Origin: Anaerolineae bacterium
GTDB lineage: Bacteria; Chloroflexota; Anaerolineae; Caldilineales; Caldilineaceae
NCBI GenBank assembly: GCA_030432295.1
Contig: JAUIHI010000014.1
Span: forward strand, 1 to 64,000
DNA length: 64,000 nt
Reading direction: 5' to 3'
Below, piece after piece: positions 1-64,000 of this stretch. The notes under the pieces were generated by a model that worked only from the letters and a program-made list of their open reading frames with translations, ran no database searches and had not been told where the DNA came from. The position numbers and the translations under genes are program-made. Within the stretch, counting starts at the first letter, position 1, and the number at the start of each line of letters is the position of its first letter.

Positions 1-124
1 TTTTCGCCGCCTCAGCAAAGACTTTGAGCACTGTACCAAAAGTAGCGAAGGTGTCATTTATGTCGCTTCCATCGCCACTATGCTCAAACGCATCAAACCT
101 ACTACTTAATTTCTAAACACGCTC
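1..124 (+). mobile_element. Right end of an IS5-like insertion sequence (partial)
   Basis: The window opens inside an insertion sequence. It holds the last codons of a DDE transposase (2-109) and about 15 bases of 3' flank in which the reverse strand reads GAGCGTGTTTAGAAAT, which has the look of a terminal inverted repeat. The minus-strand STAND gene loses its TPR consensus exactly here (residues AVLLR run into ACLEIK and a stop at 102), so the IS boundary is placed at about 122-125. The left end and the target duplication lie outside the window. The boundary is inferred from loss of homology. Confidence 0.6.
2..109 (+). CDS. IS5-family transposase, C-terminal fragment
   Basis: An open frame enters from the left edge and ends at TAA 107-109, giving 35 residues. 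It contains RRLSKDFEHCTKSSEGVIY followed by VASIATMLKRI. This matches the conserved C-terminal tail of IS5-family DDE transposases (RRLSKDYE...SSE.MIY.A...LMLRRL). In intact members this region carries the last catalytic glutamate helix and downstream residues. Only the tail is visible, so activity cannot be judged. Its end lies next to the truncated STAND gene, which suggests the element caused the truncation. Confidence 0.65.
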   Translation, partial: FRRLSKDFEHCTKSSEGVIYVASIATMLKRIKPTT

Positions 125-2548
125 TCAGCAGTACCGCCCGGTTGTTCTGGGTCTGAGCGTAGGCCAGGGGCACATCCCGCCGCAAGGCCAGCGCTTCGTC
201 GTAGGCCGCCAGGGCCTGGCGCAGTCGTCCCCCCCGATCTTCCCCCGGCAAGCTCGCCAAATCCCTCAGCAGATTAGCCCGGTTGTTCTGGGTCTGAGCG
301 TAGTCCAGGGGCACATCCCGCAGCTTTTCCAGCGCTTCGTCGTAGGCCGCCAGGGCCTGGCGCAGTCGTCCCCCCCGATCTTCCCCCGGCAAGCTCGCCA
401 AATCACTCAGCCGGTTGGCGCGGTGGCCGTGAATCTGGCCCATCGCCCGGTTGCTGGCCCGCCCGGCCTCTGCCCCGGCCAGCAGTTGCTCGGACCAGGC
501 CCCGGCCTGGCGGGCCAGGCCAAATTGGGCGTGGAGGTTGGCGCTGTTGGCCGCGATCCCCAGGGGGCCAGCTCCAGATCGTTACCCACAGCCCAGGCAA
601 AGGCGTGGGCCAGTTGGGCCAGATCGGGCAGCATTGTGTAATAGTGCTGTTCGTCGTCGGCCTGGCGCATGGCCTGGGCATAGGCCCGGCTGTGGGCGTG
701 GCGGGCTGCCTCCCGCTCCCCACTCTCGGAGAGCAGGGCCAGCCCCAAAGTGCGCAGCAGGCCGTGCTGTCGCCAGCGCCCGCCGGCCAGCCGCTCCAGC
801 AGGTGGCCGTTGGCAAAGTCGGTCAGGCTTTCGAAGGCGCGCTCCCCATCACAGCCCCAGGCAGCCCCGGCCAGGTCCGTGGCAAATTCGGCTTCCGGGG
901 CAAAGGCGGCCAGCCAGCGCAGACGGCGGCGGCTCTCGTCGTCGGCCAGGGCGCGGTAGCTGTAGAGAAGCACGGCCCGCACATTGTGGCCGGGGTCGTC
1001 TGCGCCCAGGTGCAGCCGCGCCATCTGGCCCGTTTGCAGGGCGGCCAGCAGCCGCTGGCTCTCGGCCTGCCACTCTGTCGGCCCATCCCCATAGCGGCGC
1101 AGCACCCCCAGGGCCACATCCAGCCCCAGGGCGTGGAAACCGACCCCAGCCATCAGTTGTCCGGCCCAGTCTGCGCCCGGATCGTCCGGGCCGGGTTGCC
1201 AGCCCAGGCGCAGCCCAAAGAGGGTCCCGGCCTCCTCTTTCTGCAACAGCCCCACCTCCACCAGCCCGGCCCGCAGCCCCTGGGCAATTTCCCGCTGGCG
1301 GGTGGTGACGATCAGGTGGGCGTTGGGGGGCAGGGCTTCTTCCAGGGGGCGGATGGCGGCCCGGGACCAGACGTTGTCCAGCACGACGAGGAGGCGGGGG
1401 TGTTCGGCCAGCAGGCTGCGCACGGCCTCCGGCTCGAAGTGGAAGAGTTTGTCCAGATTCTCGGGCAGGCCAAAGAAGCCGGTGGCATAGGCGGCCCAGG
1501 CCCGCAAAATGGGTTGGCACTGCTCCGGGGTCAGATGGTCCGGGCCAAGCTCCTGCCAGAGCACGCCGTCGGCGTAGGCCTGGCTCTGCTCGGCTTCCAG
1601 AGCGATGAGCCGGGCCAGGGTGCTCTTGCCCACCCCCGGCGCGCCCTGCACAGCCAGGGCAGAGGCGGTGAGGGGGTTCTGGCCGCTGATGGCAGCCGCG
1701 CCCCGCTGGGCCAGGGCTGTGCGCACCGCAGCCATTTCCCCGGGGCGGGGCACTGCGTCCCAGGGCTGGCGGGGGGGTGTAGGGCGCTGCCAGCGCCGTT
1801 CCAGCCCCTGCAGGAAAATGTTGTTGACCACCTCGGCGCGGCCGCCGCCCTCCGCGTGGGCGGAAAACAGGTATTCGGAATTGGAGATTGGGGATTGGGT
1901 GACTGGGCGATCGGGGGATTGGGGAGCAGGGGTAGGGACGGCCCCGCGCAGTTGGCGCAGGAGCGCGGCGCGGCTGGTCAGGCGATGGCGGATTTCGTCG
2001 GGTGTGTCTGTGGCGGCCTGGGCGGCCAGGCTGTCGAGAAAGCGCTGGGCTTCGTAGGGTTGCAGGAGAGTCTTCTGCTCGGCGAAGAGGGCCGCGGCCG
2101 CGGCTTCGTCGTCGGCCTGGAAGAAGGCGAGGACAGCGCGCTGGGTGGGCGACATCTCCTGGGCGGCTGTCGCTTGCTGGTGGATGGCCCGAAAGCCATT
2201 CAGCCGGGAGGTCAGGGCCGCGGCTTTCTCCGTCTCGCCGTCAGCCTGGGCCTGGGCAATGGCCTCCTCTACGGCATCCATCAGCTCTTCTTCCAGCCCC
2301 TCGGGGACGCTGCGCCAGAAGTCAAGCATCTCTTCGCCGCTGCTCACCGCGGCGAAGCGGTTCAGCAGCGGAGCCAGCATCAGACCGGCGATGAACTCCG
2401 GGTTGTCCTCTGCCAATGCCTGCAAGCCCGCGGCCAGTTCCGGGTCCGCGTCCAAGGCGGCTTGCAGGGCGTCCGGGCTGTCGATGCTGGCCGCGGCCAG
2501 TCGTTCCAGCAGTTCATTGGGCAGGGTGCGTTCTTCGTCGGCTGGCAT
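102..2548 (-). pseudogene. NB-ARC/STAND ATPase with TPR repeats, frameshifted and 3'-truncated
   Basis: STAND-class signal-transduction ATPase, probably a sensor or regulator. ATG 2548 is preferred (MPADEERTLP) with GGAG upstream on the minus strand. An N-terminal helical region (about 1-215) and a low-complexity linker (about 205-225) lead to an NB-ARC module: P-loop GAPGVGKST near residue 300, Walker B LLVVLDNVW near 386, then LIVTTR. A winged-helix-like part follows. The frame breaks near 551-560: beyond it the homologous sequence (LGIAANSANLHAQFGLARQ) continues in another frame to the stop at 102. One extra C in the run CCCCC would restore the frame. The 3' part has two nearly identical 141-bp TPR units (AAYDEALxxLRDVPL.YAQTQNNRA) and then joins IS sequence. 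Frameshift may be a sequencing error; the IS truncation looks real. Confidence 0.8.
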
Positions 2549-2640
2549 TGGGTTGTCTCCGGCTGAGTGGCGGGGCGGGCTGGCAGGCTGCCCTACGGGT
2601 AGCTGTATTGTAGCGCAAGCGGTTGGCTTACGCCAATGTG

Positions 2641-3463
2641 CCCTCACCCCAGCGCCTACGGCGCGCCCCTCTCCCTGCCGCGGCGTTTTTGGGTTGGGTA
2701 AATTGGTCGGGCTGGGAGAGGGGAGTTTGCCGATGACGATTCGGTGGGTTTCGGTGTGGCGGGGTCGATGACGAAATGTACGAATCGTGCCCATCCCCCA
2801 TCCTCTCCCAGCGCAAGCAACCACACAGACGAACCAACACTATCCCTGGGAGAGGAGGGGGCGTCCCTCAAACAGCCGACCTTCCCGTCAATGGGTAGGG
2901 GGTGGTGAGGGCCTGCTGCGGCGTTCCGCCCTCACCCCCACCCCCTCTCCCTGCCAGGACATTGGCGGGGCGGGGTCTGTCGGTCGGGCTGGGAGAGGGG
3001 AGTTTGTCGATGGCGATTGGGGTGGGTTGCGGCGGGAAGGGGCCGATGACGAATAGCACCAATCGTCCCTGACCCCCTCCTCTCCCAGAGCAACCAACAA
3101 CACAGACGAACCAGCACCACCTCTGGGAGAGGAGGGGGCGTCCCTCAAACAGACGGCCTTCCCAGCAACTGCTAGGGGGTGGTGAGGGCAGCCGCGCCAG
3201 ATACCCCTCACCCCCGCCCCCTCTCCCTGCCGCGGCGTTTTTGGGTTGGGTGAATTGGTAGGGCCAGGAGAGGGGAGGCTGTCAATGACGTTTGAGCAGA
3301 TTTCGGCGCGACGGGGTCGATGACGAAGTACACCAATCGCCGCCGTTCCCCCTCCTCTCCCAGAGTGAATACCAACACAGACGAACCAGCACCACCTCTG
3401 GGAGAGGAGGGGGCGTCCCACCAACAACCGGCCTTCCCTCCGATGGGTAGGGGGTGGTGAGGG
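2641..3463. repeat. Three tandem copies of a ~265-bp palindromic intergenic element
   Basis: This fills the gap between the STAND gene and mutS. Copies lie at 2641-2911, 2929-3188 and 3205-3463. Each starts with CCCTCACCCC...CCCTCTCCCTGCC and ends with TAGGGGGTGGTGAGGG, so the termini are inverted. Shared internal blocks include GGGAGAGGGGAG, a GATGACGA motif, CACAGACGAACCA and GGGAGAGGAGGGGGCGTCCC. Several arms can pair with each other. The copies differ by small indels and substitutions. No coding potential was accepted. It resembles a REP/MITE-type non-autonomous element. Confidence 0.8.
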
Positions 3464-3558
3464 ACAGCCGCGCCGCTTCACCGCTCCCCGCTCGCCTTTG
3501 CCCCATCCCCCCGGCCTCGTCTATAATCCCAAGCAACCCCAGACGAGGAGAACCCGCA

Positions 3559-6324
3559 ATGGCCGAAGCCACCCCAATGCTCAAGCAATACCGCCAACTG
3601 AAGAAGCGCTTCCCCGACGCGATTCTGCTCTTTCGCCTGGGCGACTTCTACGAGATGTTCGACGACGACGCCCGGCTGATTTCCAAGCAATTGGGGCTGG
3701 TGCTGACCGGGCGGCGCTTTTCCAAAACCGTCAAAATGGCGATGTGCGGCGTCCCCTACCGCCAGTTGTCCGTCTACGTCTCCAAACTGCTGGAAAAAGG
3801 CCACAAAGTCGCGGTGGCCGACCAGATAGAGAGCGCGGGCAAAAGCCGGGGACTGATCGCCCGGGAGATCGTGCGGGTCATCACACCGGGCACAGTTGTG
3901 GAGGAGGCACTGCTGGCCGAGAAGAGCCAGAACTTCCTGGCCGCGCTGGCTCCGTCCGCCGACGCGCCATCGGGCAATGTCTGGGGGCTGGCTGCAGTGG
4001 ACCTCTCCACCGGCGAATTTGTCACCGCCCAGTTCAGCGGGGCCACGGGCTGGAGCCAACTGCTGGAAGAGATGAATGTCCTGCACCCCACCGAACTACT
4101 GCTGCCCGCGCCGCTGGTGGCAGACGAAGGCTGGCTGGCCGGTTTGGGCGATGTGCGCCCGGCCCGACTCTCCCCGCTGGACCCGGCCCACTTTGACCCC
4201 GCGGACGCCAGCCAGCGGCTGTTGACCCATTTCGCCGCTGCCTCGTTAGATGCCTACGGCTGCGCGGGGCTGCCCCAGGCCACAGCCGCGGCCGGCGCAG
4301 TTCTGGCCTATCTCCAGGAAAACCAACTCTCGAACCTGGCCCACCTGACCGGCCTGACCACCTACCGGGCCGAAGCTTGCGTCGGTCTGGACCCGGTGAC
4401 CCGGCGCAATCTGGAATTGACCGCCACCCTGCGCGACGGACGGGTGCAGGGCAGTCTGCTCGCGGTCCTCGACCGCACAACGACGGCGATGGGCGCGCGT
4501 CTCCTGCGCCGCTGGATTCAGCAGCCCCTGCTCGAATTGGCCCCAATCGTCGAGCGGCTGGACGCGGTGGAGGAGTTGAGCGGACAGCGGACGGATGACC
4601 GCAGACCGCAGACGGACGACGACGCAACTCGCAATTCGCCCCTCGCAACCGACAGATCGCAACCCACCCCGTTTTTACGCGCGGACCTTCGCAAACTACT
4701 CGACGGCGTGCACGATATGGAGCGCAGTGTGGGACGGGTCGGTTTTGGCACGGCCAATGCCCGGGATTTGGCCGGTCTGCGCCGCACCCTCAGCCGCATC
4801 CCCCGCATCAAAGGGCTGCTGGCTGGCGCGGCTTCGCCCCGGCTGGCCGCGCTCAACGCGGAGTTGGACCCGTTGCAGGATGTGGCCGGGCTGATCAGCG
4901 GGGCGCTGGTGGACGATCCGCCGATTCTGCTCAAAGAGGGCGGGCTGATCCGTCCCGGCTTCCACGAAGAATTGGGCCGACTGCGTGGGGCTGCGGCAGA
5001 CGGGCGGGATTGGCTGACCGCCTACGAGGCCGAGGAGCGGGAGCGCACTGGCATCCCCACCCTGCGCGTGCGCTACAACCAGATTTTCGGCTTCTTTGTG
5101 GAGGTCCCCCGCAGCAAAAGCAGCCTCGTCCCTGCCGAATACGAGCGGCGGGCCACCATCACCCACGCCGAGCGTTTTGTCACCCCGGCCCTGCGCAGCC
5201 GGGAGAGCGAAATTCTGGCCGCGGAGGATCGGGCCAACGAACTGGAGTACGAGCTTTTTGTGGAATTGCGCCAGCAGGTGGCTGCCCACAGTCAGCGCCT
5301 GCTGGCCGCGGCCCGGCTCCTGGCTGAATTGGATGTGCTGGCTAGCCTGGCCGAGAGCGCTGTCCACCACAACTATTGCCGCCCGGTGGTGGACGAGAGC
5401 AATACCATTCAGATTGAGGAGGGACGCCATCCGGTGGTGGAGCAACTGCTCACCGAAGGCAAGCGCTACGTGCCCAACGACATCGCCCTGGACGGGGAAG
5501 GGCGGCGGATGCTGATTCTGACCGGACCGAATATGAGCGGCAAAAGTGTGCTGACCCGCCAGGTGGTGCTGACTGTGCTGATGGCCCAGATGGGCAGCTT
5601 TGTGCCAGCCCGCTCCGCCCACATCGGGCTGGTGGATCGGATTTTTGTGCGGGCCGGGGCCAGCGACGACATCACCCAGGGGCGCTCGACTTTTCTGGTG
5701 GAGATGGACGAGACCGCCTACATTCTGCGCCACGCCACCGCCCGCAGTCTGGTGGTGCTGGACGAAGTGGGCCGAGGCACCTCCACCTACGACGGGATGG
5801 CCCTGGCCTGGGCCGTGGGCGAGGAACTCCACGACGGCATTGGCTGTCGCAGCCTCTTTGCCACCCATTTCCACGAATTGACGGCCCTGGCCGACCAGTT
5901 GCCGGGGGCATCCAACGCCAGCCTGGCCGTGCGCGAACAGGGCCACGAAGTCGTCTTTCTGCATCGGCTGGTGGAAGGGGGCGCGGACCGCAGCTACGGC
6001 GTGCAGGTGGCCCGGCTGGCCGGTGTGCCAGAGCACGTCATCGAGCGGGCACGCGCGGTGATGGCCCGGCTGGAAGGGGAGAAGCAGTCCGCAAACAGTA
6101 CGCAGGCCGCAAACCGCGCACAGGCTGAGCCACCCCTGGCTTTGGCCGAAGTCAGCCCAGTCTATCGGACGGGAGGCGAAGTGCTGAGCAGTGGTGACGA
6201 CGAACTCTCCTGGGCGGTTCTGCGCGAGCTTTTCCGGCTGGACGTAGCGAATCTGACACCCATGCGCGCCCTGCTGCTGGTCAACGAATGGCAACAGCGG
6301 CTGCGGGAGGGGAGAGAGCAATGA
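3559..6324 (+). CDS. mutS: DNA mismatch repair protein MutS
   Basis: Recognises mismatches and small loops and recruits MutL. ATG 3559 is chosen because GAGGAG lies just upstream and the conserved start MLKQYRQLKKRFPDAILLFR follows seven residues later; the protein is 921 aa. The mismatch-contact motif is visible in GDFYEMF (Phe-Tyr-Glu). Then come the connector and lever domains, Walker A TGPNMSGKS at about 655 and Walker B LVVLDEVGRGTSTYDG at about 731, followed by the ATH.HEL segment. Two low-complexity inserts are unusual. Residues about 340-373, in the core region between VEEL and FLRADLRKLL, are encoded by repetitive GACGGA/GACCGCA words. A second, SANSTQAANRAQA, lies near 845. The stop overlaps the mutL start (ATGA), so the two are probably translationally coupled. 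Confidence 0.97.
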   Translation: MAEATPMLKQYRQLKKRFPDAILLFRLGDFYEMFDDDARLISKQLGLVLTGRRFSKTVKMAMCGVPYRQLSVYVSKLLEKGHKVAVADQIESAGKSRGLIAREIVRVITPGTVVEEALLAEKSQNFLAALAPSADAPSGNVWGLAAVDLSTGEFVTAQFSGATGWSQLLEEMNVLHPTELLLPAPLVADEGWLAGLGDVRPARLSPLDPAHFDPADASQRLLTHFAAASLDAYGCAGLPQATAAAGAVLAYLQENQLSNLAHLTGLTTYRAEACVGLDPVTRRNLELTATLRDGRVQGSLLAVLDRTTTAMGARLLRRWIQQPLLELAPIVERLDAVEELSGQRTDDRRPQTDDDATRNSPLATDRSQPTPFLRADLRKLLDGVHDMERSVGRVGFGTANARDLAGLRRTLSRIPRIKGLLAGAASPRLAALNAELDPLQDVAGLISGALVDDPPILLKEGGLIRPGFHEELGRLRGAAADGRDWLTAYEAEERERTGIPTLRVRYNQIFGFFVEVPRSKSSLVPAEYERRATITHAERFVTPALRSRESEILAAEDRANELEYELFVELRQQVAAHSQRLLAAARLLAELDVLASLAESAVHHNYCRPVVDESNTIQIEEGRHPVVEQLLTEGKRYVPNDIALDGEGRRMLILTGPNMSGKSVLTRQVVLTVLMAQMGSFVPARSAHIGLVDRIFVRAGASDDITQGRSTFLVEMDETAYILRHATARSLVVLDEVGRGTSTYDGMALAWAVGEELHDGIGCRSLFATHFHELTALADQLPGASNASLAVREQGHEVVFLHRLVEGGADRSYGVQVARLAGVPEHVIERARAVMARLEGEKQSANSTQAANRAQAEPPLALAEVSPVYRTGGEVLSSGDDELSWAVLRELFRLDVANLTPMRALLLVNEWQQRLREGREQ
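4577..4675 (+). repeat. Short-word repeat inserted in frame in mutS
   Basis: The DNA is built of words such as GCGGACAGCGGACGGATGACC and GACCGCAGACGGACGAC followed by CGCAACTCGCAATTCGCC. It encodes a hydrophilic stretch (SGQRTDDRRPQTDDD...) that most MutS proteins lack at this place. The same word family occurs between genes at 33545-33611 and inside the beta-galactosidase gene at about 22455-22600. This supports a dispersed element that has entered coding sequence without breaking the frame. Confidence 0.6.
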
Positions 6325-7967
6325 GTGTAGCACCGACGATTCGCATTCTACCTGCCCACATCGCCGAACGCATCGCCGCCGGGGAAGTCGTAGAGCGGCC
6401 CGCCTCGCTGGTCAAGGAATTGGTGGAAAACAGCTTGGACGCGGGCGCGGGCGCGGTCAGCGTGGAAATCCGGGACGGCGGCCTCTCCCTCATCCGGGTG
6501 GCAGACGACGGCCACGGCATGGGGCGGGAGGAGCTACCCCTGGCTGTGCAGCGCTTCAGCACCAGCAAAATCCACCAACTGAGCGATCTGGACGCCATCC
6601 GCACGCTGGGCTTCCGGGGCGAGGCCCTGGCCTCGATTGCGTCGGTCTCCCGGCTGGAGATTCTCAGCCGCCGTCGGGACGAGTTGGAAGGCAGCCATCT
6701 GCACAGTTTGGACGGCAGCCAGACGGTTACACCCGCGGCCAGCCCAGCCGGCACAAGCGTCACTGTGCGGGACCTTTTCTACAACACCCCGGCCCGGCGT
6801 AAATTTCTCAAATCGCCTATGCGGGAGGGGCAACTGGTACGCCAAGTGGTGATGCGCTATGCCCTGGCCTACCCGGATGTGGCCTTTCGGCTGGTGGTGA
6901 ACGGGCGGGAGAGCTTCGCCGCGCCCCCTTCCCCACCCCTGGAACGGCTGGCCGCGGCCCTGGGCCGGGAGAACGCGGGGGAGATGCTGCCTGTCCGCTG
7001 GGAAGCCGCGGACCTGCGCATCGAAGGCTTCATCAGCGCGCCGACAATCGGCGGGCCGGATCGGCACGGCCAACACTTCTTCATCAACGGGCGGCCCGTG
7101 CGCTCTGGTTTGCTGGCGGTGATGCTGGAACGGCCCTACGCAGGCCGCCTGCCCGTCAACCGCCGCCCCCTGGGGATCATCCACATTCATCTCGACCCCC
7201 ATCTGGTCGATGTGAATGTCCACCCCCGCAAGGAGGAGGTGCGGCTGAGCCAGGAACGCTCCATCTACGGCGCGGTGAGCCGGGCGGTGGAGGAGGCGCT
7301 GGTCCCCTATCCGGTCAACGAATCCCTGGCATCGGGCTATGCCTGGCCCTTTGCCGACCAGCCCTTTGCACCCCTCAGCGTCGCCGAGGGCAGTCCTGCT
7401 TACATCACCGGCGGGCCGCAGCCTCTCGGCCAGTTGCAGAACGCCTATATTGTGGCCCAGGGCCGGGAGGGGCTGCTGGTGGTGGATCAGCACGCGGCCC
7501 ACGAGCTGGTCCTCTACGAACAGTTGATGGCGGGGGGCGAAAGTCAGCCCCTCTCCCCGCCCGTCCGCATGGAACTGACCCAGCGGGAAGCCGAACTGCT
7601 CACACCCTTTCTACCCGCGTTTGTGGATTTGGGGCTGGAGTTGGAGCCCTTTGGCGGCAACGCTTTTCTGCTGCGCTCCCTGCCCATCGCCCTGGCCGGC
7701 AGCCATCCCCAGGGGCTGCTCGACGGGCTGCTGGGTGAACTGCCCGGCTGTCGCAGCCTGGACCCAGAATCTGTGCGAGAGAAGCTGGCGTCCAAAGCGG
7801 CCTGCTCTGCCGCGGTGAAGGCGGGGGATATTTTGTCGCCAGAGCAGATGACCGATCTGCTCAACAGACTGGAAGCGGCCTGGTCCCCGGCCACCTGCCC
7901 CCACGGGCGTCCAGCCTTTGTTCTGCTGACGGTGGAGGAGTTGGAGCGCCGTTTTATGCGGCGGTAG
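6321..7967 (+). CDS. mutL: DNA mismatch repair endonuclease MutL
   Basis: GHKL ATPase and nicking endonuclease of methyl-independent mismatch repair; 548 aa. ATG 6321 overlaps the mutS stop and is preceded by GGGAGGGGAG. N-terminal ATPase motifs are ERIAAGEVVERP...KELVENSLDAG, DDGHGM and GFRGEALASI. The C-terminal domain has DQHAAHELVLYE at 389-400, an exact fit to the metal-binding DQHA-x2-E-x4-E endonuclease motif, and later ACSAAVKAGD and CPHGRP. The nuclease is therefore predicted active, as expected in bacteria lacking MutH. It is the second gene of the mutS-mutL pair. Confidence 0.97.
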   Translation: MSVAPTIRILPAHIAERIAAGEVVERPASLVKELVENSLDAGAGAVSVEIRDGGLSLIRVADDGHGMGREELPLAVQRFSTSKIHQLSDLDAIRTLGFRGEALASIASVSRLEILSRRRDELEGSHLHSLDGSQTVTPAASPAGTSVTVRDLFYNTPARRKFLKSPMREGQLVRQVVMRYALAYPDVAFRLVVNGRESFAAPPSPPLERLAAALGRENAGEMLPVRWEAADLRIEGFISAPTIGGPDRHGQHFFINGRPVRSGLLAVMLERPYAGRLPVNRRPLGIIHIHLDPHLVDVNVHPRKEEVRLSQERSIYGAVSRAVEEALVPYPVNESLASGYAWPFADQPFAPLSVAEGSPAYITGGPQPLGQLQNAYIVAQGREGLLVVDQHAAHELVLYEQLMAGGESQPLSPPVRMELTQREAELLTPFLPAFVDLGLELEPFGGNAFLLRSLPIALAGSHPQGLLDGLLGELPGCRSLDPESVREKLASKAACSAAVKAGDILSPEQMTDLLNRLEAAWSPATCPHGRPAFVLLTVEELERRFMRR

Positions 7968-7979
7968 GACGCGAATGAC

Positions 7980-8080
7980 CCTATAAAAGCTGGACGCTGA
8001 TAAACGCTGAAGAACCCTGATTTTTTCTGCTGGATCAGCGTCTATCCGCGTAAATCAGCGTCCAATTTTCATCGTTATCT
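7980..8080. repeat. Dispersed ATCAGCG-word palindromic repeat
   Basis: Between mutL and the BTAD regulator the sequence has an inverted arrangement: GGACGCTGATAAACGCTGA on the left against ATCAGCGTCTATCCGCG and TAAATCAGCGTCC on the right. The same words (ATCAGCGTTTATCAG) recur at about 32355-32392 after the third sulfatase gene. It may act as a transcript-end hairpin for mutSL; there is no clear T-run. Confidence 0.5.
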
Positions 8081-8231
8081 TTCCCCCGGATTAAGTGTTA
8101 TACTGCCCACATCTTCTTTCCCTTTTCCCTACAGTGCAGCGTTGTTTGGTCAATTGTGACACTCCCGCCTATTGGATTCTTTGGGCGTCCACTGTGGCCG
8201 AACGACTGGTCTACGATCCGGTGCGCGCTCT

Positions 8232-11200
8232 ATGGCCACGCTCTCCATCCAACTGTTGGGCACTTTCCAGATTTTCCTGGACGGGCAACCCCTGCCCGGC
8301 TTTGACCAGCGCCGCCAGCAACTTCTCCTCGCCTATCTGATCCTGCATCGACATACACCCCTTTCTCGCCCCCATCTGGCATTCACCCTCTGGCCGGATT
8401 CTTCCGACGCCCAGGCATTGGGCAATCTGCGCCGGGAACTGAGCAAACTGCGCCGCTACCTGCGCCGCCATCTGCCCCAGGCCGAGCGCTATCTGGCCAT
8501 AGACAATCAGCAGGTGCAATGGCAGGCCGACGCCGGCTGCGGGCTTGATGTGGCCGACTTTGAGGAATGTCTGGCCGCAGCCAGCAGAAGCGTCAGCCCG
8601 GATGAAGCCCGCCGATCGCTGGCGTCCGCGGTGGAAGCGTACGCCGGTGTGCTGTTGCCGGGCTTCTATGACGAATGGCTGCTGGGAGAACGGGAGCGGC
8701 TGGCCCAGTCCTTCACCCAGGCACTGGAGGAAGTGGCCCAACTGAGCGAGGAAGTCCGGGACTATCCCGCGGCCATCGGCTGGGCGCAACGGCTGCTGCG
8801 CCAGGACCCACTCCACGAACCCACCTATCGCCGTCTGATGCGTCTCTTTGCATTGACCGAAAACCGGGCCGGGGCACTGCGCACCTATCACGCCTGCGTC
8901 TCTGTGCTGGAACAGGAATTGGACGTGGAGCCGGATCGGGAGACCCGGCAACTCTACGAACGGCTGCTGCTGGCGGGGGATCAACCGCCCCCGTCTGCAT
9001 CCAACGACAGACGCATCCCACCCACGCGGCTGGTGGGGCGACAGGCGGAGTGGCAGCAGATGCTCGCCCTTTGGCAGCGGGTGAGCCGGGGCCAGTCCCA
9101 TCTGCTGCTGGTGTGGGGCGAAGCTGGGATGGGCAAGAGTCGGTTGGTGGAAGAACTGGCCAATTGGGTCAGTCGCCAGGGGCTGGCTGCGGCCCACGCC
9201 CGGGCCTTTGCTGCCGCGGGGGACCTGGCATATGGACCGATTGGGGAATGGCTGCGGGCAGAGAGTCTGGCCGGGTCGTTGGCCGAACTGGAGAGGGTTT
9301 GGCTGACGGAAATCAGCCGTCTGCTGCCGGAACTGCGCAGCCAACACCCGGCACTGCCCCCTCCCACACCCCTGGCCGATGGCTGGCAGCGGCGTCGCTT
9401 TTGGGAGGGATTGGCCCAGCCATTTTTGGCCGAAAAGGAAGCCAAACTGCTCTGGCTGGACGATCTGCAATGGTGCGACGGGGAGACGCTGGCCTGGCTC
9501 GGCTATCTGCTGCAAACTGCGCCGGATGCCCCGCTTTTGGTGGCGGGGACTGTGCGGCCCGATGAGATTGACGACACCCATCCCCTGGCCGATCTGATAG
9601 CCGCGCTGGCCGGGTCGGGCCGGACGACGGAGATCGATCTGCGCCCGCTGAACGAGGCGGCTTCTGCAGAGTTGGCCGGGCAGATTCTCTCCGGCGAGAT
9701 GGAGCCAACTCGCCAGCGCCGCCTATACCGGCAGAGCGAGGGCAACCCCTTCTTTGTGATCGAAACCGCATTGGCGGGTCTCGGCGCCGCACTCGCGGAC
9801 CCATCGGACCCCACATCTGTGGCCGACCTGCCAGGGCCGATCTACAGTCTGATCCGCGCCCGGCTGCACCGGCTGTCACCCCCGGCCCAGCAGATCGCAG
9901 GGCTGGCCGCGATGATTGGACGCACCTTTTCCTTTCCCATTCTGACAGCCGCCAGCGACTTCGACGAGGCCCAGGTCATCGGCGCATTGGACGAACTCTG
10001 GCAGCGGCGCATCATTCGGGAGCAGGGGGTGAATGCCTATGACTTCAGCCACGACCGCATCCGGGATGTGGCCTACGCCGAGATCAGTCCGGTGCGGCGG
10101 CCCTATCTGCATCGGGCTGTGGCCCGCGCGCTGGAATCTGTCCACGGGGACGGGCTGGCGGAGGTGGCGGCACGGCTGGGCGTCCACTGGGAGGGCGGTG
10201 GAGAGGCAGAGAAAGCGCTTGCATACTATCAGCAGGCGGCCGCGGTAGCGTTGGATCGTCTGGCCTATCGGGAGCAATTGACCCATCTGCGTTCGGCGCT
10301 GCGCTTGCTGGACGAACTGCCGGTGAACGCAGTATGGCAACAACGGCGGCTGGTGGTGATGTTAGCAATGATTGACCCAATCATAATTCTCCACGGGTGG
10401 TCCCCAGTCGAGTTGCTGCCCCATTGTCTGGAAACCCAGAAATTGTGTCTGGCCATAGGCTCACCCAGACAACACAATCAGATACTCATCCAATTGCGCT
10501 CCTATTTTGGTATGCGCGGTCAGCAGCGGGAATCGCTGGCCTACGCGGAGCAATGTCTGGAAATAGCGTACCAAATAGAGGACGATTCTGCATGGCAAGA
10601 TAGGGAGAATGCCCACAACAGCATGGCAAGTGCACGCTTTCGTCTGGGAGAATTGCTGTCGGCCCACGAACACTTTATCCTTGCCGGTTCGGAGCAAGCT
10701 GGTAAAGCCCCATTTCAGATTTTGGTCAAGTGGCTGCTGGGCTACGCAGATCAGGCACTACGCATTGCTGCCGAGTATCAGGCCCTGACGCACCTGCCCC
10801 CCAACCACAAAGCGATTGTTCTGACAATGACCCTCTACATCTGCTATGCCACACGCGCCGAAGCAGCTTTGCAAAGCCATCTTTCCACCACAACCGCGCT
10901 GGCAGAGCAGTATGAGCTTGCCTTCTGGCAGGTGGTCGTCACCCTCTTTCGCGGCTGGGTCGCTGCCCAGAGTGGGGAAAGGCGGGCGGGCCTGTGCGAG
11001 ATGGAGAAAGCCATTGTCGAAATGGAACAGGTCGGCTGTGGGGTCCTCACGCTCTTTCTCAGCATTCTGGTCGAAGGCTACCGATTGGCTGGGCAGTTGT
11101 CCGCAGCCGAGTCAGCTTTGGCGCGTGCCTTTGAACGGGCACACACAGGCGATGAGCGCTTCTGGTACGCGGAGTTGCTGCGCCAGAAGGGCCAATTGCT

Positions 11201-11447
11201 GGCACTTCGCCGTTTCGCCCCTGCGGAAATCGAAGGTTGCTATTTGGAAGCGCTGGCTGTGGCCCGTCAGCAGTCAGCCAAATCCCTGGAACTGCGCGCG
11301 GCCATCAGCCTGGCCCGGCTCTGGCAGCAGCAGGGCCACACAGCCGAGGCACACGAACTGCTGGCTGGTGTGTACGGCTGGTTCAGCGAAGGCTTCAACA
11401 CCGCCGATCTGATCGACGCCCGAGCTCTCCTCGCAGAATTGTCCTGA
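8232..11447 (+). CDS. BTAD-domain transcriptional regulator with AAA+ ATPase and TPR region
   Basis: Large SARP/MalT-like regulator; 1,071 aa from ATG 8232 (MATLSIQLLGTFQIFLDG, the typical start of such winged-helix domains). Residues 1-100 look like the OmpR-type DNA-binding domain. Residues about 105-250 are the BTAD helical domain (DVADFEECLAAA ... YAGVLLPGFYDEWLLGERERL ... LDVEPDRETRQLYERLL). A linker leads to an AAA ATPase (VGRQAEWQQM, P-loop GEAGMGKS at about 296, Walker B LLWLDDLQWCD). The C-terminal half is TPR-like helices. The target genes and ligand are unknown. A nested palindrome follows the stop. Confidence 0.88.
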   Translation: MATLSIQLLGTFQIFLDGQPLPGFDQRRQQLLLAYLILHRHTPLSRPHLAFTLWPDSSDAQALGNLRRELSKLRRYLRRHLPQAERYLAIDNQQVQWQADAGCGLDVADFEECLAAASRSVSPDEARRSLASAVEAYAGVLLPGFYDEWLLGERERLAQSFTQALEEVAQLSEEVRDYPAAIGWAQRLLRQDPLHEPTYRRLMRLFALTENRAGALRTYHACVSVLEQELDVEPDRETRQLYERLLLAGDQPPPSASNDRRIPPTRLVGRQAEWQQMLALWQRVSRGQSHLLLVWGEAGMGKSRLVEELANWVSRQGLAAAHARAFAAAGDLAYGPIGEWLRAESLAGSLAELERVWLTEISRLLPELRSQHPALPPPTPLADGWQRRRFWEGLAQPFLAEKEAKLLWLDDLQWCDGETLAWLGYLLQTAPDAPLLVAGTVRPDEIDDTHPLADLIAALAGSGRTTEIDLRPLNEAASAELAGQILSGEMEPTRQRRLYRQSEGNPFFVIETALAGLGAALADPSDPTSVADLPGPIYSLIRARLHRLSPPAQQIAGLAAMIGRTFSFPILTAASDFDEAQVIGALDELWQRRIIREQGVNAYDFSHDRIRDVAYAEISPVRRPYLHRAVARALESVHGDGLAEVAARLGVHWEGGGEAEKALAYYQQAAAVALDRLAYREQLTHLRSALRLLDELPVNAVWQQRRLVVMLAMIDPIIILHGWSPVELLPHCLETQKLCLAIGSPRQHNQILIQLRSYFGMRGQQRESLAYAEQCLEIAYQIEDDSAWQDRENAHNSMASARFRLGELLSAHEHFILAGSEQAGKAPFQILVKWLLGYADQALRIAAEYQALTHLPPNHKAIVLTMTLYICYATRAEAALQSHLSTTTALAEQYELAFWQVVVTLFRGWVAAQSGERRAGLCEMEKAIVEMEQVGCGVLTLFLSILVEGYRLAGQLSAAESALARAFERAHTGDERFWYAELLRQKGQLLALRRFAPAEIEGCYLEALAVARQQSAKSLELRAAISLARLWQQQGHTAEAHELLAGVYGWFSEGFNTADLIDARALLAELS

Positions 11448-11466
11448 CCCGCAAACAGAAATACGA

Positions 11467-11561
11467 AAAATACGGACACGGATTGCCACGGATTGTCAGG
11501 ATTTGCACGGATTGACCCCGTGCAAATCCATCCTATCTGTGTAGAACCGTGTCCGTATTTT
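11467..11561. repeat. Nested palindromic element after the BTAD gene
   Basis: A 15-bp perfect outer stem (AAAATACGGACACGG 11467-11481 with CCGTGTCCGTATTTT 11547-11561) encloses a 12-bp inner stem (GGATTTGCACGG 11499-11510 with CCGTGCAAATCC 11518-11529). It starts 20 bases after the stop of the regulator gene. Words of the same type (CACGGATTTGCACGGATT) recur near 24795-24850 and 34575-34640. It could work as a transcript terminator, though the T-run is short. Confidence 0.7.
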
Positions 11562-11681
11562 CCGCGCCCGGCATCGGTGATGGATCGCCTGGGCGCGTCT
11601 GGTGGATCACTTGACGATCCCCCGGATTGTTATCCTCTCCTCCAATACCCCAAAACTGTAGTCCGCCCATTGGCCTGTGCT

Positions 11682-11918
11682 GTGCGAAAGAACGAGACTC
11701 TCGTGCCATCGCCACCTTCCCAACTTTTTTTGATCCGTCTGTGGCGGGAACCCCGCCCTGCAGAAGGGACGAGCGTGCGTATTCAGGTGCGCCACGTCCT
11801 GAGCGGGGAGACCTCCTACTTTCGGGATTGGTGCCAGGCACGGGCCTATCTGCTGGCGAAGTTGCAGGGAGCGGAGCGTACGTCTGAGGACGTAAGTTCG
11901 GATGGGAAGGAAGCATAA
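11682..11918 (+). CDS. Small uncharacterised protein
   Basis: Putative 78-residue protein. The convincing part is QLFLIRLWREPRPAEGTSVRIQVRHVLSGETSYFRDWCQARAYLLAKL. It resembles small Chloroflexota proteins with a beta-rich core and a (V/I)RHV.SGE...FRD pattern; I cannot assign a function. The start is uncertain: GTG 11682 and GTG 11703 are both in frame and neither has a strong ribosome-binding site. The frame is open further upstream to 11493, but that part overlaps the palindromic repeat and does not look like protein. It precedes the secreted-protein gene by 128 bp. Confidence 0.5.
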   Translation: MRKNETLVPSPPSQLFLIRLWREPRPAEGTSVRIQVRHVLSGETSYFRDWCQARAYLLAKLQGAERTSEDVSSDGKEA

Positions 11919-12046
11919 TTTGCCCACCTTCTCTTGCCGGGAAAGGAGATCGCCTATTGTCCGACGACAAACCAGTACATTCGACCTTCCGGAAAGCGGC
12001 CAAATTATTTCACTGCTGTTTCGCTCAGAACCAAAGGAGAACGAAG

Positions 12047-13636
12047 ATGCGACCGAACCGACCTTCCAGCGTTGTGTTGCTTGTCTTGCTGGCCCTGCTG
12101 CTGGCAACCACCAGTCTTTCCGCCGCGCCCGCCCAGCGGGTTATTCCTGCGGATGAAGATTTGCCCGCCCTGCCGCAAACTGCGGATGCGGATATCGCGG
12201 TCAAAATCCAGAGCGCGATGAGCGCTGCACCCCTGGCGGTTTCTCTCCACGCGACGATTATGGACTTTCCTGCCGAAGCTGGCGGAGCGATGACAACCCT
12301 GCGGGAAGGCGACAACGGCTACACCTGCACGCCCGACAACCCTGGCACACCCTTCACCGATCCGGTCTGTCGGGACGCGGTCTGGGCTGATTTTCTGGCC
12401 GCGCGCATGGCCGGCGAGGCACCGGTGATCGATACTGTCGGCATCGCCTATATGCTGCAAGGCGGCACAGCGATCAGCTACGAAGACCCCACAATCCTCA
12501 ACCTGCCCGAAGGCCAGGAGTTTATTCAGGAAAAGCCCCACCTGATGCTGCTCTTCCCCGAAAAGCTGGACCCAGCAGTCTTTTCCACTTCTCCGGACTC
12601 GGCCACCCCGTGGATTATGTGGGAAGGCACGCCCTACGAGCATCTGATGATCCCCCTGGCCTGGAAGACGAATCCGGCGCAGGGAGATGCCCTGCACAGT
12701 GCGATGAGCGCTGCCCCTCTGGATGTGGCTCAGGGCGCTATGATTATGAATTTCCCCGCGGAAGCCGGTGGGGCGATGACGACGATCCAGGAGGGCGACA
12801 ACGGCTATACCTGCGTGCCCAGCAATCCCGGCACACCCTACACTGATCCCGTTTGCCGGGACGCGGTCTGGGCTGCATTCTTGGCCGCACGCATGGCCGG
12901 CGAGGCACCGCAGGTCGACAATGTGGGCATCGCCTATATGCTGCAAGGCGGCACGGCAATCAGCTATGAAGATCCGACGATTCTGAAGTTGCCCGAAGGC
13001 CAGTCGTTTATCGAGGAAAAGCCGCACCTGATGCTCCTCTTCCCCTACAAACTGGACCCGGCCGTCTTCTCCACTTCGCCGGATTCGGATACCCCGTGGA
13101 TTATGTGGGAGGGCACACCCTATGAGCATCTGATGATTCCATTCACAAATGGCCTGTCCGACGCCCAGACCCACCGAGCGCTGCTGCCCCTGCCCGAATC
13201 CCTGCGGGCCAGTGCCAATATCGTGGGCTTCGACAGCGACTGGAATCGGGTGATGCTGCGGGAAGGCAGCAGCGATATGAACTGTATCGCCTTTGCGCCC
13301 TTTATGGCGATTCAGTACGCGGTCTGCCAGCACAGCAGCAGCGAGGCGTTCTGGGTGATGGGAATGCAGCTGCGCGCGGGCGGTATGGCCCAGGCGGAGA
13401 TCGACCAGGCCCGGATCGACGCGATGGTGGATGGCACGCTGGAAATCCCGGTGGTGGGCGCGGCCCGCTATTTCCTGCTCGGCGGCCGACCCCAGAATCT
13501 GTCCAGCCTGATGGCAGTACACTTGCCCAATGCCACCAGCGAATCGACCGGCTTCTCCACCGAGCCGGACAACTACCGTCCCTGGCTGATGGACGCGGGC
13601 ACGCCCAATGCGCATGTGATGATGCCCGGCAATTAG
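12047..13636 (+). CDS. Secreted protein with tandem copies of an uncharacterised domain
   Basis: 529 aa from ATG 12047, with AAAGGAG eight bases upstream. An N-terminal signal peptide is clear (RPNRPSSVVLLVLLALLLATT, then ASLSAAPAQ-like cleavage region). Two units of about 160 residues follow (near 57-207 and 219-370). They share AMSAAPL, FPAEAGGAMTT, EGDNGYTC.P.NPGTP.TDPVCRDAVW, FLAARMAGEAP, VGIAYMLQGGTAISYEDP, KPHLMLLFP and PWIMWEGTPYEHLMIP. A third, diverged unit (near 385-529) keeps IVGFDSDWNRVMLREGSS, MNCIAF and PDNYRPWLMDAGTPNAHVMMP. Each unit has a conserved pair of cysteines. No enzyme family is recognised. Likely extracellular or envelope-associated. Confidence 0.8.
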   Translation: MRPNRPSSVVLLVLLALLLATTSLSAAPAQRVIPADEDLPALPQTADADIAVKIQSAMSAAPLAVSLHATIMDFPAEAGGAMTTLREGDNGYTCTPDNPGTPFTDPVCRDAVWADFLAARMAGEAPVIDTVGIAYMLQGGTAISYEDPTILNLPEGQEFIQEKPHLMLLFPEKLDPAVFSTSPDSATPWIMWEGTPYEHLMIPLAWKTNPAQGDALHSAMSAAPLDVAQGAMIMNFPAEAGGAMTTIQEGDNGYTCVPSNPGTPYTDPVCRDAVWAAFLAARMAGEAPQVDNVGIAYMLQGGTAISYEDPTILKLPEGQSFIEEKPHLMLLFPYKLDPAVFSTSPDSDTPWIMWEGTPYEHLMIPFTNGLSDAQTHRALLPLPESLRASANIVGFDSDWNRVMLREGSSDMNCIAFAPFMAIQYAVCQHSSSEAFWVMGMQLRAGGMAQAEIDQARIDAMVDGTLEIPVVGAARYFLLGGRPQNLSSLMAVHLPNATSESTGFSTEPDNYRPWLMDAGTPNAHVMMPGN

Positions 13637-13836
13637 GGGCAGACTTCTGAATTGACTCCGGTCGGGATGGGTGGCGCGCATCGACCAGCGCGCCACCCAT
13701 TTCCCGCGCCACTCCCGGGCTGATGGAAAGACCGAATTTGACAGGCGCGTTCCAATCCCCTATACTCCAAACAGTTCAACATCAAACTATCTCTCTTTCC
13801 CAGTCACAAATACCTGACACCCAATATCCGGATTCT

Positions 13837-14283
13837 ATGCCCACCCACTTCGACGGTTCCTCAACTGAATGTCTTGCCCTGGACAGTTTCATCAAACTGG
13901 TGCGGGCCGCGGACTCCGTGAGCAGTCAGGTGAACGAGCACCTGCGCGAGCACGGGCTGACGGTCAGCCAGTTCGGCGTGCTGGAAGCGCTCTACCATCT
14001 GGGCGTGCTCAACCAGAGCGACCTGGCCCAGAAGTTGCTCAAAAGCACAGGCAATCTGACGACAGTTGTGGACAATCTGGCAAAGCAGGGGCTGGTGGAA
14101 CGGCGTCGCTGCACGGAAGATCGGCGGGTCGTCTACATTCACCTGACCGATGTGGGGCACGAGACGATTGCGTCTATCCTGCCCAGCCACGTGGCCGGGG
14201 TGGTGGATGCCTTCTCAGTGCTCAGCCCGGAGGAACAGACGGAATTGGGTGGGCTGCTGCGGCGGCTGGGAAAGGGAAAGTAA
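13837..14283 (+). CDS. MarR-family transcriptional regulator
   Basis: 148-aa winged-helix regulator from ATG 13837; no clear ribosome-binding site, so leaderless or weakly initiated translation is possible. The winged-helix core reads LTVSQFGVLEALYHLGVLNQSDLAQKLLKSTGNLTTVVDNLAKQGLVERRRCTEDRRVVYIHLTDVG, with the recognition helix near STGNLTTVVDNL and the DRR wing typical of MarR. It lies directly ahead of a flavin-reductase-like gene (31-bp gap) and an esterase gene. That order recalls the MhqR regulon of Firmicutes, where a MarR repressor controls quinone-stress enzymes. Regulation of the downstream genes is inferred from position only. Confidence 0.9.
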   Translation: MPTHFDGSSTECLALDSFIKLVRAADSVSSQVNEHLREHGLTVSQFGVLEALYHLGVLNQSDLAQKLLKSTGNLTTVVDNLAKQGLVERRRCTEDRRVVYIHLTDVGHETIASILPSHVAGVVDAFSVLSPEEQTELGGLLRRLGKGK

Positions 14284-14314
14284 ACTGTAGCTCGTCCACC
14301 CAGAAAGCGCGCCA

Positions 14315-14905
14315 ATGATCCTCTCCCCTTTCGACATCCCAACCAAAGACCGCTACAAAATTGCCACGGGTACGGTTCTGCCTCGGCCCATTGCCTGGGT
14401 AAGCACAATCGGCGCGGATGGTATACCCAATCTGGCCCCTTTTTCCTTCTTCACCGTCGCCAGCTCCGACCCGCTGACGCTTCTTTTCAGTTGCAGCCAC
14501 AAGCCCGACGGCAGCAAAAAGGATACCTGGGCCAACGCGGAAGCCAGCGGCGAGTTTGTGGTCAACCTGACCAACCAGGCCACAGCCGAGGCGATGAACA
14601 TCACCGCCACCACCTTTCCCCACGACGTTTCGGAGTTTGACGCAGCCGGGCTGACGACTGCGCCCTGCCGTACGGTTGCCGCGCCCCGGGTGCTGGAAGC
14701 GCCGGTCAGCTTTGAATGCAAATTGACGCAGATTGTGGAGGTGGGCGGCAATGCGGTCATCTTTGGCGCGGTGCAGATGATCCACATCGACGACGCCATC
14801 TACGACGGGAAATATGTCGATCTGGCGGCCATGCAGCCGATTGGGCGACTGGCCGGGTCGGGCTATTGTCGGGTGACGGATCTGTTTGAGATGGTGCGGG
14901 GATAA
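14315..14905 (+). CDS. Flavin reductase-like FMN-binding protein
   Basis: 196 aa. It has the DIM6/NTAB (flavin reductase-like) fold signature: TGTVLPRPIAWVSTIGADGIPNLAPFSFFTVASSDPLTLLFS near the N-terminus and FVVNLTNQATAEAMNITATTFP in the middle, followed by CKLTQIVEVGGNAVIFGAV. Members bind FMN and reduce flavins or act on aromatic or quinone substrates; the substrate here is not known. It starts 31 bp after the MarR gene, on the same strand, and is followed by a strong hairpin (14922-14960) before the esterase gene. Confidence 0.88.
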   Translation: MILSPFDIPTKDRYKIATGTVLPRPIAWVSTIGADGIPNLAPFSFFTVASSDPLTLLFSCSHKPDGSKKDTWANAEASGEFVVNLTNQATAEAMNITATTFPHDVSEFDAAGLTTAPCRTVAAPRVLEAPVSFECKLTQIVEVGGNAVIFGAVQMIHIDDAIYDGKYVDLAAMQPIGRLAGSGYCRVTDLFEMVRG

Positions 14906-14920
14906 GTCGTGAAACGTAAT

Positions 14921-14966
14921 GCGTGAAGGGTGAGATCGCCGGGCGATCTCGCCCTTCACGTTTCTT
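14921..14966 (+). terminator. Hairpin between flavin-reductase-like and esterase genes
   Basis: CGTGAAGGGTGAGATCGCC (14922-14940) pairs with GGCGATCTCGCCCTTCACG (14942-14960) with one mismatch or G-U pair, and is followed by TTTCTT. It could be an intrinsic terminator or an mRNA processing/attenuation site. GTGAAACGTAATGCGTGAA-type words lie on its left side and recur at 63541-63575, so it is also a dispersed-repeat member. Confidence 0.6.
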
Positions 14967-14981
14967 AATGGGGAGTGAACG

Positions 14982-15644
14982 ATGGCAGAACAGACAAATG
15001 GCAATCTACCCGGTTTCCACAGCGGGCAACCGGTGCTGACAACAGGCAAAGCGCTGGACGAAGCGAAGGCCGCGATGATTTTACTCCACGGCCGGGGTGC
15101 GACGGCCCAGTCGATCCTTGCGCTGGCGGGTGAATTGTATCATTCAGATTTTGTCTATCTGGCCCCCCAGGCAGCGGGCAACCAGTGGTATCCCAACCGC
15201 TTTATGACGCCCCTGGTTGGCAATGAACCCTATCTCTCCGCGGCCCTGGCAGTGGTGGATGGGCTGGTCGAGCAGTTGGGGCAGGCGGGGATTCCCCCGG
15301 AGAAAGTTGTCCTGGCCGGTTTTTCCCAGGGCGCGTGTCTGGCCCTGGAATACGCGGGGCGCAATGCCCAGCGCTACGGCGCTGTCATCGGCTTCAGCGG
15401 CGGGCTGATCGGTCCCCCGGGCACTGAATGGAAATTCCGCGGCTCGCTGGATGGCACGCCCGTCTTTCTGGGATGCAGCGATGTGGATTTTCACATCCCC
15501 GCCTTCCGGGTGGAGGAGACCGCCGACGCCCTGCGCCGATTGGGCGGCGACGTGACAATGCGCCTCTATCCGGGGATGGAGCATACGATTGTGGAGGATG
15601 AACTGGCGTTTGCCCAGGGGATGATAGCAGGGATGATGGGGTGA
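14982..15644 (+). CDS. Alpha/beta-hydrolase, phospholipase/carboxylesterase family (MhqD-like)
   Basis: 220 aa from ATG 14982, with GGGAGTGA just upstream. Oxyanion-side motif ILLHGRGA at 33-40, nucleophile elbow GFSQGA with Ser115, an acidic residue in GCSDVDFHIP (Asp167 or Asp169) and His201 in GMEHTI complete a serine-hydrolase triad. Length and motif order fit the phospholipase/carboxylesterase family that includes MhqD of Bacillus. With the upstream MarR and flavin-reductase-like genes this may be a detoxification set for quinones or phenolic esters. That link is inference. Confidence 0.88.
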   Translation: MAEQTNGNLPGFHSGQPVLTTGKALDEAKAAMILLHGRGATAQSILALAGELYHSDFVYLAPQAAGNQWYPNRFMTPLVGNEPYLSAALAVVDGLVEQLGQAGIPPEKVVLAGFSQGACLALEYAGRNAQRYGAVIGFSGGLIGPPGTEWKFRGSLDGTPVFLGCSDVDFHIPAFRVEETADALRRLGGDVTMRLYPGMEHTIVEDELAFAQGMIAGMMG

Positions 15645-15744
15645 TGGGCTCTGTAACCGGCTATTGCTGCACCACCCCATAGAGGGGTAGTTTGGGACAA
15701 TCTGCGATGCCAGACGGCATGACGAAGTGCCTGTTGGCTGATTT

Positions 15745-15857
15745 CCGGTTTCTCTGGATAGACCGACTGGCGGACAGGAGACAGTCGCTCAGTCCGCGTG
15801 GGCTGGCTGGGACAGCTTTCGTCATTGCAGTCAACGCTCGAAGGAGGCGGGGCTTTT
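15745..15857. repeat. Island repeat, copy 1 (partial)
   Basis: Shares GACTGGCGGACAGGAGACAGTCGCTCAGTCC, GGCTGGCTGGGACAG, TTTTCGTCATTGCAGTCAACGCTCGAAGGAGGC-type blocks with copies at 16545-16687 and 17361-17492. The left hairpin present in the other two copies is degenerate here. It lies downstream (3') of the minus-strand ParE-like toxin gene. Blocks quoted are consensus readings; small differences exist between copies. Confidence 0.8.
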
Positions 15858-15904
15858 CGTGGAACATACGCCAAGCAACGGACCCATAGATGGCAGATGG
15901 CAGA

Positions 15905-16153
15905 TCACCCCAACAGCCGGTCGTACTCATCGTGACTGCCAACCCAATACCAGTGGACCGTATCGCCCTCAACGTAACCAATAGCCCGATAGTTGCGATC
16001 AATCCGCACCGACACATCCTCGCCCACACGCTTGAAACGCCGTGCGCTCGGATTGGCCCGCCATTCTTGATATGCGCGCCTTGTCCGCTCGCGTATGTCG
16101 GGCGGCAGACGACGAAATGCTTCACGAAATGAGGGCGTAACCAGAGAGTTCAT
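15905..16153 (-). CDS. ParE/RelE-superfamily toxin
   Basis: 82 aa from ATG 16153, which overlaps the antitoxin stop (ATGA). The pattern SFREAFRRLPPDIRERTRRAYQ.W..NP...F.RV....VSVRI..NYRAIGYVEGDTVHWYWVGSHDEYDRLL is that of ParE/RelE-fold toxins (ribonuclease or gyrase poisons). The upstream partner at 16150-16473 completes a type II toxin-antitoxin pair in antitoxin-first order. The exact target cannot be told from sequence. A copy of the island repeat lies 48 bp past its stop. Confidence 0.82.
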   Translation of the reverse strand: MNSLVTPSFREAFRRLPPDIRERTRRAYQEWRANPSARRFKRVGEDVSVRIDRNYRAIGYVEGDTVHWYWVGSHDEYDRLLG

Positions 16154-16473
16154 TTGACAATGAATTCTCCCTGCTCGTTAAACATCGGCTCTGCCTTGCC
16201 TGCTTTAACATCCGCTTTGGCCTGAGCTTTGAGCACGGCGAAGCGATCCGCGTGGCGGGTGATCGACGCTTCCCACAGGCCATCCTCCGCAGCCATTTCT
16301 TCCTCAGTAGCGTTATCCTCGTCCTGCACGCCATTAGGCTGGGCAGAAGTACGGGACTCCTCCACGAGAAAGCGGGCAAAATCGTAGAGCTGCGCGGCGC
16401 GGTCGCCGGGCAGTTGGCGAATGAGCCGGGAAATTGCCTGTGCATAATCGATTGTCGGTTGTACGGTTTGCAT
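16150..16473 (-). CDS. Antitoxin partner of the ParE/RelE-like toxin
   Basis: 107 aa. ATG 16473 is chosen over the GTG at 16482 because AAGGTGG sits five bases before it. The N-terminal half has IRQLPGDRAAQLYDFARFLVEESR, like the LP.....LYDFAEFL helix of DUF2281/VapB-like antitoxins. The C-terminal half is charged (ADGLWEASITRHADRFAVLKAQAKADVKAGKAEPMFNE), suited to wrapping a toxin. The stop overlaps the toxin start. Autoregulation is expected for the class, but no operator was identified. Confidence 0.75.
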   Translation of the reverse strand: MQTVQPTIDYAQAISRLIRQLPGDRAAQLYDFARFLVEESRTSAQPNGVQDEDNATEEEMAAEDGLWEASITRHADRFAVLKAQAKADVKAGKAEPMFNEQGEFIVK

Positions 16474-16544
16474 AGATACCACCTTTTACGTACCAGTTTC
16501 ACAGAAACAGGTATGCCAAATCTCGCTCACTATGCCCACAGTAT

Positions 16545-16687
16545 AACAAAAAAGCCGGATGGCGGCTATCCGGCTTCTGTGGGTAGATTGGCTGGCGGAC
16601 AGGAGACAGTCGCTCAGTCCCTGTGGACTGGCTGGGACAATTTTCGTCATTGCAGTCAACGCTCGAAGGAGGCCGGGTTTTCTGTAG
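16545..16687. repeat. Island repeat, copy 2
   Basis: Full copy of a ~130-143-bp repeat between two toxin-antitoxin pairs. It starts with a hairpin (AAGCCGGAT 16552-16560 with ATCCGGCTT 16568-16576) and continues with CTGGCGGACAGGAGACAG, CTCAGTCCCTGTGGACTGG, TTTTCGTCATTGCAGTC and AACGCTCGAAGGAGGCCGGG. It lies 3' of the DUF5615 toxin gene (stop at 16700), matching the position of copies 1 and 3 relative to their genes. Confidence 0.85.
16546..16576 (-). terminator. Intrinsic terminator within island repeat copy 2
   Basis: Read on the minus strand, AAGCCGGAT-AGCCGCC-ATCCGGCTT is followed by TTTTTGTT: a 9-bp GC-rich stem with a 7-nt loop and a U-tract. It is placed to end minus-strand transcripts from the DUF433-DUF5615 pair before they enter the next pair. 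Confidence 0.75.
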
Positions 16688-16699
16688 AATCATTGCCGC

Positions 16700-17008
16700 C
16701 TATAGCTCAACGACTGCGCCGGGGGTTATTTCCGTCAAAGTCTGCTTGAGCGGCATTTCCAACTGCTTGACGACGCTCAGTTTGTTCGATGGAAAGACAA
16801 TAATCGCAAGGGTTCGATCCGTCAGATTCTGTTGGTAGCGTAGGTTTTTGTCCGCCGTCAGGAAGACATCGAACTGCCCCTCCGCGCGGCGAAGCAACGC
16901 GCCGTTTTTGATGCCGGTCCACCCCACATACTGGACAGTGAACGCTTCGTGTTCCTGCACCAATTGCAGCGTAAAGCGGGGCAGGCTTTCGTCGATCAGA
17001 ATTTTCAT
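16700..17008 (-). CDS. DUF5615 PIN-like toxin
   Basis: 102 aa. It starts MKILIDESLPRFTLQLVQEH, the N-terminal D-E signature of the DUF5615 (PIN-like, Mut7-C-related) family, and has FDVFLTADKNLRYQQNL, the conserved ..TAD.n.....L segment, then AIIVFPSN. Such proteins are predicted RNases paired with DUF433 antitoxins. The ATG at 17008 overlaps the stop of the DUF433 gene, so the pair is coupled in antitoxin-first order. Confidence 0.85.
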   Translation of the reverse strand: MKILIDESLPRFTLQLVQEHEAFTVQYVGWTGIKNGALLRRAEGQFDVFLTADKNLRYQQNLTDRTLAIIVFPSNKLSVVKQLEMPLKQTLTEITPGAVVEL

Positions 17009-17241
17009 GCCGCAACTTTGCCATTGACTGCCCGTTGCGCGGCATAGGCCAATACTTTCAGTGCCGCGTCGTGGGAGACGGTGGGAAAGTTGTCCAGGAA
17101 TTCGGACAGAGAGCAGCCATCCATCAGATAATCAAAGAGTGTCTGAACCGGCACCCGCGTTCCCGTAAAGACAGGCGCGCCGCTCATAATTTCCGGATCG
17201 ATTGTGACGAATTGGGTCTGTGTGTTATGGCTCTGACGCAT
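17005..17241 (-). CDS. DUF433 antitoxin
   Basis: 78 aa from ATG 17241, chosen because GGAGGTGA lies immediately upstream and the longer open frame (to 17292) has no such site. FVTIDPEIMSGAPVFTGTRVPVQTLFDYLMDGCSLSEFLDNFPTVSHDAALKVLAYA is a complete DUF433 domain (I..d..i..G.P...GTR.pv..l...l..G.s..e.l..fp.v....v...l.ya). DUF433 is a winged-helix DNA-binding antitoxin family. It pairs with the adjacent DUF5615 gene. Confidence 0.88.
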   Translation of the reverse strand: MRQSHNTQTQFVTIDPEIMSGAPVFTGTRVPVQTLFDYLMDGCSLSEFLDNFPTVSHDAALKVLAYAAQRAVNGKVAA

Positions 17242-17360
17242 AGTCACCTCCGCAGCTATCCTAGCATCCGCATACAAACGGGAAAGAATCATAGGCTGAT
17301 CCTAACGCGCGGTTCGGTGGTTGTCAAACCCAGATGGGGGAGGCAAGTTGGTAGTTGGGT

Positions 17361-17492
17361 AACAAAAAAGCCGGATGGCGGCTATCCGGCTTCGGTAGGT
17401 AGATTCGCAGGCGGAGAGGAGACAAGCGCACACTCTGCGTGGACTGGCTGGGTCAGTTTTCGGCGTTGTCGCCAGCGCTCGAACGAGGCGAA
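17361..17492. repeat. Island repeat, copy 3
   Basis: Starts with the same hairpin as copy 2 (AAGCCGGAT 17368-17376 with ATCCGGCTT 17384-17392). It then has GGCGGAGAGGAGACAAG, CGTGGACTGGCTGGGTCAG, GTCGCCAGCGCTCGAACGAGGCG, a diverged form of the copy 1/2 body. It sits 3' of the minus-strand SIR2-kinase gene and 5' of the DUF433 gene. Confidence 0.8.
17362..17392 (-). terminator. Intrinsic terminator within island repeat copy 3
   Basis: On the minus strand a 9-bp GC-rich stem (AAGCCGGAT/ATCCGGCTT) is followed by TTTTTTGTT. It would end minus-strand transcripts arriving from the SIR2-kinase operon. Confidence 0.7.
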
Positions 17493-17682
17493 GCGTTCAC
17501 TGGAATGCTGGTTTGGCAACAGTTTGTACCATACAGCCTAACCTGTCACCAAACTATGCAGGGGCAAAGTCATGATGCCAAAACAAAAAGCCGGAGGGCC
17601 AGTCTTTGACTTCCTGTTATTATGGTAGATCGGGTTGTAGAGCATAGCTAACCCCAGAAGCAAAAGGGTTTTGCGTCGGTGC

Positions 17683-20058
17683 TCAAAAATTAAACCTTTT
17701 AAGCGCATTTACAATTTCATCCGTATGAAGTTGCATTCTTACGGCTAGTTCTGAAATCCCGATGCTTAATGCAAAACCAGCTTCAGTGCTTTTCATGGAT
17801 GTTTGAGGTAGTAATTTCCATCCTTTCGCCCTAAGTGAAGAAATAGCATTATCCAAAGCAGGTTTCAAATACTTTTTCACGTTTCTGAAGTTTCTATCGC
17901 CTCGATTCGACCAATAGCTGTCTAGGATTATTAACCGTGCATTTTCGTCTGATTTCACTGCAATCTCAACACCACTCGGAAAGTCAAGTAACGCAGTAAG
18001 TCTGTCGTGGTCCCAATGATAGTTAACAAATCCACCGGTGTTTACAATACGCTGTGCTAATTCCTCCGCAATGAGTTCACCCGATCTCACTGATTCAGGC
18101 TTGAGTACACACTGCTTAAGAAGTTCTAGCTCACCTTCGATTTGACCCATATCCCAGCGATCTGTTTGCTGATCTTTTGTGCAATTGAGAATCAACCTAA
18201 AGAATCTTGCAGGTACCGACTGCCACATTGCGCAAGGATGCCTAAGTGCTTCTGCATTGAGATCACCATTCCAATCTTTGTGCCGATGCTGCAAATACTG
18301 GGGCTCTCGGCCCGTACGAAGAAAATAAAGGGTCATGCCGAGTCCAAACGAGTCCACAGATGCACTTCTGGTTGACATTTCAGAGGCAGGATCGACCTGT
18401 TCAGGAGCAAGAAACCCACCCAAGCTTGACCTGTCGATAACAGACACCTCTTGCGCTCCTAAATGCCAAGAGAGATCAAAATCTAAGATAACCACATTTA
18501 GGGGTACGGGCCGTTCGTAGTAATCCCGCAACATAATATTTGGCGGACGAAGGTCACGATGCAGTACTCGCTCAGGTAATAGGTGCGCACGTCGAATGAT
18601 ATGTGCGATCTGGACTGCAATTTCAAGGACATCAGACCAATCTTCGCAGAAGCCAGATTCCACAGCGACCTGAAGATTTGGACCCTCAACGAATTCCATC
18701 ACTGCTGTAGCAGGAATTTCGGAGGCCTCCTCGTATGGTATCATACCTATCACTTGCCTTTCCGCAAGGATTCTCATTGACCGAACGCCACGCCTAAAGC
18801 TTTGCAACATTTCAGGTTTGCGCCGAACCTCTTCTTTAAGCACCTTGACAGCTACCGGTGCCCCTAATTTGTCTCGAGCGAAAAAGACTCGTCCAAATGC
18901 GCCGTCGGCTATTTCTTGTTCAAGAGTATACCCAAAGAGACTATTTCCACCAGGTGCAGTGGAGACGTACCAAGCCCGATAAATCGCTTCATCATACTTT
19001 GCGCAGAACAGATTGTATGCTTCATATTGGATGTGGTCAGATTCGGGTACTGGTTGTAGGAGTTTCGCCGCTTCTGCGTTCAACACCTCCCGTATCTTCT
19101 CGGGATTGACCTCCATTCTTAGTTGAGATGGTGCAGGGAGGTCGATCCCGGAAGCTATCGAGTTCATTACGACTGGTGCTGCGACCTCCTCCACCGGTTC
19201 GTAATTAGTCAATGCAGATAGCAGCTCACCTAATTCGGAGTGGTCACCATTTACACTTTTATACCTAATTCGTTGTAGTTGAACACGTTCAGCCCAAAAA
19301 TCTGCTGCCTCATCACTGCGGTGGGTTATCCAAAAGTGGTCGCCGAGATCCACATCACGATCTGTTAATGCCTCAAGATGTCCACCAACAGCCACATCAT
19401 CGGCAGAGATACCAAGAAAAATGACGGTTCGAGAGGATAAACAGGAACGCACAAAACTCCTGTAACCTTCATTTTTCAAGAGACTTCGCAATTGGTCCCG
19501 TCCAAGAACCCAAGACTTTTCATCTGATTGTATTCCATGCAGATTAGCTATGAAAGGAGTCGAACTCTTCAAAACATGTGAATGTTCTGCTGCTTGAAAT
19601 CCACCAAATTCGATCACCGCTTTGCCTGGGTACCTCTGCGTGAATGCTCGTGTAGCGAGTCTATCAAGATTAAGATTTATTATCCCGGTTACAGGTAGGT
19701 CAAAAATTGACAGGTAGTTCTCAGGTATCTCGCAAGTATCCGCGTTCTTCAGTGATTCGCGTATCGCAGCGCGATATGTTGCATGTCCAATGTTCTGCCG
19801 CAACATATCAAATGACAACCAGTAATCTGTGCTCTCCCGAATTTGCGCCACACGCCTGTTAACATTGGCTAGATGAACCGGATCCAGACTTACATCCTTG
19901 TTGGCAAGCGTTGTGCAAAGGTGTTCTTTCAACAGTGACCAAGATGGTAGACCAGCAGGAATACTAAGGCCAGCCCCAATCCACACGACAATTCTATTAG
20001 TACGCTCTGCAATTATCGAACGTAAGCGAAGGAAGCCAGGTTGCGAATCGAATGACAT
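17683..20058 (-). CDS. SIR2-like NADase domain fused to Ser/Thr protein kinase (candidate defence protein)
   Basis: 791 aa from ATG 20058, with AAAGGAACGG just upstream. Residues about 10-285 are SIR2-like: VVWIGAGLSIPAGLPSW (24-40) is the NAD-binding loop, IINLNLDRLATRAF (126-139) takes the place of the TTNYD segment, NLHG holds His174, and FLGISADDVAVGGHLEAL (214-231) is the LGyS..D motif of defence sirtuins. Residues about 375-650 are a protein kinase: glycine loop EIADGAFGRVFFA, Lys405 in VAVKVL, HRDLRPPN (500-507), DFD at 526-528 where DFG is usual, GGFLAPEQV as the APE region and VDSFGLG. The last 140 residues are unassigned. Genes before and after differ in base composition: this one is AT-rich. 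It is the second gene of an operon with a 4-TM protein. Function in anti-phage defence is inferred from the SIR2 class. Confidence 0.85.
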   Translation of the reverse strand: MSFDSQPGFLRLRSIIAERTNRIVVWIGAGLSIPAGLPSWSLLKEHLCTTLANKDVSLDPVHLANVNRRVAQIRESTDYWLSFDMLRQNIGHATYRAAIRESLKNADTCEIPENYLSIFDLPVTGIINLNLDRLATRAFTQRYPGKAVIEFGGFQAAEHSHVLKSSTPFIANLHGIQSDEKSWVLGRDQLRSLLKNEGYRSFVRSCLSSRTVIFLGISADDVAVGGHLEALTDRDVDLGDHFWITHRSDEAADFWAERVQLQRIRYKSVNGDHSELGELLSALTNYEPVEEVAAPVVMNSIASGIDLPAPSQLRMEVNPEKIREVLNAEAAKLLQPVPESDHIQYEAYNLFCAKYDEAIYRAWYVSTAPGGNSLFGYTLEQEIADGAFGRVFFARDKLGAPVAVKVLKEEVRRKPEMLQSFRRGVRSMRILAERQVIGMIPYEEASEIPATAVMEFVEGPNLQVAVESGFCEDWSDVLEIAVQIAHIIRRAHLLPERVLHRDLRPPNIMLRDYYERPVPLNVVILDFDLSWHLGAQEVSVIDRSSLGGFLAPEQVDPASEMSTRSASVDSFGLGMTLYFLRTGREPQYLQHRHKDWNGDLNAEALRHPCAMWQSVPARFFRLILNCTKDQQTDRWDMGQIEGELELLKQCVLKPESVRSGELIAEELAQRIVNTGGFVNYHWDHDRLTALLDFPSGVEIAVKSDENARLIILDSYWSNRGDRNFRNVKKYLKPALDNAISSLRAKGWKLLPQTSMKSTEAGFALSIGISELAVRMQLHTDEIVNALKRFNF

Positions 20059-20171
20059 GTTCCGTTCCTTTCATTTGGTCGGTTCGACCTCTTACACAAC
20101 ATGGGTGTTCTACGATGATGAATACCTCGAGTTCAGCATCCATAAAAGCACGCCAAACGATTGAACATCAA

Positions 20172-20744
20172 TTATCGTAGAAATATCCAATACAATATCA
20201 TTTGAAGGAAAAAAAAGATACTAGCGGCAATGACTATATATGTCCACAATATTTGTTGTCGAATCAAGCCTATGAAGAACAAACTACTCCCAAACGTAAT
20301 CCCGCCAAGTACGGCAACTTGAACTGCCATAAGTGAAGATACGCTGTTAAGTTTAAATGCTGGCGGAATCGTCCAAGTTCTCCATCTAAAAGCTAATTCT
20401 AGTTTGGGTGCAGCCACAGTAGAAATATAGTAATCCTTTATTTCGTTCATTGTGCGAGCACATTCGATCCACGCTAATCTAAGTCTGACTAACTCAAGAA
20501 TAGTCAGTACACTATGAATACTTAGAACCTGGAATACAATTAGAAAAATCAAATGTAGGTTATGTAGGGTCAAACTGTCACGAGGTTCTATAGATATTCC
20601 AAAGATCGCAGCGACGAGGGTTCCGACTGTCACAAAGTACAGCGCAGTAACGCGCGCACGATCTTCATTCGATTGGGTCGCAGATTGTGCTGCATAATTA
20701 AACTCAGCCAGTAAAATTTCGTTTTGATCAATTTCAGTTACCAT
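20172..20744 (-). CDS. Four-TM membrane protein, partner of the SIR2-kinase
   Basis: 190 aa from ATG 20744 with AAGGGATGG upstream. A soluble N-terminus (EIDQNEILLAEFNYAAQSATQSNEDRARVTA) leads to two TM helices (about 31-51 and 62-83). A cytoplasmic-type loop (LVRLRLAWIECARTMNEIKDYYI...LELAFRWRTWTIPP) follows, then two more TM helices (about 137-160 and 167-187). The E....ED.AR...LYF pattern before TM1 resembles small multi-TM proteins seen beside prokaryotic immune genes, but I cannot assign a named family. It precedes the SIR2-kinase gene by 113 bp on the same strand and has the lowest GC content in the window. Pore-forming effector and membrane anchor are both possible roles. Confidence 0.7.
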   Translation of the reverse strand: MVTEIDQNEILLAEFNYAAQSATQSNEDRARVTALYFVTVGTLVAAIFGISIEPRDSLTLHNLHLIFLIVFQVLSIHSVLTILELVRLRLAWIECARTMNEIKDYYISTVAAPKLELAFRWRTWTIPPAFKLNSVSSLMAVQVAVLGGITFGSSLFFIGLIRQQILWTYIVIAASIFFFLQMILYWIFLR

Positions 20745-21065
20745 ACCAGAGCCATCCCTTAAGTAGATTCAGGTACAAAATGATCTAAAGTTCTATTTGG
20801 ACTTCACTTTGTGTCTGTCCAAACCTCTTGAATTCTACTGTCATCTCCCCTTCATGTCAATTTTCCGCAAAACACCCCATATGCTTCACAAACGCCACCT
20901 TGATTGTCATACGTACAATTTCGACACGACACTTAAGTAAACTCAACGAAGTTATTAGAAATAGATTTGCGCATATTTCAGTCCAAAAAGGCGAAAGTGT
21001 GGCCAATTGAAATCTAAAGACTTCCTTGAATCCACTTAATACACTGTCAACAAAGTTTTTGTGAG

Positions 21066-21123
21066 TACCCGTTCGATTGATTTCGATACGCCTCGAAGAC
21101 TCGGCTACTCAATCAGCGCTCAC
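21066..21123. repeat. Dispersed repeat TTTCGATACGCCTCGAAGAC, copy near the island border
   Basis: ACCCGTTCG then TTTCGATACGCCTCGAAGAC and CGGCTACTCAATCAGCGCTCAC. The same three blocks in the same order occur at 28018-28095, with an internal 20-bp insertion there. It marks the right side of the AT-rich island. Confidence 0.75.
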
Positions 21124-21218
21124 TCCCCAAAAACATATTTTACGGTGTACTTAATACGGAAATGCAATTTTTCTCTCCCACGAAGATGTAGGAACATGTT
21201 TAGAAATCCATTACGTAT

Positions 21219-21273
21219 GGGTTCTCCCGGCGTCCGCTGACCCGTAGCCAACACCGCATCTCCGGGAGAACCC
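21219..21273. repeat. Inverted repeat at the beta-galactosidase stop
   Basis: GGGTTCTCCCGG (21219-21230) and CCGGGAGAACCC (21262-21273) are perfect 12-bp arms around a 31-nt spacer, starting four bases past the minus-strand stop codon (21277-21279). It may be a transcript-end hairpin; there is no T-run. Confidence 0.7.
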
Positions 21274-21276
21274 AAC

Positions 21277-25080
<3,804 letters not shown>

Positions 25081-26337
25081 ATGCCCACCCCAATCCAATA
25101 CACCGCAGCGGTCGAAGAACGCCTGCTCCGCTACGTCCAGATCGACACCACCAGCGACGAATCCAGCGACACAATGCCCAGCACCCAAAAGCAGTACGAT
25201 CTGCTGCGCCCATTGGTGGACGAGTTGAAGGCCATCGGCGCGCAGGACGTGACCCTCACCGACTACGCCACCGTCCTGGCGACGATCCCGGCCACAATCC
25301 CCGACCCGGCCAATGTGCCGGTGATCGCCTTTCTGGCCCACGTGGACACCGCGCCGGCTTTCAGCGGCACAGGCGTCAAACCCCGTATGCACCGCAACTA
25401 CGACGGCGGCGACATCACCTATCCCGACGCGCCGGGACTCGTCCTCAGCCCGGCGGATTCGCCCTATCTGGCCGAAAAAGTGGGCGAAGATATAATGACA
25501 GCCAGCGGCTCCACACTGCTGGGCGCGGACGACAAATCCGGCGTGGCGGTGGTGATGACGATGGCCGAGGCTCTGCTGGCCGACCCCTCCATCCCCCACG
25601 GCACAATCCGCATCGCCTTCACCCCGGACGAGGAGATCGGCAAAGGGGTGCGCCATCTGACACCGGAAGATTTGGGCGCGGACTTCGCCTATACCCTCGA
25701 CGGGGGCGAAGCGGGGGAGCTTTCCTTCGAGACCTTCAGCGCGGACAAAGCTGTCGTGACGATTACCGGCGTCTCTATCCACCCCGGCACGGCCTTTGGC
25801 AAGCTGGTCAACGCGCTGACCTGGGCGGCCAAATTCGTCAATCTGCTGCCCGAATCCACCCGCACCCCGGAGACGACCCAGGATCGCCAGGGCTTTATCC
25901 TCGTCACCGGCATCAACGGCAACCCGGCTCAGGCCAAAATCGGCTTCATTCTGCGCGACTTCGACCGGGACGGGTTGGCTGGGCACGGCGCGCTGCTGGA
26001 ATCCATCTGCGCCAGCCTGCGTGCCGCCGAACCCCGGCTGCAAGTCACCTGCGAGATTACCCCCCAATACCGCAATATGCGCTACTGGCTGGAAGACGAT
26101 ATGCGCCCGGTGGAGATTGCGGCCCAGGCGATTGAAGCGGCGGGACTGGAGCCGGTCTACCGCACCGTGCGCGGCGGGACCGACGGCTCCCAGATGACGG
26201 AAAAAGGGGTGCCTACACCCAATCTCTTCACCGGCCAGCAAGACCTTCACGGCCCGTTGGAATGGATCAGCGTACAGGATATGGCCCGCTCGGTGGAGGT
26301 CTGTGTGAATATCGCCCGACTGTCGGCGGAAGGATAG
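25081..26337 (+). CDS. pepT: Peptidase T (tripeptide aminopeptidase)
   Basis: 418-aa cytosolic M20 metallopeptidase that removes N-terminal residues from tripeptides. Metal and catalytic residues are visible: His87 and Asp89 in AHVDTAP, GADDKSG with the bridging Asp150, the DEEIG glutamates at 184-185 and a C-terminal TPNLFTGQQDLHGPLEW segment with a metal-binding His. The dimerisation domain (VVTITGVSIHPGTAFGKLVNAL) is also in place. Length matches the family (about 405-420). Start ATG 25081 has AGGAGA ten bases upstream. Confidence 0.95.
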   Translation: MPTPIQYTAAVEERLLRYVQIDTTSDESSDTMPSTQKQYDLLRPLVDELKAIGAQDVTLTDYATVLATIPATIPDPANVPVIAFLAHVDTAPAFSGTGVKPRMHRNYDGGDITYPDAPGLVLSPADSPYLAEKVGEDIMTASGSTLLGADDKSGVAVVMTMAEALLADPSIPHGTIRIAFTPDEEIGKGVRHLTPEDLGADFAYTLDGGEAGELSFETFSADKAVVTITGVSIHPGTAFGKLVNALTWAAKFVNLLPESTRTPETTQDRQGFILVTGINGNPAQAKIGFILRDFDRDGLAGHGALLESICASLRAAEPRLQVTCEITPQYRNMRYWLEDDMRPVEIAAQAIEAAGLEPVYRTVRGGTDGSQMTEKGVPTPNLFTGQQDLHGPLEWISVQDMARSVEVCVNIARLSAEG

Positions 26338-26383
26338 AAGGAGAAGCCGCAGCGTAGGGATGTATCCCAAATCCGGGAGATCA

Positions 26384-26415
26384 GACCTGGCAGGTTTGCT
26401 GAAACCTGCCAGGTC
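26384..26415. repeat. GACCTGGCAGG palindrome downstream of pepT
   Basis: GACCTGGCAGGTTTG pairs with GAAACCTGCCAGGTC, a 32-bp near-perfect palindrome matching the one at 25019-25050. Spacing to the pepT stop is 46 bp. Confidence 0.8.
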
Positions 26416-26526
26416 GCCCCATATCTGGTATGTATCGCTGGCCTTGGCCTTGCCCCATCACCCCCCACTTGATACAATGAACGCACCGGTATTTCCTCCC
26501 TCCCGCCACCCACAGGAGAACCCCCA

Positions 26527-27930
26527 ATGGCTGCACCCAACATCCTCTGGTTCTGCACGGACCAGCAGCGTTACGACACCATCCACAGTCTGAACAATCC
26601 CCACATCCGCACGCCCAACATCGACCGGCTGGCCGCGGAAGGGGTTGCCTTCTCCCACGCCTATTGCCAAAGCCCCATCTGCACACCCAGCCGGGCCAGC
26701 TTTCTCACCGGGCGTTATCCCAGCAGTGTCCACAACACCCGCAACGGCAACGAGCGCTGGTCCGAAGCCGCGCCGTTGGTGACAAAACTGCTGCGGGACG
26801 GCGCGGGCTACGACTGCGGACTGGTGGGCAAGCTGCATCTGGCCGGTGCAGCCGGTCGGGAAGAACCCCGTCCCGCCGACGACGGCTATCGGACTTTCCA
26901 CTGGAGCCACGACCCGGAAGACCGCTATCCCAGCGGCCACGCCTACGCGGATTGGCTGGCGTCCCAGGGCTACAGCCTGGCAGAGATGCGGGCAGACCCG
27001 GCCTCGATCCCGCCCCACCTGCACCAGACCACCTGGTGTACGGATCGGGCCATCGACTTTCTGGAGGAGGAGCGGGAGGGTCCCTGGCTGATGAGCGTCA
27101 ACGTCTTCGATCCCCACGGCCCCTTCGACCCGCCCCAGTCCTATCTCGACCGCTACGACCCGGCCAGCGTGCCTGCCCCCCTCTTTCGGGAGAGCGATCT
27201 GGCCGAGCAGCCCCGCAATCCCGGCGACTTCCAGAACCCCGTGCGTCGCCCGGAAGAGTTCGACGCCCAGCAGATCGTCGCCGCCTACTATGCGATGATC
27301 GAACTGATCGACGACAATCTGGGCCGCCTGCTGGCCGCGCTGGAAGAGAGCGGCCAGCGGGAGAATACAATCGTCATCTTCACCAGCGATCACGGCGAAA
27401 TGCTTGGCGATCACGGCCTGCTGCTGAAAGGCTGCCGCTTCTTCGAGGGGCTGGTACGTGTCCCGCTGATTGTGAGCTGGCCCGGCCACTTCCCCGCCGG
27501 TCTGGTCAGCGACGCGCTGGTGGAGCTGACCGACATCGCGCCCACACTGCTGGACGCGGCAGGGCTGGAGATCCCCTGGCAGATGACGGGGCGCTCCCTG
27601 CTGCCGGTGCTGACAGGAGATAAAGCCGCGGCGGATCACCGGGAATTCGTGCGCTGCGAATATTACCAGGCCCTCAACGCCAACACACCGGGACGCACGG
27701 GCTGGACGGGCAGCTTCGCCACAATGCTGCGCGACAGCCGCTACAAACTGGTGGTCTATCACGGCCACAGCTACGGCGAACTCTACGATCTGGAGACCGA
27801 TCCCGGCGAGTTCGACAACCGCTGGGACGATCCCGCTCTTGCCGACATCCGCTTCGACCTCCTGCGCCGTAGCTTTGACGCGTTGGCGATGGCAGTGGAT
27901 GTGGGGACAGAACAGACATTGGCATTTTAA
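26527..27930 (+). CDS. Type I sulfatase
   Basis: 467 aa; start ATG 26527 after CAGGAGAACCCCC. Alkaline-phosphatase-superfamily sulfatase: NILWFCTDQQRYD at 5-17 supplies the N-terminal metal ligands, Cys52-Thr-Pro-Ser-Arg56 is the formylglycine-forming CxPxR signature followed by ASFLTGRYPS, and IFTSDHGEMLGDHGLLLKG is the second metal site. No signal peptide is present, so a cytoplasmic location is inferred. The substrate is unknown; closest in style to choline-sulfatase/arylsulfatase-type S1 members. A formylglycine-generating enzyme is needed but none lies in this window. Confidence 0.92.
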   Translation: MAAPNILWFCTDQQRYDTIHSLNNPHIRTPNIDRLAAEGVAFSHAYCQSPICTPSRASFLTGRYPSSVHNTRNGNERWSEAAPLVTKLLRDGAGYDCGLVGKLHLAGAAGREEPRPADDGYRTFHWSHDPEDRYPSGHAYADWLASQGYSLAEMRADPASIPPHLHQTTWCTDRAIDFLEEEREGPWLMSVNVFDPHGPFDPPQSYLDRYDPASVPAPLFRESDLAEQPRNPGDFQNPVRRPEEFDAQQIVAAYYAMIELIDDNLGRLLAALEESGQRENTIVIFTSDHGEMLGDHGLLLKGCRFFEGLVRVPLIVSWPGHFPAGLVSDALVELTDIAPTLLDAAGLEIPWQMTGRSLLPVLTGDKAAADHREFVRCEYYQALNANTPGRTGWTGSFATMLRDSRYKLVVYHGHSYGELYDLETDPGEFDNRWDDPALADIRFDLLRRSFDALAMAVDVGTEQTLAF

Positions 27931-27934
27931 CCGG

Positions 27935-28097
27935 CTTGACCAGCGCCGGTTGAGTAGGCTGGGGCAGTTTCCAGCCGTATCGAAACCAAGCGGGTACGAT
28001 GAAAAAACGCCTGTTTACCCGTTCGCTAGGTTTCGATACGCCTCGAAGACGCAGAATCCGATGGATTCTGACGGCTACTCAACCAGCGCTCACTTCA
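27935..28097. repeat. ~160-bp long-arm palindromic element between two sulfatase genes
   Basis: Left arm: GACCAGCGCCGGTTGAGTAGG ... CCGTATCGAAACC (27939-27988, given as two blocks). Right arm: GGTTTCGATACGCCTCGAAG ... GGCTACTCAACCAGCGCTCAC (28028-28095). The arms are imperfect reverse complements. The right arm also has an inner GCAGAATCCGATGGATTCTG hairpin and matches the repeat at 21066-21123. Confidence 0.75.
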
Positions 28098-28119
28098 CGC
28101 CTCTATAGGAACCTACAAA

Positions 28120-29580
28120 ATGAAACGCAAAAACATCCTCCTCCTCCTTTCCGATCAGCAGCGGCTGGACACGGTGAGCGCCTACGGGCTGAACGATATT
28201 GTGCGCACGCCACACATCGACGGGCTGGCCGCGCGGGGCGTGCGCTTCGACAACGCCTTTACGCCCACAGCCATCTGCGCGCCAGCCCGCGCATCAGTCC
28301 ACACCGGTCTCTACCCCCACCGCCACGGCGTGACGGGCAATGGAATGTCGATCCGGGAAGGGGTGAAGGGGCTGCCCGACTACCTGAGCCCAGCGGGCTA
28401 TCGCTGCGGCTACGCGGGCAAGTGGCACGCGGACGATGCCGTGGGCCCCAGCGAAGTCGGCTATACGGCCAAAGATTTCATCGGCTACGCCTTTCCCGGC
28501 TCTGGCCTGCTGCCCGGTCTGCAATTTGGCGCAAAGCCCAAGACCGGCAACCCCTACGCCGATTATCTACACGAAAACGGTTTTGAATTGCCCACAGTCA
28601 CCGACCGCTATGTGGGCACAAATCCCGGCTGCCAGGATCAGGAGATGTTCGCCCTGCACAACGGGCCGGTGGAGTCGTCCATCGAATATTTCGTAGCCGA
28701 GGATACGATGCGGGTCATCGACGAACTGACCGGGCCAGACGAAGATGAGCAGCCTTTCTTCATCTGGGCCAACTTCTGGGGACCCCACACGCCCTGTCTG
28801 GTCCCGGAACCCTATTTCTCAATGTACAACCCGGACGACATCGCCGAGCACCCCAGCTACCGGGAGACGTGGGAGGGCAAGCCTTACCGCCAGCAACTCA
28901 TCGAGCGGATGTGGGGGTTGGGCGATCTGGGCTGGCGGGGCTTTCAGGAGATCAGCGCCCGCTACTTCGGCCACTGTACACTGATCGACGATCAGGTGGG
29001 GCGGATTGTGGCCCATTTGGAAGCCCGGGGGCTGCTGGAGGATACGGTCATCATCTACTCTGCGGATCACGGGGACTGCCTGGGCGCACACAAACTCATC
29101 GAAAAGGGCGAGTTTATGTACGACGAAATCTACCGCATTCCCCTCGTCGTCGCCCACCCGGACTGCGCCGCGCCGGGGAGCGTCAACGACGATTTCGTTT
29201 ATCTACACGAAGTGACGCCGACATTCCTGGATATTGCGGGCGTAAAAGGCGCGGAGATGGACGGAAAATCCTTCTTACCCGCAATGCTGGGAGATCGCAC
29301 GCCCAACGGACGGGAGGAGGTCTACTGCGTCTTTCACCGCCACTTTACCAATGCCGAGCAGCGGATGGTGCGCACCCGTACCCATCAGTTCACCTTCAAC
29401 AGCGGCGACGCGGGCGAACTCTACGATCTGGTGGCCGACCCGTATCAGTTGACGAATGTCTACGGCCAGCCCGCATACGAATCCGTACGTCTGGATTTGA
29501 TGGCGCGGATGAAAGGGTATATGGACGAACTGGGCGATCCCCTGCGGGGCTGGTTTGGACGGGTGGGGCCGGTCTACTAA
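28120..29580 (+). CDS. Type I sulfatase
   Basis: 486 aa from ATG 28120 (AGGAA upstream). KNILLLLSDQQRLD opens the metal site; Cys53-Ala-Pro-Ala-Arg57 fits C-x-P-x-R and is followed by ASVHTGLYPHRHGV; IIYSADHGDCLGAHKLIEKGEFMYDE is the distal metal site. CAPAR is a known variant, so maturation to formylglycine is plausible. No signal peptide. It shares little beyond family motifs with its neighbours, so substrate specificity probably differs. Second of three sulfatases in 6 kb. Confidence 0.92.
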   Translation: MKRKNILLLLSDQQRLDTVSAYGLNDIVRTPHIDGLAARGVRFDNAFTPTAICAPARASVHTGLYPHRHGVTGNGMSIREGVKGLPDYLSPAGYRCGYAGKWHADDAVGPSEVGYTAKDFIGYAFPGSGLLPGLQFGAKPKTGNPYADYLHENGFELPTVTDRYVGTNPGCQDQEMFALHNGPVESSIEYFVAEDTMRVIDELTGPDEDEQPFFIWANFWGPHTPCLVPEPYFSMYNPDDIAEHPSYRETWEGKPYRQQLIERMWGLGDLGWRGFQEISARYFGHCTLIDDQVGRIVAHLEARGLLEDTVIIYSADHGDCLGAHKLIEKGEFMYDEIYRIPLVVAHPDCAAPGSVNDDFVYLHEVTPTFLDIAGVKGAEMDGKSFLPAMLGDRTPNGREEVYCVFHRHFTNAEQRMVRTRTHQFTFNSGDAGELYDLVADPYQLTNVYGQPAYESVRLDLMARMKGYMDELGDPLRGWFGRVGPVY

Positions 29581-29584
29581 TTTT

Positions 29585-29639
29585 GTAACGCAAGCTGTTA
29601 GCTTGCCACCCAGCAGCGCAAGCTAACAGCTTGCGTTAC
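29585..29639. repeat. Perfect 22-bp stem palindrome
   Basis: GTAACGCAAGCTGTTAGCTTGC (29585-29606, written 22 bases as arms of 11+11: GTAACGCAAGC, TGTTAGCTTGC) pairs perfectly with the segment 29618-29639, around an 11-nt loop. It lies 5 bp after the second sulfatase stop and 16 bp before the next start codon, so it can act as a terminator or mRNA-stabilising hairpin. Confidence 0.85.
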
Positions 29640-29654
29640 CACTGGAGAGCGCAG

Positions 29655-30680
29655 ATGACAATTTTTCAGGGTGTGGCGTGGGAAATCACAGACGCGAAAG
29701 CGGCGGGTTTTGACCCGGAACGCTTTGCGGCAATCGGCCCGTGGCTGGCAGAAGAAGCTGCGAAACGAGAGGACAGCCGCTACCGGGTGGTGATTGTGCG
29801 CGGTGGCGCATTGGTGGGTGAGTGGAACAGCGGTGTGGACGCGGACGCGCGCCTGCGTCTGGCCTCGGCCACCAAATCCATCTTTGCCTGTGTGCTGGGC
29901 ATCGCCGTGGACGAAGGAAAAGTGCCATCGCCGGACATATTGGCGGTGGACCTCTACCCGGAACTGATGGACGTGCCGGAAGGAGCCGGCCCCAAAGCTG
30001 GCCGCTACGCCTTCCCCGTTAACCGGGAGATCACCCTGCGCCATCTGATCTGCAACGTCTCCGGCTATATGAAGCCGGGGGAGGAGCCGGGCCGGGTCTT
30101 CAACTACCAGACCTATGGGATGAATATCCTCACCCACGCCATCGCCGTAGCGTATGGACTCTACGACAGCGCGGAGCCGGAACGGCTGCCGGGTCTGCAA
30201 CCGCTGATGGAAAGCCGCATCAGCCAGGCCATCGGCGCGCACTGGGACTACTACCGGGCCAACTTCGCGCTGCCGCCCGCGGCCCGCATCGGCATCTTCG
30301 GCTACTACGACGGTGTGTCCTCCACCGCGCAGGATATGGCCCGGCTGGGCTGGCTCTGGCGCAATGGCGGGCGCTGGGGGGAGCAGCAGGTGATTCCCGC
30401 GGGCTGGCTGGCCGAATGCACAGCCGTCGCGCCGGACATCCGGGCCAACTGCCCGGAGGAGGAGTGGGTCTACGGCCACGGATTCTGGACGAATGCGGCG
30501 GGCCGTCTCTGGCCCAATCTGCCAGCGGACTCCTTCGCCGCGTCCGGTGCGGGCCGCCAGCACATTTGGGTCTGCCCCAGCCTGGATTTGGTCGTCGCGC
30601 AGAGTCCGGGCCTGTTCGAGGAACAGCGGGAATTGGGCGAGGGGCTGCTGGGGAAAGTGGTGGCCGCGCTGGGCGCGTAA
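29655..30680 (+). CDS. Serine hydrolase, beta-lactamase class C-like family
   Basis: 341 aa; ATG 29655 is preferred over an upstream start at 29631 because GGAGAG lies five bases before it and the 29631 start falls inside the palindrome. The catalytic S-x-x-K is Ser71-Ala-Thr-Lys74 (RLASATKSIFACVLGIAVDEGK). LRHLICNVSGY and FNYQTYGMNIL follow at the usual spacing for the Tyr-containing motif. C-terminal ASGAGRQHIWVCPSLDLVV replaces the KTG region (H-x-G-like). No signal peptide. Such proteins are often esterases or amidases rather than drug-hydrolysing enzymes. Sits among sulfatase genes. Confidence 0.85.
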   Translation: MTIFQGVAWEITDAKAAGFDPERFAAIGPWLAEEAAKREDSRYRVVIVRGGALVGEWNSGVDADARLRLASATKSIFACVLGIAVDEGKVPSPDILAVDLYPELMDVPEGAGPKAGRYAFPVNREITLRHLICNVSGYMKPGEEPGRVFNYQTYGMNILTHAIAVAYGLYDSAEPERLPGLQPLMESRISQAIGAHWDYYRANFALPPAARIGIFGYYDGVSSTAQDMARLGWLWRNGGRWGEQQVIPAGWLAECTAVAPDIRANCPEEEWVYGHGFWTNAAGRLWPNLPADSFAASGAGRQHIWVCPSLDLVVAQSPGLFEEQRELGEGLLGKVVAALGA

Positions 30681-30753
30681 TGTGCTATAATCGGATTCTG
30701 CCAGAGACTCCTGAGAAGATAGCGCGTAGCAGCCTAACACAGGAAGATCAAAA

Positions 30754-30948
30754 ATGATCCACTCTCCAATTGACGCCACAAAATCAGCCCAAGATTTGTC
30801 CGGCATCTGGAATGATGCGTTTTCAGATGATTTCGACATTGACAAAGAACTCTACGAAATACGACACGCGTGGGAAGCGGAGTGGCCTGAACTGAGCGAC
30901 CACCTGCATCCCCCTGCTTCGCCAACCCCGTCACAGGAAAATTCATGA
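30754..30948 (+). CDS. Small antitoxin-like protein coupled to a sulfatase gene
   Basis: 64 aa; CACAGGAAGA lies upstream of ATG 30754. The sequence IDATKSAQDLSGIWNDAFSDDFDIDKELYEIRHAWEAEWPEL resembles the acidic toxin-binding C-terminal part of VapB/AbrB-type antitoxins, but no DNA-binding half is present and no toxin follows. Its stop overlaps the next sulfatase start (ATGA), so it may serve as a translated leader for that gene or be an antitoxin remnant. Function unassigned. Confidence 0.55.
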   Translation: MIHSPIDATKSAQDLSGIWNDAFSDDFDIDKELYEIRHAWEAEWPELSDHLHPPASPTPSQENS

Positions 30949-32348
30949 AACGCCCCAACATCCTCATTATCTACACCGACCAGCAGCGCTGGGACGGCGT
31001 CGCGGCCAACGGCAACCCGGACATCCACACGCCCCATCTCGACCGACTGGTGGCGGAGGGCGTGAACTTCGACCGCTGCTTTGTCCAGAACCCAGTCTGT
31101 ATGCCCAGCCGGGTCAGCTTCCTCACCGGTCAGTATCCGTCTACGCTGGGCATCACCCATATGGGCGTGCCTGTGCCGGAGGATACTGTCACTTTGCCCC
31201 GGCTGCTGCACCCCTATGGCTACCGCTCGGCCAACATCGGAAAGCTCCACTTTCAGCCCCACGCCAACCGGGACCACCGCACCCACCATCCGGACTACGG
31301 CTTCGACCATCTGGAGATCAGCGACGAGCCGGGCACATATGAGGACGCCTATCGGGCTTGGGTGCGCCGCACAGCACCCGACCAGTTGCCCCACATCAGC
31401 GTCGGTCTGGCCCCACTGACGGAAGTCTGGTATGACATAATGCAGGTGAAGGATCACGGCCAGCACCCGGCGGAGCGCTTCCCCAAACGGCCTGTGCCCA
31501 CCCGCTGCAGCGACGACGTTACCCAGGCATCGTTCGTGGCCGAGCAGAGCATCGAATTTATGCGCCAGCAAACACAAAGCGGCCAGCCTTTTCTCTGCAT
31601 CGCGGGCATCTACTCACCCCATTCGCCCTGGGTTGCGCCCCAGAAATACTTCGATCTCTACGACCCGGAGAAGCTGACATTGCCTACCTTCCCGCCGGAG
31701 ATCGACAGCCAGCGGGGACCAGACAACTACGACGACGCGGAACTGCGCCTGGCCCGTCAGGGCTACTACGGCCAGATCAGCGAGTTGGACGCACAGGTGG
31801 GACGGATGCTTGCCGCGCTGGATGAACTGGGCATCGCCGAGGAGACAGTCGTCGTCTTCACGTCGGATCACGGCGAATGGCTGGGCGAGCATCTGAAATA
31901 CGGCAAGAACTACCCGGCCCACGACCAGTGCAGCCGGGTCCCGCTGATCATCCGCTGGCCAGGGCAGATCGCGGCTAGGCGCACCCTCCACGGCCTGACC
32001 GAAGCGGTGGATGTTCTGCCCACCCTCCTCGACTGCATCGGCGCACAGATTCCACCCCACTTGCAAGGCGTCTCCCTCTGGCAAAATCTGCTGGGCGATG
32101 ACGCGCCGGTCAAGGATTCGGCCATCACCGAGCACACGGGCTGGAAGAGCCTGCGCACGGATCGCTTCCGCTATGTGCGCCACAGCGACGGGCGGGAGAT
32201 GCTCTACGACCTGACCGCCGAGTGGGGCGACTATCGGGACGTGAGCACTGATTCTGACTATGCGAATAATTTGGCCGAGGCACGGGCGGCTCTGCTCGAC
32301 AAACTATTGCCGATGGAACGGCCCCTGGCCCGCGTCTGGCCCTATTGA
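30945..32348 (+). CDS. Type I sulfatase
   Basis: 467 aa from ATG 30945, overlapping the 64-aa gene by four bases. NILIIYTDQQRWD gives the first metal ligands, Cys52-Met-Pro-Ser-Arg56 (CMPSRVSFLTGQYPS) is the formylglycine signature, and VVVFTSDHGEWLGEHLKYGKNYPAHDQCSRVPLIIRWPG the second metal region. No signal peptide. The DQQRWD.....G and sulfatase body resemble the choline-sulfatase/phosphonate-monoester-hydrolase branch; the substrate is not determinable. Third sulfatase of the cluster. Confidence 0.92.
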   Translation: MKRPNILIIYTDQQRWDGVAANGNPDIHTPHLDRLVAEGVNFDRCFVQNPVCMPSRVSFLTGQYPSTLGITHMGVPVPEDTVTLPRLLHPYGYRSANIGKLHFQPHANRDHRTHHPDYGFDHLEISDEPGTYEDAYRAWVRRTAPDQLPHISVGLAPLTEVWYDIMQVKDHGQHPAERFPKRPVPTRCSDDVTQASFVAEQSIEFMRQQTQSGQPFLCIAGIYSPHSPWVAPQKYFDLYDPEKLTLPTFPPEIDSQRGPDNYDDAELRLARQGYYGQISELDAQVGRMLAALDELGIAEETVVVFTSDHGEWLGEHLKYGKNYPAHDQCSRVPLIIRWPGQIAARRTLHGLTEAVDVLPTLLDCIGAQIPPHLQGVSLWQNLLGDDAPVKDSAITEHTGWKSLRTDRFRYVRHSDGREMLYDLTAEWGDYRDVSTDSDYANNLAEARAALLDKLLPMERPLARVWPY

Positions 32349-32447
32349 CCTGTAAATCCGCTTTTATCAGAGTCCATCAGCGTTTATCAGTGGCTCAAAA
32401 TGCTCTATGCAATCGACTGTCCTGCCATACCCCACAGGAGAAACCCA

Positions 32448-33548
32448 ATGCTTGCCACCCAACCTGCCCCCACCCGCAACGGACACAGCGCCGTGCGCGA
32501 GGGCATTGTGGACTGCGATGTCCACGTCTTCCCCCACAGCCTGGACGAGATCCGGGCCTTTATGGACGAACCCTGGCGCAGCCGCTTTTCCGGCGGCGGA
32601 CGGGGCTTCTACGGCAATCCGGTCCACGGCAGCCGCCAGGACGCCAAACCGCCTTCTGGCGGCCCATCCGGCTCGGACCCGGACTTTCTGCGCGAGCAGT
32701 TGATCGATCTCTACGGCATGGCCTACGCCATCTGCCTGCCCCGGGCCTTCTGCAACCACCACCCGGACCCGGACTTGGGCAACGCCATCGCCGCTGCCTA
32801 CAACGAATGGCTGGCCGCCACCTGGCTGGGCGAATATAACGCCGACGGCGTCTTCAAAGGCTCGATTACCGTCAACCCCCAGGACCCGGCAGCCGCGGCC
32901 GCAGAGATCGACAAATGGGGCAGCCATCCCCATTTCGTCCAGGTGATGACCGATTCCGGTTCCCGCGCCCCCTTCGGCCAGCGCCAGTTCTACCCCATCT
33001 ACGCGGCCTGCGAGCGCCACGGCCTGCCCTTCGCCATCCACCCCGGCACGGACGGGATGGGGATCAACCAGCAGCCCAGCCCCGGCTATCCCACCCACTA
33101 TATCGAATGGCACACGCTTCTGTCAGTCGGCTTCCAGGCCCATCTGGTCAGCTTCCTGACCGAAGGGGTCTTCGAACGCTTCCCCGGCTTTCGGGTGGTG
33201 CTGGTGGAAGGGGGCGTGGCCTGGGTGGCTCCCCTGCTCTGGCGGCTGGACGCGGAGTGGAAGGCCCTGCGCCCGGAAGTGCCCTGGGTGCGCAAGCCGC
33301 CCTCGGCCTATCTGCGCGAGCACGTGCGGGTGAGCAGCCAGCCTTTGGAACGCCCCGACAACGACAAACATCTGCTGCAAATGTTGGAGATGATGGACGC
33401 GGAGCACATTCTGATGTTTGCCAGCGACTATCCCCACTGGGATTTCGACTCGCCCACCCACGCCTTCCCCAAACTGCCGGATGCCCTGCACCGGCGAATT
33501 TTTCGGGAGAACGCACTGGAGTTTTATGGGTTGGCAGCAGACCACTGA
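32448..33548 (+). CDS. Amidohydrolase family 2 (TIM-barrel metal-dependent hydrolase)
   Basis: 366 aa; ATG 32448 follows CACAGGAGAAACCCA. DCDVHVFPHSLDE near residue 24 supplies the first metal site (D-x-H in this clan), GLPFAIHPGTDG carries the barrel histidine, and FASDYPHWDFDSP the C-terminal metal Asp. The family includes ACMSD-like decarboxylases and LigJ-type hydratases that act on ring-cleavage products. The Rieske protein gene starts 89 bp downstream, which favours a role in aromatic or heterocyclic compound turnover. Substrate unknown. Confidence 0.85.
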   Translation: MLATQPAPTRNGHSAVREGIVDCDVHVFPHSLDEIRAFMDEPWRSRFSGGGRGFYGNPVHGSRQDAKPPSGGPSGSDPDFLREQLIDLYGMAYAICLPRAFCNHHPDPDLGNAIAAAYNEWLAATWLGEYNADGVFKGSITVNPQDPAAAAAEIDKWGSHPHFVQVMTDSGSRAPFGQRQFYPIYAACERHGLPFAIHPGTDGMGINQQPSPGYPTHYIEWHTLLSVGFQAHLVSFLTEGVFERFPGFRVVLVEGGVAWVAPLLWRLDAEWKALRPEVPWVRKPPSAYLREHVRVSSQPLERPDNDKHLLQMLEMMDAEHILMFASDYPHWDFDSPTHAFPKLPDALHRRIFRENALEFYGLAADH

Positions 33549-33611
33549 CGGTAGACAGTAGACGGTGGACGACCGACCGCTGACTGCCGTCCGCCGTCCG
33601 CTGTCAGTTAC
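33545..33611. repeat. Short-word repeat, intergenic copy
   Basis: GACGGTAGACAGTAGACGG, GACCGACCGCTGACTGCCG and TCCGCCGTCCGCTGTCAG run together directly after the amidohydrolase stop. The same words form in-frame insertions in mutS and the beta-galactosidase gene. Confidence 0.7.
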
Positions 33612-33637
33612 AATTAGCAAAGGATAAAGGACTATTT

Positions 33638-34045
33638 ATGGCGAAGTACACAATCTGCCGGGTGAGTGAGCTGCCACCCGGCGAACGAAAAATCATCGAA
33701 GCAGGCTCCCGCACAATCGGCGTTTTCAACGTCAACGGCGCGTTCCACGCCATCCGCAACCAGTGCCCCCACCAGAACGCGCCCCTCTGCCGGGGCATCA
33801 TCACCGGCACAACCCTGCCCAGCCAGCCCGGCGAATACATCTGGGCCAAAGACGGCGAGATCGTCCGCTGCCCCTGGCACGGCTGGGAGTTCGACATCAC
33901 CACTGGGCGCTCCGTTTTCAATCCCCACAAAATGCGGGTCAAGAATTACGAAGTGACCGTCGAGCCTGTGCCGGGGGAAGATGTGGAGTCGGTGGAGAGT
34001 TTCACAGTCACTGTCGAAGACGGCTGGGTGATTTTGCACGCATAA
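33638..34045 (+). CDS. Rieske [2Fe-2S] protein
   Basis: 135 aa; AAAGGA lies upstream of ATG 33638. Cluster ligands are Cys43-Pro-His45 (NQCPHQNAPLCRG) and Cys78-Pro-Trp-His81 (IVRCPWHGWEFDITTGRS). The segment between the two motifs is longer than in minimal ferredoxins. Small Rieske proteins of this form serve as electron carriers or as the small component of ring-hydroxylating systems; no oxygenase alpha subunit is in view. Probably co-transcribed with the amidohydrolase gene. Confidence 0.92.
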   Translation: MAKYTICRVSELPPGERKIIEAGSRTIGVFNVNGAFHAIRNQCPHQNAPLCRGIITGTTLPSQPGEYIWAKDGEIVRCPWHGWEFDITTGRSVFNPHKMRVKNYEVTVEPVPGEDVESVESFTVTVEDGWVILHA

Positions 34046-34691
34046 TTTGTGTTGGGCAATGGGCGGGGATATTCCGGCGACGTTGACCCAAAGCCAGTTG
34101 GCATAGAGTCGTAAGGGTAAATGCGCAGAAGCAGCGGGGCAAAGAAGTCAGATTCCCGCTGCTTCTACGCATTTGCATGGAAAGCTCCGCACCCTTCTAA
34201 AGCAGCATACGACCCCTTTATTGCGTCCCCTACTGCATAGCTCCTCACCTGCCCACAAACATCAGCCGGGTTTACGACATCCCCTCAAGTCGGCTTTCCT
34301 TTTCAAATCCCTTATGGTACTATAGCTTGGGTTGTGTCAGAATAGGCACACACCAAAATGACAAACCGTACTCTGGAGCATCTTCCCCTTCACCACTCCA
34401 AACTACCAGAGTAATGCACCCTACCCAAGTGACTGTTGTTAGCTATTCTCTCTGCTTCTATACTTTACGTACAATAAATAGTAATAAACCCTGTAATCTT
34501 TCCACAGTAGGCTGAAAGCGCTTCCAGATTGGTGTCCATAGCCAAATGGGCACAACGAAGGATGAAAATCCTTCCCGGATCACACAGATTGCCACAGTTT
34601 GAATCCGTGTAAATCTGTCCTGTGCGTGTTCCTATTTTCAGACCAGCGCCACTCTCTCGATCTGTGATTTTCAATTTTAAGGACATTCGTG
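34046..34691. other. Intergenic region between the Rieske and thioredoxin-fusion genes
   Basis: About 645 bp with no credible gene. It holds a strong inverted repeat (AAATGCGCAGAAGCAGCGGG 34119-34138 with CCCGCTGCTTCTACGCATTT 34155-34174). A more AT-rich part near 34300-34500 may contain the promoter of the downstream genes, and near 34575-34640 there are CACAGATTGCCACAG / ATCCGTGTAAATCTG words of the CACGGATT family. A 62-codon open frame at 34327-34515 lacks a ribosome-binding site and was not accepted. Confidence 0.5.
34119..34174. repeat. 20-bp-arm inverted repeat after the Rieske gene
   Basis: Arms 34119-34138 and 34155-34174 are complementary except at one position, with a 16-nt loop (GCAAAGAAGTCAGATT region). 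Position 74 bp past the stop would suit a transcript-end hairpin; no T-run follows. Confidence 0.75.
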
Positions 34692-36050
34692 ATGGCTTCT
34701 GTAGCCTCCAGATTTTCTCGTATGCCAGCCTGGAAATCTGTTATTACGGCTCTTCTTCCCCTGCTGATTGTGGGCGGATTTCTGCTGCTGCTCTCCCAAC
34801 GCGCCCCAACCGCCCCAGCCCCAACCACCCTGGCGCCGGACGCTGCGAGCGCTGATGTGGACACTGCGAGCGCTGCTGTGGACGCACCCAAGCCCGTTGC
34901 CTTGCCCCTCGACGAGCAACCTTTGGCTGTGGTCAACGATACCCCCCTCGACGCAGAAGCCCTGGCCGATGCCCTGGCAATCGACCGGGCGATGGGTCGT
35001 CTATTGGGCGTCGAGATTCCAGCCGCTCCCCAGGCCGTGCTGGAGCGGCTGGTCAACGGGCGGCTGGTGGCCCAGGCCGCAGAGGGGGCCAGCTTTGCCC
35101 TGGACGAAGCCCAGATCGACACAGCCCTGACGAATCTGCTGGCGGGCGCGGGACAGGATGAAGCCGCCCTGGCCGATGCCCTGGCCGCAGAAAATGTGAG
35201 CGACGCCGACTTTCACAGCGCCTTTGCCCAACTGCTGCTGGTGGACCAGTTCACCCGACAGCAGGCCGCGGCCCAGGGCGTGGATGCCAGTGATTACCTG
35301 CGTTCCTTGCAGACAGAGGCGCGCATCAGCTTTGGCCCCGGCGTGGCTGCGCTCAGCCCAATCGCTGTCGAAGCCTCCACAGAACCGCCTGCCCCGGCAG
35401 AAGAGGCAGCAGCAGATACGCCGCCAGCCGCGCTAGCCGATAGCCAGCCAGCCCTTCCCACGGCTTCCGGACAGGCGTGGGAACTGCTCCCCTTTGTGCC
35501 AGACCCGGCCTTTGCTTCGTCAGACGCCGAGGCTCCACCGAGCGAAAGTGGGCCTGTGCTGACAGGCAGTTCGTCGGCGGGCAGTGTGGAACAGATCGTC
35601 ACCGGCACGGCCACGGGCAATTTTGTGCCCGATTTCAGCGCCGCGCTGGCAACGGGCGACGGCACGCTGACTCTGGCTGACCTGAAAGGCAAGCCGACAC
35701 TCCTCAGTTTCTGGACCACCTGGTGTCCCTACTGTCTGCGCCAGACCCCCCTGCTGGTGGAAGCCTACAGCCGCTGGGCTGGTGCTGGAGTCAATGGGGC
35801 GGGGGTCAACTTTGTCGGGGTGAATGTGGGCGAGGCCAGCGCACAGGTCTTGCCCTATCTGGAAACCCACGCCATCGACTATCCCGTCGGTCTGGACGAG
35901 AGCAGCGAAATTGCCGCGGCCTATGCGGTGCGCGGCTTTCCCACCACCTATTTTCTGGACGCGGAAGCGCGGGTGGTGGCCCGCCACGTGGGACAGCTAT
36001 CCGCCGAAGATATTGAGAGTTACCTGAACCAAATCACACAAAATCCGTAG
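34692..36050 (+). CDS. Membrane-anchored SurA_N-like / TlpA thioredoxin fusion
   Basis: 452 aa from ATG 34692 (a GTG one codon earlier is also in frame). One N-terminal TM or uncleaved signal (WKSVITALLPLLIVGGFLLLL) is followed by a proline/alanine linker. A helical region like the N-terminal domain of SurA/PrsA parvulin chaperones comes next (LAVVNDTPLDAEALADALAIDRAMG...AVLERLVNGRLVAQAAEGASF, about 75-215), without a rotamase domain. After a second linker, the C-terminal ~145 residues are a TlpA/ResA thioredoxin (FSAALATGDGTLTLADLKGKPTLLSFWTTWCPYCLRQTPLL, active Cys345-Pro-Tyr-Cys348, and GFPTTYFLDAEARVV with the cis-Pro). Predicted extracytoplasmic redox chaperone. It lies directly upstream of the giant secreted repeat protein and may assist its folding; that is inference. 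Confidence 0.88.
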   Translation: MASVASRFSRMPAWKSVITALLPLLIVGGFLLLLSQRAPTAPAPTTLAPDAASADVDTASAAVDAPKPVALPLDEQPLAVVNDTPLDAEALADALAIDRAMGRLLGVEIPAAPQAVLERLVNGRLVAQAAEGASFALDEAQIDTALTNLLAGAGQDEAALADALAAENVSDADFHSAFAQLLLVDQFTRQQAAAQGVDASDYLRSLQTEARISFGPGVAALSPIAVEASTEPPAPAEEAAADTPPAALADSQPALPTASGQAWELLPFVPDPAFASSDAEAPPSESGPVLTGSSSAGSVEQIVTGTATGNFVPDFSAALATGDGTLTLADLKGKPTLLSFWTTWCPYCLRQTPLLVEAYSRWAGAGVNGAGVNFVGVNVGEASAQVLPYLETHAIDYPVGLDESSEIAAAYAVRGFPTTYFLDAEARVVARHVGQLSAEDIESYLNQITQNP

Positions 36051-36080
36051 TTGCGGTTTGTTGGACATTAAAAAATTGAA

Positions 36081-36171
36081 TCGGATAACAGCGTAGGTGC
36101 GGCTTGTAGCCGCACATTGCTGGATATCCCTTGATTGTGCGGTTAGAAACCGCACCTAACGTTTACCGGAT
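36081..36171. repeat. Palindromic element with GTGCGG arms
   Basis: TCGGATAACAGCGTAGGTGCGG on the left (as TCGGATAACAG and CGTAGGTGCGG) is an imperfect reverse complement of CCGCACCTAACG + TTTACCGGA on the right. The inner part has TAGCCGCACATTGC and GATTGTGCGGTTAG. It sits between the thioredoxin-fusion and giant-protein genes and may separate their transcripts. Confidence 0.7.
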
Positions 36172-36279
36172 TATTTTCTTAATCCACAAGCAACCGTACC
36201 TACGCATCCATAAGCACTAATTTTCGTGGACATTTCGACAATCTGTGTCCATCTCTCAGTGAGTTACAGAGGAATACCC

Positions 36280-39200
36280 ATGCGCCCGACGAATCGAACC
36301 CTCTCTGCCCGTCGTCACGACAGCCGCTTTGCCTGGCTGCGGATGCTCATCGTCTTTTCGATGGTCATCACTTACCTCTCGCCCCTGGCCGATTCGGCCC
36401 AGGGCTTCTTTGCTGGTGGGGTCTCTGTGGCCGCGGCTGCCGAGTTGCCTGCCCAGCCCCAGACCGCGCCCAGCGCGGCAGAGACGACGACCAGCGACAT
36501 CGCATTGGGGGACGGGGCATTGGGGGACGGGCTGCTGCCCGCCTGGGCGCAGTCGATTGACGCACCTGCGCTAGCCCAGGCAACCGACGACGCGCGCATG
36601 GGTTCGGCCCTGCTGCCGGACTGGTTTGCGGCACCGACGGCCCCGGTGGAAAGCGCGGGCGCGCTGGAACCCTCGGCCCGACTGATGGCCGCGGGTTCGT
36701 GTTCGAGCGCAGGTCAACTGACAATGGCGATGACTGTCCCAGCGGAAGTGAGTATGGGCAATGCGGCCGGCGATCTCTTCACTGTTGTCGTCAACAACAG
36801 CGGCACGGCAGAGACCACTGAAGCCCGCCTGCTGGTCACGCCCAGTGCTGGCTTTGACTATTTGGCTGGTTCGGCCGCGGCTTCTGACGGGGGACCCATC
36901 AATGTTACCGTCAGCCCGGCCAACCCCGCACCGGGCCAGCCCTTTACAATCATTCTCAGCCAGGGCAGCGGCAGCCGTAACGATCTGGACGGCGGAGAGA
37001 CGATCACCTTCAACTTCCGACTCACCACCAATACCGACGCCAATTCGGGACAACCCCTGATAACGACTTTGCAGAGCGGCACAGGCACACCCGTCACCTG
37101 CAAGACAGCCACAGAAAATATACAGGTGGTCCGGGGCAATCTGACCGTCACCAAATCCCCTGCCCTGCAAACCGCCACTTTTGGCCAGGTGATCACCTGG
37201 ACAGTCTCTCTGGAAAATACGGGCCAGGGCACGCTCTATGACGCAGAGTTGACCGACACAATCGGCGCGGGCTACACCGGCTTCTCCATCACCCCAACCC
37301 CGGCTCCGGTCGATCTGGCCGCAGGCGCAAAATTCGATTACACCGCCCAGGCCACCATCAACTCCTGTAGCAATCTGACCAACCGGGTCGATGCGAGCTG
37401 GCTTTTGGGCAATGCAGACGGCACGGCCACTACGTCCAACACAGTCAACGAAATTGCGGATGTGCTGCTCCAGATCGAGGACCCCAATATTGTCGTTGAC
37501 ATCGGTCCTCTGCCCACGGCCGCCTACTGTGGCAGCATGAGCGCGACGATCCCGGTGACAGTGACCAACTCCGGCGGCGCGGCCCGCAACGTCTTTCTGA
37601 CGATGGCATCCAGCGGCCCCGCAGGGACAGCGGTCAGCGTCAACTCGGCCTCGGCCGCAGACTGGAACGAGAGTGGCAACACCCTCACCTACACACCGGG
37701 GACTATCGGCGCGGGGGCCAGTGTCAATTTTCTGGTCGATGTAAGCACGGGCAATCTGTGCAGCGCGGCCTCCCTCAGCCTGACCCTCACTCCGACATAT
37801 GAGGATTCCTGTTTGCTGCTCCAATCCACGGGCACGCCGGACACGGAAACCGTCACCCTGCCTGTGGAAGCGCCGACCCTTTCCGTGAGCAAAGATGGCC
37901 CCACCACAATGATTGCGGGCAACAGTTATCAGTATGTGGTGACGGTCTCCGGCGACAACCGGCAGAGCATCGGCCCGGGTGGGATTGCGATTACGGACAT
38001 AGTACCCAGCAATCTGATCATCGACAGCGTATCCTCCAGCGGTAGTACACCGGTGACCCAAAACGGCCAAAACTTGCGCTGGGACCTGGACACCAGTGGC
38101 AGTGGTGCGTTCAGTGAACAGTTCTTTATCGATGTGACAGTGCCGGGCCAGGGCGCGGGCGCCTGTGGTGCTGGCAGTTCGCTGATCAATGCGGTAACAG
38201 CCGTAGCCGACATCACCTGCCCGGAATGTAATCTCTCCGCCGACGCGGAAAAAGAATCCTACATCTATGACTTTCTAGACCCGGCCCTCAACACCTTTAC
38301 CAAAGAAGCCACGCCCATCGAACTGTGTGGGCCGCCCAGCGCCAATGTGATTACCGCCACCCTGCAAGTGGGCAGCGGCATCACCTGGACCAACACGATT
38401 TACACAGACACATTGGGCGCGGGCGCCCTGGGCCAGGCATTCACAATCGTGCCCGGCACAGTGAAGGTAACGGTCGGTGGGATAGACCACACGGCCAATG
38501 TGGCTATCAACGAAGGGCCACCCCTCTCCATCGACTTTGGCGGGCTGAGCGCCATTCTGGGCGACTTCAGTGCCACGGCCAATATTGTGATCGTCTACCA
38601 GATTGACGGCCAACCGGGGACGATTGCTGGCGGCGCGGACAATACCGTGCCCACACTCTTTTCCCAGTTCCAACTCAACGGCCCGGCCCAGGCCTGCGAC
38701 GGGGGCAACATCGGCTATGTGGCCATCCCTGTGAAAGTGAGCCGGGGCAGCCTGGGCGTAGCCGTCGAACCAGGGACGATCCAATCCTGTCGCCTGAATA
38801 CGGTTACATTGACCGTAAACGAAAACACAGTCAACGATTTGACCGACTCGATCGTTGTCTCCTTCACCACCGACGCGACCGACATCATTACACCGACAGC
38901 CTTTACAGTCGGCGGCGGTTTCACAGGCCAGACACCCACTGTGACCCAGGGAACCCAGGCAGACGGACGAAAGGTTGTCACATTTACCTTCCCCGCCGCC
39001 TTTGATCTGACCGGTTCAGGGACCATCTCCTTTCCCCTCTACCGCCCCTGTGGAACGACCGCGGGGTTGACGGCCGATGTGGCCTATCTGGACCGCTGCG
39101 ATGTGCCCCGCACCAGCAGCGCCACTGGTGGAACATCCACCGCTCAATCCAATTTGACTCTCTTTACCACACCCAACCAATTTACAGTTGTGGAAAAGAA

Positions 39201-41469
39201 AGCGCAATGGAGCTTTATCGTCAGCAATGGCGGAAACATCAGCGCCACAGACTTTACTGTCGTCAACGAACTGCCCTTTGGCACGGAATTCTATACCTAC
39301 ACCCTAACCAGCAGCGCGCCCCAGAGTGTGAAAGATTCCATCACCTATAAGACAGGCACGTTGGCGGGCGGGCGCAGTGTCGTCACCTTTACAGTGCCTT
39401 CCACACCGGGTCTGCCCAACGGCAACCGGCTGACTTTTGATATCGAAGCGCTGGTCAACGGCTGTTCCCTGCCCGACGACGTAACGATCCGCCTGACCAA
39501 CACCTGTGGCGGTGTGGGCGGCGTCTGCCAGGGGACCAGTGTTGGAACCGTGGAGCTATTGCCCGGCGCGTCCTCCCTGCTCAGCGCCAACAACCAGACG
39601 GCCAATCTGCCCCTGTGCGAGACGGGCACTGTCCAGTTGCGGGTGAAGAACACCTCCGGGCGGGCGGTCGAATATAATTTGACCATCACCGATACAATTA
39701 CAAATGCTACTTTTGTCAATGCTTCCACACTGGTCAGTGTGGTGGATGGCGCCGGCGCGCCGATTGTGGGCACAACCAGCGGCGTGCCGTTGACGAACAT
39801 CCCCTTTGCGCCGGCCATCTCCACCGCCGGTGTAGCCTCCACCCTCGTCTGGCGGGTAACAGATTACGTCTCCGGCACGGCAGCCTATGACGTACTGGCC
39901 CAACGCAACGCCAAAGACGAAATCCGCATCGATTTCGACGTCCTCACCGGCTGCGACGGTGCACCGGTGGGGGTACGCAGCGCAGGCTCGGCGGTGGATG
40001 CCTGTGGTGCGCCTCTCGGCTTCCTGGAAAGTTCCAAATCTCTGATCAGTGATTCCCCGATACTGGAAATCACCAAACAGGTGCAGAACGTTACCACTGG
40101 CAGTGCCCTGGGCGGTGATACCAGCGCCGCACCCATCTTCGCTGGGGTGGGAGACCAATTGGTCTGGAATGTGACAGTGAAGAATACAGGACCCCAGCGG
40201 GTGACGAATCTCTTCACAGAAGATCAGTTGCCCAGCAATTTTACGGTTAGCAGCGTCAGCCCAACCGACTACACCACCACCGGATCGCCCCCCTTCCTTG
40301 AATGGCATGACGGGGGCGGCACGGAATTGGCCGCCAACGGCGGCACTATCACCTACGCCATCACCGGAACCCTGGCGGCTGGCGCCTGCGCCTTCTCCCC
40401 ACTGGAAAACGAAGCCAGCAGCCGCTTCGCCTGTGGCCTCGGTGATATCTGCTTCAGCAAGGGTGTCACCACCACCGCCTACATCAGCACCCGACCCAAC
40501 TTTACCATCAGCGCCTCCAACGCCACCATCCAGGAGTGCGAGGGCGGGCCGTTGACCGTCGCCATCAACAACACCGGCGCGCGGGCCTCGAATGTAGTGG
40601 TCACCTATACCCTGCCCGCCAATATGGCCTACGCCAGTTTGGACGGAGCCAGCAGCCCCACGCCCACCAGCCAGCCCGCCGTGGGCGCAACCGGTGTCAT
40701 CACCTTTGGCTATGCCAGCTTCCCCGGTGAGACGAATGGCTCTCTCCAATTCAATGTGGCAAATGCGACGGGGTTTTGCCCCGCGCCGGGCAGCAACACC
40801 GGCACGGCTGACCTGCGCTATCAGAACACCTGTAGCACGGACTTCGACGATGTGGCCGCGGCCAACGCCACGATTACTGTGCAGCGTCCCACCCTCTCGA
40901 CGGCGACAGTGACGCCGGTTCAGCAGGTAGTCGTCGCGGGCCAGCGCTACACCTGGACGGTGACTGTACCCAACAGCGGAACCGGCATTGCCCGCAATCT
41001 GGTCATCACTGAAACCCTGGACGCGGGCTGGGGCAGCATCACCGCCATCAACGGCACGCCGGGTGGGACTGCGCCGACAATCGATGCGGGCAACCGCACA
41101 ATTGTCTGGGATGTGGGCACACTCAACAACGGCCAGACCTGGACGGCCACCTTCAGCGCAGTGGCTCTGGACGCCCAGCCTTCCTACCGCACGACGCTGG
41201 ACGTCACCACCGCCTGCGACAACGGCGGCTGTCCCCAGACGGTCCAGGCCATCACCTACAGTTCGGCCACACAGGGGGTTGGACAAGCAGATTTTTGGCT
41301 CGCCTGTGCGCATCGGCCAGCCCTTCACCTATACAATCAATTTCGACTTCTTCGGCGGGCGAACCTACAACAGCGCCGTTCTCACCGACACCCTGCCCAA
41401 ACTGGACGGAACCCTCGTCTTCAGCCCGACGGGTGTGACGATTGTCAACGAAAACAGCGGCGGCAATAG
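36280..41469 (+). CDS. Giant secreted repeat protein, N-terminal part (before frameshift)
   Basis: 1,729 codons from ATG 36280 (AGAGGAATACCC upstream). An N-terminal export signal (FAWLRMLIVFSMVITYLSPLAD) is followed by a long series of DUF11-like beta-sandwich units: ANPAPGQPFTIILSQGSG, LTVTKSPALQTATFGQVITWTVSLENTGQGTLYDAELTDTIG and similar. Cysteine-containing variants occur (C...NLTNRVDASW, CGSMSATIPVTVTNSGG). The family-like sequence stops at about 41270 (QAITYSSATQG); the remaining 64 codons to the stop at 41469 are out of frame. The true continuation is in the +1 frame from 41276. Bridging the frameshift would give one gene of 25.9 kb. Likely anchored on or released from the cell surface. 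Confidence 0.85.
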   Translation: MRPTNRTLSARRHDSRFAWLRMLIVFSMVITYLSPLADSAQGFFAGGVSVAAAAELPAQPQTAPSAAETTTSDIALGDGALGDGLLPAWAQSIDAPALAQATDDARMGSALLPDWFAAPTAPVESAGALEPSARLMAAGSCSSAGQLTMAMTVPAEVSMGNAAGDLFTVVVNNSGTAETTEARLLVTPSAGFDYLAGSAAASDGGPINVTVSPANPAPGQPFTIILSQGSGSRNDLDGGETITFNFRLTTNTDANSGQPLITTLQSGTGTPVTCKTATENIQVVRGNLTVTKSPALQTATFGQVITWTVSLENTGQGTLYDAELTDTIGAGYTGFSITPTPAPVDLAAGAKFDYTAQATINSCSNLTNRVDASWLLGNADGTATTSNTVNEIADVLLQIEDPNIVVDIGPLPTAAYCGSMSATIPVTVTNSGGAARNVFLTMASSGPAGTAVSVNSASAADWNESGNTLTYTPGTIGAGASVNFLVDVSTGNLCSAASLSLTLTPTYEDSCLLLQSTGTPDTETVTLPVEAPTLSVSKDGPTTMIAGNSYQYVVTVSGDNRQSIGPGGIAITDIVPSNLIIDSVSSSGSTPVTQNGQNLRWDLDTSGSGAFSEQFFIDVTVPGQGAGACGAGSSLINAVTAVADITCPECNLSADAEKESYIYDFLDPALNTFTKEATPIELCGPPSANVITATLQVGSGITWTNTIYTDTLGAGALGQAFTIVPGTVKVTVGGIDHTANVAINEGPPLSIDFGGLSAILGDFSATANIVIVYQIDGQPGTIAGGADNTVPTLFSQFQLNGPAQACDGGNIGYVAIPVKVSRGSLGVAVEPGTIQSCRLNTVTLTVNENTVNDLTDSIVVSFTTDATDIITPTAFTVGGGFTGQTPTVTQGTQADGRKVVTFTFPAAFDLTGSGTISFPLYRPCGTTAGLTADVAYLDRCDVPRTSSATGGTSTAQSNLTLFTTPNQFTVVEKKAQWSFIVSNGGNISATDFTVVNELPFGTEFYTYTLTSSAPQSVKDSITYKTGTLAGGRSVVTFTVPSTPGLPNGNRLTFDIEALVNGCSLPDDVTIRLTNTCGGVGGVCQGTSVGTVELLPGASSLLSANNQTANLPLCETGTVQLRVKNTSGRAVEYNLTITDTITNATFVNASTLVSVVDGAGAPIVGTTSGVPLTNIPFAPAISTAGVASTLVWRVTDYVSGTAAYDVLAQRNAKDEIRIDFDVLTGCDGAPVGVRSAGSAVDACGAPLGFLESSKSLISDSPILEITKQVQNVTTGSALGGDTSAAPIFAGVGDQLVWNVTVKNTGPQRVTNLFTEDQLPSNFTVSSVSPTDYTTTGSPPFLEWHDGGGTELAANGGTITYAITGTLAAGACAFSPLENEASSRFACGLGDICFSKGVTTTAYISTRPNFTISASNATIQECEGGPLTVAINNTGARASNVVVTYTLPANMAYASLDGASSPTPTSQPAVGATGVITFGYASFPGETNGSLQFNVANATGFCPAPGSNTGTADLRYQNTCSTDFDDVAAANATITVQRPTLSTATVTPVQQVVVAGQRYTWTVTVPNSGTGIARNLVITETLDAGWGSITAINGTPGGTAPTIDAGNRTIVWDVGTLNNGQTWTATFSAVALDAQPSYRTTLDVTTACDNGGCPQTVQAITYSSATQGVGQADFWLACAHRPALHLYNQFRLLRRANLQQRRSHRHPAQTGRNPRLQPDGCDDCQRKQRRQ

Positions 41470-44400
41470 CTGGGCCGTGGGTTCCCTGAGTGGAGACAAA
41501 CTGATCTTCACCACCGCGGCCGCGGGCACAGTCATCGGGCCGGACAGTGTGGCGATTACCGTCACCGGTCTGATCTCCAACGCGCTGACCGCGGACAACA
41601 ACGACATCTTCACCAACGGGGCCGACCTGACCTGGACCGACGACGGGCGCGGCTATAGCCTGAACGACAGCGTGGATGGCCAGATCATCGAGCCGATTCT
41701 TGTCATCACAAAGCTGGGCAGGCCGGACACAGAGTTGCAGGCTGGCGATGAGATCACGTACACCCTGCGCGTCACCAACACCGCGCCCAGCACAGCCACC
41801 GCCTTCGACGTAGACCTGACCGACGCCATTCCCAATTTCCTGACCTACAGCCGGGGCTTCAGCGCACCGGGCGCGACAAGCAGCGGCGCGACCGCCCAAC
41901 TCATCACCGCCACCTATGCCCAGATTCCATTGGGCCAGAGTGTGTCGATTACGTATGTGGTGGCCGTACTGGCCGGCGCGCCTGTGGGCCGGGACCTGAT
42001 CAACACTGCCGTCATCAGCCACACCAGTATGCCCGGTGACAATCCCTCGGAACGAACGGGTGATCCGGCTGATCCCGGCGGCGCGGCCAACGATCACAAC
42101 ACAAGCACGACCGAAGGGGTGAACGTCGCCCCATTGGAAGTCAGCAAATCCTTGCTGGCCACAAACCAGGCCCATACCAGCGGGCTGAATGTGGCCGTGG
42201 GCGAGCAGATCACCTACACCCTTCTGGTCACAGTACCCCAGGGCCTGGTCAGCACAGGCGTGATGACGGATGTGCTGGATGACGGCCTGGCCTTTGTCGC
42301 CTGTGACAGCATTGCAGCCTCACCCGGCATCGGCACCGATCTGGCGGGCGACTTTGCAGAGGCCTGTTCCGGCCCCACCGTCACCAACAGCGGACGCCAG
42401 GCAGTCTTTGACTTCGGAACCGTCACGAATACGGATACTGATGGGGCGACAGTCGAAACTATTCTGATCACCTACCGGGCGGTACTGCTCAACAGCAGCG
42501 CCACCAACCGGGGCACCACCTGGAACAACAGCGCCACCTTCGGCTGGGCAGACGGCACCTCCAACAGCAGCGCGCCAGACGTGACGGTTGTCGAGCCCTC
42601 CCTGGCTATCACCAAAACCCTGACACCGGCCACGACCCAGGCCAACCAGACAGTGACAGTCACCCTGGAGATCGCCCATACCACCGCCAGCGATGCGGAC
42701 GCGATGACTGTTGTCATCACCGACGCCCTGCCCGCGGGGCTGACCTTTGCCAACGGCATCGCCAATGTGAGCGGCGCGCCCTATACCAGCGGGACGGAAA
42801 GCGGCGGAACCATCACCTTTGGCTGGGACACTCTGCCCCTGGGCCAGACCAGCACTGTGCGATTCCTGGCAACGGTAGACCAGACTGTCGTGCCCAACAC
42901 GACGATTGTCAACGACGCCTTCCTGCGCTGGAGCAGTCTGCCCGGCGATGTGACGACACCCCAATCGTCCTTCAACCCAGACTCCACCGAACGCACGGGG
43001 GACACGACCAATCCGGGCAGCACATCCAACGACCACCGGGCGCAGGACGACGACGACCTGAGCTTTGCAACCCTGGCTTTTGACAAGTCCCTCACCACAA
43101 CCAACCAGCCCCATACCAGCGGGCTGAATGTGGCCATCGGCGAGCAGATCACCTATACAATCAGCATTACTGTGCCCCAGGGCACGATCCCCAGCGCGGT
43201 AGTGACGGACGTGCTGGATACGGGGCTGGCCTTCATCGCCCTGGACAGCGTGACCGCCTCCACCGGCGTCACCTGGAGCGGCGCGGGCACGGCTGCGTTT
43301 GCCAACAGCGGCGAGCGGATGGTTGTCGATTTTGGCACGATTACAAACGCCAATACGGATCCGGCCACCACCGAAGTCATTACCCTCGTCTACCGGGCGG
43401 TCGTCCTCAACACCACCGGCAACAACCGGGGGGATACCCGCAACAACCAGGCCGACTTTACCTGGAGCGCGGGCAGTCTGAGCGACACCACACCGGATGT
43501 AACAATTGTCGAACCGGACCTGACCATCGCCAAGAGCGTTGTGCCACTCAACGGCGACGCGGGCGATATTTTCACCTTTACCCTGGCCATCACCCATACG
43601 GCCAGCAGCAACACCGACGCAATGACTGTCGTCATCACCGATGCGGTCCCCGCGGGGATGACGTATGTGGCCGGTTCGGTCCAGGATGAGAGTGGCACGG
43701 CTACGACCAGCGCGTCGGAAAGCGGCGGGATCGTCACCTTCGCCTGGGATACTCTGGCGTTGGGCACAGGCAGCAGTGTTAGCTTCCGGGCCACGCTGAA
43801 TCAGAGCACACCACCGCTCAGCATCTTCACCAACACGGCCTTCCTGCGTTGGAGCAGTCTGCCCGGCGACATCACAACACCCCAATCAACCGAGAACGGC
43901 CTCTCCACCGAGCGGACAGGCAACACAGCGGATCCGGGCGGGATAGCCAACGATCACAGCGTGCCGGACAATACGTCCCTGGGCACGCCGGGCTACAGCA
44001 TTGCCAAAGCCCTGGACGCTACATCCGCCGTCCACACAGCCGGCGCCAATGTGACAATCGGTGAGGTAATCACCTACGCACTGACTATTACTCTGCCCGA
44101 AGGCACGACGACCGGCCTGGTGGTGGTAGACAATCTGCCCGCGGGCCTGGCCTTCGTCCCTGGCTCGGTGAGCGTGGACACGACCGGATTCAACGGCAGT
44201 GTGTCTGCGCCAGCCGCGGCCTCTGCTGGCGGCAGCGGCGACGACGTGACCCTGACCTTCACTCCAGTGACTGTCACTGGCGACAACGTGACGACGAACA
44301 ACAGTTTTGTCGTGCTCCTGCGTGCCCTGGTCTTGGACATTCCAGCCAATGCGGGCATCGTCCCGCCGGGCCAGACAGTGCTGACCAACAGCGCCACGGC

Positions 44401-47400
44401 CCAGGTGGGCAGCACACCCATCCAGCAGACAGCGCCGGTCACGGCCACTGTTGTCGAGCCACGGATGGAGATTGTCAAGAGTCTGGCCCCCAGTGTGGCC
44501 GCGGCCAATGATACGGTCACGATCACCCTTGTCGTCAGCAATACAGGCACGTCCGAGGCCTTTGAAGTGGTAGTGGACGATCCCCTGCCCGACGCCAAAT
44601 TCACCGGGGCAGCCCCAGTGACGACGCCTGCGGGCTTTGCCTTCAGCACAGTCGTCTCCGCGACCAATACAATTGTGCGCTTCACCGGCGGCAACATTCC
44701 CGTGGGTGAAAGCCGCACATTCGTCTTCAGCGTCCGGCTCACCAACGGCGTTGTCAAGGGCGAAGTGCTGACAAATGTGGCGACAGTCACCCAGGCCACC
44801 ACCCTGCCCGGCACAGATGCTGGTGAACGGGACGAGCCGGATGTGTCGGCCAACGCGCCTCTCACCATCAGTGCGCCGGACCTGACCCTTACCAAAACCA
44901 ACAATCTGACCAGCCTGCTGCCCGGACAGACAACGGTCTACAGCCTGACGGTCACAAATGTAGGCGACCGCACGGCCACCGGCGTTGTCCTGACCGATAC
45001 AGTCCCGCTCAGCACGACATTCGATCTGGCCAACAGTTCCGCGGGCTGGAGCTGTGGGGACAACGCGGCAGCGGGCACGCTGTGTACCTTCCCTGTGGGA
45101 ACGCTGGCCGTGAACGCTAACCAGACCGTGCGCTTCGCGGTCACCCTGGAGATGCCCCTGCTCACCAGCACGGCACAGATTACCAATACGGCAACGACCG
45201 GCGACGACGGCACGAATGGACCGGACCCGACGCCGGGCAATAATACGGCCAGCGACATCGACCCGACGATTCTGAGCAGTCTGGGCAATTACGTCTGGCT
45301 GGATGTGAACTACGACGGACAGCAGGGCGCACCAGCAACCGAGACGCCGGTAGCCGATGTGGTGGTCAATCTCTACGACAGCAACGGTGTACTTATCGCC
45401 ACGACGACCACCGATAACAGCGGCTTCTACAACTTTGGCGGGCTGGGGCCGGGCGACTACACAGTGGAATTCATCCCGCCCGCAGGCTACGCCCTGACCA
45501 CCCAGACGGTGGGCGCGACGGCCACAGACAGCAACGCCGATCCCACCACCGGGCGCAGTGCGCCGGTGACACTGGGCGCAGGCGAACACAACCCGACAAT
45601 CGATGCGGGCCTGATCACACTCGTCAACCTGGGCGATTACGTCTGGCAGGACACGGATGGCGACGGACAACAGGGCAACCCAGCGGTAGAGCCACCAGTG
45701 GCCGGTGTGACGGTCACACTGACCTTGCCCAGCGGCACGGTCCTCACGACGACGACCGACGCCAGCGGCATCTACACATTCACCGACCTGCTGCCCAACG
45801 AGACCTACACCGTTACCTTCACACCGCCACCCGGCACCGACTTCACGGGCCAGAACAGCGGCAATGACGCCAGTGACAGCGACGCGGACCCGGCTTCCGG
45901 TGTGGTGGTGGTGGACCTGGGACTGAACGACGACCCGTCCATCGACGCCGGTCTGGTGCAGCCGATGAATCTGGGCGATTACGTCTGGTTCGACAGCAAT
46001 GCCAACGGTCAACAGGACCCAGGCGAGCCGGGCATTGGTGGCGCGAGCGTCGCCCTCTTCCTGGCGGACGGGGTAACACCCGCCACCGACCTGAACGGCA
46101 ACCCGGTCACTGCACAAACGACCGGGCCTGACGGTCTCTACAACTTCACAAATCTGCCCCCCGGCGGCTATGTCGTCCAGGTGACGATGCCCGCGGGCTA
46201 CGAAGCGACACCAGTGCAGGTGGCGGACCCCAACACCGATTCCAACACGGACAGCAACATCGCGTCCAGCGCGGCCAACATCCACAGCAGCGGTGTGGTC
46301 ACCCTGACAGTGGGCGGTGAGCCGGTTGCAGGCGTGGACACCGACGGCGCCAACGGCAATCTCTCCGTAGACTTCGGCTTCACTGGCGTCAACCTGGGCG
46401 ATTACGTCTGGTTCGACACCAACTACGACGGACAGCAGGGGACCCCTGCTCTCGAACCGGTCGCGGCTGGCGTCACCGTCACCCTGACCTACCCGAATGG
46501 GACGGTCCTGACAACTGTCACCGACGCTTCGGGCCTCTACAGTTTCACGAATCTGATTCCCAACCAGACCTACACTGTCACCTTCGCACCGCCGCCCGGC
46601 TACGCCATCACCACCCAAAACAGCGGGGCGGATGGCACGGACAGCGACGCCGATCCGGCCACCGGTGTGGTTGTCGTTGACTTAGGCACGACCGACGATC
46701 CGACGATTGACGCCGGTCTGGTCGAATTGGTCAACCTGGGCGATTACGTCTGGCAGGACACCGACGGCGACGGCCAGCAGGGCAACCCCGCGGTAGAGCC
46801 ACCTGTGGCCGGTGTGACCGTCACACTGACCCTACCCAGCGGCACGGTCCTCACGACGACGACCGACGCCAGCGGCATCTACACATTCACCGATTTGCTG
46901 CCCAACGAGACCTACACCGTCACCTTCACACCGCCACCCGGCACCGACTTCACGGGCCAGAACAGCGGCAATGACGCCAGTGACAGCGACGCGGACCCGA
47001 CCACCGGTGTGGTGGTGGTGGACCTGGGGCTGAACGACGACCCATCCATCGACGCCGGTCTGGTGCAGCCAATGAACCTGGGCGATTACGTCTGGTTCGA
47101 CAGCAACGCCAACGGTCAGCAGGACGGAGGCGAGCCGGGCATTGCCGGTGTCACAGTCACCCTCTTCCTGGCCGACGGCGTGACACCGGCCCTGGACCTG
47201 AACGGCAACCCGGTCACCGCCCAGACCACCGGGCCGGACGGTCTCTACAACTTCACAAATCTGCCTCCGGGCGGCTATGTCGTCCAGGTGACGATGCCCG
47301 CGGGCTACGAGCCGACACCAGTGCAGGTGGCGGACCCCAACACTGATTCCAATACGGACAGCAACATCGCGTCCAGCGTGGCCAACATCCACAGCAGCGG

Positions 47401-50400
47401 TGTGGTTACTTTGACTGTGGGCGGTGAGCCGGTTGCAGGCGTGGACACAGACGGCGCCAACGGCAATCTGTCGGTTGACTTCGGCTTCACTGGCGTCAAC
47501 CTGGGCGATTACGTCTGGTTCGACACCAACTACGACGGCCAGCAGGGGACCCCTGCACTCGAACCGGTCGCGGCTGGCGTCACCGTCACCCTGACCTACC
47601 CGAATGGGACGGTTCTGACAACTGTCACCGACGCTTCGGGACTCTATTCATTCACCAATCTGATTCCCAACCAGACCTATACGGTCACCTTCGCACCACC
47701 CCCCGGCTATGCCATCACCACCCAGAACAGCGGCAATGACGCCAGCGACAGCGACGCCAACCCGGCCACCGGTGTGGTCGTTGTTGACCTGGGCACGACC
47801 GACGATCTGACGATTGACGTCGGTCTGGTGGAGTTGGTCAACCTGGGCGACTACGTCTGGCAGGACACCAACGGCGACGGACAACAGGGCAACCCAGCGG
47901 TAGAGCCACCGGTGGCCGGTGTGACGGTCACATTGACTCTGCCCAGCGGCACGGTCCTCACGACGACGACCGACGCCAGCGGCATCTACACATTCACCGA
48001 CCTGCTGCCCAACGAGACCTACACCGTCACCTTCACACCGCCACCCGGCACCGACTTCACGGGCCAGAACAGCGGCAATGATACGAGCGACAGCGACGCC
48101 GACCCGACCACCGGCGTGGTAGTGGTAGACCTGGGCCTGAACGACGACCCGTCCATCGACGCCGGTCTGGTCCAGCCAATGAACCTGGGTGATTACGTCT
48201 GGTTCGACAGCAACGCCAACGGTCAGCAGGATGTAGGCGAACCGGGGATTGCCGGTGTCACTGTCACCCTCTTCCTGGCCGACGGCGTGACGCCTGCCCT
48301 GGACCTGAACGGCAACCCGGTCACCGCACAAACGACCGGGCCGGACGGTCTCTACAACTTCACAAATCTGGCCCCCGGCGGCTACGTCGTCCAGGTGACG
48401 ATGCCCGCGGGCTACGAGCCGACGCCAGTGCAGGTGGCGGACCCCAACACCGATTCCAACACGGACAGCAACATCGCGTCCAGCGCGGCCAACATCCACA
48501 GCAGCGGTGTGGTCACCCTGACTGTGGGCGGTGAGCCAGTTGTTGGCGTGGACACCGACGGCGCCAACGGCAATCTGTCGGTTGACTTCGGCTTCACCGG
48601 CGTCAATCTGGGCGATTACGTCTGGTTCGACACCAACTACGACGGACAGCAGGGGACTCCTGCGCTCGAACCGGTCGCGGCTGGCGTCACCGTCACCCTG
48701 ACCTACCCGAATGGGACGGTTCTGACAACTGTCACCGACGCTTCCGGTCTCTACAGCTTCACAAATCTGATACCCAACCAGACTTACACAGTCACATTCA
48801 GTGCGCTGCCTGGCTATGCGCTCACCACACAGAACAGCGGCAATGACGCCAGCGACAGCGACGCGGACCCGGCTACCGGTGTGGTCGTCGTTGACCTGGG
48901 CACGACCGACGATCTGACGATTGACGCCGGTCTGGTCGAGTTGGTCAACCTGGGCGACTACGTTTGGTTCGACATCAACGGCGACGGCCAGCAGGGCGAT
49001 CCTGCAGTGGAACTGCCCATAGAGGGCGTGACTGTGACGCTGACCCTACCCAATGGGACAGTGCTCACAACGACGACCGACGCGTCGGGCCTCTACACAT
49101 TCACCGACCTGCTGCCCAACGAAACCTATACCGTCACCTTCACGCCGCCCCTGGGCTATGGCTTTACCGACCAGAACAGCGGCAATGACGCCAGTGACAG
49201 CGACGCGGACCCGGCTTCTGGTGTGGTGGTGGTGGACCTGGGCCTGAACGACGACCCGTCCATCGACGCCGGTCTGGTCCAGTCCATGAACCTGGGCAAC
49301 TTTGTCTGGTTCGACAGCAACGCCAACGGCCAGCAGGACCCAGGCGAGCCAGGCATCGCCGGTGCAGTTGTCACCCTCTTCCAGGCTGACGGGGTAACGC
49401 CCGCCACCGACGAGAACGGCAATCCAGTCCTGGCCCAGACCACCGGGCCAAACGGTCTTTACAACTTCACCCATCTGGACCCGGACGGTTATGTGGTCCA
49501 GGTGACGATGCCCGCGGGCTATACACCGACACCGCTTCAGGTGGCGGACCCCAACACCGATTCCAATACGGACAGCAACATCGCGTCCAGCGCGGCCAAC
49601 ATCCACAGCAGCGGTATCGTGACCCTGACTGCGACCGGTGAGCCACCGGCAAGTGTGGATGGTGACGGTGCCAACGGCAATCTCTCGGTGGACTTCGGCT
49701 TCATCGGTGTCAACCTGGGCGATTATGTCTGGTTGGATGTCAACTTCGATGGACAGCAGGGCGACCCGGCTGTCGAACTGCCCCTGGCCGGTGTCACCGT
49801 CACACTGACCTATCCGAACGGAACAGTTCTGACAACTGCCACCGACGCTTCGGGCCTCTATTCATTCACCAATCTGATACCCAACCAGACCTATACGGTC
49901 ACCTTCGCTCCGCCGCCGCAGTACACAATCACCACCCAGAACAGCGGCGCAGATGGCACTGACAGCGACGCCAACCCGGCCACCGGTGTGGTCATCGTTG
50001 ACCTGGGCATCACCGACGATCTGACGATTGACGCGGGTCTCTATGTGGCGCTCAAGATCGGCGACACCCTTTGGATCGACTACAACGCTGACGGCAACGA
50101 TGACCCCGCGGAACCGGGTCTGCCGGGTGTGACAGTCAATCTGCTGGACGGCAGCGGGAATGTCATCAGTACAACTGTGACCGGCCCGGATGGAACCTAT
50201 CTCTTCCCAGACCTGCCGCCAGGAACCTACACAGTAGAGGTAGATCAGACAACCCTGCCGCCGGGCTTCACCAACACCCACGACCTGGACGGCAATCACG
50301 ACTCTTCCACAACTGTGACCCAGCCATCGGGCCAGGACAATTTGAACCTGGACTTTGGCTATGTGGGCGTGCCTGTTCTCTTGACGACCAAACGGGACAC

Positions 50401-53400
50401 CCATTTCACAGATGTGGACAACGACGGCGTGCCTTCGCCGGGTGATGTGCTACTCTACACAATTCTCATCAGCAATACCGGCACTGGCCCGCTCACATCG
50501 ATTGTCTTCACAGACACGCCGGGGGTGAACACGACCCTCGTCGTTCCCTCGGTGCAGACGAGCCTGGGCACGGTTATCACCGGCAACGGCGCAGGCAACA
50601 CATCCGTGCGGGTGACAGTCGGCACACTCCCCGGCAAGACCCAGGCGACTATCACCTTCCGGGTGACGATCAACAATCCCCTGCCCGCAGGCGTGACGCA
50701 AGTCGCCAACCAGGGCACGGTTTCCAGCGCAGAGCTGCCCGCCACGCCAACCGACGACCCAGACACAGGTACGGGCGGCGACCCGACCGTAACACCGGTC
50801 AATGCGTCGGCTGCGCCCCAGATCACCAAACAGTCCAGTCTGGTGCGGGATGCGGACGGCAACGGCGTCGTCTCTCCTGGCGACACCCTGCGCTACGATC
50901 TGCGGATGGTCAACCTGGGCAATGCCACCACGGCCAATGTCGTCTTCAGCGACACGCCGGATGCCAATACGACCCTCGTCGTGGGCAGCGTCCTTAGCAA
51001 TAAGGGCACTGTCACCACCGGCAACACAGCCGGCGACACAACTGTCACCATCGCGGTGGGAGATGTCAATCCCGGCGATGTGGTGCTCATCTCCTTCGAC
51101 GTGACCGTCAATGTCGGTCTGACCACTGGCACAGTTCTCTCCAACCAGGGCCAGATCGCCTATGACAGTGATGGCGATGGCAACAACGACAGCACCCGTC
51201 CCACAGACGGCGACACCACCCAGCCCGGCGACCAACCGACGACCAACACAATCGGCGGTTCGCCCGAAGGCGTGGCGATTAAGAGTGTGAGCGATGTCAA
51301 CGGCGGCAATCTGGAGCCGGGTGACATTCTGCTCTACACAATCGTCCTGCAGAACACCAGTGCCTTCAATGCGCCAGGAGTGGCCTTTGAAGACCCGATT
51401 CCGGCCCACACAGTCTATCTGGCCAACAGCGTCTCGGCGCCCGGAGCCAGCACAGTCGTCTCCACCACACCCACCCTGCGCATCACCGGCATCGACGTGC
51501 CCGCACGCAGCCAGGTGCTCATCACCTTCCGGGTGCAGGTCATCAATCCCCTGCCCGCGGGTGTGACGGAAATCAGCAACCAGGGCACTGTCTTCTTCGA
51601 CAGCGACGGCGATGGCGTCAACGACAGCAGCCAGCCCACAGACGGTGACACAGTTAATCCGGGCAACCAGCCCACAGTCATCCCCGTCACTGCCGGGCCG
51701 AACTACGGCGAGACGACAAAGACTGTCGCGCTCGTCACCGACGCGGACGGCAACGGTGTGGTCACCCCTGGCGACACCCTGCGCTATACGATCCGCATCC
51801 CCAACACAGGCAACCAGGACAGCCTGGGCGCTGTCTTCCTGCTGGATACAATCCCGGCCAACACCACATACGTGGGCGGCAGCGCCACCGCGGATCGGGG
51901 CACGGCCAGCTTCAACACTGGCAGCAACCGGGTGGAGTGGAGTGGCGATGTGCCTGCTGGCACAGCCGTCTCCATCACCTTTGACGTGACGATCAACACC
52001 GGCATTGTGACCGGCATCGTCATCTCCAACCAGGGCGCGGTGCGCTATGACACGGACAACGACGGCACACCCGACGCCACCGAACTGACCGACAGCGACA
52101 CAACCGATCCCGGCGAACAGCCGACGACTGTGCCCGTGGGCGGCTCCCCCGAAGGGGTTGCGCGCAAGACAGCTACCGATCTTAACGGCGGCAATCTGGA
52201 GCCAGGGGATGTGATTCTTTACACCGTCGTCCTCCAGAATAACAGCGGCTTCAATGCGCCGGGGATCGAGTTCATCGACAGCATCCCGGCCCACACCGAC
52301 TACATCACCAACTCGCTAACCGTCCCCGCGGGTGCGACGATTGTGACCCAATCGCCCACCATCCGGGTCTCCGGTGTGGACGTCAACGCCAATAGCCAGG
52401 TGACCATCACCTTCCAGGTGCAGATCGCCAACCCCCTGCCCGCGGGTATCACCCAGATCGCCAACCAGGGCACAGTCTTCTTCGACTCTGACGGCGACGG
52501 CACAAACGATTCCACCCAGCCCACCGATGGCGATCCCGGCACACCGGGCAACCAACCGACCATCTCGCCGGTGGATGCGACGCTGGAATACTCGGCCACC
52601 AAACGGGACCGGCTCTTCACCGACGCCGATTCCAACGGCACGCCCAGCCCCGGCGACACGATTGAATATGAGATTGTCGTCTCCAATACAGGCAACCAGG
52701 CAGTGACCAATGTGGTCTTTGCCGACACACCCGACGCCAACACAGTGCTGGAGGTCGGCTCGGTACAGACCAGCGCCGGGACAATCACCACTGGCAACGA
52801 CCCAGGCAACACAAGCGTCAGCGTCAACATCGGCACGCTCAACGGCGGGACCAGTGTAACCATTTCCTTCCGGGTGACCATCAACGCCCCTCTGCCCTCC
52901 GGTGTGACGCAGGTCGCCAACCAGGGCACACTCAGCAGCACGGAACTGCCCACTGTCATCACCGATGACCCGGACACCCCGGCCAACGAAGACCCGACGG
53001 TGACGCCAGTCGTGGCTGCGCCGGTGCTGGCCGCGTCCAAGCGGGACAGCCTAGCCGTGGATGCCGATAGCAATGGCACGCCCAGCCCCGGCGACACCGT
53101 CGAATATGCAATTACCATCCAGAACACAGGCAACCAGGCGGCCACCGGTCTTCTCTTCAACGACACGCCGGACGCCAACAGCGCGCTGGTCGTCGGTTCG
53201 GTGACCACCTCTGCCGGCACTGTCACTACTGGCAATAACGGCGGTGACACGACAGTAGCTGTCGACATCGGCAGCCTTAACGGCGGGGCCAGTGTAACCA
53301 TCACCTTCCGGGTGACCATCAACAACCCGGTGCCCGCGGGTATCACCCAGATCGCCAACCAGGGCAGCTTGAGCAGCAACGAACTGCCCACTGAGCAGAC

Positions 53401-56400
53401 CGATGACCCGGACACCGCGGCCAGCGGCGATCCGACGGTCACACCCATCAGCGCGCAGCCAGTGGTCAGCGCCACCAAAGTTGACAGCCTGGCCGTGGAC
53501 GCGGATGGCAACGGCAGCACCAGTCCTGGCGACACCATCGAATACCGGATTACAATCGCCAACAGCGGCAATCAGGCTGGGCGCGCGACATTTATCGACA
53601 ATGTGCTGGACCCGAATGTGACCCTCGTCGTCGGCTCTGTGCAGACGACGCTGGGAACCATCGCCCGAGGCAACAATCCCGGCAATACCGGCGTGCAGGT
53701 CAATGTGGGTCTGATCCCCGGCGGTGGCGGTACGGTCGTCATCAGCTTCCGGGTGGCTGTGAATAACCCGCTGCCCGCGGGCGTCACACAGGTAGGCAAC
53801 CAGGCCACAGTCAGCGGCAGCAACTTCCCGACTGTGCCCACCGACGATCCAGACACCCCGGCCAATGGCGACCCGACCCTGACACCGGTGGTCTCGGAGC
53901 CAGTTCTTACGGCCAGCAAGCGGGATACACTGGTGGTGGACGCGGACAGCAACGGCTCGGCCAGCCCCGGCGACACCCTGGAATATCAGGTGACGATCCA
54001 GAATACGGGCAACAGCGCGGCCACAAGCGTCGTCTTCAACGACATCCCCGACAGCAACACTGCCCTGGTGGTCGGCTCGGTGCAGACCAGCACGGGCACA
54101 GTCACAACCGGCAATACAGCGGGCAACACATCCGTTTCCGTGAATATCGGCACCCTTCCCGGCGGCGGTAGCGTGACCATCACCTTCCGGGTGACAATCG
54201 ACGATCCCCTGCCTGCGGGTGTGACGCGGGTGCTGAACCAGGGCACAGTGAGCAGCGATCAGCTGCCCAGCGTGCCCACGGACGACCCGGACACAGCCGC
54301 CAGCGGTGACCCCACGGCTACACCTGTAGCCGCTGCACCCGTTCTCGCCGCCACCAAGGACGACAGTCTGCTGGTGGATGCGGACGGCAATGGCATTGCC
54401 AGCCCTGGCGACACAATTCTGTATCAGATTACCCTTCAGAACAGCGGCAATCAGGCAGCCACCGGGGTGGTCTTCAACGACACACCGGATGCCAACACCA
54501 GTCTGATTGTGGGTTCTGTGCAGGCCAACGCAGGCACAGTCACCACCGGCAACGGTGCAGGCCATACGACCGTCAGCGTCAACATCGGCACCCTTCCCGG
54601 CGGCGGTAGTGTGACCATCACCTTCCGGGTGACAATCGACGATCCCCTGCCCGCAGGCGTCACACAGATCGCCAACCAGGGCACGCTGACCAGCAACGAA
54701 CTGCCCACCCTCCCCACCGACGATCCGGACACGGGCGCGGGCGGCGATCCGACAATTACACACCTCACCGCCGCGCCGATTTTGGATGCAACCAAACGGG
54801 ACAGCCTGGCTGTGGACGCAGACAGTGACGGCATTCCCAGCCCTGGCGACACGCTCGAATATCGGGTGGTTATCCACAACAGCGGCAACCAGGCAGCCAC
54901 AGGTGTGGTCTTTGACGACACACCAGGGGCAAACACCAGTCTGGTAGTCGGTTCTGTACAACCTAGCGCGGGCACAGTCACCACCGGCAATGCAGCCGGC
55001 AACACGACTGTCAGCGTCAATATCGGCACGATTCCTGGCGGCGGACAGGTGGTCATCACCTTCCGGGTGACGATTGCCAATCCTCTGCCCGCCGGCGTCA
55101 CACGGGTGGTGAATCAGGGCACAGTTCATAGTAACGAAGTGCCATCCCTGCCCACCGACGACCCGGACACCGCCCAGGCCGACGACCCGACAGCAACGCC
55201 GTTGACGGCAGCGCCGCTCATCGACGCTACCAAACGGGACAGTCTGGTCGTAGACGCGGACGGCAACGGCAGCGCCAGCCCTGGCGACACAATTGAATAT
55301 CAGATTGTCGTCGCCAACAACGGCAACCAGGCCGGTATCGCAGCCTTCGTCAACGATCTGCTCGACCCCAACGTAGCGTTGGTGGTTGGCTCTGTACAGA
55401 CCAGCCAGGGCACAATCGTGCGCGGTAACGCGACCAGCGACACCTCTGTCAACGTCAGTCTGGGTACTATCCCCGGCGGCCAGAGCGCAACCATCACCTT
55501 CCGGGTGACGATCCGCAATCCCCTGCCCGCAGCCGTGACGCAGGTAGCCAACCAGGCCGTTGTCACCGGCGACAACTTCCCGGACGTTCCCACGGACGAT
55601 CCGGATACCCCCGCCGCTGATGACGAAACAGTAACTCAAGTGGCGGCCGCGCCGGTACTGGCGGCTACCAAACGGGACAGCCTGGCTGTGGATGCGGACA
55701 GTGACGGCATCGCCAGCCCCGGCGACACACTGGAATATCGGGTGGTCATCCGCAACAGCGGCAACAGCGCAGCCACCAGCGTTGTCTTCAACGACACACC
55801 GGGGGCTAATACATCTCTGGTCGTCGGTTCAGTCCAGACCAGCCAGGGCACAGTGACCACCGGCAACACCGCTGGCAATACGACCGTTGCGGTCAATGTC
55901 GGCACCATCCCCGGCGGCGGACAGGTAGTCGTCACCTTCCGGGTGACAATCATCAACCCCCTGCCCGCGGGTGTGACGCAGGTTGCAAATCAGGGCACAG
56001 TCCACAGCGACCAGTTGCCTGCCGTCCCCACCGATGACCCGGACACGGGCGCGGCGGACGACCCAACGGCCACACCGCTCACCGCTGCTCCGGTTCTCTC
56101 CTCTACCAAGCGGGACACGCTTGCTGTGGATGCGGACGGTGACGGCATCGCCAGTCCTGGTGACACCCTGGAATATCGGGTGGTCATCCGCAACAGCGGC
56201 AACAGCGCTGCCACCGATGTGGTCTTTGACGACACACCGGGGGCCAATACGACGCTCGTCGTCGGTTCGGTCCAGACCAATGCGGGCACTGTCACCACCG
56301 GTAACACGGCTGGCAACACGACTGTCAGCGTCAACGTCGGCACAATCCCCGGCGGCGGCCAGGTGGTCATCACCTTCCGGGTGACGATCAACAATCCTCT

Positions 56401-59400
56401 GCCCGCGGGCGTGACGCGAGTGGTGAATCAGGGCACAGTTCACAGCAACGAACTGCCATCCCTGCCCACAGACGACCCGGACACAGCCCAGGCCGACGAT
56501 CCGACAGCGACACCGCTGACTGCGGCCCCGCTCATCGACGCCACCAAACGGGATTCCCTGGCCGTTGACGCTGATGGCAACGGTCAGCCCAGTCCCGGCG
56601 ATACCATCGAATACCGGATTGTCGTCGCCAACAACGGCAACCAGGCCGGTCTGGCTACTTTCGTTGACAATCTGCTCGACACCAACGCACTGCTGGTGGT
56701 CGGTTCTGTGCAGAGCAGCCAGGGCACAGTTACCCAGGGCAACACCGCCGGTGACACATCGGTGATTGTCAGCCTGGGCACGATCCCCGGCGGCCAGAGC
56801 GCAACCATCACCTTCCGGGTGACAATCCGCAATCCGTTGCCCGCGGGTGTGACTCGGATTACCAACCAGGCGGTTGTCACCGGTGACAACTTCCCGGATG
56901 TACCCACCGACGATCCGGACACACCGGCAGCGGACGACCCGACGATCACTTCTCTGGTGGCCGAGCCTGTGCTGGCAGCCACCAAGCGGGACAGTCTGGC
57001 GGTGGACGCGGACGGTGACGGCATCGCCAGCCCTGGCGACACTCTCGAATACCGGGTGGTCATTCGCAACAGCGGCAACAGCGCTGCCACCGATGTGGTC
57101 TTTGACGACACACCGGGGGTAAACACCAGTCTGGTGATCAGCTCTGTACAAACCAGCGCGGGCACAGTGACGACCGGCAACACTGCTGGCAACACAACTG
57201 TCAGCGTCAACATCGGCACAATCCCCGGCGGCGGACAGGTGGTCATCACCTTCCGGGTGACGATCAACAATCCCCTGCCCGCTGGCGTGACACGGGTGGT
57301 CAATCAGGGCACGGTCAGCAGCAACGAGCTGCCCGCCCTGCCCACCGACGACCCGGACACCGCCCAGGCCGACGACCCGACAGCGACACCGCTGACTGCG
57401 GCCCCGCTCATCGACGCCACCAAACGGGACAGCCTGGCTGTGGACGCAGATGGCAACGGCCAGCCCAGCCCCGGCGATACCATCGAATACCGAATTGTTG
57501 TCGCCAACAACGGCAACCAGGCCGGTATCGCAGCCTTCGTCAACGATCTGCTCGACCCCAACGTAGCGTTGGTGGTTGGCTCTGTACAGAGCAGCCAGGG
57601 CACAATCGTGCGCGGCAATACAACAGGCGACACCTCTGTCAACGTCAGTCTGGGCACCGTCCCCGGTGGACAGAGCGCAACCATCACCTTCCGGGTAACA
57701 ATTCGCAATCCGTTGCCCGCAGGCGTGACGCAGGTTGTCAATCAGGCGGTTGTCACCGGTGACAACTTCCCGGATGTGCCCACCGACGATCCGGATACTC
57801 CGACAACGGACGACCCGACGATCACCCCACTGGTAGCCGAGCCTGTGCTGGCAGCCACCAAACGGGACAGCCTGGCTGTGGACGCAGACGGTGACGGTAT
57901 CGCCAGCCCCGGCGACACTCTCGAATATCGGGTGGTCATCCGCAACAGTGGCAACAGTGCAGCCACCGATGTGGTCTTCGACGACACACCGGGAGCCAAT
58001 ACGGCGCTTGTGGTCGGTTCGGTTCAGACCAGCGCGGGCACTGTCACCACTGGCAACACCGCCGGTCACACAACCGTCAGCGTCAACATCGGCACAATCC
58101 CCGGCGGCGGACAGGCGGTCATAACCTTCCGGGTGACGATCAACAATCCGCTTCCGGCTGGCGTGACGCGGGTTGTCAACCAGGGCACAGTTCACAGCAA
58201 TGAACTGCCGTCCCTGCCCACCGACGACCCGGACACCGCCCAGACCGACGACCCGACAGCTACGCCCCTGGGCGCGGCCCCGCTCATCGACGCCACCAAA
58301 CGGGATACCCTGGCGGTGGACGCTGATGGCAACGGCCAGCCCAGCCCCGGCGACACCATCGAATACCGGATTGTTGTCGCCAACAGCGGCAACCAGGCCG
58401 GTGTGGCTACTTTCGTAGATGATCTGTTGGACAAGAATGTGGCGCTGGTGGTTGGCTCTGTCCAGACCAGCCAGGGCACTGTCACCCGGGGCAACACAGC
58501 CGGAGACATTGGCGTCACGGTAAGCCTGGGCACTGTCCCCGGCGGACAGAGTGCGACCATCACCTTCCGGGTGACGATCAACAATCCGTTGCCCGCGGGT
58601 GTGACTCGGATTACCAACCAGGCCGTTGTCACCGGTGACAACTTCCCGAACGTCCCCACGGACGACCCGGACACACCGGCAGCCGACGACCCGACAGTGA
58701 CGCCGGTAGTGGCGGAACCGGTGCTGGAAGCCACCAAGCGGGACAGCTTGGCTGTCGACGCAGATGGCAACGGCATCCCCAGCCCCGGCGACACCCTGGA
58801 ATATCGGGTGATCATCCACAACACAGGCAACAGTGCGACCACAGGCGTCGTCTTCAACGACATTCCAGACGCCAATACGGCGCTGGTAGTCGGTTCAGTC
58901 CAGACCAGTGGTGGCACTGTCACGGCCGGCAACACAGCGGGCAACACATCTGTCTCGGTGAATATCGGCACAATCCCCGGCGGCGGCCAGGTGATCATCA
59001 CCTTCCAGGTGACGATCAACAATCCCCTGCCCGCGGGTGTGACGCGGGTGGTGAATCAGGGCACTGTCAGCAGCAATGAACTGCCTACCGTCCCCACCGA
59101 TGATCCAGACACGAGCGCGGTCAAGGATCCAACATCCACGCCGCTGACTGCCGCGCCGATTCTCACCACTACCAAGCGAGACAGCCTGGCGGTGGATGCA
59201 GACAGCGACGGCGTTGCCAGCCCCGGCGACACCATCGAATATCGGGTGGTGATTCAGAACAGCGGCAACAGCGCGGCATCGGGCGTTGTCTTCAACGACA
59301 CGCCGGATGCCAATACCGCACTGCTGGTCGGCTCGGTGCAGACAAGCGTCGGCACAGTGACCACCGGCAACAGCGCGGGCGATGCGACGATCAGCGTGGA

Positions 59401-62209
59401 CATCGGCACAATCCCCGGCGGCGGACAGGTGGTCATCACCTTCCGGGTGACGATTAGCAATCCCCTGCCGGCCGGTGTGCTGTCGATTGCCAACCAGGGC
59501 ACAGTCGTCAGCAACGAACTGCCAGCCGTCCCCAGCGATGACCCGGACACGGGCACGCCAGACGACCCGACGGAGACCCAACTGGTGGCTGCGCCTGTGC
59601 TGGAAGCCGACAAGCGGGACAGCCTCTTCACCGACACAGACGGGGATGGCGCGGTCAGCCCCGGCGACGTACTGCTCTACGAGACAGTCATTCGCAATAC
59701 GGGCAACGCGGCTGCGTCCGGCGTGATCTTTGTAGACTTCCCGGACCCCAACACGACTCTCGTCGTCGGTTCGGTGCAGAGCAGCCAGGGCACAGTCGTC
59801 ACAGGCAACAATGCAGGCGATGGCGGCGCGCGGGTTGAGATCGGCACAATTGTCGGCGGAGGCCAGGTGGTAATCACCTTCCGGGTGACGGTCAACAATC
59901 CTCTGCCCGCCAATGTGAGCCGGGTTGTCAACCAGGGCACAGTCACCAGCAACGAGCTGCCCGCGGTCGCCACCAACGACCCGGACACAGCCGCTGTGGA
60001 CGACCCGACTGTCACACCCATCAACGCAGCGCCAAGACTTTCCCTGACAAAGACCGATTCCCTCTTCACCGATGTGGACGGCAACGGCCAGCCCAGCCCC
60101 GGCGATGTACTCCAATACCGGATTGTCGTGCGCAATACGGGCAACCAGGCCGCGGTCAATGTGATCATACAGGACGCGCCGGATCCATTCACCCGGCTGG
60201 TGGTCGGCACTGTGCAGACCACAGCGGGCACTGTGACCACAGGCAATACGGCTGGCGATGCCAGTGTCGTCGTGGCTGTGGGCACACTCCCCGGCGGCGG
60301 CGGACAGGCGGTGATCACCTATCGGGTGACAATCGTCAACCCGGTTCCCGCCACAGTGGAACAGGTGGCCAACCAGGCCCTGGCCGGTGCGGACAACGCA
60401 GGCGGTATATCCAGCGATGATCCAGACACCCCGGCCCTGGGCGATCCGACCCTGACACCGGTGGTGGCCGAGCCGCTGCTGGATGTGAGCAAGCGGGACA
60501 GCCTCTTCATCGACGCCAACGGCGATGGGGTGGCAAGTCCTGGCGACACACTCATCTACCAGATCACAATTCTGAACGTGGGCAACCGGGCCGCGACCAA
60601 TCTGGTCTTCAATGACACGCCCGACCCCAATACAGCGCTGATTGTGGGTACTGTGCAGACCAACCGGGGCACAGTCGTCAGCGGCAACAATGCAGGCAAT
60701 ACCGTTGTACGGGTCAACCTTGGAACCCTGCCCGGCGGCGGTGCACGGGCTGACATCAGCTTCCAGGTCCGCATCACCGACACACTCCCGGCCACTGTGC
60801 AGCAGATCGCCAACCAGGGCATTGTCACCGGTGACAATGTGGCCCCGGAGCCGTCTGACGACCCGGACACAGCCACGGACAACGACCCCACCCGCACGCC
60901 GGTGGTGGGCGATCCGCTGGTCAGTGCCAGCAAACAGGATTCTCTGCTCATCGATGCCGACGGCAATGGGGCTGTCACTGCTGGGGATACCCTGCTCTAT
61001 CAGGTGGTCATCAACAACAGCGGCAACCGGGCCGCGGCAGGTGTGGTCTACACCGATACCGCGGACGTGAACACGACGATTGTCCCTGGCTCAGTGCAGA
61101 CGAGCATCGGCACAGTGACAACGGGCAACGCAGCAGGAGACCGCACCATCCGCGTGGATGTGGGCGAACTGCCCGCCCGCTACGAAGTCACTATCTCCTA
61201 TCAGGTGACGGTCAACGATCCCGTGCCCGCAGGTGTGAAGGAACTTCGCAACCAGGGCACAGTGACCGGTGTCGCTATCGCTGATGTGACGACAGACGAT
61301 CCCGCATCGCCAGACCCGCTGGACCCCACGGGGACCACACTGGGCGAGGCCCGGCTCGGCCTGACAAAGCAGGCCCAGCCCCAGGCAGGCACGTCAATCT
61401 TCCCAGGGGACCACATCACCTATACCCTGCGTCTGGCCAATCTGGGCACAATTCCGGTTACAAATGCGGTGATTACGGACAGCATTCCTCCGGGGACCGC
61501 CTATGTGCCGGGCAGCGCACAACCCACCCCGGCCAGCGGACCCGATCCTCTGGTCTGGCAGATAGCCCAACTGGGCATAGGCGAGGCGTTCACAGTCAGC
61601 TTCAGTGTCGAGGTGTTGCCGGTCGGACAGGTGACCGCGATTGTCAATGTGGGGTTGGCTGAATCAGACCAGACACCGGTGACTACATCACCGTTTGTGG
61701 TGCTGCCCTTCGACCCGACGGACATCGATCTGCTCAGCTTCACGGCTACACCAGAAGGGCCGGCCCTGCGGGTTGCCTGGGTGACCGGTGCGGAGATCGA
61801 TACCTGGGGCTTCCATCTGTGGCGCAGCGACAGCGCTGACCGGAGTCAGGCCGTGCGGGTGACTTCCCAACTCATCCCTGCGGAGGGACGCAACGGCGGC
61901 GGCAGTGACTACAGCTTCCTGGACGCGGATGTGACAGCCGATGTGCTCTACTGGTACTGGCTGGAAGAAGTGGAGACCGACGACAGCCGCAACGAATACG
62001 GGCCGGTGTCAGGCAGTCTACCCGGTGCGGGCAGTGGAGTGGACGAGAATCACTCGCTCTTCCTGCCGATGGTGGGGCAGGGGCAGGCGACTGAACTGAC
62101 AGCACCGACGGAGCCTCCCCCCACGGAAACAGAACCGCCGGCAGAGGCAGACCCACCGGCAGACGCAGAGGGCAGTGAGAAGATTCTGCTGCCGCTGGTC
62201 AATCGGTAA
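41276..62209 (+). CDS. Giant secreted repeat protein, C-terminal part (after frameshift)
   Basis: About 6,977 codons with no stop. The sensible sequence starts GLDKQIFGSPVRIGQPFTYTINFDFFGG and continues the beta-sandwich series of the upstream frame. Order: DUF11 units (41.3-45.2 kb, e.g. LEVSKSLLATNQAHTSGLNVAVGEQITYTL), 14 SdrD-B/Cna-B-like domains (45281-50380), 25 DUF11-type units with DxDGxG loops (50388-61360), one last DUF11 unit, and a ~290-residue tail with a WVTGAEIDTWGFHLWRS beta domain and two LP(L/M)V motifs ending KILLPLVNR. The open frame extends upstream to 40988 with a TTG start, but that part is non-homologous. Function is probably adhesion, sheath or biofilm matrix. The gene ends in a perfect terminator. 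Confidence 0.85.
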   Translation, partial: GLDKQIFGSPVRIGQPFTYTINFDFFGGRTYNSAVLTDTLPKLDGTLVFSPTGVTIVNENSGGNSWAVGSLSGDKLIFTTAAAGTVIGPDSVAITVTGLISNALTADNNDIFTNGADLTWTDDGRGYSLNDSVDGQIIEPILVITKLGRPDTELQAGDEITYTLRVTNTAPSTATAFDVDLTDAIPNFLTYSRGFSAPGATSSGATAQLITATYAQIPLGQSVSITYVVAVLAGAPVGRDLINTAVISHTSMPGDNPSERTGDPADPGGAANDHNTSTTEGVNVAPLEVSKSLLATNQAHTSGLNVAVGEQITYTLLVTVPQGLVSTGVMTDVLDDGLAFVACDSIAASPGIGTDLAGDFAEACSGPTVTNSGRQAVFDFGTVTNTDTDGATVETILITYRAVLLNSSATNRGTTWNNSATFGWADGTSNSSAPDVTVVEPSLAITKTLTPATTQANQTVTVTLEIAHTTASDADAMTVVITDALPAGLTFANGIANVSGAPYTSGTESGGTITFGWDTLPLGQTSTVRFLATVDQTVVPNTTIVNDAFLRWSSLPGDVTTPQSSFNPDSTERTGDTTNPGSTSNDHRAQDDDDLSFATLAFDKSLTTTNQPHTSGLNVAIGEQITYTISITVPQGTIPSAVVTDVLDTGLAFIALDSVTASTGVTWSGAGTAAFANSGERMVVDFGTITNANTDPATTEVITLVYRAVVLNTTGNNRGDTRNNQADFTWSAGSLSDTTPDVTIVEPDLTIAKSVVPLNGDAGDIFTFTLAITHTASSNTDAMTVVITDAVPAGMTYVAGSVQDESGTATTSASESGGIVTFAWDTLALGTGSSVSFRATLNQSTPPLSIFTNTAFLRWSSLPGDITTPQSTENGLSTERTGNTADPGGIANDHSVPDNTSLGTPGYSIAKALDATSAVHTAGANVTIGEVITYALTITLPEGTTTGLVVVDNLPAGLAFVPGSVSVDTTGFNGSVSAPAAASAGGSGDDVTLTFTPVTVTGDNVTTNNSFVVLLRALVLDIPANAGIVPPGQTVLTNSATAQVGSTPIQQTAPVTATVVEPRMEIVKSLAPSVAAANDTVTITLVVSNTGTSEAFEVVVDDPLPDAKFTGAAPVTTPAGFAFSTVVSATNTIVRFTGGNIPVGESRTFVFSVRLTNGVVKGEVLTNVATVTQATTLPGTDAGERDEPDVSANAPLTISAPDLTLTKTNNLTSLLPGQTTVYSLTVTNVGDRTATGVVLTDTVPLSTTFDLANSSAGWSCGDNAAAGTLCTFPVGTLAVNANQTVRFAVTLEMPLLTSTAQITNTATTGDDGTNGPDPTPGNNTASDIDPTILSSLGNYVWLDVNYDGQQGAPATETPVADVVVNLYDSNGVLIATTTTDNSGFYNFGGLGPGDYTVEFIPPAGYALTTQTVGATATDSNADPTTGRSAPVTLGAGEHNPTIDAGLITLVNLGDYVWQDTDGDGQQGNPAVEPPVAGVTVTLTLPSGTVLTTTTDASGIYTFTDLLPNETYTVTFTPPPGTDFTGQNSGNDASDSDADPASGVVVVDLGLNDDPSIDAGLVQPMNLGDYVWFDSNANGQQDPGEPGIGGASVALFLADGVTPATDLNGNPVTAQTTGPDGLYNFTNLPPGGYVVQVTMPAGYEATPVQVADPNTDSNTDSNIASSAANIHSSGVVTLTVGGEPVAGVDTDGANGNLSVDFGFTGVNLGDYVWFDTNYDGQQGTPALEPVAAGVTVTLTYPNGTVLTTVTDASGLYSFTNLIPNQTYTVTFAPPPGYAITTQNSGADGTDSDADPATGVVVVDLGTTDDPTIDAGLVELVNLGDYVWQDTDGDGQQGNPAVEPPVAGVTVTLTLPSGTVLTTTTDASGIYTFTDLLPNETYTVTFTPPPGTDFTGQNSGNDASDSDADPTTGVVVVDLGLNDDPSIDAGLVQPMNLGDYVWFDSNANGQQDGGEPGIAGVTVTLFLADGVTPALDLNGNPVTAQTTGPDGLYNFTNLPPGGYVVQVTMPAGYEPTPVQVADPNTDSNTDSNIASSVANIHSSGVVTLTVGGEPVAGVDTDGANGNLSVDFGFTGVNLGDYVWFDTNYDGQQGTPALEPVAAGVTVTLTYPNGTVLTTVTDASGLYSFTNLIPNQTYTVTFAPPPGYAITTQNSGNDASDSDANPATGVVVVDLGTTDDLTIDVGLVELVNLGDYVWQDTNGDGQQGNPAVEPPVAGVTVTLTLPSGTVLTTTTDASGIYTFTDLLPNETYTVTFTPPPGTDFTGQNSGNDTSDSDADPTTGVVVVDLGLNDDPSIDAGLVQPMNLGDYVWFDSNANGQQDVGEPGIAGVTVTLFLADGVTPALDLNGNPVTAQTTGPDGLYNFTNLAPGGYVVQVTMPAGYEPTPVQVADPNTDSNTDSNIASSAANIHSSGVVTLTVGGEPVVGVDTDGANGNLSVDFGFTGVNLGDYVWFDTNYDGQQGTPALEPVAAGVTVTLTYPNGTVLTTVTDASGLYSFTNLIPNQTYTVTFSALPGYALTTQNSGNDASDSDADPATGVVVVDLGTTDDLTIDAGLVELVNLGDYVWFDINGDGQQGDPAVELPIEGVTVTLTLPNGTVLTTTTDASGLYTFTDLLPNETYTVTFTPPLGYGFTDQNSGNDASDSDADPASGVVVVDLGLNDDPSIDAGLVQSMNLGNFVWFDSNANGQQDPGEPGIAGAVVTLFQADGVTPATDENGNPVLAQTTGPNGLYNFTHLDPDGYVVQVTMPAGYTPTPLQVADPNTDSNTDSNIASSAANIHSSGIVTLTATGEPPASVDGDGANGNLSVDFGFIGVNLGDYVWLDVNFDGQQGDPAVELPLAGVTVTLTYPNGTVLTTATDASGLYSFTNLIPNQTYTVTFAPPPQYTITTQNSGADGTDSDANPATGVVIVDLGITDDLTIDAGLYVALKIGDTLWIDYNADGNDDPAEPGLPGVTVNLLDGSGNVISTTVTGPDGTYLFPDLPPGTYTVEVDQTTLPPGFTNTHDLDGNHDSSTTVTQPSGQDNLNLDFGYVGVPVLLTTKRDTHFTDVDNDGVPSPGDVLLYTILISNTGTGPLTSIVFTDTPGVNTTLVVPSVQTSLGTVITGNGAGNTSVRVTVGTLPGKTQATITFRVTINNPLPAGVTQVANQGTVSSAELPATPTDDPDTGTGGDPTVTPVNASAAPQITKQSSLVRDADGNGVVSPGDTLRYDLRMVNLGNATTANVVFSDTPDANTTLVVGSVLSNKGTVTTGNTAGDTTVTIAVGDVNPGDVVLISFDVTVNVGLTTGTVLSNQGQIAYDSDGDGNNDSTRPTDGDTTQPGDQPTTNTIGGSPEGVAIKSVSDVNGGNLEPGDILLYTIVLQNTSAFNAPGVAFEDPIPAHTVYLANSVSAPGASTVVSTTPTLRITGIDVPARSQVLITFRVQVINPLPAGVTEISNQGTVFFDSDGDGVNDSSQPTDGDTVNPGNQPTVIPVTAGPNYGETTKTVALVTDADGNGVVTPGDTLRYTIRIPNTGNQDSLGAVFLLDTIPANTTYVGGSATADRGTASFNTGSNRVEWSGDVPAGTAVSITFDVTINTGIVTGIVISNQGAVRYDTDNDGTPDATELTDSDTTDPGEQPTTVPVGGSPEGVARKTATDLNGGNLEPGDVILYTVVLQNNSGFNAPGIEFIDSIPAHTDYITNSLTVPAGATIVTQSPTIRVSGVDVNANSQVTITFQVQIANPLPAGITQIANQGTVFFDSDGDGTNDSTQPTDGDPGTPGNQPTISPVDATLEYSATKRDRLFTDADSNGTPSPGDTIEYEIVVSNTGNQAVTNVVFADTPDANTVLEVGSVQTSAGTITTGNDPGNTSVSVNIGTLNGGTSVTISFRVTINAPLPSGVTQVANQGTLSSTELPTVITDDPDTPANEDPTVTPVVAAPVLAASKRDSLAVDADSNGTPSPGDTVEYAITIQNTGNQAATGLLFNDTPDANSALVVGSVTTSAGTVTTGNNGGDTTVAVDIGSLNGGASVTITFRVTINNPVPAGITQIANQGSLSSNELPTEQTDDPDTAASGDPTVTPISAQPVVSATKVDSLAVDADGNGSTSPGDTIEYRITIANSGNQAGRATFIDNVLDPNVTLVVGSVQTTLGTIARGNNPGNTGVQVNVGLIPGGGGTVVISFRVAVNNPLPAGVTQVGNQATVSGSNFPTVPTDDPDTPANGDPTLTPVVSEPVLTASKRDTLVVDADSNGSASPGDTLEYQVTIQNTGNSAATSVVFNDIPDSNTALVVGSVQTSTGTVTTGNTAGNTSVSVNIGTLPGGGSVTITFRVTIDDPLPAGVTRVLNQGTVSSDQLPSVPTDDPDTAASGDPTATPVAAAPVLAATKDDSLLVDADGNGIASPGDTILYQITLQNSGNQAATGVVFNDTPDANTSLIVGSVQANAGTVTTGNGAGHTTVSVNIGTLPGGGSVTITFRVTIDDPLPAGVTQIANQGTLTSNELPTLPTDDPDTGAGGDPTITHLTAAPILDATKRDSLAVDADSDGIPSPGDTLEYRVVIHNSGNQAATGVVFDDTPGANTSLVVGSVQPSAGTVTTGNAAGNTTVSVNIGTIPGGGQVVITFRVTIANPLPAGVTRVVNQGTVHSNEVPSLPTDDPDTAQADDPTATPLTAAPLIDATKRDSLVVDADGNGSASPGDTIEYQIVVANNGNQAGIAAFVNDLLDPNVALVVGSVQTSQGTIVRGNATSDTSVNVSLGTIPGGQSATITFRVTIRNPLPAAVTQVANQAVVTGDNFPDVPTDDPDTPAADDETVTQVAAAPVLAATKRDSLAVDADSDGIASPGDTLEYRVVIRNSGNSAATSVVFNDTPGANTSLVVGSVQTSQGTVTTGNTAGNTTVAVNVGTIPGGGQVVVTFRVTIINPLPAGVTQVANQGTVHSDQLPAVPTDDPDTGAADDPTATPLTAAPVLSSTKRDTLAVDADGDGIASPGDTLEYRVVIRNSGNSAATDVVFDDTPGANTTLVVGSVQTNAGTVTTGNTAGNTTVSVNVGTIPGGGQVVITFRVTINNPLPAGVTRVVNQGTVHSNELPSLPTDDPDTAQADDPTATPLTAAPLIDATKRDSLAVDADGNGQPSPGDTIEYRIVVANNGNQAGLATFVDNLLDTNALLVVGSVQSSQGTVTQGNTAGDTSVIVSLGTIPGGQSATITFRVTIRNPLPAGVTRITNQAVVTGDNFPDVPTDDPDTPAADDPTITSLVAEPVLAATKRDSLAVDADGDGIASPGDTLEYRVVIRNSGNSAATDVVFDDTPGVNTSLVISSVQTSAGTVTTGNTAGNTTVSVNIGTIPGGGQVVITFRVTINNPLPAGVTRVVNQGTVSSNELPALPTDDPDTAQADDPTATPLTAAPLIDATKRDSLAVDADGNGQPSPGDTIEYRIVVANNGNQAGIAAFVNDLLDPNVALVVGSVQSSQGTIVRGNTTGDTSVNVSLGTVPGGQSATITFRVTIRNPLPAGVTQVVNQAVVTGDNFPDVPTDDPDTPTTDDPTITPLVAEPVLAATKRDSLAVDADGDGIASPGDTLEYRVVIRNSGNSAATDVVFDDTPGANTALVVGSVQTSAGTVTTGNTAGHTTVSVNIGTIPGGGQAVITFRVTINNPLPAGVTRVVNQGTVHSNELPSLPTDDPDTAQTDDPTATPLGAAPLIDATKRDTLAVDADGNGQPSPGDTIEYRIVVANSGNQAGVATFVDDLLDKNVALVVGSVQTSQGTVTRGNTAGDIGVTVSLGTVPGGQSATITFRVTINNPLPAGVTRITNQAVVTGDNFPNVPTDDPDTPAADDPTVTPVVAEPVLEATKRDSLAVDADGNGIPSPGDTLEYRVIIHNTGNSATTGVVFNDIPDANTALVVGSVQTSGGTVTAGNTAGNTSVSVNIGTIPGGGQVIITFQVTINNPLPAGVTRVVNQGTVSSNELPTVPTDDPDTSAVKDPTSTPLTAAPILTTTKRDSLAVDADSDGVASPGDTIEYRVVIQNSGNSAASGVVFNDTPDANTALLVGSVQTSVGTVTTGNSAGDATISVDIGTIPGGGQVVITFRVTISNPLPAGVLSIANQGTVVSNELPAVPSDDPDTGTPDDPTETQLVAAPVLEADKRDSLFTDTDGDGAVSPGDVLLYETVIRNTGNAAASGVIFVDFPDPNTTLVVGSVQSSQGTVVTGNNAGDGGARVEIGTIVGGGQVVITFRVTVNNPLPANVSRVVNQGTVTSNELPAVATNDPDTAAVDDPTVTPINAAPRLSLTKTDSLFTDVDGNGQPSPGDVLQYRIVVRNTGNQAAVNVIIQDAPDPFTRLVVGTVQTTAGTVTTGNTAGDASVVVAVGTLPGGGGQAVITYRVTIVNPVPATVEQVANQALAGADNAGGISSDDPDTPALGDPTLTPVVAEPLLDVSKRDSLFIDANGDGVASPGDTLIYQITILNVGNRAATNLVFNDTPDPNTALIVGTVQTNRGTVVSGNNAGNTVVRVNLGTLPGGGARADISFQVRITDTLPATVQQIANQGIVTGDNVAPEPSDDPDTATDNDPTRTPVVGDPLVSASKQDSLLIDADGNGAVTAGDTLLYQVVINNSGNRAAAGVVYTDTADVNTTIVPGSVQTSIGTVTTGNAAGDRTIRVDVGELPARYEVTISYQVTVNDPVPAGVKELRNQGTVTGVAIADVTTDDPASPDPLDPTGTTLGEARLGLTKQAQPQAGTSIFPGDHITYTLRLANLGTIPVTNAVITDSIPPGTAYVPGSAQPTPASGPDPLVWQIAQLGIGEAFTVSFSVEVLPVGQVTAIVNVGLAESDQTPVTTSPFVVLPFDPTDIDLLSFTATPEGPALRVAWVTGAEIDTWGFHLWRSDSADRSQAVRVTSQLIPAEGRNGGGSDYSFLDADVTADVLYWYWLEEVETDDSRNEYGPVSGSLPGAGSGVDENHSLFLPMVGQGQATELTAPTEPPPTETEPPAEADPPADAEGSEKILLPLVNR
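45281..50380 (+). repeat. Array of 14 SdrD-B-type repeats with an exact 1,107-bp higher-order period
   Basis: Domain starts (LG(D/N)YVW...) fall near 45281, 45629, 45971, 46395, 46736, 47078, 47501, 47843, 48185, 48607, 48950, 49289, 49715 and 50057. Three kinds alternate: WQDTDGDGQQG, WFDSNANGQQD and WFDTNYDGQQG. The triplet recurs at 45629, 46736, 47843, 48950 and 50057, always 1,107 bp apart. Each domain has a D-x-N/D-x-D/N-G calcium-type loop and the GVTVTL...TDASGxYTFT core. Near-identity between triplets suggests recent duplication or gene conversion. Confidence 0.88.
50388..61365 (+). repeat. Array of 25 DUF11-type repeats, 438-bp period
   Basis: Each unit starts with TKRDSLAVDADGNG..SPGDT(I/L)EYR and ends PTDDPDTP..DDPT.TP. 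In the most regular part the KRD codons' leading ACCAA falls at 54791, 55229, 55667, 56105, 56543, 56981, 57419, 57857, 58295, 58733 and 59171: exactly 438 bp (146 codons) each time. Two kinds alternate in part of the array: one with NQAG.A.FV..LLD.N and NQAVVTGDNFP, the other with NSAATDVVF.DTPGAN and NQGTV.SNELP. Units before 54.3 kb and after 59.6 kb are more diverged. Confidence 0.9.
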
Positions 62210-62216
62210 TCGAAGC

Positions 62217-62258
62217 AAAAAAATAGGGCCGACCCAAATGGGTCGGCCCTATTTTTTT
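62217..62258. terminator. Bidirectional intrinsic terminator after the giant gene
   Basis: AAAAAAATAGGGCCGACCC-AAAT-GGGTCGGCCCTATTTTTTT: a stem of at least 13 bp with a 4-nt loop, A-tract on one side and T-tract on the other. It starts eight bases after the stop codon. It is the clearest terminator in the window. Confidence 0.95.
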
Positions 62259-62373
62259 GCACAATCTGTCGGTGCAGCCTGGAATGGGAGGAGATTTTTG
62301 GCGTTCGCATCTCTTTTTTTCTACTGGTATACTGTCATTGTCGTTTCCCACCCCTAACCCCAGGAGAACCCCA

Positions 62374-63540
62374 ATGGCAGATCCAATCATCACAAAATTT
62401 GAAGTACACCAGTGGAAGTCCAGCCTGAAAGATATGGGCTACGACTACAACGGCTTCAATCTGGTCTATGAGCCGGGCGGCAGCGCGCCCACGGGCGGCT
62501 ACATTCTGAAGGTCTTCACAGACCAGGGCATTGTGGGCGAATATGCCGGGGGCAGCGCGCTCGACTACGCGTCCCTGGCCCGCTTCGCCCCCTATCTGAT
62601 CGGCAAGAGCGCGCTGGAACGGGAACGCATCTATACGGATGTGAACCGCGCCCTGCGTCAGGTGGCCCGCATCGGTCTGGCCCCGGTGGACATCGCGCTG
62701 TGGGACATCGCTGGCAAGCTCTACAACACGCCCATCTACAAACTGCTCGGCGGCTACAAAGAGAGTGTGCCCTGCTACGCCAGTACCTACCACGGCGATC
62801 ACCAGCCCGGCGGCCTCTCCACACCCGAAGCCTTTGCCGACTTTGCCGAGCAGTGCCTGGAACTGGGCTATCCCGCCTTCAAAATCCACGGCTGGGGCCG
62901 TGCGCCCATCCCCCAGGAGATCGCCAATGTCCACGCGGTGGGCCAGCGGGTTGGCGGCAAGATGGACCTGATGCTGGACCCGGCCTGCGAGTATCACACC
63001 TTTGGCGATGCCCTGAAAGTGGGCTGGGCCTGCGATGAAGAGCGCTTCTTCTGGTACGAGGACTCCTTCCGGGACGGGGGCACTTCCCAGTTTGCCCACC
63101 GCAAGCTGAAAGAACTGATCCGAACACCCCTGCTCCAGACCGAGCACATCCGATCCTTGGAACCCCACATCGATTTTGTGGTCAACGGCGCGACAGACTT
63201 TGTGCGGGGGGATGTGGGCTACGACGGCATCACCGGTGTGATGAAGATTGCCCACGCCTGCGAAGGGTTGGGTGTGGACATCGAATTCCACGGCCCCGGC
63301 CCGGCCCAGCGCCAGTGTATGGCAGCCATCCGCAACACCAACTACTACGAGATGGGCCTGCTCCATCCCAAAGCCCCGGCCAGCCACGAGCCGGAGCTTT
63401 TCCTGGATTATGCGGACGATCTGACCGCCATCGACAGCAAAGGCCACGTGCCGATTCCCCAGGGGCCGGGGCTGGGTGTGCAGATCAACTGGGAGTGGGT
63501 CGAGAAAAACCGGGTGGGCGTGGTAGAATATGGGGGCTAA
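62374..63540 (+). CDS. Mandelate racemase/muconate lactonizing enzyme family protein
   Basis: 388 aa; ATG 62374 after CCAGGAGAACCCC. Enolase-superfamily enzyme: the capping domain is followed by ALWDIAGKLYNTPIYKLLGG, the KxH-type motif FKIHGWG at the barrel's second strand, metal ligands in DLMLDPACEY, WYEDSF and LQTEH, and IEFHGPGPAQ near the end. The family dehydrates sugar acids or cycloisomerises muconates. Next to a DHDPS-family gene it suggests sugar-acid dehydration followed by aldol cleavage; the exact substrate is not determinable. Confidence 0.9.
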   Translation: MADPIITKFEVHQWKSSLKDMGYDYNGFNLVYEPGGSAPTGGYILKVFTDQGIVGEYAGGSALDYASLARFAPYLIGKSALERERIYTDVNRALRQVARIGLAPVDIALWDIAGKLYNTPIYKLLGGYKESVPCYASTYHGDHQPGGLSTPEAFADFAEQCLELGYPAFKIHGWGRAPIPQEIANVHAVGQRVGGKMDLMLDPACEYHTFGDALKVGWACDEERFFWYEDSFRDGGTSQFAHRKLKELIRTPLLQTEHIRSLEPHIDFVVNGATDFVRGDVGYDGITGVMKIAHACEGLGVDIEFHGPGPAQRQCMAAIRNTNYYEMGLLHPKAPASHEPELFLDYADDLTAIDSKGHVPIPQGPGLGVQINWEWVEKNRVGVVEYGG

Positions 63541-63576
63541 TGCGTGAAAAGTGATGCGTGAAACGTGAAAAGCGAT
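63541..63576. repeat. GTGAAACGTGA-word repeat
   Basis: TGCGTGAAAAGTGATGCGTG and AAACGTGAAAAGCG follow the enolase-family gene directly. The same words occur at 14907-14930. Short dispersed element; no hairpin partner is seen here. Confidence 0.55.
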
Positions 63577-63648
63577 TGCGTACTTGCGCGTGTATTGGCT
63601 GACCCCTATTGTTGAAAGCAAAATCTGACACCAGTGAAGGAGAACCCA

Positions 63649-64000
63649 ATGACCCTTGCCATCCGCCCCCAACTGAGCACCGAAGCCGTGCTGGCCGCGC
63701 TGGAAGGTGTGACCGCCATCCCGGTGGTCCCCTATCGCAACGGGGAGATCGACTACGCCGGCCACGCCAAGAATGTGCGATATCTGATGGCCTCCAATAG
63801 CCAGGACGACAACCGGCCCCGCGTCATCTCCATCGCCGGGACCAGTCCGGTGCATCACATGGGCATCGCCGAGCAGGTGAAGCTCGTGGATGCGACGACC
63901 CGGGCAATGGGCAACGAAGGCGTCTATATGGCCGGGATCGTGCCCAATCCCCTGGCCGACGCCAAGAGCCTGATCGCTGAATTGGCGACGATTCAGCGCC
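63649..64000 (+). CDS. Dihydrodipicolinate synthase/aldolase family protein (5' part)
   Basis: Starts at ATG 63649 after GAAGGAGAACCCA and runs off the window end after 117 codons. LAALEGVTAIPVVPYRNGEIDYAGHAKNVRYLMAS corresponds to the N-terminal strand and helix of DHDPS/NAL-family class I aldolases (..G....TPf...g.iD......n...l). RPRVISIAGTSPVHHMGIAEQVKLVDATTRAMGNEGVYMAGIVPNPLADAKSLIAEL follows. The Schiff-base lysine would lie beyond the window. With the enolase-family gene it probably forms a sugar-acid or related catabolic operon. Confidence 0.75.
   Translation, partial: MTLAIRPQLSTEAVLAALEGVTAIPVVPYRNGEIDYAGHAKNVRYLMASNSQDDNRPRVISIAGTSPVHHMGIAEQVKLVDATTRAMGNEGVYMAGIVPNPLADAKSLIAELATIQR

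Follow-up and report, generated by a model that had tools for sequence, protein, structure and literature searches.

Heptameric repeats have long been noted in bacteria, and we know of no explanation of their origin. Palindromic elements of the Rickettsia type represent one element family inserted at many sites. Among described systems, the nearest known kind to the arrays reported here is that of the heptameric convergent repeats of Xanthomonas and Nostoc, degenerate 7-nt units (GGGAATC and GGGGA(C/T)T, respectively) that occur chromosome-wide and mostly between co-directional genes (PMC4692102). In Xanthomonas they form convergent pairs with a preference for four units, and about a third of the Nostoc arrays are intragenic; one word family was studied per genome, and the repeats were seen as quadruplex formers (PMC4692102). 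The GGGACCG elements of Geobacter metallireducens, in the part of their description available to us, are four tandem heptads of one family, present in 49 copies in intergenic regions and within genes, and were proposed to be regulatory (PMC2700814). In Beggiatoaceae, TAACTGA heptads are abundant direct repeats, intergenic, placed upstream of start codons and scattered phylogenetically (PMC4679880). According to the excerpts available, the Rickettsia elements are transposable and lose their repeat identity over time (PMC6649704), and the tandem repeats of archaeal Borgs evolve fast and create disordered protein regions (PMC9879509).

The window, that is, the whole 64,000-nt stretch of DNA analysed (G000:C3:1-64000), is part of a 6.72-Mb genome in 61 contigs, and its mutS gene carries an in-frame segment built from such words. 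On balance, and with modest confidence, we favour the reading that this segment belongs, as a single slot, to a set of degenerate heptad/octad arrays spread over the genome, and that occupied slots have probably been rewritten repeatedly by whole-array replacement. Dispersed heptad arrays are already known from Xanthomonas, Nostoc, Geobacter and Beggiatoaceae; what is new here is the swapping of families at conserved in-frame slots. Searches of open-licence papers for Chloroflexi and Caldilineaceae turned up no description of such arrays. The features of mutS are the following.

3559–6324, + strand: mutS, encoding MutS domains I–V (Pfam)
4577–4675, + strand: in-frame word-array insert in mutS (MutS residues about 343–373)
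6085–6125, + strand: another short word array, lying in the C-terminal linker of MutS (tandem repeat finder, alignment), varying among relatives

The mutS insert consists of two word families side by side, GACNNNN heptads (GACGGATGACCGCAGACCGCAGACGGACGAC) followed directly by CGCAAYT heptads (CGCAACTCGCAATTCGCCCCTCGCAACC). An earlier note on this DNA had proposed an extra, word-coded loop at about residues 340–373 of MutS, and this loop was found, at about 343–373. Repeated words are indeed its material, but the unit is a heptad (octads occur elsewhere in the genome) and the segment holds two families, not one. Between the two flanking helices the segment measures exactly 13 aa in 84 of 92 MutS proteins, including those of Chloroflexota, Firmicutes, Nitrospira and Armatimonadetes, and it is thus absent from MutS of unrelated bacteria, as the earlier note had anticipated. 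In the same set, a length of 38–47 aa occurs only in this genus, and one sister-family member (G045) has 23 aa. E. coli MutS structures also align on both sides of it. As judged from these alignments, the insert is clean and in frame. An AlphaFold2 model built on a 20-sequence alignment has pLDDT below 50 at residues 346–369, between helices 327–341 and 372–382, and predicts a disordered loop between two helices. Residues 844–880, in the C-terminal linker, likewise have pLDDT below 50 in the AlphaFold2 model. The nearest named relatives of this MutS come from metagenome-assembled genomes (MAGs) labelled Caldilineaceae or Litorilinea aerophila.

The main statistics rest on a 704-kb sample, about one-tenth of the genome, composed of the 64-kb window, 400 kb of contig 16 and 240 kb of contig 18; at a later stage the sampling was extended by a 200-kb portion of C24 and a stretch of C20. 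Arrays were detected without a word model, by self-match at a fixed lag, with codon-block shuffles as the control. This search yielded 77 lag-7 arrays against 0.5 in shuffles and 32 lag-8 arrays against 1.0, while lags of 5, 10, 11 and 13 gave few arrays and lags of 6 and 9 a modest excess. Across the 6.72 Mb, the strict GAC pattern GACSGMHGACSGMHGAC had 66 matches versus 5 with the reversed control, and pattern GACSGCNGACSGCNGACSG had 131 in the same genome versus 2 for its control. The genome-wide excess of such words, expected by the earlier note, is therefore large. Genome-wide tandem 7-nt units (77 versus 0.5) are common to Xanthomonas, Nostoc and the present genome, to which octads are added here.

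About ten word families, heptads and octads, were distinguished in the 704-kb sample. The heptad families include GACSGCN, CCCCAAT, CAATACC, CGCAATT, CCGCATT, GTGAATA, GACACYT and AACAGTG, among others; the octad families are CGCAAAGA/CGCAGAGA, CACAAAGA, CAACCAAT and AATCTCCC. In the GAC family the unit is the degenerate heptad GACNNNN, with a period of seven and the first three bases constant. One family here, GGGGAYT, is identical in its word to that of Nostoc. By sequence it is also the only one with quadruplex-capable G-runs of the Xanthomonas/Nostoc type, which GAC words and most octads lack. Phylum-wide, GGGGAYT arrays were found in 6 of 121 genomes, with 18 matches in the genome studied and at most 4 in any other; this family is therefore largely lineage-bound. 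The periodicity recurs in other genera of the family with words particular to them (for example AGTGGTC in G033, CGAATGG or CGATACA in G017). The genome of another genus of the family, G020, has 112 GAC-word matches, and nearly all other family genomes outside the genus have none. Two word patterns were matched by 106 and 12 stretches of viral contigs; we draw no inference from these matches, as ordinary GC-rich coding DNA may also fit the GAC pattern. The Beggiatoaceae share with this lineage the abundance of heptads, and differ in having direct, intergenic repeats of one word.

Beyond mutS, the window contains the following sites.

1880–1925, − strand: CCCCAAT-type (ATTGGGG) word array in the NB-ARC/STAND ORF 407–2548
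21277–24750 (end also given as 24795), − strand: GH2 beta-galactosidase host gene (Pfam GH2 domains, gene call)
22456–22493, − strand: one arm of a GAC-word hairpin in the GH2 gene, at aa about 718, coding for 13 residues
22562–22595, − strand: the other arm of this hairpin, at aa about 752, coding for 12 residues
33545–33611, no strand assigned: intergenic, imperfect GAC-word hairpin, flanked by an ORF end at 33548 and an ORF start at 33638

Two further proposals of the earlier note hold at these sites: GAC-type words do form the intergenic spacer at 33545–33611, as an imperfect hairpin of GACNNNN words, and those it saw at about residues 717–765 of the beta-galactosidase are present as the two inverted arms. 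The words at 1880–1925 are also there, but they are not the separate phenomenon that had been supposed: they belong to another word family of the same system, and CCCAAT words occur in the same MutS insert of relatives. Clean insertion, which had been expected for both MutS and GH2 from homologue alignments, was borne out for MutS. When GH2 was aligned with relatives, the insert exceeded the length seen in most other genera by about 17 aa; at this position G004 carries a GAC-word hairpin, and G006 a shorter loop that lacks words. Slots can therefore also be lost or gained. GH2 residues about 889–946 give a weak match to Effector-associated domain 7, under the Pfam cut-off.

Most arrays are short hairpins with about four 7- or 8-nt words per side and a short loop. 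An inverted partner lies within about 110 nt of 46 of 93 elements, versus 2 of 93 when the arm is set in the surroundings of another element. GAC-family arms have four words in 21 of 25 cases on the left and 18 of 25 on the right. Of 145 word hairpins from this genome, genus relatives and other genera (examples are L009, L018, L051 8696 and window 33545–33611), 130 have a left arm richer in G and 13 one richer in C, compared with 135:95 for ordinary inverted repeats from the same DNA. The G/purine-rich strand therefore points to the hairpin centre from both sides. Both the convergent pairing and the four-unit preference of the Xanthomonas repeats are thus seen here as well. Four tandem heptads in and between genes are also shared with Geobacter, whose available description contains no account of frame, protein effect or slot turnover (PMC2700814).

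Is the hairpin a fixed element? The inner core GACGAAC...GTTCGTC recurs in this genome, with a loop of 13 nt in 20 of 49 cases and of 24–25 nt in 13. These lengths are about one helical turn apart, and two loop-length classes would fit a protein binding both arms. A fixed centre was seen only in this core subfamily, and no fixed element consensus was found overall. At variable positions the two arms of a hairpin match at 0.574, versus 0.504 for arms of other hairpins (sd 0.029); maintenance of perfect palindromes is not supported, because this coupling is weak.

The hairpin form and the in-frame entry into housekeeping genes recall Rickettsia, and selfish palindromes of this type are a conceivable, if doubtful, source: each family would be a mobile, transposing hairpin that inserts into genes in frame and later decays, a few tolerant loops being hit repeatedly. 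The recurrent core with its loops of 13 or 24–25 nt speaks for such a source, as does a clean presence/absence difference between G006 and the genome studied, in which a 217-nt stretch (G006 L273 1994–2210, about 100 nt of other DNA flanked by CGTATTG/CAATACG arms) is cleanly absent at L269 5727. However, sister species carry different families at the same slots in nearly every case, which would demand repeated loss and re-entry there; copies of one family differ widely in their words, neither a target duplication nor a link to a transposase was observed, and classical transposition predicts a fixed element at new sites, not new content at old ones. As regards REP/RAYT elements, which go with a REP-type Y1 transposase, the genome has seven Y1_Tnp matches, with arrays near some of them and none near two, and no clear concentration of arrays at Y1 genes. 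The likeness to Rickettsia put forward by the earlier note accordingly stands for in-frame palindromic DNA in protein genes (CarB, HisC, TrpF and GH2 here), function being kept in Rickettsia. As far as the arrays were compared, it fails in that no one alignable family is seen: about ten families of 7- and 8-nt words form the arrays, and their content changes at fixed slots, with other families in sister species. The comparison is best taken as a fair analogy and not as identity.

The polarity, the single-arm arrays and the composites described below would also be accounted for by end-healing scars, in which both 3' ends of a double-strand break are extended with G-rich words by a template-dependent polymerase, as at telomeres, and are then joined into convergent arrays. 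So would the presence of one family in both arms with loose coupling (0.574 versus 0.504). We nevertheless regard this origin as highly improbable, as it leaves unexplained both the continued occupation of the same slots and the conserved loop lengths of the GAC family.

The arrays are dispersed, depleted in ORFs and yet present in many of them: 24 of the 109 lag-7 and lag-8 arrays lie within ORFs, though 83% of the sample is coding by our simple home-made gene caller, and the rest are intergenic or at gene edges. Of 72 intergenic elements, 60 lie between co-directional genes and 5 between divergent genes. A mostly co-directional intergenic location, with depletion in ORFs and between divergent genes, is again common to these arrays and to those of Xanthomonas and Nostoc; hairpins placed between co-directional genes may affect how transcripts end or how stable they are. 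The hosts among ORFs include MutS, CarB (two slots), a HisC-like aminotransferase, TrpF, alanine racemase (Alr), HMG-CoA reductase and GH2, together with an FAD/Fe-S oxidoreductase, a xanthine-dehydrogenase-type protein, glycosyltransferase-like membrane proteins, NB-ARC/STAND proteins and a threonine synthase named from sequence only. In single in-gene arrays on contigs 3, 16 and 18, the coding strand is nearly always A/C-rich (CCCCAAT, GACCGCA, CGCAATT, ACGCAGAG) and the reverse is rare.

The comparison of slots across the genus covered MutS, CarB, HisC and TrpF, and the lengths of 23 inserts, at four slots, were determined. In these four proteins the position of the insert is shared by all genus members found, each of which has one, and all 23 inserts, despite differing content, have a length that is a multiple of three and an open frame. 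Genome repeats do lie within ORFs, housekeeping genes included, without loss of frame, as the earlier note held. Some of the relatives are incomplete MAGs. An assembly artefact was ruled out, because several independently assembled MAGs carry in-frame inserts at the same slots. Multiples of three with open frames are as expected if the inserts are translated, and the peptides they would encode in CarB, HisC or MutS include IGDWGLG and NPQSPISNPQSP. Removal of the segments before or during translation, as intron-like or bypass elements, is very hard to credit in this light: introns, inteins and bypass elements need not stay open and in frame, and skipping or splicing would not require what all 23 inserts show. 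An Rfam scan of three array-rich stretches (60 kb with many arrays) also matched no family. Removal has in its favour that the segments are hairpins within essential genes, as are some yeast mitochondrial bypass elements, which are mentioned in the available part of PMC6649704.

Mean identity of the flanking DNA is 76–88% per gene, and that of the inserts ranges from 12% to 85%. At CarB slot 2, the genome studied has GACGGCA words, G006 and G001 have GGGGACT-type hairpins, G005 has GCGAGGG and G004 a composite array. At CarB slot 1, GAGGGGC/GAGTTGC heptads of this genome correspond to GGGGAYC in G006 and G001 and, in G005 and G004, to AATCTCCC-family octads; several other family members have further word-like inserts there. 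The MutS slot holds, across the genus, GAC or AACAGTG words and then CCCCAAT-type or CGCAACT words. In HisC and TrpF the slots mostly retain words of the GGGGAYT family or variants of them (the G002 HisC hairpin, for example, has GGCGAYT in both its arms), and swapping is therefore not universal. Ten elements of this genome have orthologous flanks in the stretches of relatives that were compared, and by reading of the alignments eight of these sites are occupied, four by the same family and four by another; one of the latter four shows a switch from heptads to octads in an intergenic slot, and the intergenic slot comparison rests on ten sites. Read from these alignments, slots persist while their word content is replaced, heptad by octad included. 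The contrast with Xanthomonas and Nostoc lies in the ten or so families, the octads, the in-frame slots in core genes and the family swaps at conserved slots. Borgs, as far as their available description goes, have direct tandem repeats on extrachromosomal elements, whereas here a bacterial chromosome carries words of 7–8 nt, not divisible by three, mostly in inverted pairs.

Under local replication slippage, each slot would be an ordinary simple-sequence repeat, unstable in length and growing, shrinking and drifting where it stands. The graded HisC words (GGGGAYT, GGCGAYT, GGATATT) look like such drift, and a period of seven is common in long bacterial repeats, for which polymerase slippage has been proposed in the available part of PMC4679880. 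Slippage alone, however, does not readily explain the same words at many unlinked sites, one family in both arms, or heptad arrays replaced by octads at one slot, and we rate it improbable as the whole explanation.

Some process seems to rewrite slots without breaking genes, and we infer that occupied slots would be rewritten repeatedly via replacement of whole arrays. New arrays would be copied or inserted preferentially into existing ones, by ectopic exchange between word arrays or by nested insertion with later loss of the old arms, and slippage, together with copying from one arm to the other, could then homogenise them locally. Within genes, survival would be limited to versions that preserve the frame, contain no stop and lie in flexible surface loops; these are presumably translated as short disordered loops of which no catalytic role is expected. 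Repeated rewriting is supported by the lag-7 and lag-8 excess, the many families, the inverted partners, the polarity, the clean MutS insert, the disordered loop predicted for it and the slot swaps. Composite or nested arrays, which look like arrays within or beside older arrays (L105 and L107 in CarB, L122 in HisC), are the expected intermediates and also support whole-array replacement. For the replaced slots no donor array could be identified, and neither an enzyme nor a targeting signal was found. We consider it unlikely that a dedicated process writes 7–8 nt words at fixed slots, whether by slot-targeted cassette exchange or by extending broken ends with G-rich words, as at telomeres, and then joining them, with content rewritten between species and the carB, mutS, hisC and trpF slots kept in frame.

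The sister species constitute a natural experiment, in that slots are shared, flanks can be aligned and words have been replaced, in places even 7-mers by 8-mers; the making and swapping of arrays are therefore directly testable. The arrays are also a source of new disordered loops in core enzymes of mismatch repair and of carbamoyl-phosphate, histidine and tryptophan synthesis, loops that ordinary gene alignments would treat as noise.

Longer repeats occur in the window as well. Just upstream of mutS, positions 2666–3475 contain about three copies of a 277-bp imperfect tandem repeat, the copy content of which differs in one relative, and a single ORF, which would encode about 6,976 aa, spans positions 41279–62209 and contains long repeats of 342 and 438 bp.
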